A stretch of 27,380 nucleotides of DNA, from positions 1 to 27,380 of IMG/VR virus record IMGVR_UViG_3300042476_000210; one strand, written 5' to 3'. Below are positions 1 to 27,380 of the stretch, one piece after another (position 1 is the first letter of the stretch; each line of letters opens with the position of its first letter). Source of the stretch: a virus. Made by a program: the position numbers and the translations under genes. Under the pieces are notes generated by a model. The model was not told where the DNA came from. It saw only the letters and a list, made by a program, of their open reading frames with translations, and made no database searches.

Positions 1-37
1 AAGACTTTTTGTATGCAGATTGAATAATTCCAGCCAT
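1..37 (-). CDS. 5' end of a virion/fibre-cluster gene, cut by the window
   Basis: On the minus strand an ATG at 37-35 opens a frame reading MAGIIQSAYKKS before the window ends. It lies 9 bases after the stop of the fibre-like gene and is preceded by an AAGG-containing stretch that could serve as ribosome binding site. Only 12 residues are visible, so no function can be given. Its position at the end of the baseplate/fibre operon suggests another structural protein. Confidence 0.45.
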   Translation of the reverse strand, partial: MAGIIQSAYKKS

Positions 38-46
38 TTTTAAACC

Positions 47-637
47 TTACTTACCAAGCGCAATAAAATGAACGTTGATAGCTGTATTATCGTTTGTTCT
101 GATAACAGCTGCAGTTGTATTCTGTTCAGGCACAAAAGGAGCAAAAGAAGCGTTAGCTGTATTACCGGTAACAGTAACAACATAACACTCTGATGTATAA
201 GCAGAAGTAAAGATAGCATTTCCAATTGTACTATTACAATACACCCAACCCCAATTCATTTTTAGACCGTTTGGTAGGTAGGTATAACCATTAGCTCCAG
301 CAGAAGAGGTAGTTCCAAGGTTCAAAGTATTTGATGTAACAGAAAGAGTTCCTGTATTTACCAGACCAGCTGTCTGGATAACAGAACTGTTTGCTATTAC
401 GTTCACTGATGCGCTGTTACCAATTCTAACGTAAGCAGCATTATTTTGCACATAAATCAAAGAAGAATTAACAAAGACGTTTCCAGTCGCTGTATTTCCT
501 ACAGTAATACTGGTGTTTACAACAGAGTTAGTACTCAGCTGAATAAAATTTTGATTGAACAGATCAACGGCATCTCTCAGAGGAGTGCCAGTTCCGTCGT
601 TTGGGCTTGCGCCAATATTGGCTGTTTGTATTGTCAA
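47..637 (-). CDS. Tail-fibre-like protein with gp53-like fibre C-terminus
   Basis: A 196-residue protein rich in Asn, Thr, Ser and Val. The N-terminus (IGASPNDGTGTPLRDAVDLFNQNF) resembles the N-terminal segment of many phage fibre or structural proteins that begin 'NIG..PNDGTGDPLR'. The C-terminal third (about residues 118-196, with LPNGLKMNWGW early and VHFIALGK at the end) has the layout of the receptor-facing domain seen at the end of phage fibres (gp53-like C-terminal family, from memory). The start is TTG at 637-635; AAGGGG lies about 8 bases upstream and no in-frame ATG lies nearby. It follows the 1112-aa structural gene by 11 bases in the same late operon. It is probably a small fibre or fibre-tip subunit. 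Host receptor binding is an inference. Confidence 0.6.
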   Translation of the reverse strand: MTIQTANIGASPNDGTGTPLRDAVDLFNQNFIQLSTNSVVNTSITVGNTATGNVFVNSSLIYVQNNAAYVRIGNSASVNVIANSSVIQTAGLVNTGTLSVTSNTLNLGTTSSAGANGYTYLPNGLKMNWGWVYCNSTIGNAIFTSAYTSECYVVTVTGNTANASFAPFVPEQNTTAAVIRTNDNTAINVHFIALGK

Positions 638-648
638 TTTAGTTCCCC

Positions 649-3600
649 TTATGAATCTTCAGATATTCTATCTACTCTGAGAGTGGCATTACTACAGAAT
701 ATAGTATTTATGTCTACTCCCAGATAATTGTTAGCGAAAGTGAATTGATCGACCGTTAGATATGTATTTGGTAGCAGTCTGCCGTCAGGAAGTTCTTCCA
801 CAAGAACGTCGCAGCGAATTCTTGGGTCTGAAATATCGCATGTCAACCATAGCGGCCAAGCAGTATTGGCGTTTGTATCATATACTAGGTCTATCTCGCT
901 TTGGACCACAAATGGCTGCAATTCATACTTACCGAATAGTTCTGTACCAGCAGGGTGGAAAGTTGAATAGAAAACTTCTTTGTAGTTTTCAATACTGATA
1001 GCAGCTCTAATTTCATAAGAATAATCTTGATAATAATAACTGTCTTGAATGACCTTATCGGAGTTTAATAGTCCATCAGTTGTTGCCCAATAACCAACAC
1101 CCTTACCAACACCAGCCTTTCTGACAATACCTCTAATTTCACTGGCTGTATCGAAAGGAATGAAGTTTGTGGTCAACACTGCGCCATAGGCTCTGCTGTT
1201 TGCAGATCTAATAGAAATTTCTGGAATAGTGTTATATCCAGATCCACTATACCAAGCTCCAAGCTGTGTGTTAACAGCTGTAATGTGACCTTGGTTGTTG
1301 GTTATGACTGAACCTCTGGCTGGATATTCGGTAAACCCTCCAGTAAAGATTAAAGTATCATTGTTTACGTAACCAAAACCGCCTTTAACAACAACAGGAA
1401 CTTCTAAAATACCATATCTGTAAGCATGAACAGATTCGCCCTCTACGTAAGCTCTACCAGAAGAAACGGCAGCAACCTTCTCTACGATATTATTACCGCT
1501 AGAGTTAAGAGCAAGAATATTATCATTAATGCCATTAATCGTATTATCCAATCTTCTCATGATGCTTGCATAAGCGCCATAATTATTTGGATTATTGTTA
1601 TACGAAAGTAGGCTAAACTGATCGATCAAACCAGTATTACTATTTCTTGCTGTGACTTCTGAATTAGCAAACTGAGAAGGCATGATAACAACCGCTCTAC
1701 CGTATACCATAGAATTAGTAGAAGTATTGTTAGTGAACCCATAAAGTTGAACAGATGTATCGCTTTTGATTTCTCTAATAACAGCCAATTCTAAAGTGTT
1801 TGCATCAGCCTCATCAGACTGCAGATAGATAACATCATTGTTCGCAAAATATTTGTTGAATTTGGCGCCTTTGATTTGATGAGAAGCAGCAGCACTAGAA
1901 GAAGATGTGTATATCTGTATAGTAGCACCACCGGCAGTATTACTTAAAGTGATAGCGCTGGAATTTACAGTTTTAACAAAATAAACAGAATTTGCTGTTA
2001 GATTTGCAAGCGCCGAAGATCCTGTAGGAACATCATAGAATATAGAATCACCAGCTTGCAAATATATGTCAGCATTGGCCAATAGGATAGAATAATTTGA
2101 ATTATTTACAGAAGTTGTATTAGAATAAAAATCTTCTGAATAAGCGTTGACATAGGGAACTTGAGCTCTGGTGGTATCATTCAATAGATAATGAGTTTCT
2201 GCCGCCGCCCCGTAGTTACCAGAAAATACCTCAATAGGATCTCCGCCTACTGACATAGAAAGAGTTAACGCAGAATCGTTAGAAGATTCCACATAATAAT
2301 AAGTGTTTCCTTTCAGACCAGTAATTGCAACATTTCCTGTTGGAACATAATAATACACATAATCGTCAACAAAGAAGTATGTATTGGCATTAGAAACTAA
2401 TATAGAATGACTTACGTTGTTGATATAAGAAGCGTTTGCCAAAAAGCTCTTTGTAAGAGCTTTTGTAGTGAAAACGTGTTTCACTACATTACTAGAAACA
2501 TTAGTTGTGCTGATCGCTAATGTTGCTCCACCAGGAGTTTCGCTAAGAGTAATTCCTGACGTGTTTGTAGTTTTTACATAATATCTTGTGTTAGATTGCA
2601 ATCCAGTAATGGCGCTATAGCCTTCTGGAGCCAAGTAATCTACATAGCTATTCAAATCGAAATGTTTATTAGCATTAGCTATAAGAACAACATTACCATC
2701 TATGAATGAAGTATTTACATATACGCCTGAAGAATAAGCGTTAATAAATGTGTTGGTGTTATAATACCAAAGTTTGCCAGGAAGGTTTTTTGATCTATAA
2801 GTTGATCTAATGAAAACATTAGCAGGGGCAATATAAGCATTACCAGCAAGAACGTTTGTTAGATAGGCGATTTTACCGAATACGCCGCTCTCGTATGTAA
2901 ACGTGTCTTCGATATTCGTACTTAAATTGGCGCTGGCATTTCCCAAAAATCCATATGAAGTTTCATTAATAGGTAAGTCAATAAAATCCTGGATCCAGTC
3001 TGTGTTGTATGTCAATCTTCTGGTGTCAGAAAGTTTGATGTTAAAGCTCGCTCCGCTACCAGTTTGATCGGCAATGTTTTTGTATAAAAATATTGCTGAA
3101 TTGGCTAGGAACCCAAACCCGCCATTAACGATGTTGAAGTTAAGAGAACCATATCCACGAAAAAGGGATTTAACGATAACAAGACCTTCAATACCAAAAG
3201 AATCAATTTCGTTGGTATCTGGATCTTTGTATGCAATTTTAAGAATATCTCCGACGTTGAATGAATTACCGCTGTTGAAAACATCAAGAGTATCTAATGA
3301 TCCTAGGATGACTGGCGATGCACCAATTACTGCAGAATCTGTTCTGTATCTGTAGTCAACAATTCTTTCACCAACGTCGAAATCGCCGCCTTTAGGCTCA
3401 ACGCTGGTAATGTACGCCATATAAACTATGTCTTTATTAACACGTTCCCTAACAACCTTCTCAACAACAGCTGTTGTCTTTGAAGAAACGCCCATAATGG
3501 ATTTACCAATAAGAGATTCTAGATTCTCTGTGTATGTTACTTCTAGATATCGTGGATCAACCCATTTACCGTCTGATACTCTCAGTACGTCTTTACCAGG

Positions 3601-3987
3601 AAGATAAATGTCAACGTCTTCGTCGTAGATTAATCTGAATAGAAGTTTATAACCTTGAATGGTTGTTTTTGAACGGTACACGTCCAAAATATGTTTAAGG
3701 AGGAATCTTTTATTAGCAATAATATTGAATGGAATACCATAAAGATATTTTTTCTGGAAATATTCCAGAAATCTTTCAACAGTAGTATCAATATCTCTGT
3801 AATCTGTTAATTCTCTGGCTTCGTGAATGGGTCCGCCATTACCATCTGCTTTGACGGGACCTGCGGATTCTAGCCATTCATAATAAGCTCTGACGAATTG
3901 TATGAACTTTGGACCCTCTTCTTGGTAGAATTGAGGGAACTGGCTCTCTACAAAATTAGATATTGTTTTTTCTACTTTAAATTCCAT
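649..3987 (-). CDS. Large baseplate-wedge/structural protein in the gp7 position
   Basis: 1112 residues, close to the length of T4 gp7 (about 1030) and in the same place, directly after gp6 with a one-base gap. Residues 1-150 (FVESQFPQFYQEEGPKFIQF, then a helical stretch and YLPGKDVLRVSDGKWVDP) match, from memory, the N-terminus of a large baseplate-associated protein common in marine T4-like phages. The C-terminus (about 980-1020, QDSYYYQDYSYEIR...HPAGTELFGKY) is also a recurring ending in such proteins. The middle contains three beta-rich tandem repeats (residues about 431-704). I assign it to the baseplate wedge by synteny and domain style. Sequence identity to T4 gp7 itself is not evident, so a fibre-attachment protein of the gp10 type is the alternative. 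Confidence 0.65.
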   Translation of the reverse strand: MEFKVEKTISNFVESQFPQFYQEEGPKFIQFVRAYYEWLESAGPVKADGNGGPIHEARELTDYRDIDTTVERFLEYFQKKYLYGIPFNIIANKRFLLKHILDVYRSKTTIQGYKLLFRLIYDEDVDIYLPGKDVLRVSDGKWVDPRYLEVTYTENLESLIGKSIMGVSSKTTAVVEKVVRERVNKDIVYMAYITSVEPKGGDFDVGERIVDYRYRTDSAVIGASPVILGSLDTLDVFNSGNSFNVGDILKIAYKDPDTNEIDSFGIEGLVIVKSLFRGYGSLNFNIVNGGFGFLANSAIFLYKNIADQTGSGASFNIKLSDTRRLTYNTDWIQDFIDLPINETSYGFLGNASANLSTNIEDTFTYESGVFGKIAYLTNVLAGNAYIAPANVFIRSTYRSKNLPGKLWYYNTNTFINAYSSGVYVNTSFIDGNVVLIANANKHFDLNSYVDYLAPEGYSAITGLQSNTRYYVKTTNTSGITLSETPGGATLAISTTNVSSNVVKHVFTTKALTKSFLANASYINNVSHSILVSNANTYFFVDDYVYYYVPTGNVAITGLKGNTYYYVESSNDSALTLSMSVGGDPIEVFSGNYGAAAETHYLLNDTTRAQVPYVNAYSEDFYSNTTSVNNSNYSILLANADIYLQAGDSIFYDVPTGSSALANLTANSVYFVKTVNSSAITLSNTAGGATIQIYTSSSSAAASHQIKGAKFNKYFANNDVIYLQSDEADANTLELAVIREIKSDTSVQLYGFTNNTSTNSMVYGRAVVIMPSQFANSEVTARNSNTGLIDQFSLLSYNNNPNNYGAYASIMRRLDNTINGINDNILALNSSGNNIVEKVAAVSSGRAYVEGESVHAYRYGILEVPVVVKGGFGYVNNDTLIFTGGFTEYPARGSVITNNQGHITAVNTQLGAWYSGSGYNTIPEISIRSANSRAYGAVLTTNFIPFDTASEIRGIVRKAGVGKGVGYWATTDGLLNSDKVIQDSYYYQDYSYEIRAAISIENYKEVFYSTFHPAGTELFGKYELQPFVVQSEIDLVYDTNANTAWPLWLTCDISDPRIRCDVLVEELPDGRLLPNTYLTVDQFTFANNYLGVDINTIFCSNATLRVDRISEDS
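1873..2697 (-). repeat. Three tandem beta-rich protein repeats inside the gp7-position gene
   Basis: Three related units cover residues about 431-503, 528-601 and 630-704, with a period near 100 residues. Each reads approximately N-A-N/D-x-Y/H-F...D-Y/S-V/I-x-Y-x-x-P-x-G...A-I/L-x-x-L-x-x-N-x-x-Y-x-V...N-x-S-x-I/L-T-L-S-x-x-x-G-G, followed by a degenerate Ser/Thr-rich tail ending in H. The DNA is diverged, so these are protein-level rather than recent nucleotide duplications. They probably form successive beta-domains on the particle surface. Confidence 0.7.
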
Positions 3988-3988
3988 T

Positions 3989-5809
3989 TTATCTAATTGT
4001 TTCTATTACGTCGATTGTTACGTCTTCAGGTTCTATAACCAGAACCATGTTCTTTGTCGCAATAATATCTTTATTTCTTGTCTTTAGTTCCAGAAGCAGA
4101 TAGTTGCCATAGTAAGAAGATTTTAGATTACTTAGGGAAACAATTCCAGATTCGTAATCTATAACTCCAATATTTGGATTGACAGTAGTTTTTACGCCTC
4201 TAACATAAGTATAAACAAGAATACTACCAAGAGCGTCATCTTCCATATAACAGTTAGGAATTATATTATCCTTTTCGTCAATGTAAGAAAACGAAGAGCT
4301 GTTGAAAACTCTTTCGTCTGGATACGCAACTCCTCCATACACGCCTTCTAATTCAGCAGGATTATTAAATGCTATACTGTAAGAAGTGGCATAATTTAGT
4401 TTGGGATTTATTCTTTTAACAATCTTTACATGAGTGTCGTTACTGGTAATACTTGTGTCTGCGTCATCGATATGAGTGACGAATCTACTATATCTAAAAT
4501 CGTTACCAAACTTTTCTAGATGAGCAGAACTAAACTCTAAAATATCATTAAGAATAATACTTCTTACTTCTGAAGCATATTTTGTAGTAAGTTTAGAATT
4601 ATATTGAACGATTGAATTAATCTTAATATAGAAATACTCAGGATCAGTAACAATAACTCTGTTAGGCAAAGCAATATAATCTTGAAGGTAATTAACAATA
4701 CTGTTCTTCAACAAAGAAGAAGCTATTGTAGAAGCTGTTGGTTTGATGGAAACGACTACTCTACCATAAAGTTTTGGTTCTAAGTCTTGACCACCATACA
4801 CAATAACGTCGTCAACAGCGCCGCCAAATTTAGCATACACAAGAGAAGCATAATCGTCTACTGAAACAGCTCTCTGTTGTGTAGCATAATATCTAGGAGC
4901 ATTGAATCTTATGTTTTCTATGTTTTCTTGATTGGCGCCATACACAGAAGGAGTTATAACTGTGATAGCAGAAGCTGTTGCAGTTCCTCCGTTAGATGGC
5001 CCAATATTATCTGTTAGAGTAAAATTATCAACACCATTACCATCAGAACCATCAGTGACAATATAATTTACTTGAACTGACGCCCCATTAAGAGGCTTTC
5101 TGCCAAACAATCCATCGCCGAACAATATCTCATATCTACCGCCTTCTACAGCCTGCACGAAATACACCTCAGATCCTCCCTTTAGACCAAATAGGGAAGC
5201 AGCAAAAACAAATTGAGTGTTAGATAAGCCAGAATTTTCAACAACATTGACTGTTATAGTATTGATGTCGATGTTCTGATTTGACAATATAAATCTTTGA
5301 TCTTCTATGTCATAATCTACAACAAAGCTATCATTGAAATAGTCGCCTTCGCTTATTTGTATGTTTTCTACAGAAAACGTACTATTACTTGATGTGAACG
5401 TAAGAGACTGATCTGTTACGAAAGTATATGTTCCATTAGAATTATATCCAGAAAACCTAGTTCCTTTTGGGATAGTAAGTTTATTGGTAGTAAATCCGGA
5501 TGTGTCAACAGTAAAACTTACATTTGCTGCTGCAGCATGAGAGCTTCTTGGAATATAATTCAGCTCTTTAGCGTGAGAAATAACAGAATCAATTTTTTGG
5601 GCTGAATCCAAAAACATCTCTGAAGCTACCATGTTAAGGTAGAAAGAATTCAAATAAGAATTATAAGCCATAACGTCCAAAAGAACGCTCATGTTTGAAC
5701 CATCAAAGTTATAATCTTTGAAGGTTGACTGGGCTTTTAGATAATCTTTGAAATTCTGCTTGAGAGTATCAAAGTCTAAGGAAGCGAGATTTATTGAACT
5801 GTTTGCCAT
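3989..5809 (-). CDS. gp6: Baseplate wedge subunit gp6 (baseplate J-like)
   Basis: 606 residues, against about 660 for T4 gp6. The N-terminal segment (residues 1-110, LDFDTLKQNFKDYLKAQSTF, then DVMAYNSYLNSFYLNMVASE and AKELNYIPRS) is the hallmark of the gp6/baseplate J family. In the T4 baseplate, gp6 dimers form the continuous inner ring that holds the wedges together, with gp25 and gp53. The gene sits between gp25 (abutting) and the gp7-position gene, as in T4. An AATAAATA sequence at 5857-5864 on the minus strand, inside the end of gp25, could be a weak late promoter about 48 bases upstream, but this is tentative. There is no sign of truncation. Confidence 0.92.
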   Translation of the reverse strand: MANSSINLASLDFDTLKQNFKDYLKAQSTFKDYNFDGSNMSVLLDVMAYNSYLNSFYLNMVASEMFLDSAQKIDSVISHAKELNYIPRSSHAAAANVSFTVDTSGFTTNKLTIPKGTRFSGYNSNGTYTFVTDQSLTFTSSNSTFSVENIQISEGDYFNDSFVVDYDIEDQRFILSNQNIDINTITVNVVENSGLSNTQFVFAASLFGLKGGSEVYFVQAVEGGRYEILFGDGLFGRKPLNGASVQVNYIVTDGSDGNGVDNFTLTDNIGPSNGGTATASAITVITPSVYGANQENIENIRFNAPRYYATQQRAVSVDDYASLVYAKFGGAVDDVIVYGGQDLEPKLYGRVVVSIKPTASTIASSLLKNSIVNYLQDYIALPNRVIVTDPEYFYIKINSIVQYNSKLTTKYASEVRSIILNDILEFSSAHLEKFGNDFRYSRFVTHIDDADTSITSNDTHVKIVKRINPKLNYATSYSIAFNNPAELEGVYGGVAYPDERVFNSSSFSYIDEKDNIIPNCYMEDDALGSILVYTYVRGVKTTVNPNIGVIDYESGIVSLSNLKSSYYGNYLLLELKTRNKDIIATKNMVLVIEPEDVTIDVIETIR

Positions 5810-6244
5810 TTATCGAACTCTTTTTAGTAGCATCGTAAGAGTAAATTCTTCTGGATTATTTATTAGATTATAAATCAATGTTATTTCAATAGAATTTTCG
5901 TCGCTGGGTACAGAAGTTACTAAGGTCTGTAGAAGGTTTACTCTTGGCTCGTTGTTTTCTATTGTATTCTCTATATACATTTTTATAGTCCCAAGAGCAT
6001 CTGTCGTATTAAGTTCAAACAGTGCAGCCGAAACGTCTGAACCAACAGTAGGTTGAAATAATCTTTCTCCTAAATTGGTTCTCATAAGATTTTTTAAAGA
6101 TTGTGTAACAGAATCTTCATTAGAAACTTTAGCTAATTGACCTCCCAATGGAGTTTTAGCAAAACTTGTCATAAAATCGGAGAAAAAATCAACTTGTCTT
6201 TTTGCTCCAGTGAAAGTATCTGCTCTTGTTGGTTTGGTTGCCAT
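5810..6244 (-). CDS. gp25: Baseplate wedge subunit gp25
   Basis: 144 residues (T4 gp25 is 132). The sequence contains the compact GPW/gp25 fold: DSVTQSLKNLMRTNLGERLFQP around residues 44-65, the family's signature EExR-like region being NLGERLFQP, and a C-terminal strand ending in LLKRVR. gp25 joins the wedge core to gp6 and helps trigger sheath contraction; the same family appears in type VI secretion as TssE. The start ATG shares a base with the TAA of the upstream PAAR gene (TAATG), and its stop abuts gp6, which indicates translational coupling. Confidence 0.93.
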   Translation of the reverse strand: MATKPTRADTFTGAKRQVDFFSDFMTSFAKTPLGGQLAKVSNEDSVTQSLKNLMRTNLGERLFQPTVGSDVSAALFELNTTDALGTIKMYIENTIENNEPRVNLLQTLVTSVPSDENSIEITLIYNLINNPEEFTLTMLLKRVR

Positions 6245-6531
6245 TAGCTTACCTTTACGAAACTTTTGCCCTCTTGGGCTTTGGGATTACAGTGTTCTCC
6301 TCCTAGAGAAGGACACAAACTATCTTGTTGCGCACTATCACCCTTTACAATAACAGATTTACCGTTAATCTTTACATAAGTTTTCGAAGCAATCAACCCA
6401 CCTTGACCGTGACTATTTTGGTCGTTTTCGACAGCCCACAATTGACCATCTATTTTAACAAAAGACTGCCCAGAAACTATAGTAGTAGCTCCACATGATC
6501 TTTGTTGGTTGTTTACATGTGCCTCTGCCAT
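6244..6531 (-). CDS. PAAR-type spike tip protein (gp5.4-like)
   Basis: 95 residues, almost the length of T4 gp5.4 (97). The sequence has the short repeated beta-hairpins of PAAR proteins (GQSFVKIDGQLWAVENDQ, KTYVKINGKSVIVKGD, EGKSFVKVS) with Cys and His residues (C13, H41, C73, H80, C81) that could bind a metal at the tip. In contractile tails the PAAR protein caps the beta-helical spike and makes the membrane-piercing point. It lies directly after the spike gene and before gp25, so the spike and its cap are adjacent here. Confidence 0.85.
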   Translation of the reverse strand: MAEAHVNNQQRSCGATTIVSGQSFVKIDGQLWAVENDQNSHGQGGLIASKTYVKINGKSVIVKGDSAQQDSLCPSLGGEHCNPKAQEGKSFVKVS

Positions 6532-6536
6532 TATAT

Positions 6537-7349
6537 TTACCCTTGCTTAAATTCGATAGATGGCGAAGTAATTGTAATAGACCCTGAACTTATTTCTATC
6601 TTAGAGCTTCCTACTTTTAATGTTATCTTAGAACTAGCATTAATCATTACTTCAGAAGCTGCATTTACTTGAACATCAGAAGCAGAATTGATTGTAGCTG
6701 TAGAACCTGTCTGAATAAACATGGTACTACCAGTTTCGATCTTACCTTTCTGCTTAATATAAGTGTCCATGTTCTGACCAGCATTGATAGCATAATCTTC
6801 TTTAACAACAGTGGCTTTATTCTTTTCGCCCATACTGACAATATCGCCTTGAACATGATTAAAATAATCTTTGTCGTATGAGTTTCTTACTGTACCAGAA
6901 TATCCTCTAGAACTTACAGCCTCTGAACCTGTTTTGATCTTGGCTGTATCTCCTGATATTTTTACTTCTTTATTTTTGGTACCACGATAATAATTCTTAC
7001 CGCCAGCTTGCCCAATATCTCCAGCAACTTCTGTTCTTTGAGTGGATTCTACATTAATATCATGATGACCGTCAACATGCGTTGATTTTCCGCCAGCTAC
7101 ATAATGCCTTACTTCGCCGGATCTTAGGCTAGTATTAATTTCTTTTTTCTTATCATTATTTTCTATTGTATCGTATGCGCCAGAAGGGTGAGTTTTCTGA
7201 GAATATGTTTTATCTTTTTCTTCTTTGTACTCGTAATGCCATCTACTTCCGCCACACTCTCTCCATTCTCCAGTAATGAATCCATATTTTGGTTCAATGT
7301 CTTGTTCAGAAACGCCGTCTTTTGGTAGTTTTTTATTGTCATCAACCAT
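6537..7349 (-). CDS. Central tail spike, beta-helix protein (gp5 C-terminal-like)
   Basis: 270 residues. From about residue 90 to the end the sequence is a run of short alternating strands with Gly, Lys, Thr and Ser (for example ETGSTMFIQTGSTATINSA and SKITLKVGSSKIEISSG), typical of the trimeric beta-helix of T4 gp5C and VgrG needles. There is no lysozyme domain and no OB-fold, both of which T4 gp5 carries in the same chain. The OB-fold is encoded separately at 8773-9177, and the cell-wall hydrolase activity seems to sit in the 672-aa tail protein at 14719-16737. The next gene is the PAAR tip that should cap this needle. Confidence 0.8.
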   Translation of the reverse strand: MVDDNKKLPKDGVSEQDIEPKYGFITGEWRECGGSRWHYEYKEEKDKTYSQKTHPSGAYDTIENNDKKKEINTSLRSGEVRHYVAGGKSTHVDGHHDINVESTQRTEVAGDIGQAGGKNYYRGTKNKEVKISGDTAKIKTGSEAVSSRGYSGTVRNSYDKDYFNHVQGDIVSMGEKNKATVVKEDYAINAGQNMDTYIKQKGKIETGSTMFIQTGSTATINSASDVQVNAASEVMINASSKITLKVGSSKIEISSGSITITSPSIEFKQG

Positions 7350-8770
7350 TACGAAATTCCTAATATTGTTAACATGCTTGATACTTTGGTTAAACCAGTC
7401 GTTGAAATATCGCCGCCAGAATAACTTCCTCCAGAATAACTTCCAAACCCAGAACCAGCTGCTCCGCCACCACCGCCAGAATTACCACCAAAAGAACCAA
7501 AACCGCCTAACTGAGAAGGTAATCCCATTCCTCCTAGAACTCCGCCTAATCCTCCTCCGCCAACACCAAAACCTCCCATGATATTACTTAAACCTCCCAT
7601 GCCTCCAAGAGCTCCTAACGGAGAACCTCCTCCTAGAGCTTGTTTGCCTATCTGGAATATTTGGTTATTCAAACCCATATCTTTCTGAAATTGTTGCATT
7701 ACATTCTGTATATTACCGCCCTGAATAGCAGAATTTGGTAAACTTGTTTGCGTGGTTAACATACCAATTAATGATTGTAATTGCCCGCCGAGCATACCAC
7801 CCATACCACTAGACTTGTTAGAATTTTTACCAGCGCCCAAATCCATAGTGTTAGATTCTATTGTTACCATTTGATCATAAAGAATATCGTTAAGTTTGCT
7901 TGCTGTAAGAAATCTAATTGGTTTGTTGTTTGTGTCTAACTCAAAGTATTTGTCTATTTCGTTTGCTATGGTTGTTTCAGAAACAGAAAATACTTCTTCG
8001 CTTGATGTGCTAAAATGATACGATTTTGGCGCCTTCTTTACATAAACCTTAGTTGTTCCATCAGGAGACACCCATTGATCGTAACCAGGATAAGGGTCAT
8101 TATCTATGGTATAATATCTTTTTACATAATTGTCAGGAACAGCGTCTATCAATATAACAGGAGAAGGAACAATATCTCCAAATACGGTGTCATCATATTT
8201 TGATACAGGTATACTAAGCGGTCCGAAATACAAAGCCAACCTAATCAGATTAGCCAAAGAATTTTTCACAATATCTCTGTATAAAGAATTTATTTCTTCC
8301 AAACCATTTTGATCAAGAACATCAACGAACAAAGCAATAACTGATTCGAAATTGTGTTTTTTAGTTAGAATACAGAGAGCTCCAGTAAACGAATCATTAA
8401 GAATCACAGATGGCCCAGAAGGAACTCCGCTATACGGCTGTTGAGGATTACTCATAGAAGCGCCAGAACCTATAGCCAACAAAGAAGTTATCTGTTGCAT
8501 CTGTTGGTAAAGTTGCGGCATAACCTGACCATGTCCGCTTCCATCGACCATTTGGATTATTTGGGGTAAATCTTTACTACCAATCTCTCCAGAAGCTGTA
8601 GTTGGTTTGTCAGCGTTTTTAGCATGTTCGTCTCTAACGTCAGAGAGTTTCTCAGCGTCTTTACCTTTAACTCTTGGAGCGTCAGCATATTTTACTTCGC
8701 CTTTAAGAATTTTGGGTTGTTGTTTACGATGAAAAACAGACTTTCCTTGATCGAATGCTTTTTTTGCCAT
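7349..8770 (-). CDS. Gly-rich baseplate/hub-associated structural protein
   Basis: 473 residues. I do not recognise a named family. An N-terminal charged region (residues 1-60) is followed by a Gln-rich helical part, a mixed core (about 120-310), and a C-terminal tail (about 315-455) extremely rich in Gly, Met and Leu, with many GG and GGMGG units. It lies between the OB-fold hub protein and the spike needle, separated from the former by 2 bases and overlapping the start of the latter by one base. I infer a part in hub/spike assembly, perhaps taking the place of the middle portion of T4 gp5. It has no visible lysozyme motif. Confidence 0.5.
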   Translation of the reverse strand: MAKKAFDQGKSVFHRKQQPKILKGEVKYADAPRVKGKDAEKLSDVRDEHAKNADKPTTASGEIGSKDLPQIIQMVDGSGHGQVMPQLYQQMQQITSLLAIGSGASMSNPQQPYSGVPSGPSVILNDSFTGALCILTKKHNFESVIALFVDVLDQNGLEEINSLYRDIVKNSLANLIRLALYFGPLSIPVSKYDDTVFGDIVPSPVILIDAVPDNYVKRYYTIDNDPYPGYDQWVSPDGTTKVYVKKAPKSYHFSTSSEEVFSVSETTIANEIDKYFELDTNNKPIRFLTASKLNDILYDQMVTIESNTMDLGAGKNSNKSSGMGGMLGGQLQSLIGMLTTQTSLPNSAIQGGNIQNVMQQFQKDMGLNNQIFQIGKQALGGGSPLGALGGMGGLSNIMGGFGVGGGGLGGVLGGMGLPSQLGGFGSFGGNSGGGGGAAGSGFGSYSGGSYSGGDISTTGLTKVSSMLTILGIS

Positions 8771-8772
8771 AA

Positions 8773-9177
8773 TTAATCGTCCTTCGAAACTGCAGGGTTA
8801 TCTACACCCTTAACTCTTATTGAACCACCAGAATTTTTCTGAGCTTCTTGTGTATCCCTACCAATTCCACCATTGCTGTCCTCATGGCCTTCAGGCATAT
8901 CTCCTCTTGGTAAAGAACCAAGAACAATAGGATATTGCATAGCATGATCATGAGGCAAGAAAGTAACAAGAACTCTAGAACCAACTCTCAAGCCATGCGG
9001 CGCATGACCAAGTTTAGCAGTAGCAGCAGATGTGCTAGGTTGAACTACCATCGCCCAAGGCAATGCATCATCTTTAATAGCTTGTTCGTCGTTATGTTCA
9101 TTATAGATTCTTACCTTCACACGTCCTGATTTGGTTGGATCGTCTTCAAAATTTCTTACTTCAGCAATATAAAACAT
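8773..9177 (-). CDS. gp5 N-terminal OB-fold hub protein
   Basis: 134 residues. Residues 1-95 match the OB-fold that starts T4 gp5 and VgrG-type hubs: FYIAEVRNFEDDPTKSGRVK, then DALPWAMVVQPSTSA, HGLRVGSRVLVTFL and a strand ending in YPIVLGSLPRG. In T4 this domain docks the spike on the gp27 trimer. Here the protein stops after a short Gly/Asp-rich tail, so the lysozyme and needle are absent. It overlaps the end of the gp27-like gene (ATG inside the TAA context at 9177), and the two products probably form one complex. Confidence 0.85.
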   Translation of the reverse strand: MFYIAEVRNFEDDPTKSGRVKVRIYNEHNDEQAIKDDALPWAMVVQPSTSAATAKLGHAPHGLRVGSRVLVTFLPHDHAMQYPIVLGSLPRGDMPEGHEDSNGGIGRDTQEAQKNSGGSIRVKGVDNPAVSKDD

Positions 9178-10433
9178 TATCCTTGACCTCCACCGCCACG
9201 CTTAAATGACGCCTTTACAACTCTCAGAACCATTGTACAATGTGGCGGTTCTGCAGAAATTCTATATTTTGTTCTTATCGCCACAACTAAACATTTGCCA
9301 TTGAATTGACCTTCGCCTTCTTGCGTATCGCTGTTCGCTTTTTTAGGAATATCCAACTCAATCATAGAACCAAGTTTAATATTAGGATTATAATATGTTT
9401 CTAATTCTGCGGAATTTTGAGCTAAGTGAGCAAGAAAGGCAGCTCTTTTTGTTTTGGCTTCTGATGTTGTATGTTTGTCTTTATTGTTAGCTTTATCATG
9501 TATATATCTAACGGGCAATGACTTAGCGTATGAAGGAGATTGATCGTAAACTCCTTGACTGTCAGCAAATTTAAACTTGTTTTGTTTTTGACTATTTGTG
9601 GCCACAACCTTGTGAGAAGTTAAATCGACAGTATATTCTTCTGTTTTATCCAAAGCTCTTGGACCAGAATCAAAATTCTTGGAAGGTCTGAACCACATAA
9701 TAGAATTTTGTCTAGCGTTTTGATCTTTTGAATCAAAATTTAAATTTGTTGACTGTTTTAGCTTTACAGTTGGCTGGCTTTCGAATAATTCTTCAAAGGT
9801 TTTGAAGACATATTTGTGTTCGCCCTGTTCGTCTCCTTGTTGGAAAAGAGCAAAAGTTGAAGACTGATACTTTTCGGAAACATGTTCTGTATTCATTTTC
9901 TTTAACGCATCTAATGGATGCATTTTTGATATAACAATTCTACGGTTTCCTTTGGTAGTTCCAATATCCATTTTTCTTTTGGATTTGAAACCTTCTTTGA
10001 GCACATGTTCTACAACTTCGCTTGTTTTGCCGTTGAAACTTTTTTCTATGTGGTTACCTTGAGCGTTCAAAAACTCAGGAGAAACACATCTAATGTCATA
10101 TTGTTTGTTGTGACCAGAACCTACATTATTTCTTGATTGGTCGTTAAGGTTTTTGTTCTGGAACATTTTGAATTTAAAATTACCGCCGCCCCCAGAACTT
10201 AGAATGTTATCGTCTCCGGAGAATCTTATCTCGACTTCCTGGTCAAAAGAACCATTAATTTTATTTTTGCTAAGAGCGTCTGTTGGATCTATAACTCGTA
10301 ATTCTGCGACTGGACCGTATGGGTTCAATATATCTTCATAGATATTGAAACCAACTATTGATGCCTCCCCAGTTTTTACAAGATCCATATTGCCAACTTT
10401 AATTGACGAAACTTTAATGTCTCCAGCAGCCAT
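9177..10433 (-). CDS. Baseplate hub protein, gp27-like
   Basis: 418 residues (T4 gp27 is 391). The N-terminus (VGFNIYEDILNPYGPVAELRV) and the middle (SFNGKTSEVVEHVLKEGF, KMHPLDALKKMNTEHVS, then STFALFQQ...YVFKTFEELF) follow the domain pattern of contractile-tail hub proteins of the gp27/gpD kind. The C-terminal beta region (ELDIPKKA...GKCLVVAIRTKYRIS) resembles the second barrel of that fold. The trimeric hub forms the channel between tube and spike. The adjacent OB-fold gene supports this role. Family membership is well supported by context, but the similarity to T4 gp27 itself is low. Confidence 0.75.
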   Translation of the reverse strand: MAAGDIKVSSIKVGNMDLVKTGEASIVGFNIYEDILNPYGPVAELRVIDPTDALSKNKINGSFDQEVEIRFSGDDNILSSGGGGNFKFKMFQNKNLNDQSRNNVGSGHNKQYDIRCVSPEFLNAQGNHIEKSFNGKTSEVVEHVLKEGFKSKRKMDIGTTKGNRRIVISKMHPLDALKKMNTEHVSEKYQSSTFALFQQGDEQGEHKYVFKTFEELFESQPTVKLKQSTNLNFDSKDQNARQNSIMWFRPSKNFDSGPRALDKTEEYTVDLTSHKVVATNSQKQNKFKFADSQGVYDQSPSYAKSLPVRYIHDKANNKDKHTTSEAKTKRAAFLAHLAQNSAELETYYNPNIKLGSMIELDIPKKANSDTQEGEGQFNGKCLVVAIRTKYRISAEPPHCTMVLRVVKASFKRGGGGQG

Positions 10434-10434
10434 A

Positions 10435-11316
10435 TTATTCCTTCAATAGATCAGTTAGATTATCAACAGCAACTTGTTTCAAGCTACTGTCCAACACTCT
10501 AATTGTTTTGTTATATTCGTTCTTTTCTATTTCTTCTTCTAACAAAGTCACAGGTTTCCAATAAACTTGCTCGTCTGCTGGTATGTTTACTGCAACGGTT
10601 CTTTCTGAAACAAACACATTATTGGCTTCGCTTTCTCTGCCATAGATATAACTAGTAGAAACAATATCAAAATCTTCTCCGGTTTTGACATAACCATTAG
10701 TGTGTTTAACAGTCACAGTATTTCCTGATACTGCCATAATCTGACCTTTGCCATAATAAAATTGATCAAAATGAATATCACAAATTTCGTCAATTACATA
10801 AGAAGGAGAATTAGTATTAACAACATACTCCATTATTTCGTTTGTGTTTGTTTTCCACTCTACTTGTCTTCTTTTGTATGACATAATTTTGTTATAACTA
10901 CCAAAGATGGGTTCCCAATATTTCTGCTGCCCAGCAGTAAGAGCGTTATAAGCGCTGACGCCAATATCATCTTGACCAACCCAATTGTTAGTGTAATGAC
11001 TTATTTTGGTCTGAGCATTATAATAAGACCCATATTTTAAAGTAATGAATTCTTGCATTTCTCTTTCGCCGAGATACCATTCATAATATGGATCAACAAT
11101 CTTATTGACAACATAAACTATCCAACTTTTGTATTGGTCGTCGTAATATCTTGCAGAAAACTGATCAGCTCTTTCGTTATCTGTAATTTCGTATGGATAA
11201 AACAAATAAGGTTCTGTTGCAATTTTATCTAAAACTGCTACACGTCTGGTAATATCTATAGCCTCTGTATTGGCATAAGTTATTACAGGAAATTTGTCGA
11301 AATATCTCTGAGCCAT
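10435..11316 (-). CDS. gp53: Baseplate wedge subunit gp53
   Basis: 293 residues, longer than T4 gp53 (196) but typical of its marine and alphaproteobacterial relatives as I recall them. The N-terminal signature is clear: YFDKFPVITYANTEAIDITR, then YLFYPYEI and SARYYDDQYKSWIVYVVNKI, and YYEWYLGEREMQEFI. gp53 bridges wedges and the gp6/gp25 core. It follows gp48 by 3 bases and precedes the hub gene. Arginine is coded by AGA in 10 of 11 cases (hand count), in sharp contrast to gp32. Confidence 0.9.
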   Translation of the reverse strand: MAQRYFDKFPVITYANTEAIDITRRVAVLDKIATEPYLFYPYEITDNERADQFSARYYDDQYKSWIVYVVNKIVDPYYEWYLGEREMQEFITLKYGSYYNAQTKISHYTNNWVGQDDIGVSAYNALTAGQQKYWEPIFGSYNKIMSYKRRQVEWKTNTNEIMEYVVNTNSPSYVIDEICDIHFDQFYYGKGQIMAVSGNTVTVKHTNGYVKTGEDFDIVSTSYIYGRESEANNVFVSERTVAVNIPADEQVYWKPVTLLEEEIEKNEYNKTIRVLDSSLKQVAVDNLTDLLKE

Positions 11317-11319
11317 TGG

Positions 11320-12054
11320 TTACTCTTGATAGTTGTCTTTGCTCCACAGCTCGATTTCTTTTAGCTGAAGAGACAAATTTACGATAGTTGGGGCGCCAGT
11401 TTTAAAAAACGAAGGCATACCAGCACCAGTATAATCTACTTGAACTGAAACTATAGCACAAGGTTTGATCTTAAAAAGATAATCATCGGGAGTAAAAGAA
11501 ACATTACAAATATTTGGATATCTCATCATCAAGTCTGTTCTGCCACCAGAAGGCAAAGCAGCTCTTTTACAAGTATTGATAATTCTTTTGAGAGTTTCTG
11601 ACTCTTGTTCTGTGTTCGGAGCCAATGACCACTGTAAAGTGTGTTCTTTAAAGTTTGGTCTTTTGAACATCATGAACTGGAATGGATTAACTGACTGGCT
11701 GCTAAAGGTTCCTGCCATATCCAACCCAGAGGCCAATTGAGAAGCTAGTTGACCGATCTGGCCAGCGCCGGGAATATATTGCCCAACAGCCTGCAGGCCC
11801 TGACCTATGGCAGCTGTTCCTGACCATTCTTCCCATATAATGACTTCACTATCATTCAATCTTCTTGGGAATGGCAAAGTGACGCTGTTTCCGAGCATTA
11901 TAGCTCCAGCGCCTCCAGTAAAACTGTAATTGTATTCAGAAAACGTCAATTTCGTAAAAAATTTTCTATTACTTTGCTCCAAGTCATTGGGGAAAGTATC
12001 ATTAGTTTTCTGGTTTCTGCCAGGTGGCTGTGGAAAATTAATTGTACGGGCCAT
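11320..12054 (-). CDS. gp48: Baseplate tail-tube cap/initiator gp48-like
   Basis: 244 residues (T4 gp48 is 364). Residues 35-75 (LTFSEYNYSFTGGAGAIMLG, then LPFPRRLNDSE) and the C-terminal part (FMMFKRPNFKEHTLQWSLAP, LKRIINTCKRAALPS, and a final strand pair ending in LSLQLKEIELWS) agree with the tube-like family that caps the hub and starts the tail tube. A hydrophobic Gly/Ala/Gln stretch at about 80-115 lies in the middle. It is the first gene of the leftward late operon and reads out of the divergent promoter region at 12055-12113. Confidence 0.8.
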   Translation of the reverse strand: MARTINFPQPPGRNQKTNDTFPNDLEQSNRKFFTKLTFSEYNYSFTGGAGAIMLGNSVTLPFPRRLNDSEVIIWEEWSGTAAIGQGLQAVGQYIPGAGQIGQLASQLASGLDMAGTFSSQSVNPFQFMMFKRPNFKEHTLQWSLAPNTEQESETLKRIINTCKRAALPSGGRTDLMMRYPNICNVSFTPDDYLFKIKPCAIVSVQVDYTGAGMPSFFKTGAPTIVNLSLQLKEIELWSKDNYQE

Positions 12055-12071
12055 TGAGTTCCTGTTTTGGG

Positions 12072-12079
12072 TATAAATA
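12072..12079 (+). promoter_or_regulatory. T4-type late promoter for the gp4 operon
   Basis: The octamer TATAAATA is an exact match to the T4 late -10 element and lies 35 bases before the gp4 ATG, in an intergenic region with no strong -35 element. A gp33 coactivator gene is present in the same window, which supports use of this promoter class. Confidence 0.75.
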
Positions 12080-12092
12080 TAGTTACTTCATT

Positions 12093-12100
12093 TATTTATT
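12093..12100 (-). promoter_or_regulatory. Probable late promoter for the gp48 operon (7 of 8 match)
   Basis: On the minus strand the sequence AATAAATA differs from the late octamer at one base and lies about 39 bases before the gp48 ATG. With the plus-strand octamer at 12072-12079 it would make a divergent late promoter pair within 30 bp. No better candidate is seen for the long leftward operon. Confidence 0.5.
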
Positions 12101-12113
12101 ACAAAAAACAACG

Positions 12114-12569
12114 ATGGCTACTTATAAAGGATTCTTCAAACCAAGAAATCCACAAAAATATAAAGGCGACCCTACTAATATTGTATACCGCTCCAGATGG
12201 GAATTGTTAGTAATGAGCCGATTTGACGCTGACCCCCAGGTAATATGGTGGTCCTCTGAGGAAACTGTTATACCATACAGATCCCCAGTGGACAACCGTA
12301 TTCATAGATATTATGTGGATTTTACTGCAAGGTTAAATACCATTGACGGTAAGTCAAAAACGGTTCTCATTGAGGTCAAACCTTATGCGCAGACAATACC
12401 ACCAGCGCTCCAAGAAAGTAAGAAGAAGTCAAAAAGATATATACAAGAAGTGATGACTTGGGGAGTAAATTCGGCCAAATGGAAGGCTGCCAGAGAATAC
12501 TGCAGAGACCGAGGTTTTGAGTTTAAGATTATGACAGAAAAAGAATTAGGAATACCAAAAGGATACTAA
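12114..12569 (+). CDS. gp4: Head completion nuclease gp4
   Basis: 151 residues from the ATG at 12114, nearly identical in length to T4 gp4 (150). An upstream in-frame ATG at 12042 would add 24 poorly conserved residues and would start before the late promoter octamer, so I reject it. The sequence carries the gp4 signature (GFFKPRNPQKYKGDP, IVYRSRWE, then VIWWSSEETVIPYRSP) and a PD-(D/E)xK-like nuclease core: D69 in RYYVDF and E87-x-K89 in LIEVKP. In T4 gp4 acts with gp50 and gp65 at head completion, preparing the packaged head for the tail. First gene of the rightward late operon. Confidence 0.92.
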   Translation: MATYKGFFKPRNPQKYKGDPTNIVYRSRWELLVMSRFDADPQVIWWSSEETVIPYRSPVDNRIHRYYVDFTARLNTIDGKSKTVLIEVKPYAQTIPPALQESKKKSKRYIQEVMTWGVNSAKWKAAREYCRDRGFEFKIMTEKELGIPKGY

Positions 12570-13132
12570 TGGCCGAAGACGATTTTTCCAAGATTGTAAG
12601 GAATGCTGGCAAAGCTCTTTCGAATGATTCGAAAGCGGCTCTTGATTGGTTTTATGATACGATCGATGACGTAAAGAAACCCAAATCCAAGCCATTTACC
12701 AAGGATTCTATGCCAAAGGTAGGCAGAATGTATCTGTTCGCCTACGACCCAAAGCACAAAGATAAACTACCATTCTATGACGCTTTCCCTTTAGTTTTCC
12801 CTATAGAATTTTACATCGATGGCATTCTGGGCATCAATCTGCATTATCTTCCGTATATGCAACGTACACAATTGATGTCTGCCCTACAATCTATCACAAA
12901 CAATAATAAATATAATGAAACAACCAAATTGAACATATCTTATGAATTATTGAGTAGATATGCAAACCAATTCAAAGGTTTTGAGAGTTGCGTCAAGAGA
13001 TATCTGTATGGGCATGTAAGAAGTTCGTTTCATGAGGTGTATCCATATTATTGGGGTAAGGCGATTATATTACCACTACAAAGATGGAAAGTTAACCCAA
13101 ACAAGAGATATAGCGGTTCGCCGCCTTATTAG
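12569..13132 (+). CDS. Conserved T4-like virion-associated protein, unnamed
   Basis: 187 residues. After a polar N-terminus the conserved core runs from about residue 48: PKVGRMYLFAYDPKHKD, LPFYDAFPLVFPIEFY, GILGINLHYLPYMQR. From memory, this layout ('Y-D-P-K...L-P-Y-Y-D...P-L...G-N-H-Y-L') recurs next to head and tail genes in many T4-like phages. Its ATG overlaps the gp4 stop (TAATG), so it is coupled to gp4. Synteny with the T4 gene 2-4-53 cluster makes a DNA-end-protector-like role possible, but I cannot show homology to T4 gp2 and leave it unnamed. Confidence 0.6.
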   Translation: MAEDDFSKIVRNAGKALSNDSKAALDWFYDTIDDVKKPKSKPFTKDSMPKVGRMYLFAYDPKHKDKLPFYDAFPLVFPIEFYIDGILGINLHYLPYMQRTQLMSALQSITNNNKYNETTKLNISYELLSRYANQFKGFESCVKRYLYGHVRSSFHEVYPYYWGKAIILPLQRWKVNPNKRYSGSPPY

Positions 13133-13140
13133 GAACAAAG

Positions 13141-13809
13141 ATGCCATTTGACATAAACAAATTCCAAACTAATATCCGAGATTTTGGGTATATTGACAAC
13201 AATTCGTTCTCGGTCTTGGTCCAGACTCCAAAGGTTATGACTGGAGCCAGTCTCAGCAATCAAGGAACGCCAACTGCTGTTTATAAAATAGCAGAAAATA
13301 TGGAATTTAGAATAGATCAAGTAAAGGCTCCTGGTATATCTATTGTTACCACAGACATCAATAGATATGGTATCGGCCCAACACAGAAACAACCATTCAG
13401 CGCTCAGTTCCAAGAAATTAATATTTCCGTTCTGGGCGATCATTATTGTGAATTTTGGCAGTACTGGTATCAATGGACTAGAGCTGTGTTTCAGTTTAAC
13501 GGTTCAACAGCTGGAAATTGGGCTCCAAACTATACGGCTGAGTATAAAGAAAATTATTCTTCTACCATAATCATATTCATATACGACCATTATGGTAACA
13601 TCATCCAAAAAATAAACCTTTTCGAAGCCTTTCCAACAGCTATTAGAGAATTTCCTCTTTCTTGGGGGGATTCGAATCTCATGAAGATTAACGTACAAAT
13701 AGCTTACACTGAATACACAATAGAAAATTCGACTTTAGAGAAATCTAATCTAGAAGATAAAAACAGATCAGTAATGACAGGCTATACAAGAGAAACAATA
13801 TCAAGTTAA
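13141..13809 (+). CDS. Tail-tube-fold protein (gp19/gp54 family)
   Basis: 222 residues. The segments MEFRIDQVKAPGISIVTTDI, RYGIGPTQKQPF, INISVLGD...FWQYWYQW and the final block INLFEAFPTAIREFPLSWGD followed by IAYTEYTIE match the tail-tube fold shared by T4 gp19 (tube), gp54 (tube initiator) and gp48. The last block ('L-x-x-A-F-P-x-x-I...L-x-W') is the most recognisable. Length lies between gp19 (163) and gp54 (about 320). Location near the baseplate genes favours the gp54-type initiator. A GGA-containing site precedes the ATG by about 8 bases. Confidence 0.65.
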   Translation: MPFDINKFQTNIRDFGYIDNNSFSVLVQTPKVMTGASLSNQGTPTAVYKIAENMEFRIDQVKAPGISIVTTDINRYGIGPTQKQPFSAQFQEINISVLGDHYCEFWQYWYQWTRAVFQFNGSTAGNWAPNYTAEYKENYSSTIIIFIYDHYGNIIQKINLFEAFPTAIREFPLSWGDSNLMKINVQIAYTEYTIENSTLEKSNLEDKNRSVMTGYTRETISS

Positions 13810-13825
13810 TTATGGAGTTTAAATA

Positions 13826-14539
13826 ATGTCTAAGTTACCTAAGATTGATTACCCAGTTTATAAAATTAATATACCTTCTTTGAAAAAAGACTATCAATTT
13901 AGACCGTTTTTGGTCAAAGAAGAAAAACTATTGTTGATGGCTAAAGAAAGCGAAAACCCAGCGGACGTGCTTTCGGCTATTAAACAAATCGTAAACAACT
14001 GCTCTATTGATTCCAAGTTGGATATTAGCAAACTGGCTCTGTTTGATATTGAGTATATTTTCCTTAGATTAAGAGCTATCTCTGTTGATAATGTTATTAA
14101 AGCATCATACAAAGATTCAGAAGATAATAAAGTATACGATTTTGAAATTAATCTTGACGATGTTAAGGTCAAGTATCCAGAGAACCTTGATAACAATATT
14201 AAAATTACGCCTAAGTCTGGCGTTATAATGAAATATCCTTCCGCTGCATTATATGATGATGCAGACTTTTTGGCCTTAGACAAAGATTATATGTTTGAGT
14301 TGATTCTTCGTTGTATAGATTCTATCTATTTTGAAGAGCAGATTTTCGAGGCCAAAGATTATAAGAAGGAAGAACTGAACGAATTCTTAGAAAACCTTAA
14401 TATCAAGGTGTTCGAAAAGATCCAGGAATTCCTGTTGAATGTCCCTAAGATGGAATACAAGATTTTATATCAAAACGATCTGGGTCATGACAGAGAAATA
14501 GTTCTGACTTCGTTAAACGATTTTTTTACGTGGCGCTGA
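13826..14539 (+). CDS. gp26: Baseplate hub assembly protein gp26
   Basis: 237 residues (T4 gp26 is 208). The N-terminus (PKIDYPVYKINIPSLKK...YQFRPFLVKEEKLLLMAKES) is the characteristic start of T4-like gp26 proteins. A GGAG sequence 8 bases before the ATG fixes the start. In T4 gp26 belongs to the hub assembly pathway with gp51. The last codons run through a T7 tract (GAT TTT TTT ACG) and the gene overlaps the next ORF by 10 bases in the -1 frame, which is discussed as a possible programmed frameshift. Confidence 0.85.
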   Translation: MSKLPKIDYPVYKINIPSLKKDYQFRPFLVKEEKLLLMAKESENPADVLSAIKQIVNNCSIDSKLDISKLALFDIEYIFLRLRAISVDNVIKASYKDSEDNKVYDFEINLDDVKVKYPENLDNNIKITPKSGVIMKYPSAALYDDADFLALDKDYMFELILRCIDSIYFEEQIFEAKDYKKEELNEFLENLNIKVFEKIQEFLLNVPKMEYKILYQNDLGHDREIVLTSLNDFFTWR

Positions 14540-14544
14540 GCCAT
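14521..14544 (+). other. Candidate -1 ribosomal frameshift site at the gp26/gp51 overlap
   Basis: A run of seven T occupies 14521-14527 and reads, in gp26 frame, as T TTT TTT, a permissible -1 slippery heptamer. Two bases on, GTGGC (14530-14534) can pair with GCCAT (14540-14544) around a five-base loop. A slip here would continue into the downstream small ORF with no stop in between. The hairpin is short and close, so this is a candidate only. Confidence 0.4.
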
Positions 14545-14715
14545 ACTGATCTGGGTAATTATTACTCTACTATATTTTCGTTGGTTCAGCACCATAAATA
14601 TTCAATATCTGATGTAGAAAATCTTATACCATTTGAACGAGATATCTATGTGCAAATGTTGGTGAATTATATCAAAGAAGTAGAAGAAGCAAAAAGACAA
14701 CAAGCAAATAGGTAA
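14530..14715 (+). CDS. Small gp51-like hub assembly protein or frameshift extension of gp26
   Basis: Up to 61 residues from a GTG at 14530. The sequence (LGNYYSTIFSLVQHHKYSIS, then LIPFERDIYVQMLVNYIKEV) is strongly protein-like and matches, from memory, a small conserved ORF that follows gp26 in T4-like phages and is often labelled gp51. T4 gp51 is far longer (249). There is no Shine-Dalgarno sequence before the GTG, only the T7 run, so translation must be coupled to gp26 or reached by -1 frameshifting. In siphophages and many myophages a -1 frameshift product at this location, just before the tape-measure-like gene, is the tail assembly chaperone. Confidence 0.6.
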   Translation: MALSHTDLGNYYSTIFSLVQHHKYSISDVENLIPFERDIYVQMLVNYIKEVEEAKRQQANR

Positions 14716-14718
14716 GAA

Positions 14719-16737
14719 ATGGCAACGGCAGAATTAGCAGAAGTATCCAGAAGTATAAGATCAGCAATGGGAGAATCTGCTGGTCAATTCAGACAAGCTG
14801 CAAACGCTTCAGCAGCCAATCTTTCTAAAATAGTCAAAGATATTGCTACTACTTTTTCTGCACAAAGAAAAGATATTAACGACCTTCACAATAGTATTCA
14901 GGAAGGTCAATATGCTACAGAACAAACTAATGATAAGATAGATGGCCTAATCAGAATATTCCAAGAAACGGCCAGTATCCAAACAACTATGCAAGGTTAT
15001 CTAAGCGATATTTCTAAAAACATTAGAATATTGAATAGAAACGTTGAAAGTATGAATACCAACCTTTCCAATAATTTGGTTGGATCTGGCACTGGTAATA
15101 TTCTTAGTTCTCTTACTACTGGTTTAGGAAGCGTTGTTGAAAAAATCGGTGCCGCTGCAGTTGGTGGAGCAGTAGGTTATGTCGCTGGCGGCATGGGTGG
15201 CGGTGGTGGTGGAGCCACGGCAATGCAACCAAATGGTAGTTCCTCTGAAGCTATGTCATTTTTCCAGTCAAAAGGTTGGTCAAAAGAACAGTCAGCTGGT
15301 ATTGTTGGCAATCTTCAAGTGGAATCTGAGAATTTTTCTTCTGCTGTAATAAGCGGAAAGAAAAAGGGCGATGGAGGCACAGCTGTTGGTATAGCACAAT
15401 GGCATCCTGATAGGCAGGCAAGATTCCAACAAATAATGGGAAAACCATTAATTGGTTCTACATTCCAAGACCAACTTGCTTTCGTTGACTGGGAATTAAA
15501 AAATAGTGAAGCCAAAGCAGGCAATATTCTTAAAATGGCTAAATCTGCAGCTGATGCTGCTGCAAAGGTTGACGAATTTTATGAAAGATCTTCTGGCGAA
15601 CATAGATCAAAAAGAATAGCTAATGCAGAAAGACTAACAAGTTCTAAAGGCGGCGAAACTGCTACGCCAGTAACATCTGCAGCAACTACACCCTCAACAA
15701 CGCCAACTGCTACACCAGTTTCTAAGCCAGAAGCTGTACCTTCTGCTACTTCCCCAAGAACTGAAACAATTGGTAAAGAAGGCGGCCATGGCCCTATCAG
15801 TGGTGCTATGCATGAAGGACAAGCTCACGGAGAAAAAGTAGAAACTTCTGCTGCATTACCTTCTGGTGATATTGTTGCTCTTGGCCATGCTCTAGAAAAA
15901 ATGGGAATGAGAATTTCTGAACATCCTTCTTTTGGTGGCGTCGCAGGAGTTCATAAAGGTAGAGCCCATTATGAAGGAAGAGCGATTGATATTAATATTG
16001 GTAAGGGTAATACAGAAGCGACAAATCCTGTTCTCGGAGCAAAGTTTGATCATCTAGCTGATCAATTAACTAGACTCGGTTATAAGGTTTTCTGGAGAGA
16101 ATCTGGGCCATATGGCGCTGCTGGTCATAATGATCATCTACATGCTGAACTCAGAAAGGGCGGTGGAGAAGCTGTTCCAGACACATATCAAATAGCAGGA
16201 ACTCCAGAACAAAGAGCAGCACAGGGAGCAACTCCTTATGCAGCTACTCCATCAACAACTGCTCCTTCTGCAGCACCAATGGCTGCTCCTGTAGCAGAAC
16301 CAATACAGCAAGCGCCAATGACTACTGGTATGATGGGCGCTCCAATGGGTGGGGACATGACAGGACAGCTTATGGGAATGTTAGGCGGCTTTATACCTGG
16401 AGGGTTTGGTGGGATGATTGGAGGACTACTTCCAATGATAGCTTCAGCGATCTCTGCAGAATTAACTCCTTCTCCTTCTATGGCTTCTATGAATGCTAGA
16501 ACTGTAAGTCAGGCGGCTGTTCAGTCACAGGCAATGGAAGAATCTGCACAACAACAGACTGTAACTCCTACTAATACTCCTTCTATGACTGGAGGGGCAA
16601 GTCCAATGTCTGCTGCTGATAATTCAGGATACGCTTATAATACACCAGATGATATTGGTTGGCCAGATTGGGCTGCTATGATTGGCGGTAATCATTGGGA
16701 AGAAATGAAACACTATAAGAAGAATATGTGGGGATAA
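14719..16737 (+). CDS. Tail/hub protein with lysozyme-like and M15 peptidase-like domains
   Basis: 672 residues. Residues 1-120 are helical and coiled-coil-like, as in tape-measure or hub proteins. A Gly-rich link (145-170) leads to a phage-tail-lysozyme-like domain at about 176-305 (FFQSKGWSKEQSAGIVGNLQ, E202/E204, then GTAVGIAQWHPDRQARF). After a Thr/Pro/Ala linker (310-350), residues 380-480 show a peptidase M15-like signature: H417-Y-E-G-R-A-I-D424 and H473-L-H475. A second Pro/Ala/Met-rich linker and a hydrophobic Gly stretch (545-580) follow, then a Trp-rich C-terminus. It would cut both glycan and peptide parts of peptidoglycan during DNA entry, taking the place of the lysozyme missing from the spike. 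The gene is the last of the rightward operon and ends at a strong terminator. Confidence 0.75.
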   Translation: MATAELAEVSRSIRSAMGESAGQFRQAANASAANLSKIVKDIATTFSAQRKDINDLHNSIQEGQYATEQTNDKIDGLIRIFQETASIQTTMQGYLSDISKNIRILNRNVESMNTNLSNNLVGSGTGNILSSLTTGLGSVVEKIGAAAVGGAVGYVAGGMGGGGGGATAMQPNGSSSEAMSFFQSKGWSKEQSAGIVGNLQVESENFSSAVISGKKKGDGGTAVGIAQWHPDRQARFQQIMGKPLIGSTFQDQLAFVDWELKNSEAKAGNILKMAKSAADAAAKVDEFYERSSGEHRSKRIANAERLTSSKGGETATPVTSAATTPSTTPTATPVSKPEAVPSATSPRTETIGKEGGHGPISGAMHEGQAHGEKVETSAALPSGDIVALGHALEKMGMRISEHPSFGGVAGVHKGRAHYEGRAIDINIGKGNTEATNPVLGAKFDHLADQLTRLGYKVFWRESGPYGAAGHNDHLHAELRKGGGEAVPDTYQIAGTPEQRAAQGATPYAATPSTTAPSAAPMAAPVAEPIQQAPMTTGMMGAPMGGDMTGQLMGMLGGFIPGGFGGMIGGLLPMIASAISAELTPSPSMASMNARTVSQAAVQSQAMEESAQQQTVTPTNTPSMTGGASPMSAADNSGYAYNTPDDIGWPDWAAMIGGNHWEEMKHYKKNMWG

Positions 16738-16740
16738 TAA

Positions 16741-16761
16741 AAAGGGAGCCAAGCTCCCTTT
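16741..16761. terminator. Bidirectional rho-independent terminator
   Basis: A perfect 9-bp stem (AAAGGGAGC / GCTCCCTTT) with a 3-base loop lies between the convergent ends of the 672-aa gene and gp32. On the plus strand it is followed by CTTTT and on the minus strand by TTTTTATT, so it can end transcripts from both sides. Confidence 0.9.
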
Positions 16762-16764
16762 CTT

Positions 16765-17673
16765 TTAGTCGTTAGCTAGTTTCTTAAAGAACTTAATTGT
16801 CTCATCTTCATCTTCATCATCACCAGAATACTTCGGCGCATGAGTTGCCTTGAATGATGGAGCAGTTGATTCCTCAGCATCATCCCATGGAACTTCAGTA
16901 TTTTCTGCCTTAGCACGCTTGGCCGGAGCAGAGTCTTCAGCAAGAACCTTTGCTAGTCGAGCACGTAGTTCTTCTTCTGACTTGAAGTTAGATGGAGCAA
17001 GGAATTCCTGAAGCGAATGCTCGCTCTTCCAAACCTTTTCTAGCTCTTCATCGTCCTTTAGTAGTGGACCTGGCTTATCAAACTCTGACTTATCATAATT
17101 ACGATAACCTTCAAGATTACGAATCTTTAGCTTGAATGAAGCGCCAGCCCACATATCGAATGGATTGATTGCTTCCTCGTCAGCAAACTGTGGTTCCATT
17201 GCTTCCTTCAGCTTGTCGAAAATCTTCTTTCCGTACTTGTAAAGGAAAACTTTACCTTCGTTTGCAGGATTACCCTGATCGCTGACAACGTAGATATTGC
17301 TGATGAAGTGAAGACGACGCTTCTGCTTACGAGCAATTTCCTTATTGGCTTCAATACCAGAGTTCCATAGCTTAGAGTTATACTCTGAAACTGGATCGTT
17401 CTTACCAATAGTTGTCAGGGAGTTTTCAATATACCAACCACCTGGACCCTGGAAACCATGATCGAAGATACGAACGAAAGGAACGTCTTCATTCTGCGGC
17501 GGAGGAAGGAAACGAATAACAGCATAACCATTACCAGCCTTATCGACTGTTGGCGACCAGAAACGATCGTCGGAACCTTTTCCTTCGCCGCCTGATAGCT
17601 TATTGAGTTCTGATGTTAGGGATTCGAGAGACTTCTTACCTGAAGCTGCTTTGAGGGACTTAAAATCTACCAT
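16765..17673 (-). CDS. gp32: Single-stranded DNA-binding protein gp32
   Basis: 302 residues from the ATG at 17673 (T4 gp32 is 301). GGAG lies 7 bases before this ATG; the longer frame starting at 17733 adds 20 unlike residues and is rejected. The core (RFWSPTVDKAGNGYAVIRFL, residues 86-130 and NEGKVFLYKYGKKIFDKL) is the OB-fold of T4-type gp32. The C-terminus is acidic (residues 284-292) as needed for partner binding, and ends KFFKKLAND. There is no cysteine in the whole protein, so the zinc site of T4 gp32 is missing, as I recall also for cyanophage relatives. All 11 Arg codons are CGN. It coats ssDNA during replication and recombination and works with the adjacent gp59. Confidence 0.95.
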   Translation of the reverse strand: MVDFKSLKAASGKKSLESLTSELNKLSGGEGKGSDDRFWSPTVDKAGNGYAVIRFLPPPQNEDVPFVRIFDHGFQGPGGWYIENSLTTIGKNDPVSEYNSKLWNSGIEANKEIARKQKRRLHFISNIYVVSDQGNPANEGKVFLYKYGKKIFDKLKEAMEPQFADEEAINPFDMWAGASFKLKIRNLEGYRNYDKSEFDKPGPLLKDDEELEKVWKSEHSLQEFLAPSNFKSEEELRARLAKVLAEDSAPAKRAKAENTEVPWDDAEESTAPSFKATHAPKYSGDDEDEDETIKFFKKLAND

Positions 17674-17733
17674 GTATAATCTCCGTATTACAGTGTATAA
17701 CAATTGTATGAATGGCATTTGTATCGCCATCAT

Positions 17734-17741
17734 TATTTATA
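17734..17741 (-). promoter_or_regulatory. T4-type late promoter upstream of gp32
   Basis: An exact TATAAATA on the minus strand lies 61 bases before the gp32 ATG, just after the gp59 stop. It overlaps the -10 of a putative early promoter, so gp32 could be transcribed in both phases, as T4 gene 32 is known to be. Confidence 0.65.
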
Positions 17742-17767
17742 TTACTCCATATCGCTCATAATGTCAA
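17739..17767 (-). promoter_or_regulatory. Possible early sigma70-type promoter for gp32
   Basis: On the minus strand TTGACA (17767-17762) is a perfect -35 box, with a 17-base spacer to TAATAT (17744-17739), a 4-of-6 match to -10. It sits in the last codons of gp59. The weak -10 makes this tentative. Confidence 0.4.
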
Positions 17768-18308
17768 GCATTATTTGCTTCACCTTCTCATAATCGCATT
17801 TTATAAATGGAGTATACTTCACAACCTTCAATCGGACGTCATCCCATATCGGGTCATATTCCAGTTTAGAGTCCCACTGTTCTAATGCTTTTGTCATTTT
17901 AACAAAAATACAAAGGGACTCTAAGCTGATCTGGTTACCAAGATATAACCTCAGGGCAGCTGGGTGTTGCTGCCCTTTTGGTTCTTGTAGAATTTTCTTG
18001 AAGTCGTTTTTGAAATTATATGTAAGAGACTGATTACGTTTCTTCCAGTTCTGATAAACTACTTGAGCAGTCTCTGAATATGCGAGATCACGGATCCATA
18101 GTTTTGGATCAACAATAAAATTAGCAATGAGAAACTCGCATACATTTTCAATTTTAGATAATTTCTCAAAGAACACCTTATCCTTACGCTTATCAAACGA
18201 TGCGTGCTTTAATCCGGTTTTTCCGTTGTATTTGATATAGTCGTAATCGGTTTTGGTAAAGTGATTTTTGAGGGCAACGTACTCTTTATATGCTTCGAAC
18301 GCCGACAT
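17742..18308 (-). CDS. gp59: Helicase loader gp59
   Basis: 188 residues (T4 gp59 is 217). The N-terminal part (AFEAYKEYVALKNHF, DYDYIKYNGKTGLKHASFDK, RKDKVFFEKLSKI, and FIVDPKLWIRDL) lines up with the T4 gp59 N-terminus as I recall it, in which the same IKYN and KRRDKYFFQKLS pattern appears. gp59 places the gp41 helicase on gp32-covered forks. A GAGG site precedes the ATG at 18308. Its first 100 bases overlap, in another frame, the end of the SprT-like gene. Adjacent to gp32, as in T4. Confidence 0.88.
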   Translation of the reverse strand: MSAFEAYKEYVALKNHFTKTDYDYIKYNGKTGLKHASFDKRKDKVFFEKLSKIENVCEFLIANFIVDPKLWIRDLAYSETAQVVYQNWKKRNQSLTYNFKNDFKKILQEPKGQQHPAALRLYLGNQISLESLCIFVKMTKALEQWDSKLEYDPIWDDVRLKVVKYTPFIKCDYEKVKQIMLDIMSDME

Positions 18309-18778
18309 AATTCCTCAGGTTCTCCATACTGTAGATAAGTCAAAAATTTGAAGTAAAGACCTTTTTCTCGGCCATACGCTTCAATTTCCCATGGACATTC
18401 CCAATAGTCCATTTCTTCGTGCAAATATCTTTCGCCTTGCCATTTAACCATCCGCACTGGACGCCAAATGTCTTTCATTTCGCCTTTGGCGTATTGTTTA
18501 AGATGGACCATCTCGTGAGCAAGAGCAAGCAGGGTTTCCTTCTTGCTGAGAGCACGATCAATACCTATTAAAAACTCTCTACAACTATCGTTACCGTCTG
18601 TCCAATCGCAGTATGCGTAATCACCATCATCGTTAGTAACTTTTTCAAACTGGATAGTCAAATGGATATTATTAAAGAGTTTTCCGCCTCCGATCAGATA
18701 TTTACCATAAAAATATGCCGCTTTTTTGATTATTTTCGAAGATACGTGCGATGGTCGACCTATTGTTTTTATACGCAT
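18209..18778 (-). CDS. SprT-like zinc metalloprotease
   Basis: 189 residues from the ATG at 18778, with GGAGG 5 bases upstream; a TTG start at 18793 lies upstream of that site and is rejected. A zinc peptidase motif H88-E-M-V-H92 is followed by E131/E133 in PWEIEAYGRE, which gives the likely third ligand. This is the layout of SprT-like (Spartan-type) metallopeptidases found in many T4-like phages. Cellular relatives cut proteins crosslinked to DNA, which would suit a gene placed next to gp59 and gp32; that role is inference. Residues 157-189, Lys/Thr/Pro-rich, are encoded in DNA that also encodes the gp59 N-terminus. Confidence 0.75.
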   Translation of the reverse strand: MRIKTIGRPSHVSSKIIKKAAYFYGKYLIGGGKLFNNIHLTIQFEKVTNDDGDYAYCDWTDGNDSCREFLIGIDRALSKKETLLALAHEMVHLKQYAKGEMKDIWRPVRMVKWQGERYLHEEMDYWECPWEIEAYGREKGLYFKFLTYLQYGEPEELCRRSKHIKSTLPSKITLPKPITTISNTTEKPD

Positions 18779-18806
18779 AAACGCCTCCAACAATGGTTGA
18801 ACCTAA

Positions 18807-18814
18807 TATTTATA
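18807..18814 (-). promoter_or_regulatory. T4-type late promoter upstream of the SprT-like gene
   Basis: An exact TATAAATA on the minus strand lies 28 bases before the ATG at 18778 and includes the TAA stop codon of gp33. It would let SprT-gp59-gp32 be transcribed late. Confidence 0.6.
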
Positions 18815-19028
18815 TGGGAAGTCTGGCTCCACGTTTGAGGATATTGAGATTTTCAGCCTCTACTTGGATCTTGGACTTCATAACTGGGTCTTTTTTGATC
18901 CAGTATGCAGCCGTTTCCACTTCCAGGTTGTTTTTCTGACACCAGAAAACGATGGCATCAATATATTCGATGTTCTTTTCTCGACAGAGTTTTTCTACTT
19001 CTTCTACGAAGCCTGAATTTTTAAGCAT
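18810..19028 (-). CDS. gp33: Late-promoter transcription coactivator gp33
   Basis: 72 residues, shorter than T4 gp33 (112) but in the size range of gp33 in other T4-like phages. The sequence EKLCREKNIEYIDAIVFWCQ, then NNLEVETAAYWIKKDP and KSKIQVEAENLNILK is the compact helical core of the gp33 family. gp33 bridges RNA polymerase, the gp55 sigma factor and the sliding clamp at late promoters. The order gp33 ... gp59 - gp32 resembles T4 (59-33-dsbA-32). It starts inside the end of the 60-aa ORF, with AAGGA about 10 bases upstream. The several TATAAATA octamers in the window are its expected targets. Confidence 0.8.
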   Translation of the reverse strand: MLKNSGFVEEVEKLCREKNIEYIDAIVFWCQKNNLEVETAAYWIKKDPVMKSKIQVEAENLNILKRGARLPI

Positions 19029-19186
19029 TCTTTTTCATGTTCCTTCAGTTCTTCAATTCTCTTCTTAAGGAAAACCATGACTTCTTCGTTATTCACCCTC
19101 ACACACTTTAATCGGTTCAGTTCCATTTCAAGAGCCCACTTTATAGTGGAAGCATGCGAGTAAGAATATGAAGATTTTGACGTCAT
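19004..19186 (-). CDS. Small hypothetical helical protein (60 aa)
   Basis: 60 residues; I do not recognise it. The C-terminal half (NNEEVMVFLKKRIEELKEHE) is strongly helical and charged, while the start is Ser/Tyr-rich. Its ATG overlaps the TGA of the upstream oxygenase gene (ATGA) and its end overlaps the gp33 start by 25 bases. This coupled packing is the best evidence that it is translated. Confidence 0.55.
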   Translation of the reverse strand: MTSKSSYSYSHASTIKWALEMELNRLKCVRVNNEEVMVFLKKRIEELKEHEKECLKIQAS

Positions 19187-19671
19187 GAGTTTGTTCCTTT
19201 ACTTAAATCGATGTTCCACCAAAAAATGATAGAATATCTGTTAGACTTTTGTACGGGGTCAATACCATGATATACTTCTTGACCGTTGAACAGCGTTAAT
19301 CTTCCAGGTTTTGGCTGGATGATTATGTCGTCAGTAAAGAATTTTCCACTTTCGAAATCGTCGTTCAGATATAACATACTGTTGAAATTAGCATCACCAG
19401 CCCTAGGATCATCATGAATATGTCTGACAGTATAACTGTCGACAGGCCATATCTGTAACTGAGTCCATCGGTGGTTTAATTTATATCTGATTTTTGATTC
19501 TAGATAATCTTGTACCTCTTGAATAAGAGGATCATCCAAATCTATGAGCCTTGTAGCAAAACTCATAGGATTCATTCCTAATGCAAGCCTTTCGTCGTAT
19601 GTTGTTTGAATATACTTACAATAATTCTCACAACGTTCTTTAGATATTACATTATCAAAAATGAATATCAT
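19183..19671 (-). CDS. 2OG-Fe(II) oxygenase (prolyl-4-hydroxylase-like), no. 1
   Basis: 162 residues. The iron and cosubstrate motif is complete: H86-D-D88, distal H135 in EVYHGID and R145 ten residues later for 2-oxoglutarate, with the strand FNSMLYLNDDFESGKFFTDD between. The enzyme is expected to hydroxylate a protein or nucleic acid substrate using oxygen and 2-oxoglutarate; the substrate cannot be read from the sequence. Start ATG overlaps the L,D-transpeptidase stop (ATGA). It is of a different subtype from the two other oxygenases in the window. T4-like phages of marine bacteria commonly carry such genes. Confidence 0.8.
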   Translation of the reverse strand: MIFIFDNVISKERCENYCKYIQTTYDERLALGMNPMSFATRLIDLDDPLIQEVQDYLESKIRYKLNHRWTQLQIWPVDSYTVRHIHDDPRAGDANFNSMLYLNDDFESGKFFTDDIIIQPKPGRLTLFNGQEVYHGIDPVQKSNRYSIIFWWNIDLSKGTNS

Positions 19672-20066
19672 TTAATCGTGATCGTAGTTGGAACGCCTCT
19701 AGTCATACTGTAAAGAGTAGCAGCATTGCTTGGAGAAAGGCGAACGCAGCCGTGAGAAGCGGGTCGACCCAAAGCACCAACATGAGGAGTAGCGTGAATT
19801 GCATAACCACCGCTAAAAAAGATAGAATGAGGCATCGGGGCATTGTCGAACTTCTTTGAGTAGTGCATTAGTTGATAAGAATAAGGATGGAAAGTTCCTG
19901 ATGGTGTTACGTAGCCTCTACGTGCGGTAGAAACTGGCCACTGTTCGATTAACTCTCCATCTTCATAAACTGTCATTGTCTGATTACGTTTAGAAACTAC
20001 CACATCATAATCTGCTAGAGCAGAAGTTGAGAATAGAACTGCTGCAGCAATCAATAGTTTATTCAC
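19668..20066 (-). CDS. Exported L,D-transpeptidase (YkuD family)
   Basis: 132 residues with a GTG start overlapping the TGA of the upstream membrane-protein gene (GTGA). Residues 1-18 form a Sec signal peptide with an ALA cleavage site before DYDVV. The mature 114-residue enzyme is a YkuD domain: H91 and S104-H105-G106-C107-V-R109, where C107 is the nucleophile. Such enzymes make 3-3 peptidoglycan crosslinks or attach proteins to the wall in the periplasm. In a phage it could remodel the host wall during infection, delaying lysis or blocking superinfecting phages; this is inference. It is translated together with a two-TM protein, so an envelope-directed pair is likely. Confidence 0.85.
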   Translation of the reverse strand: MNKLLIAAAVLFSTSALADYDVVVSKRNQTMTVYEDGELIEQWPVSTARRGYVTPSGTFHPYSYQLMHYSKKFDNAPMPHSIFFSGGYAIHATPHVGALGRPASHGCVRLSPSNAATLYSMTRGVPTTITIK

Positions 20067-20269
20067 GATACATACCCCAAGATAGCGCCGACGGGACCAA
20101 CGAAAACACCAATACAGCGAAGAATAAACTTAGCTGTTACAGGATTATCGATCGTGTTCCAGATAGCAATAATATTCATAACCCAACCTACGGCAAAAAC
20201 GAGCCAGATTGCGATTAGCGTAAGATAATAACCTGTACCGTATTCTTTGTGCCCATGATAAAGCGCCAT
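20063..20269 (-). CDS. Small two-helix membrane protein
   Basis: 68 residues with two hydrophobic helices (about 14-37, LTLIAIWLVFAVGWVMNIIA, and 47-67, FILRCIGVFVGPVGAILGYV) and a short polar, His-rich N-terminus. GGAG lies 8 bases before the ATG. No family is recognised. The size and topology would fit a superinfection-immunity protein or a holin-like protein. Overlap with the L,D-transpeptidase gene implies the two act in or near the inner membrane at the same time. Confidence 0.65.
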   Translation of the reverse strand: MALYHGHKEYGTGYYLTLIAIWLVFAVGWVMNIIAIWNTIDNPVTAKFILRCIGVFVGPVGAILGYVS

Positions 20270-20283
20270 AATATATACTCCAG

Positions 20284-20391
20284 TTAGCGACCTGACTGTT
20301 TACGCCAAATCCATGATGATAGGTCTAGTAGTGATTGTTGGAATTTGTTAACGACAAAACTGTTCCAGAACCAGTGATTGTTTCTTGACAT
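20284..20391 (-). CDS. Overlooked 35-aa ORF
   Basis: An ATG at 20391 opens 35 codons ending in TAA at 20286-20284. The product starts MSRNNHWFWNSFVVNKFQQS and ends WIWRKQSGR, with four Trp. AAAGGTG precedes the ATG by 5 bases, the ORF starts 10 bases after the stop of the oxygenase gene and ends shortly before the SD of the next gene, so it fills exactly the gap. No function is known to me. Its Trp-rich amphipathic character could mean membrane or partner binding. Confidence 0.55.
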   Translation of the reverse strand: MSRNNHWFWNSFVVNKFQQSLLDLSSWIWRKQSGR

Positions 20392-20401
20392 CTGAACACC
20401 T

Positions 20402-20956
20402 TTATTTTGTGAAAACTAGATTGATCACCATTCTCAATTCATGAGAAGATGGAGGAGTGCTAGCATGCAATAACATAGAATCAAAGGCAATTAACCTATT
20501 TCTCATAGGTTTAATTTTTTGTTTTATTGTCAATTCATGCTTATTTATCGGTTCTTTTTCTTCGAATATTACAGTGCACCCATCGCTGTCATTAACATAA
20601 TATAATAATGACTCTGCGTCAACTTCTTTCGTATGGTCGGCGTGAGGAAGATTGTAAACGCCAACAGGCCAATCAGAATGCCTGTAAATCAGATTAGCCT
20701 TGGCTCTTACTAACTTTTCAGTAGATCTACCAGAGGCTTCGATGATTGGTTGAATTAATGGATAATAACCTGAATTAATATTATCATGTAAAAAGAATAC
20801 ATGAGTAAATTGACTGCAATCTCGAGTCTTATCAGTGGTGTATTGTTTTGAGTGTGTGGTGAAGTCGCTGTAATACCAAGGGAAGTCGCTTCCGGATAAT
20901 GTTTGTTCTAGATCATCGCTAATAGCTTTGTCTAGAAAATTGTCAATAATTTCCAT
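20402..20956 (-). CDS. 2OG-Fe(II) oxygenase, no. 2
   Basis: 184 residues from the ATG at 20956, with CGAGG 6 bases upstream (a GTG one codon earlier is the alternative). The motifs are H105-A-D107 in NLPHADHT, distal H164 in LLHAS and R175, and a jelly-roll core SLLYYVNDSDGCTVIFEEKE. It is clearly related to oxygenase no. 3 at 22970-23563: both have the N-terminal SDFPWYY/NDFPWFY motif and the LxYYxxDSDGxT strand. Substrate unknown. The gene lies 15 bases downstream of tRNA-Arg and should be cotranscribed with it from the promoter at 21058-21086. Confidence 0.78.
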   Translation of the reverse strand: MEIIDNFLDKAISDDLEQTLSGSDFPWYYSDFTTHSKQYTTDKTRDCSQFTHVFFLHDNINSGYYPLIQPIIEASGRSTEKLVRAKANLIYRHSDWPVGVYNLPHADHTKEVDAESLLYYVNDSDGCTVIFEEKEPINKHELTIKQKIKPMRNRLIAFDSMLLHASTPPSSHELRMVINLVFTK

Positions 20957-20971
20957 CACAACCTCGAGAAA

Positions 20972-21048
20972 TGGCGGTCCCCGAAGGATTCGAACCCTCG
21001 ACCCACGGAGTAGAAATCCGTTGCTCTATCCAGCTGAGCTAGGGGACC
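20972..21048 (-). tRNA. trnR-UCU: tRNA-Arg (anticodon UCU)
   Basis: Complete cloverleaf on the minus strand: 7-bp acceptor GGTCCCC/GGGGACC, D-arm GCTC...GAGC, anticodon stem ACGGA/TCCGT with loop TTTCTAC (anticodon TCT), T-arm with GTTCGAATC, discriminator G and encoded CCA. It reads AGA (and AGG) codons, which dominate arginine coding in the virion genes here. It has its own near-consensus promoter. Confidence 0.96.
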
Positions 21049-21057
21049 ATTATTAGT

Positions 21058-21086
21058 ATTATACTACATATTTCACGAAAAGTCAA
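21058..21086 (-). promoter_or_regulatory. Near-consensus sigma70 promoter for tRNA-Arg
   Basis: On the minus strand TTGACT (21086-21081), a 17-base spacer and a perfect TATAAT (21063-21058) lie 10 bases before the tRNA 5' end. The -35 falls in the last codons of the upstream gene. This is host-type early transcription. Confidence 0.85.
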
Positions 21087-21834
21087 ATGGACATTTCTTT
21101 TCACGCTTTTCGTTTCGACGTAGTAAAGAAAAAGTCTTTCTCCATCCATATATACTGGTACTAGGAGTTAGGCTCTTTTGATTCATCTCTTGATCGCTAA
21201 TTAGATGATTATGTATCTTAACCTTCTTTTCAGTCAATGGAACGAATTGCATAAGAGCTTCGCCCATGGGGATCTTCATCAAATACTGTTCGCCCTGTTT
21301 TGCTTTCTTAAAAGCCATAAACACATTAGTGAACGAAACATCATGAAAAGTAATAGACCCAGGAATAATACGAGCATCGATGTTTTCTAAAGACCATTCA
21401 GTCCCAAAACAAATAAATGGAACACGCTCTTTGGTGGTGATCAGCCAAGGACTAGTCAACTTGAACATATGATAATCTATAAAACCAGGATTAAACATAC
21501 TATCCGGAGGAATCTTTGGCTCTGGGCCAGTCGTATAGTTGTAAGAGAAAGTTTCGTTTCTTACATCAATAGCAAAATCAGCCCAAGACTCTAGAATGAA
21601 TCCACGTTTATATAAGTCCAAGAATCCAATACAAGATCTAACGCTTCTGAAAGAATTATTGTAAATGTTTCCTAACGGATTATATGCATACTCATGACGA
21701 GTCTTAGGAACATTATCCATCCATTCGGGTTTAGCTTTATAAGAATTAACAATTGGCGTTGTCTTATAAACACTAGTATTAGATGTGAAACAATCAACAT
21801 CTAAAACAGAACTTCTATGAAAAAATGAAAACAT
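21073..21834 (-). CDS. Conserved phage protein of unknown function (253 aa)
   Basis: 253 residues from the ATG at 21834, with GGAG 6 bases upstream (the longer frame begins with TTG at 21846 and is less likely). The N-terminus (LDVDCFTSNTSVYKTTPIVN, then KAKPEWMDNVPKT), the segment SCIGFLDLYKRGFILESWAD and the later CFGTEWSLENIDARIIPGSI recall a family of unknown function that recurs in T4-like phages and some bacteria (possibly DUF6065; not certain). It appears cytosolic, with no TM or signal segment. It is the first gene after the tmRNA and carries the tRNA promoter -35 in its 3' end. Confidence 0.6.
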   Translation of the reverse strand: MFSFFHRSSVLDVDCFTSNTSVYKTTPIVNSYKAKPEWMDNVPKTRHEYAYNPLGNIYNNSFRSVRSCIGFLDLYKRGFILESWADFAIDVRNETFSYNYTTGPEPKIPPDSMFNPGFIDYHMFKLTSPWLITTKERVPFICFGTEWSLENIDARIIPGSITFHDVSFTNVFMAFKKAKQGEQYLMKIPMGEALMQFVPLTEKKVKIHNHLISDQEMNQKSLTPSTSIYGWRKTFSLLRRNEKREKKCPFDFS

Positions 21835-21899
21835 AATATACTCCAATTAGAAAATGCAACATGCTTCTGTTTCTAGGTGCAGTTGCCAAACCCAATGGA

Positions 21900-21947
21900 T
21901 TATGCCGCTAGAGCATAAACTCCAAATGATGCATCATTATCGTTTGC
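21900..21947 (-). other. tmRNA proteolysis-tag reading frame
   Basis: From the resume codon GCA at 21947 the frame reads ANDNDASFGVYALAA followed by TAA at 21902-21900. The opening ANDN and ending ALAA are those of bacterial ssrA tags, with LAA as the ClpXP degron. The sequence GTAGAT just before the GCA corresponds to the resume-setting element. The tag is longer than the 10-residue E. coli tag. Confidence 0.95.
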
Positions 21948-22011
21948 ATCTACGTTTCGCCTTTGGTCTCCTTACGACCTTACTGAATCCTGTCGAACCT
22001 GAATCGCCCCC

Positions 22012-22097
22012 ATCAAAGATACATAGTTGCAGGTAAAAGGCAACTGCATAATCGGGTGTGTGTATCCTTTTTCATCCACTTCCGATCTATGTATCCA
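22012..22097 (-). other. Intervening segment removed from pre-tmRNA
   Basis: An 86-base segment joins the CCA end to the mature 5' end of the coding piece. It contains the 9-bp closing helix GATACATAG/CTATGTATC and an internal stem GTTGC/GCAAC. RNase P and tRNA 3'-processing enzymes of the host would be expected to cut at its two ends. Confidence 0.8.
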
Positions 22098-22165
22098 TGG
22101 TGGAGGCGGTGGGAATCGCACCCACGTCCAAGAAACCTATTTTTCGTCTCTCAACGACCTCGGCA
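22098..22165 (-). other. tmRNA acceptor piece (5' end approximate)
   Basis: This part carries the T-arm and the 3' acceptor strand with CCA at 22100-22098. Upstream in the RNA, GCCGA near 22160 can pair with TTGGC in the 3' part of the coding piece, which would hold the two mature pieces together. The T-loop is TGCGATT, with G where most tRNAs have U55. Confidence 0.75.
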
Positions 22166-22172
22166 AACCTAT

Positions 22173-22292
22173 TTATTGTGTTTGTATCTGATTTTCAAAC
22201 TCCTCAATCCAAGGAGCAGTTACTTTATCTTCTTTAATTGCACGGATTTGACGTGCGGTCTCTGAAGAGACATTCGGCGAATTTAGCGTCAT
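22173..22292 (-). CDS. Overlapping alternative-frame ORF (39 aa)
   Basis: An ATG at 22292 opens 39 codons in a frame shifted relative to the lipoprotein gene. The product begins MTLNSPNVSSETARQI and ends in the protein-like segment KEDKVTAPWIEEFENQIQTQ, which extends 61 bases beyond the lipoprotein stop, right up to the tmRNA. AGGG touches the ATG, so initiation would be weak or coupled. Alternatively a frameshift joins it to the lipoprotein. The protein-like composition of the non-overlapping part is the reason to list it. Confidence 0.4.
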   Translation of the reverse strand: MTLNSPNVSSETARQIRAIKEDKVTAPWIEEFENQIQTQ

Positions 22293-22359
22293 CCCTATTA
22301 CAAGCAGACAAACTAAGAAAGGATAACCCCACTAGGGCTAGTACTAGATACTTCTTCAT
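22234..22359 (-). CDS. Small lipoprotein (41 aa)
   Basis: From the ATG at 22359, preceded by GGAGGA at 7 bases, the frame encodes MKKYLVLALVGLSFLSLSAC followed by NRDDAKFAECLFRDRTSNPCN. Lys-Lys, a hydrophobic stretch and the lipobox LSAC (Cys20) make a signal-peptidase II signal; the mature peptide is about 22 residues with two more Cys. The longer frame from 22434 is rejected because its first 25 residues overlap the upstream gene and lack an SD. The start lies inside the 3' end of the 97-aa gene. An o-spanin-type or exclusion lipoprotein is possible, but no i-spanin is evident. Confidence 0.75.
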   Translation of the reverse strand: MKKYLVLALVGLSFLSLSACNRDDAKFAECLFRDRTSNPCN

Positions 22360-22606
22360 TCTTTTCCTCCGGGTTAAAGTCGTGCTTTTCAGTTTCGTGA
22401 ATAGCAACAGAAAACCATTCGTTCGAACCTTCACGCTGATATTGAAGATCCTGCATTGGAACCATTACCATCTGCTTTGTTTCTGGATGAACCATCATCT
22501 TAGGAAACATTACCATACGAATATCAGCAATTGGCTTCTTCTTCTGTAATCCGCCTGTAGGAAAACTAACTCCTGCTGTTGCACCATCTGGTCCAAGAAT
22601 ACTCAT
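22313..22606 (-). CDS. Hypothetical protein (97 aa)
   Basis: 97 residues, not recognised. The sequence is Met- and Pro-rich in the middle (VMFPKMMVHPETKQMVMVPM), followed by a short beta-like segment and an acidic, Ser-rich tail. No membrane segment. Its ATG overlaps the TGA of the exported 121-aa protein gene, and its 3' end contains the SD and start of the lipoprotein gene. The packing supports translation. Confidence 0.55.
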   Translation of the reverse strand: MSILGPDGATAGVSFPTGGLQKKKPIADIRMVMFPKMMVHPETKQMVMVPMQDLQYQREGSNEWFSVAIHETEKHDFNPEEKNEEVSSTSPSGVILS

Positions 22607-22968
22607 GTCTTTTGTCCTTTATACTTATCAAGTAGCTTTGATAGAAACTCAATAGCTGAATCATTGAATGTTACATCATTTAGAATACCACTAACACAGT
22701 ACTGCTTGGCCTGAAGAGCGTTACCGTCTGCTGCCTTATCGTATTCTACAATATATAGATGACGATCTTTAGTCATCATTACTTCGTTAATCTTACCGTT
22801 CTTTTCGCCATTATAAAGAGTGACAAGAGCTTTCTCATCAATCATCTTCATAAACTCGGCATTAGGATAGCACTTTAATACATCATCTGCCTTGGCCATA
22901 TTATGCACGACTAGAAAGCCAAGCACAAAAAAGAAAATGGCAATAAAACATTCTTTAGTTCTGGACAT
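22603..22968 (-). CDS. Exported hypothetical protein (121 aa)
   Basis: 121 residues. Residues 1-27 form a Sec signal peptide (Arg/Lys start, CFIAIFFFVLGFLVVHNM core, AKA cleavage site before DD). The mature part of about 94 residues has two Cys, one in LKCYPN and one in KQYCVSG, which could form a disulfide in the periplasm. No family is recognised. It neighbours the lipoprotein and is in the same run of genes as the exported L,D-transpeptidase, which points to an envelope-directed set of accessory proteins. Confidence 0.6.
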   Translation of the reverse strand: MSRTKECFIAIFFFVLGFLVVHNMAKADDVLKCYPNAEFMKMIDEKALVTLYNGEKNGKINEVMMTKDRHLYIVEYDKAADGNALQAKQYCVSGILNDVTFNDSAIEFLSKLLDKYKGQKT

Positions 22969-22969
22969 A

Positions 22970-23563
22970 TCACTTCTCTCTTTCTACAAAGTCAAAATTT
23001 ATGATGGTTCGTTTTTTAAAGTTTACTGGATTGTTACCTGCATGATACCTATAACCATTAAATACCAATCCTGCTCCTTTCTTTGGTACGAACCTATCTG
23101 TTTCTGTTAAGCTGCAAACATCAACTTTATCTGGATCTAATCCTGGATAATATTCTTCCTTAAACAGAATAGTATCACCATCGCTATCTTCCGTATAATA
23201 AACCAACGTTGTGAACGGTATAATCTCCGGAAGATCAATATGTGGCCTATTATACTTTGACAGACAGTGGCCAGGAACAGGAAATGATCTTCTTATTCTA
23301 ATTCTCAGAAAACGAGCACAAGTTATACCAGTCTTTTCTTCTAAGAAATACATTATTGGCTTGAACGAATGGAAATAGTCTGAATTTATACCACGTTCTG
23401 TACTATAAAGTGTATGACAAATTGCAGAAGCTTCTGTTATTCTATCATCCACCAAACTTCCTGGAGATATATCATGAGTATAAAACCAAGGGAAGTCGTT
23501 AGCGTTAATTATTCTCTCGATTTCGTCTTGATAAGAAACTGGAATAATGTCTGATATATACAT
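22970..23563 (-). CDS. 2OG-Fe(II) oxygenase, no. 3
   Basis: 197 residues. Motifs: H108-I-D110 in RPHIDLPE, distal H174 in YRYHAG, and R185 for 2-oxoglutarate, with the core strand TTLVYYTEDSDGDTILFKEE. It is a paralogue of oxygenase no. 2, with the same N-terminal NDFPWFY element and similar spacing. The ATG directly follows the TAA of the 59-aa ORF. Target unknown; phage capsid, tail, tRNA or host proteins are all possible. Confidence 0.78.
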   Translation of the reverse strand: MYISDIIPVSYQDEIERIINANDFPWFYTHDISPGSLVDDRITEASAICHTLYSTERGINSDYFHSFKPIMYFLEEKTGITCARFLRIRIRRSFPVPGHCLSKYNRPHIDLPEIIPFTTLVYYTEDSDGDTILFKEEYYPGLDPDKVDVCSLTETDRFVPKKGAGLVFNGYRYHAGNNPVNFKKRTIINFDFVEREK

Positions 23564-23743
23564 TTATTCTTTGTCTACACCAGAAATTGACTTCATTAGA
23601 GTTACGTCATAATCAATCAGACGAGATAACGCTTCAATAGCGTTTTCTTTACTGACTCCACCAGCAATCTTATCCCTAGACCACATAACATACTTGATTA
23701 GCATGTTAACGTCAAGTGCATTTTGATCCTTTAATTCATTCAT
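23564..23743 (-). CDS. Overlooked small ORF (59 aa)
   Basis: An ATG at 23743 overlaps the TGA of the 379-aa gene (ATGA) and the frame ends with TAA at 23566-23564, immediately before the ATG of oxygenase no. 3. The product begins MNELKDQNALDVNMLIKYVM and contains KENAIEALSRLIDYDVT; it is helical and acidic. GAGGG lies about 8 bases upstream. The perfect fit between two genes makes it very likely real. Function unknown. Confidence 0.75.
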   Translation of the reverse strand: MNELKDQNALDVNMLIKYVMWSRDKIAGGVSKENAIEALSRLIDYDVTLMKSISGVDKE

Positions 23744-24879
23744 GTAACTACCCTCAATAGAATCGTGTTTTCGTTGATACGATACGCAAGAGGCTTCTGC
23801 GTCTTGATCTCATCAAAGACTTTTCGTAGGACAAGTTTGCCACCCTCAAGTATGCGCTTGAGAAACTCGTTCGGATCTTTTCTTCCAACGGACATCGTAA
23901 CAGAACTACTTTCGTCAAAGTTCGTAATGCTAGTGCCCTTGACCTGGAGCCCACCACGATCAATCGCTGTAAGCCTCGTAATCGTCTTATACTTCGTATT
24001 GAAAGTCCAGAGCTCCAGTGCGCCGATGATTTTCTCCGGAGACACTGATGCAATCTTGTAAGTTGCATCTTCCTTCTGGTACTTGAGATTTTTGATTTTC
24101 TTTTCGACCGATATCGTTCTTGGCTTGCGAGCTTTATTAACTTTTTTCGTGTTCGAAGAGTATCTCTCCGCATCCTCGATAAGCGTGTTGTAGAACGATA
24201 CAAGGCGTTTGATATCCGCTTTTTTGTAATGGCGGTAGCCTTCTTTGAGTTGTTCACATTTCCCCTCATATGCTTCAAGCAATTCATCAAGTACTGGGGT
24301 CATTTTAGCGATGATAGAAGTAGCGTAAGCGGCAGGAATGTTATTCGCCTGCAGCCATTCGTATAATGAGAACTCTACATTGTCGTAGATGTAATCGTCT
24401 ATCATGCCCTCAATTTCACCAAGAATATCGTGTGCACGCTCACGCATGCGATCTTGAATAGAAACAACAGGTTTATTAGATTCTTCTGTTGGTTCTTCAG
24501 TATTTATCTTGTTGAGGGCAGCTTTGATCTTCTCGTCAATAAAATTTCTAGTAAATTCGTTTGGTTTATAACCACGACTGATCATACGCACCGACCAAGC
24601 GGCAGTGGTAGGAATATCAGAGTCGCTGATACGCTTGATCTTCTTTGCCTCAGCAACCCTACCTATGTTCTTGAGGTAATCGCTGAGATACTCCTTGGCC
24701 TCCGAATTACTGGCCATATAATTATACCAATTCAGACCATTCATATAATCTGCATTAGTAGATTTGTCTGTGAAAATAGGCTCGTCGCCCAGATGCTTCT
24801 TATTAACAATATATGCCTCTGACTTCGTAACACGAATAGTCTTAGGTTTACGTTTAATAAGTCCTGGACGACGAGCCAT
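23740..24879 (-). CDS. Conserved T4-like protein of unknown function (379 aa)
   Basis: 379 residues. A basic N-terminus (MARRPGLIKRKPKTIRVTKS) leads to helical segments (about 45-120), a helical middle with a possible coiled coil (about 145-240), and a C-terminal domain (about 260-379: KIKNLKYQKEDATYKIASVS, ALELWTFNTKYKTITRLTAI, then RGGLQVKGTSITNFD) that I recall as a conserved, unnamed protein of cyanophages and their relatives. Basic ends suggest DNA or RNA association. All Arg codons read in the first 20 codons are CGT. A perfect sigma70 promoter lies just upstream, so it is expected to be early. Confidence 0.6.
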   Translation of the reverse strand: MARRPGLIKRKPKTIRVTKSEAYIVNKKHLGDEPIFTDKSTNADYMNGLNWYNYMASNSEAKEYLSDYLKNIGRVAEAKKIKRISDSDIPTTAAWSVRMISRGYKPNEFTRNFIDEKIKAALNKINTEEPTEESNKPVVSIQDRMRERAHDILGEIEGMIDDYIYDNVEFSLYEWLQANNIPAAYATSIIAKMTPVLDELLEAYEGKCEQLKEGYRHYKKADIKRLVSFYNTLIEDAERYSSNTKKVNKARKPRTISVEKKIKNLKYQKEDATYKIASVSPEKIIGALELWTFNTKYKTITRLTAIDRGGLQVKGTSITNFDESSSVTMSVGRKDPNEFLKRILEGGKLVLRKVFDEIKTQKPLAYRINENTILLRVVT

Positions 24880-24901
24880 TGTTTTCTCCTATTATTTTTA
24901 T

Positions 24902-24930
24902 ATTATACTACTCGTTTGATTGTTTGTCAA
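24902..24930 (-). promoter_or_regulatory. Perfect consensus sigma70 promoter
   Basis: On the minus strand TTGACA (24930-24925), a 17-base spacer and TATAAT (24907-24902) match both consensus boxes exactly. The -35 overlaps the stop region of the DUF262-like/HNH gene. The start codon of the 379-aa gene is 22 bases beyond the -10. Confidence 0.92.
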
Positions 24931-26288
24931 GCTACTTTTCTGTTCTTACGCAGATCTAGGATCATGCGATATTCAACAAGAGTAGTAGTTCCCATATCGC
25001 GATTGTGAGACTTACGGATAACAGCGCCATCCTTCAATTCCCCACCTTTAGCCCAAGCAGTATCATGACCCCAAACACTATCGGCAAGTTCCAAAGGCTC
25101 GCCATCAATCGCACACTTGTATCCCTGAATGGCCAGCATTTCTTCTCGCTGAGCAGTTGATAGAGAACGCTTGGCTTCACGGAAAGTGATACCAATATCG
25201 ATACCCATTTCGTCAAGAATAATCTTAGCGCACTGACGCTGAACAACGCTGTTCGAAAAATTCTTCGTATTACAACGGACGAATTCCTTCACGAAAACGT
25301 ATTCAGGTTCATCTTCAGTTCCAACATTGATAGTCTTATCATTATAGAGGCTGTTACCTGTTCCAGTAAGCCTGGAATAAGCATCCATAAAACGTTCTTT
25401 GAACAGAAAACGATCATTGAAAGTAAAATCGCGATTCTGTTCGTAGAGAGCAAACCAGACAAGCTGGAAAGCTGCGAAGATATCTCCGTTTAGTTTCTTA
25501 CCACGACGATATTTAAAGTCATGAACGTCGTTGAAGAAACGATCAACTGTTTTTAGAACATTCTTTGTAACAGGATTCTTCCCGTCATACTCTCCATGAA
25601 CAAGAGCTTCAATCTCTCGCTGGCCAGCATCGACGTTACCGCCACCAATTGCCTTTAGAATGGCAATAAAAACGTATTCGTCCCACTTACGGCGAGGATT
25701 AACATCGCTATCAAAGCATTCCGGAGTCCACTCGCCCTTAGCATTACGCTTGGCTTCGAACACAGGATGAACGTCGTTCTTATATTCACGATAATACTTC
25801 GTGCGACTGCGAACTTCACGACAAATAGCGGACTCATCGTCGCACATAATCATCTCCATGAAGTTAACAGCCGTAGTCTTGTTACGTGTACGGAAAATCT
25901 TAGTAGCTTCTTCGGAAGTGCAAGTAATCACTTCGAAGGCAATTTGAGTAGATAGAAAACTTGTATCTTCAAATTCGGTATAATACTTACCGTTGACCTT
26001 AATTTTGTTGGTATAAAACTCTGCGAACGCACGAATGCGATGACCGCCATCGATCACAAGATAATGGACGCCTGGATACACTTCCTGCATAGCAGGATCT
26101 TTAGAAATATCGCGAACGGTAATCATACCAACGCCAATGCCGCTGCGGACAGCTTCAACAATTTCTTGAGACTTTTTAGGACCAGACGAGGTAGCAGGAC
26201 GCTGAGAAATAGGATCCGGATTAAGTTTTCCGTTCAAAGCCAGATCGATAAGCTGACGGATGGTCTTCTTGTCAATATACGTATTCAT
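24927..26288 (-). CDS. DUF262/ParB-like N-terminus fused to HNH nuclease
   Basis: 453 residues. The N-terminal domain has ISQRPAT at 27-33 and the D80-G-G-H-R84 motif, which corresponds to the DGxQR NTPase/nuclease motif of DUF262 and ParB-like proteins. The C-terminus carries a compact HNH-type site: C392, G407-H408-D409 and H428-N429 followed by MGT. This N- and C-terminal pairing resembles GmrSD-type (DUF262 plus DUF1524) modification-dependent nucleases and stand-alone DUF262-HNH proteins. It could break down host or rival phage DNA, or act as a homing-type nuclease; the sequence does not decide. AGGAG lies 7 bases before the ATG. Transcribed from a structured 115-base leader. Confidence 0.75.
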   Translation of the reverse strand: MNTYIDKKTIRQLIDLALNGKLNPDPISQRPATSSGPKKSQEIVEAVRSGIGVGMITVRDISKDPAMQEVYPGVHYLVIDGGHRIRAFAEFYTNKIKVNGKYYTEFEDTSFLSTQIAFEVITCTSEEATKIFRTRNKTTAVNFMEMIMCDDESAICREVRSRTKYYREYKNDVHPVFEAKRNAKGEWTPECFDSDVNPRRKWDEYVFIAILKAIGGGNVDAGQREIEALVHGEYDGKNPVTKNVLKTVDRFFNDVHDFKYRRGKKLNGDIFAAFQLVWFALYEQNRDFTFNDRFLFKERFMDAYSRLTGTGNSLYNDKTINVGTEDEPEYVFVKEFVRCNTKNFSNSVVQRQCAKIILDEMGIDIGITFREAKRSLSTAQREEMLAIQGYKCAIDGEPLELADSVWGHDTAWAKGGELKDGAVIRKSHNRDMGTTTLVEYRMILDLRKNRKVA

Positions 26289-26323
26289 AATATTCTCCTA
26301 GGTTTGGACTATTGCCCGTACAC

Positions 26324-26360
26324 TGTTGATCCTGGCACACGATGTGCTTCGGTATCAACA
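26324..26360 (-). other. Structured leader RNA element before the HNH gene
   Basis: TGTTGAT (at 26360-26354 on the minus strand) pairs with ATCAACA (26330-26324), enclosing an inner hairpin GCACA-TCG-TGTGC. It lies directly after the terminator-like hairpin and before the SD of the 453-aa gene. It does not fold as a tRNA. It could be a regulatory leader or processing signal. Confidence 0.45.
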
Positions 26361-26363
26361 AAA

Positions 26364-26393
26364 GACATCCTACTATATTTCAAGTAGGATGTC
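26364..26393 (-). terminator. Terminator-like hairpin after the DUF932 gene
   Basis: A perfect 10-bp stem GACATCCTAC/GTAGGATGTC with a 10-base loop is followed on the minus strand by TTTTG. The same bases give TTGACA (26395-26390), a 17-base spacer and TAGGAT (26372-26367), so the site might also be a promoter with an operator-like inverted repeat for the 453-aa gene. The two readings are not exclusive. Confidence 0.6.
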
Positions 26394-26403
26394 AATTCTT
26401 TTA

Positions 26404-27380
26404 TTAGGCAGCTTCTGCCATTTCGACAGCAAGCTCGAGAGCCTTGGTCTTCAGGTTCTTATTATAACCGTACCAAGCGGAAGTCAGGCGAGTATCAGCC
26501 GAACGACCAATAACGTGATCAGTCATGAAGGTAACAGCATTGAATGGCTGCCACCAGCTACCCTGAGCGTATTCAGCACCAGGCTGAGTGTCAATAACAC
26601 CAAGAGCGATGTTTGCATTACGAGAACGCTTGCCCTCTGCCTTATCTTCCGGAGTAGCACCAGCCAGCGGGAACACACGCTCGAAGTATTCAACGATAGA
26701 CTCAGTCTTGGCCTTCTTAGAGCCAAGGAACTGAGCCATCTCCTTGTACTTCTGGAGCTTGTCAGTAGCGATACCAAGCATATCCTTCACGTTAGCAGGA
26801 TTAAACTGCTTACGGTGGGAAATCTTGACCATACGCTCTACAGTCGACGAGAGAGAAAGAGTAAGAGTGTTATTACAGACAACACGGATCGGGGTGAACC
26901 GAACGTCAGTCGAGAAGCCATACTTGTGGAAATTAGAGAACAGAAGATAAGAATCAATCTGATCTCCCTTAAAGAGTTCGAACGACTCCTTAACCTTTGC
27001 CAATCCCCAGACAATCTGGCCGTCCTTCAACGAGCCAGCAGTATGCATCTCCATGTCACCAGCCATAACGAATTCGTTGAAGAATTCAAACGCTTCCTGA
27101 TTCTGGACGGGATTCCAGTCATCAGAAACTACGTCAAGTAGTTTACGATCCTTCGAACGAATCAGAGCAGACTGACCAGTCTCCACAACGCTATCCGGAT
27201 CGTTTTCGTCAATGATGGCGAAAGATGGGTATTTGCGGACTTCCCAATCCAAGCCAGCAGCCTGGAGCATCTGTTCGGGAGTAAGATCCGCAGGGACTTC
27301 CTTACCCAAACCATGCCACGGAACGGCTCCAACATAAGCCATCTGAGCGACACCATCGACGAATTCAATTTCATGAGCCA
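26404..27380 (-). CDS. DUF932 phage/plasmid-like protein, start cut by one base
   Basis: The frame continues above the internal ATG at 27342 to the window end, reading AHEIEFVDGVAQMAYVGAVP; the true ATG should begin one base beyond the window (…TG at 27380-27379). About 325 residues. The opening MAHE...GVAQMAYVG..PWHGLG and WEVRKYP are the signature of the DUF932 (TIGR03299-type) family found in phages and plasmids. Its function is unknown; relatives lie near recombination or anti-restriction genes. All 12 Arg codons counted in the visible 312 residues from 27342 are CGN, unlike the virion genes. It is followed by the hairpin at 26364-26393. Confidence 0.85.
   Translation of the reverse strand, partial: AHEIEFVDGVAQMAYVGAVPWHGLGKEVPADLTPEQMLQAAGLDWEVRKYPSFAIIDENDPDSVVETGQSALIRSKDRKLLDVVSDDWNPVQNQEAFEFFNEFVMAGDMEMHTAGSLKDGQIVWGLAKVKESFELFKGDQIDSYLLFSNFHKYGFSTDVRFTPIRVVCNNTLTLSLSSTVERMVKISHRKQFNPANVKDMLGIATDKLQKYKEMAQFLGSKKAKTESIVEYFERVFPLAGATPEDKAEGKRSRNANIALGVIDTQPGAEYAQGSWWQPFNAVTFMTDHVIGRSADTRLTSAWYGYNKNLKTKALELAVEMAEAA

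Follow-up and report, generated by a model that had tools for sequence, protein, structure and literature searches.

A predicted programmed -1 ribosomal frameshift in the gp26/gp51-type tail assembly chaperone gene of a T4-like phage

The gp26/gp51-type locus of the window, by which we mean the whole 27,380-nucleotide stretch analyzed herein (positions 1-27,380 of IMG/VR virus record IMGVR_UViG_3300042476_000210), very probably encodes a tail assembly chaperone whose gene carries a programmed -1 ribosomal frameshift, a reading to which we assign a probability of about 94%. It is based on comparison of the slippery heptamer, reading frame, downstream stem, protein fold, homology, and gene order, from which we infer the slippage itself, its efficiency, its stimulation by the stem, as well as binding of the tape measure protein. 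A possible -1 frameshift fusing gp26 to a gp51-like ORF had been raised in a first-pass annotation of this DNA, and the invariant in-phase heptamer, the fixed -1 relation, and the relatives devoid of a start codon in the second frame all spoke in its favor.

The gp26-family gene (13826-14539, plus strand), identified as the short tail assembly chaperone TAC-N of 237 aa by its matches to PF12322 and phrog_150, its AlphaFold2 model, and its N-terminal fold, terminates with AAC GAT TTT TTT ACG TGG CGC TGA, the stop codon being at 14537-14539. The T7 run that the first-pass annotation had recognized just before this stop codon constitutes the heptamer T_TTT_TTT (14521-14527, plus strand), which fits the X_XXY_YYZ pattern in the right phase for simultaneous -1 slippage and is located 9 nt 5' of the stop codon. 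The frame entered after slippage (14527-14715, plus strand), assigned as TAC-C ("gp51-like") by its phrog_634 match, its frame, and its homology to T4 gp51, would extend the product to a predicted TAC-NC fusion of 296 aa. As annotated, the second ORF starts from a GTG codon (14530-14532, plus strand), overlaps the gp26 stop codon by 10 nt, lies in the -1 frame with respect to gp26, and is open to 14715. Anti-Shine-Dalgarno duplex scoring detected no Shine-Dalgarno sequence 5' of this GTG, as had been stated before; the best duplex was +0.3 kcal/mol, compared with -5.9 kcal/mol for gp26 and -3.7 kcal/mol for the gene after the second ORF. The corresponding position is CTT, CTG, GTT, or TTT in 15 of the 34 close clusters, and the GTG, although callable by gene finders, is on these sequence grounds probably not a true start.

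Conservation was assessed with IMG/VR relatives sharing 54-100% identity and with a more distant set sharing 36-80% identity (n = 76), the relatives being reduced to 98 non-redundant clusters of viral contigs. Among the closer relatives, the heptamer was kept and every TAC-C that could be scored was in frame -1, with T TTT TTC in place of the all-T form in one relative (L052) and T8 instead of T7 in some others. All 76 distant relatives carried the heptamer, either as TTTTTTC (39) or as TTTTTTT (37), and all 76 had TAC-C, which is conserved at the protein level, in frame -1, in good agreement with the early impression that the downstream ORF is conserved. The search for slippery runs at the same place in homologous phages, the check proposed in the first-pass annotation, thus recovered T_TTT_TT(T/C) at the gp26 end in 98/98 clusters. 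The codon preceding the two Phe codons of the heptamer (Asp, Ser, Asn, or Ala) ended with T in every cluster, and the first of these Phe codons was invariably TTT, compared with 69% of the Phe codons elsewhere in the same genes; the conservation is therefore far beyond chance. The joint chance of approximately 1e-33 serves as a guide only, since it assumes independent clusters, which they are not, and part of the conservation reflects an amino-acid constraint because the heptamer also encodes a conserved Phe-Phe pair.

Downstream of the heptamer, a 9-bp stem is predicted, whose 5' arm (14535-14543, plus strand) begins 7 nt past the heptamer and holds the gp26 stop codon, and whose 3' arm lies at 14582-14590 (plus strand). 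It is accompanied by an outer 4-bp helix (14530-14533 with 14592-14595, plus strand), which is less conserved, and the whole structure encloses a 38-nt loop with a z-score of -4.4. Across 34 aligned relatives, pairing was retained in 87% of cells, as against 25-46% when the partner was slid, and double-sided changes occurred in 16 cells, as against 6.5 in shuffled alignments (0/500 shuffles reaching the observed value); because the stem arms are also coding, this covariation is partly tied to codons. RNAalifold independently recovered the stem core, and at least eight of the nine pairs were found in 49 of the 56 clusters of the same layout. In contrast, layouts having the stop codon 3 nt past the heptamer were mostly without the stem and showed little structure (median z of -1.1), and no downstream structure was found in S-SM2, S-TIM4, or ACG-2014b. 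As far as the sequences tell, the covarying stem is thus kept in the clade of the window and is not general. The short hairpin noted in the first-pass annotation turned out to be larger than described: the GGC/GCC pairing was rejected as the conserved structure, being part of the longer stem. We presume that this stem stimulates slippage.

With respect to the proteins, gp26 matched PF12322 (E 6.6e-56; 189.9 bits against a gathering score of 24.5) and also phrog_150, and the small frame matched phrog_634 ("baseplate hub assembly catalyst"; E 2.6e-25), the latter match being confined to the second half of the profile (positions 58-117 of 121). Both T4 gp26 and T4 gp51 belong to PF12322, and T4 gp51 ends with 49 aa that match phrog_150 and phrog_634 at the same place. 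On these matches, T4 gp51 combines a gp26-type domain with the TAC-C piece in one continuous protein, which accounts for the restriction of our match to the second half of phrog_634. The window and T4 share the PF12322 family and the same C-terminal piece; T4, however, encodes gp26 and gp51 separately and on opposite strands, whereas a single gene with a slippery site serves in the window. The window holds one PF12322 copy, without a second copy fused to TAC-C, although it is a fragment and such a copy may lie elsewhere; four large related contigs and the complete S-SM2 genome likewise carry one copy each, compared with two in T4.

The AlphaFold2 model of gp26 had a pLDDT of 88.9. In comparison with solved structures, model residues 1-89 matched 3fgx (Z 8.2), 2ob9 (Z 7.1; the tail assembly chaperone of HK97, over 85 residues), and 3klu (Z 6.6; YqbN), followed by a next match with Z 4.0, while Z values of 7-8 are within the range reachable by unrelated folds. 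Foldseek alone gave no significant match of the model in the PDB, and the fold similarity hence counts as moderate evidence; a sequence search of solved structures likewise found no relative of gp26. We take gp26 for a tail assembly chaperone, its predicted N-terminal domain being similar to that of the HK97 protein. It is akin in predicted fold to lambda G/GT and the other siphovirus chaperones, but differs in having no detectable sequence similarity to the solved chaperones. The slippery heptamer of lambda also differs from that of the window.

The gene order pointed in the same direction. The gp26/TAC-C locus sits directly downstream of a tail-tube-like gene (13141-13809, plus strand; phrog_45, E 1.2e-22; PF23849) and is followed, 3 nt past the end of TAC-C, by a tape-measure-like gene with a tail lysozyme domain and its own Shine-Dalgarno sequence (14719-16737, plus strand; phrog_9570, E 1.1e-27; PF18013, E 3.5e-26), the same placement as that of lambda G/GT-type chaperones. 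Since both matches of the latter gene fall in the lysozyme part, its tape-measure role rests mainly on its position. The resemblance to G/GT perceived in the first-pass annotation was strongly supported by the TAC-like predicted fold, together with the invariant heptamer, the fixed -1 relation, and the missing start codons. By eye, the 14719-16737 protein also has a second, peptidoglycan-peptidase-like region containing motifs of the H-x-D and H-x-H types (GRAHYEGRAIDINIG, HNDHLHAEL); a Pfam search of this protein reported the lysozyme domain only and no peptidase domain. Elsewhere in the window, the phage encodes a permuted tmRNA of the alphaproteobacterial type (21809-22190, minus strand; ARAGORN tag ANDNDASFGVYALAA; Rfam tmRNA_permuted, 94.4 bits; alpha_tmRNA, 74.7 bits), which hints at a host among the Alphaproteobacteria. 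The small ORFs at 22027-22265 largely overlie this tmRNA and are probably spurious, and a tRNA-Arg gene (anticodon tct; 20972-21048, minus strand) is located nearby.

Heptamers of the same type were also found 3-6 nt 5' of the gp26 stop codon in annotated phages, namely the cyanophages S-PM2, S-SM2, S-TIM4, and ACG-2014b, Pseudomonas pf16 and Milchi, Stenotrophomonas DLP6, Cronobacter LPCS28, Aeromonas Aeh1, and Vibrio TCU-VP04-AIR2 and D491s, with a T_TTT_TTG variant in Rhizobium RL2RES. The heptamer is likewise present in Agrobacterium Atu_ph04 and Prochlorococcus P-SSM7. None of the examined annotated records with the heptamer contained a joined CDS marking a frameshift, and the heptamer is hence unannotated in cyanophages (Kyanoviridae), Straboviridae, Pootjesviridae, and other groups. 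In P-SSM7, the -1 frame has no start codon before codon 43, and for this reason gp51 has been annotated as a truncated protein of 31 aa (2295-2390 of the L100 sequence); judging from the frame, the frameshift accounts for this short gp51 as an artefact of annotation.

A free 61-aa gp51-like protein would be made instead if ribosomes initiated at GTG 14530 or re-started after the overlapping gp26 stop codon, and the 10-nt overlap would be suited to this. Some relatives do have junctions of such a kind. In Ackermannviridae (LIMEstone1, Menlow, and Se_AO1; L090, L097, and L098) and in Vibrio K475 (L089), the heptamer is absent from the gp26 end, and the TAC-C frame opens at the gp26 stop codon as TAATG, or as TAATT in Menlow and Se_AO1; these sequences suggest coupling of stop and start, in which AUU may serve as the start codon. 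In two others (L033 and L036), the heptamer is kept, the 5' arm of the stem is lost, and TAATG is gained. Relatives with a Shine-Dalgarno-led start and no slippery run had been named in the first-pass annotation as evidence against a fusion; such a pattern was not found in general, although Ackermannviridae and Vibrio K475 do lack the heptamer and have the stop-start junction in its place. For the window, however, separate translation is very unlikely. Besides the lack of a Shine-Dalgarno sequence at the GTG, the start codon is unconserved: in 32 of the 98 clusters, the -1 frame is free of ATG, GTG, and TTG as far as +48, whereas all 98 have the heptamer, and 31 have a -1 stop codon directly 5' of it. 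A potential start codon is present in this frame in about two thirds of the relatives, but the missing starts, as in P-SSM7, and the stop codons at the heptamer are hard to reconcile with separate initiation, and T4 joins both parts as one continuous protein, gp51.

An even less probable source of the fusion is transcriptional slippage, in which RNA polymerase would insert or omit a U at the T7 run, the transcript then being read through by a normal ribosome. Although T7, or T8 in some relatives, is a homopolymer as this would demand, one third of the clusters have T6C, which is probably too short for the polymerase yet forms a good -1 heptamer. Moreover, the phase is invariably X_XXY_YYZ, and the conserved stem at a 7-nt spacing fits stimulation of the ribosome.

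In the proposed programmed -1 ribosomal frameshift, the majority of ribosomes would translate gp26 to its stop codon and yield TAC-N. In a minority, the two Phe tRNAs would re-pair one base back on T_TTT_TTT with the aid of the downstream stem, and these ribosomes would then translate TAC-C in the -1 frame as far as 14712, yielding TAC-NC. By analogy with lambda G/GT, TAC-C would link the chaperone with the product of the next gene, the tape measure protein, and a fixed ratio of both chaperone forms would allow the tail tube to assemble to the right length. Considering the HK97-like predicted N-terminal fold and the homology of TAC-C to the gp51 extension, the locus would work like lambda G/GT, with gp26 as the equivalent of TAC-N and gp26+51 as that of TAC-NC.

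A frameshift of this type is reportedly conserved in several T4-like groups, while T4 is said to use genes 26 and 51. The TAC frameshift of T4-like phages has been credited in later papers to Vladimirov, Gautam and Davidson (2022, Virology 566:9-15). As far as the citing passages tell, it concerns the same gp26/gp51 family; one of the later papers refers to poly-T as known -1 frameshift signals in T4-like TAC-N genes, and a 2024 paper states that some T4-like phages carry short and long TAC genes without frameshifting (PMC10885494). A conserved -1 frameshift whose poly-T motif lies at the TAC-N end has likewise been described for myoviruses of Vandenendeviridae and Andersonviridae (PMC12846349), but their motif is GTTTTT and they form a different phage group. 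The first-pass annotation's suggestion that no such arrangement had been described for T4-type gp26/gp51 is thus overturned by the report of Vladimirov et al. (2022), as represented in the citing papers. The slippery run is real and very strongly conserved, and a frameshift of this type has already been described for relatives of this phage, while the stem and the Ackermannviridae stop-start variants may be undescribed details.

At somewhat less than even odds, we tentatively propose that the family attaches or makes TAC-C in at least three ways, namely by a -1 frameshift (the window and most T4-like groups), as a duplicated full gene (T4), and as a free TAC-C produced by stop-start coupling (Ackermannviridae and Vibrio K475, sometimes with AUU), and that the stop-enclosing stem sets the frameshift rate in the clade of the window. 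If this holds, a covalent link between the two parts would be dispensable in some cases, as judged from the variants with free TAC-C. The conserved stem offers a directly testable candidate stimulator. Public records currently split or drop the long form of the chaperone, several omitting the TAC-C piece, and the label "baseplate hub assembly catalyst" should become tail assembly chaperone C-terminal part. The present result firmly grounds the assignment of the tail chaperone in a large group of T4-like phages, most of them uncultured.

Follow-up and report, generated by a model that had tools for sequence, protein, structure and literature searches.

An intact permuted (two-piece) tmRNA gene was found on the minus strand at positions 21848-22177 of the window, by which we mean the whole 27,380-nt stretch of DNA analyzed (record G000), a 27-kb virus record that represents a fragment of a T4-like myovirus. 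The results obtained support its identification as a complete, phage-encoded tmRNA of the alpha type. Judging from sequence comparisons, it is probable that this gene is functional and belongs to the phage in its own right, that it is expressed late, and that its product rescues ribosomes by means of host factors. We also favor, a little less firmly, the view that the two-piece tmRNA is a long-maintained late viral rescue RNA whose discarded spacer houses homing endonucleases, the spacer in the window then being an empty site.

Regarding the detection of the gene, ARAGORN placed a permuted tmRNA (tmRNA*) with the tag ANDNDASFGVYALAA on the minus strand (21809-22190), and two Rfam models scored well over their cut-offs: tmRNA_permuted (RF04321) at 94.4 bits (cut-off, 47; E 2.2e-17) and alpha_tmRNA (RF01849) at 74.7 bits (cut-off, 50). 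A preliminary description, made from the letters of the sequence, had placed a permuted two-piece tmRNA at this locus and proposed an ARAGORN or Infernal run as a check; the gene was confirmed by these programs, with the score of the alpha model being far from background. The ends it had named were exact (CCA end, 22098; coding-piece start, 22011), each of the elements it had listed was found (the 7-bp acceptor stem with G3-U70, T-arm, encoded CCA, 15-residue tag, and paired spacer), and its location was correct, to which we add the strand, minus, which it had not given. The acceptor half lies upstream of the coding half with the spacer between them, and the acceptor stem, followed by CCA, is formed by GGGGGCG from the coding piece and CGCCTCC from the acceptor piece (Table 1). 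The tag frame, ANDNDASFGVYALAA*, has no start codon and ends in a small hydrophobic degron. In RNA folding, the 7-bp acceptor stem had a probability of 0.946 to 1.0 in the precursor and also formed between two separate strands, and the helix of the spacer ends stacked onto it in the precursor.

Table 1. Positions of the tmRNA gene, its parts, and its neighbors in the window.
Feature	Position	Strand	Basis or remark
T4-type late promoter box AATAAATA (cyanophage consensus NATAAATA)	22170..22177	-	Conserved position in relatives
Acceptor piece of tmRNA	22098..22164	-	ARAGORN, Rfam, folding, covariation; 5' end inferred from promoter
Acceptor-piece sequence	ends 22098	-	Reads GCCGAGGTCGTTGAG...GGACGTGGGTGCGATTCCCACCGCCTCCACCA
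T-arm	22109-22125	-	Within acceptor piece
Acceptor 3' strand CGCCTCC	22102-22108	-	
Encoded CCA	22098-22100	-	
86-nt spacer	22012..22097	-	Predicted to be removed; ends GAUACAUAG/CUAUGUAUC pair and lengthen the acceptor stem in the precursor
Coding (mRNA-like) piece	21848..22011	-	ARAGORN, Rfam, folding; 3' end inferred
Acceptor 5' strand GGGGGCG	22005-22011	-	Opens coding piece
Tag reading frame GCA...TAA, 15 residues, peptide ANDNDASFGVYALAA	21900..21947	-	UAGAU (resume-signal-like) before frame
3' hairpin, alpha-type loop CCUAGAAACAGAA	21856..21886	-	Rfam alignment; arms covary in relatives
tRNA-Arg (TCT)	20972..21048	-	ARAGORN, Rfam; often adjoins tmRNA in relatives
gp33-like late-transcription coactivator	18810..19028	-	Melnitz tmRNA has the same neighbor
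gp59-like helicase loader	17742..18308	-	
gp32-like single-strand DNA-binding protein	16765..17733	-	

The T4-like context noted in the preliminary description was borne out by homologues of gp32, gp59, gp33, and baseplate and tail proteins, the tail tube among them. The phage is distant from named ones: its gp6 is just 34-38% identical to the nearest (Stenotrophomonas DLP6, Caulobacter Cr30, Synechococcus phages, and Pelagibacter HTVC008M), its gp32 is nearest to those of marine T4-like phages, including Melnitz, and a megablast of the window against phage records gave no match. Eighty viral contigs with a related gp32 were collected, and the 34 with at least 5 kb upstream were examined for tmRNA. 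The gene was present in at least 26 of these loci, with both pieces being detected in 24 by a profile search and in two more by Rfam (L181 and L186); L163 and L178 had one piece each, while no tmRNA piece was found in L136, L165, L177, L179, L185, or L127. In L136 (5098-5926), the gp32 of which is 88% identical to that in the window, the tRNA-Arg directly follows the upstream reading frame without a tmRNA, and since such relatives lack the gene, it is not essential. The recurrent order in relatives is tmRNA - (tRNA-Arg) - gp33 - gp59 - gp32, and our impression from the kind of records is that the group is mainly freshwater.

The closest published counterpart is SsrA of Methylophilales phage Melnitz (MZ577097; PMC9004378), which, like the tmRNA in the window, has two pieces, is of the alpha type, and belongs to a T4-like phage. 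The tmRNA in the window stands beside gp33-gp59-gp32, the same neighborhood as in Melnitz (tmRNA - gp33 - gp59 - gp32), and is, therefore, positionally equivalent to this SsrA; the Melnitz tag, ANDNYVPVDYALAA, is similar to that in the window, and a TATAAATA box occupies the same upstream place. On the other hand, the spacer is 86 nt in the window and 142 nt in Melnitz, and BLAST detected no DNA match between the two genes. A glutamine riboswitch is common, but not defining, downstream of such genes (PMC9004378), and none of the Melnitz type was found in the window between 21400 and 22600 at E up to 5. Phage two-piece tmRNAs had already been described in 2022, when 133 distinct phage tmRNA structures were found to include 53 two-piece genes, of which 50 were aquatic (PMC9004378). 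The gene in the window adds to these, and the new points are the late box, the absence of SmpB from related phage records, and the use of the spacer in relatives.

The acceptor stem, the strands of which come from the two pieces, is paired in 280 of 280 cells across 40 distinct phage genes, which fall into nine stem types with changes on both sides at pairs 4, 5, and 6 and with G3-U70 in all 40; since every pair is kept in this manner, we consider the gene to be under selection as a working two-piece RNA. When the 3' strands were shuffled among the 40 sequences, the mean was 81% paired and the maximum was 88.6% in 2000 trials, none of which reached the observed value; this is not a strict probability since the sequences are related, and double changes at three pairs are otherwise hard to obtain. 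Coding-piece starts were anchored on the first G of the G-run, independently of pairing, and the four sequences with insertions among the 40 (L155, L194, L242, and L243) were picked out by eye, with knowledge of their acceptor stems. Among the phage relatives, the T-stem was 95.5% paired (69.8% when shuffled), and the arms of the 3' hairpin covaried (5.75 of 6 pairs vs 4.3 when shuffled). The tag is open in every relative gene, and most tags end in LAA, with their sequences differing among phages. Phage two-piece tmRNAs are, thus, more than isolated captures: a widespread T4-like group has maintained them, with compensatory change preserving the structure.

The preliminary description had seen no smpB, and SmpB was also absent from 13 related phage records (46 to 235 kb, several of them fragments), which included Melnitz and the 66-kb contig L125 overlapping the window, under conditions in which control genomes gave matches; host SmpB is, therefore, the expected partner. 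In the mechanism that we propose, host RNA polymerase together with the phage late-transcription system (gp55/gp33 type) would transcribe the tmRNA gene, the spacer would be cut out by host tRNA-processing enzymes, and the acceptor stem would hold the two pieces together. The G3-U70 pair would lead to charging with alanine by host AlaRS, and host SmpB would bring the charged tmRNA to ribosomes stalled late in infection, where stalled peptides would receive the phage tag ending in ALAA and pass to host proteases, while the freed ribosomes would go back to virion protein synthesis. It is also conceivable, if rather unlikely, that the phage RNA acts as a decoy or modulator, competing with host tmRNA for SmpB, AlaRS, or ribosomes or replacing the host tag with its own, such that it blunts or redirects tagging instead of adding to rescue. 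The divergence of phage tags from each other and the absence of the window tag from cellular genomes agree with such a role; however, nearly all of the relatives examined retain an open tag frame, the resume-signal region, and an end of the LAA type, and a decoy needs none of these.

Regarding the timing of expression, the late promoter of T4-like cyanophages has been described as NATAAATA (PMC2984593). Of 39 related genes, 31 have this box approximately 80 nt before the CCA end; among 30 clusters with upstream sequences at most 60% alike, it was present in 23, against 0.18 expected. Across the whole window, ATAAATA occurs 11 times, against 10.6 by chance, and, thus, it is only the conserved position in relatives that carries the promoter claim. 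In the window, the box overlaps the stop codon of the upstream reading frame, with a predicted transcription start at approximately 22164, and has no -35 element, as is also the case in the nearest relatives. In contrast, Melnitz and approximately nine other relatives have TTGAC, a sigma-70-like -35 element, at the right spacing from the TATAAATA box as well, and expression in these phages may be early plus late because both elements share one promoter; an overlapping arrangement of early and late promoters has been described for cyanophages (PMC2984593). The Melnitz gene was placed after an early promoter, and early expression in order to tag and recycle host proteins during host takeover was proposed (PMC9004378). 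For the gene in the window, we regard this proposal as unlikely: the late box is the element common to these genes, and the window and its nearest relatives have it as their sole box. Most simply, the box can be read as a late promoter that stands by itself in the window and alongside an early promoter in other phages, and the tmRNA in the window is probably turned on late in infection. Late timing through a NATAAATA box is testable and differs from the published idea of early expression.

The spacer ranges from 3 to approximately 520 nt across relatives, and at its upper end it contains whole genes. In L128 (3959-4743), a stretch of 520 nt separates the pieces and contains an HNH gene of 154 codons, which has a TATAAATA box and a ribosome-binding site of its own; the same allele is present in six contigs from separate metagenomes (L235-L240). 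Related HNH genes occupy the same spacer site in L194 (1154-1925; spacer, 489 nt), L242 (approximately 2350-3133; 514 nt), and L243 (approximately 1110-1854; 505 nt). In L155 (1604-2545), the acceptor piece is broken after GCCTC by a GIY-YIG gene, beyond which come a replacement T-arm and a replacement acceptor strand, the latter pairing with the coding piece. All three proteins tested against PHROGs were named homing endonucleases. The stems flanking the endonuclease genes are fully paired (GGGGGTG/CACCTCC, GGGGCTG/CAGCTCC, GGGCCAG/CTGGTCC, GGGCCTG/CAGGTCC, and GGGGATG/CATCTCC), and Rfam models bridge the insertion in L235, L242, and L243. As far as the acceptor piece, the similarity of L194 to its endonuclease-free relative L203 is 89%, and from the coding piece onward it is 83%. 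Whole genes in the spacers of relatives argue for spacer removal.

Endonuclease genes in tmRNA have been reported for group I introns, and the intervening sequence of permuted tmRNA has been reported to hold a tRNA in one gene and a repeat in another (PMC11915505); in the literature searched, the coverage of which was incomplete, we found no report of an endonuclease in the spacer of a permuted tmRNA. If the present interpretation is correct, excision of the spacer would allow a structural RNA gene to accommodate a selfish gene with no need for a self-splicing intron. The relatives with endonucleases suggest that permuted RNA genes may offer homing genes a niche. The endonucleases in or beside tmRNA, remnants of second coding pieces, and the absence of tmRNA from some relatives may also be taken to mean that the gene was captured without benefit to the phage or serves chiefly as a recombination target for mobile elements. 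We consider this very improbable because compensatory changes occur on both sides of the split stem, even across endonuclease insertions. In L241 (2501-3292), a related HNH gene is located just upstream of an intact tmRNA, outside the spacer, and the more distant HNH relatives L244-L262 have no tmRNA nearby. In L174 (5494-6204), L146 (6504-6557), and L155 (2771-2835), the first coding piece is followed, after a few hundred bases, by a second partial coding piece or a 3' remnant, with L174 having one acceptor piece followed by two tags (SNDNVPYSAMKIAA and ANDNYVPSYVLAA).

Concerning its origin, the gene in the window shares its gene order, G3-U70 stem, CCA, ACAGAA-type 3' loop, and tag pattern ANDN...AA with alphaproteobacterial permuted tmRNAs (RF01849/RF04321), such as the plasmid copies of Bosea and Microvirga (L266 and L267). 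It differs from these two cellular copies in its score with the alpha model (75 bits vs 155 and 209), its phage late promoter, and its tag, those of the plasmid copies being ANDNHAAGYAVAA and ANDNVDMGAVRLAA; the comparison with alphaproteobacterial ssrA suggested in the preliminary description, therefore, revealed a common tag pattern but different tags. When 84,980 genomes of bacteria and archaea were searched, neither the window tag (Ser coded TCN) nor a 20-nt motif of the coding piece had a match, whereas 28 viral contigs contained the motif, which points to an old phage lineage of its own. The preliminary description had suggested capture from the host: an ultimate alphaproteobacterial origin is likely, with no donor found, while capture from the present host is conjectural given the lack of cellular matches. 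The idea that a host tmRNA was joined onto a phage contig during assembly is hardly credible and was rejected because independent metagenomes (L124 and L125, near-identical copies of the locus at 99.9% identity), dozens of related contigs, and the isolate Melnitz all have these junctions.

A direct DNA search of phage records with the window gene gave a short T-arm match in Caulobacter phages as its sole match. Caulobacter phage CcrRogue (L207, 1469-1787), the host of which is an alphaproteobacterium, also carries a permuted tmRNA (88 bits); this phage differs from the window in belonging to Dolichocephalovirinae, in its neighborhood, and in having no late box. This tmRNA is unannotated in the record (JX100814) and was missed by ARAGORN.

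Several further observations were made in the window. At 22173-22375 on the minus strand, a small lipoprotein-like frame (MKKYLVLALVGLSFLSLSAC...) overlaps a second frame ending ...APWIEEFENQIQTQ, the stop codon of which lies inside the late-promoter box, an arrangement like that of overlapping lysis (spanin) genes. The proteins encoded at 20402-20959 and 22970-23563 match a PHROG named DNA endonuclease V; since Pfam instead gives a 2OG-Fe(II) oxygenase domain for the former, this name is probably misleading for it. Contig L127 (1-4860) matches the window at 99% identity from 19943 downwards, is unrelated to it past that point, and is an apparent recombinant, reflecting either a recombinant phage or an assembly join.
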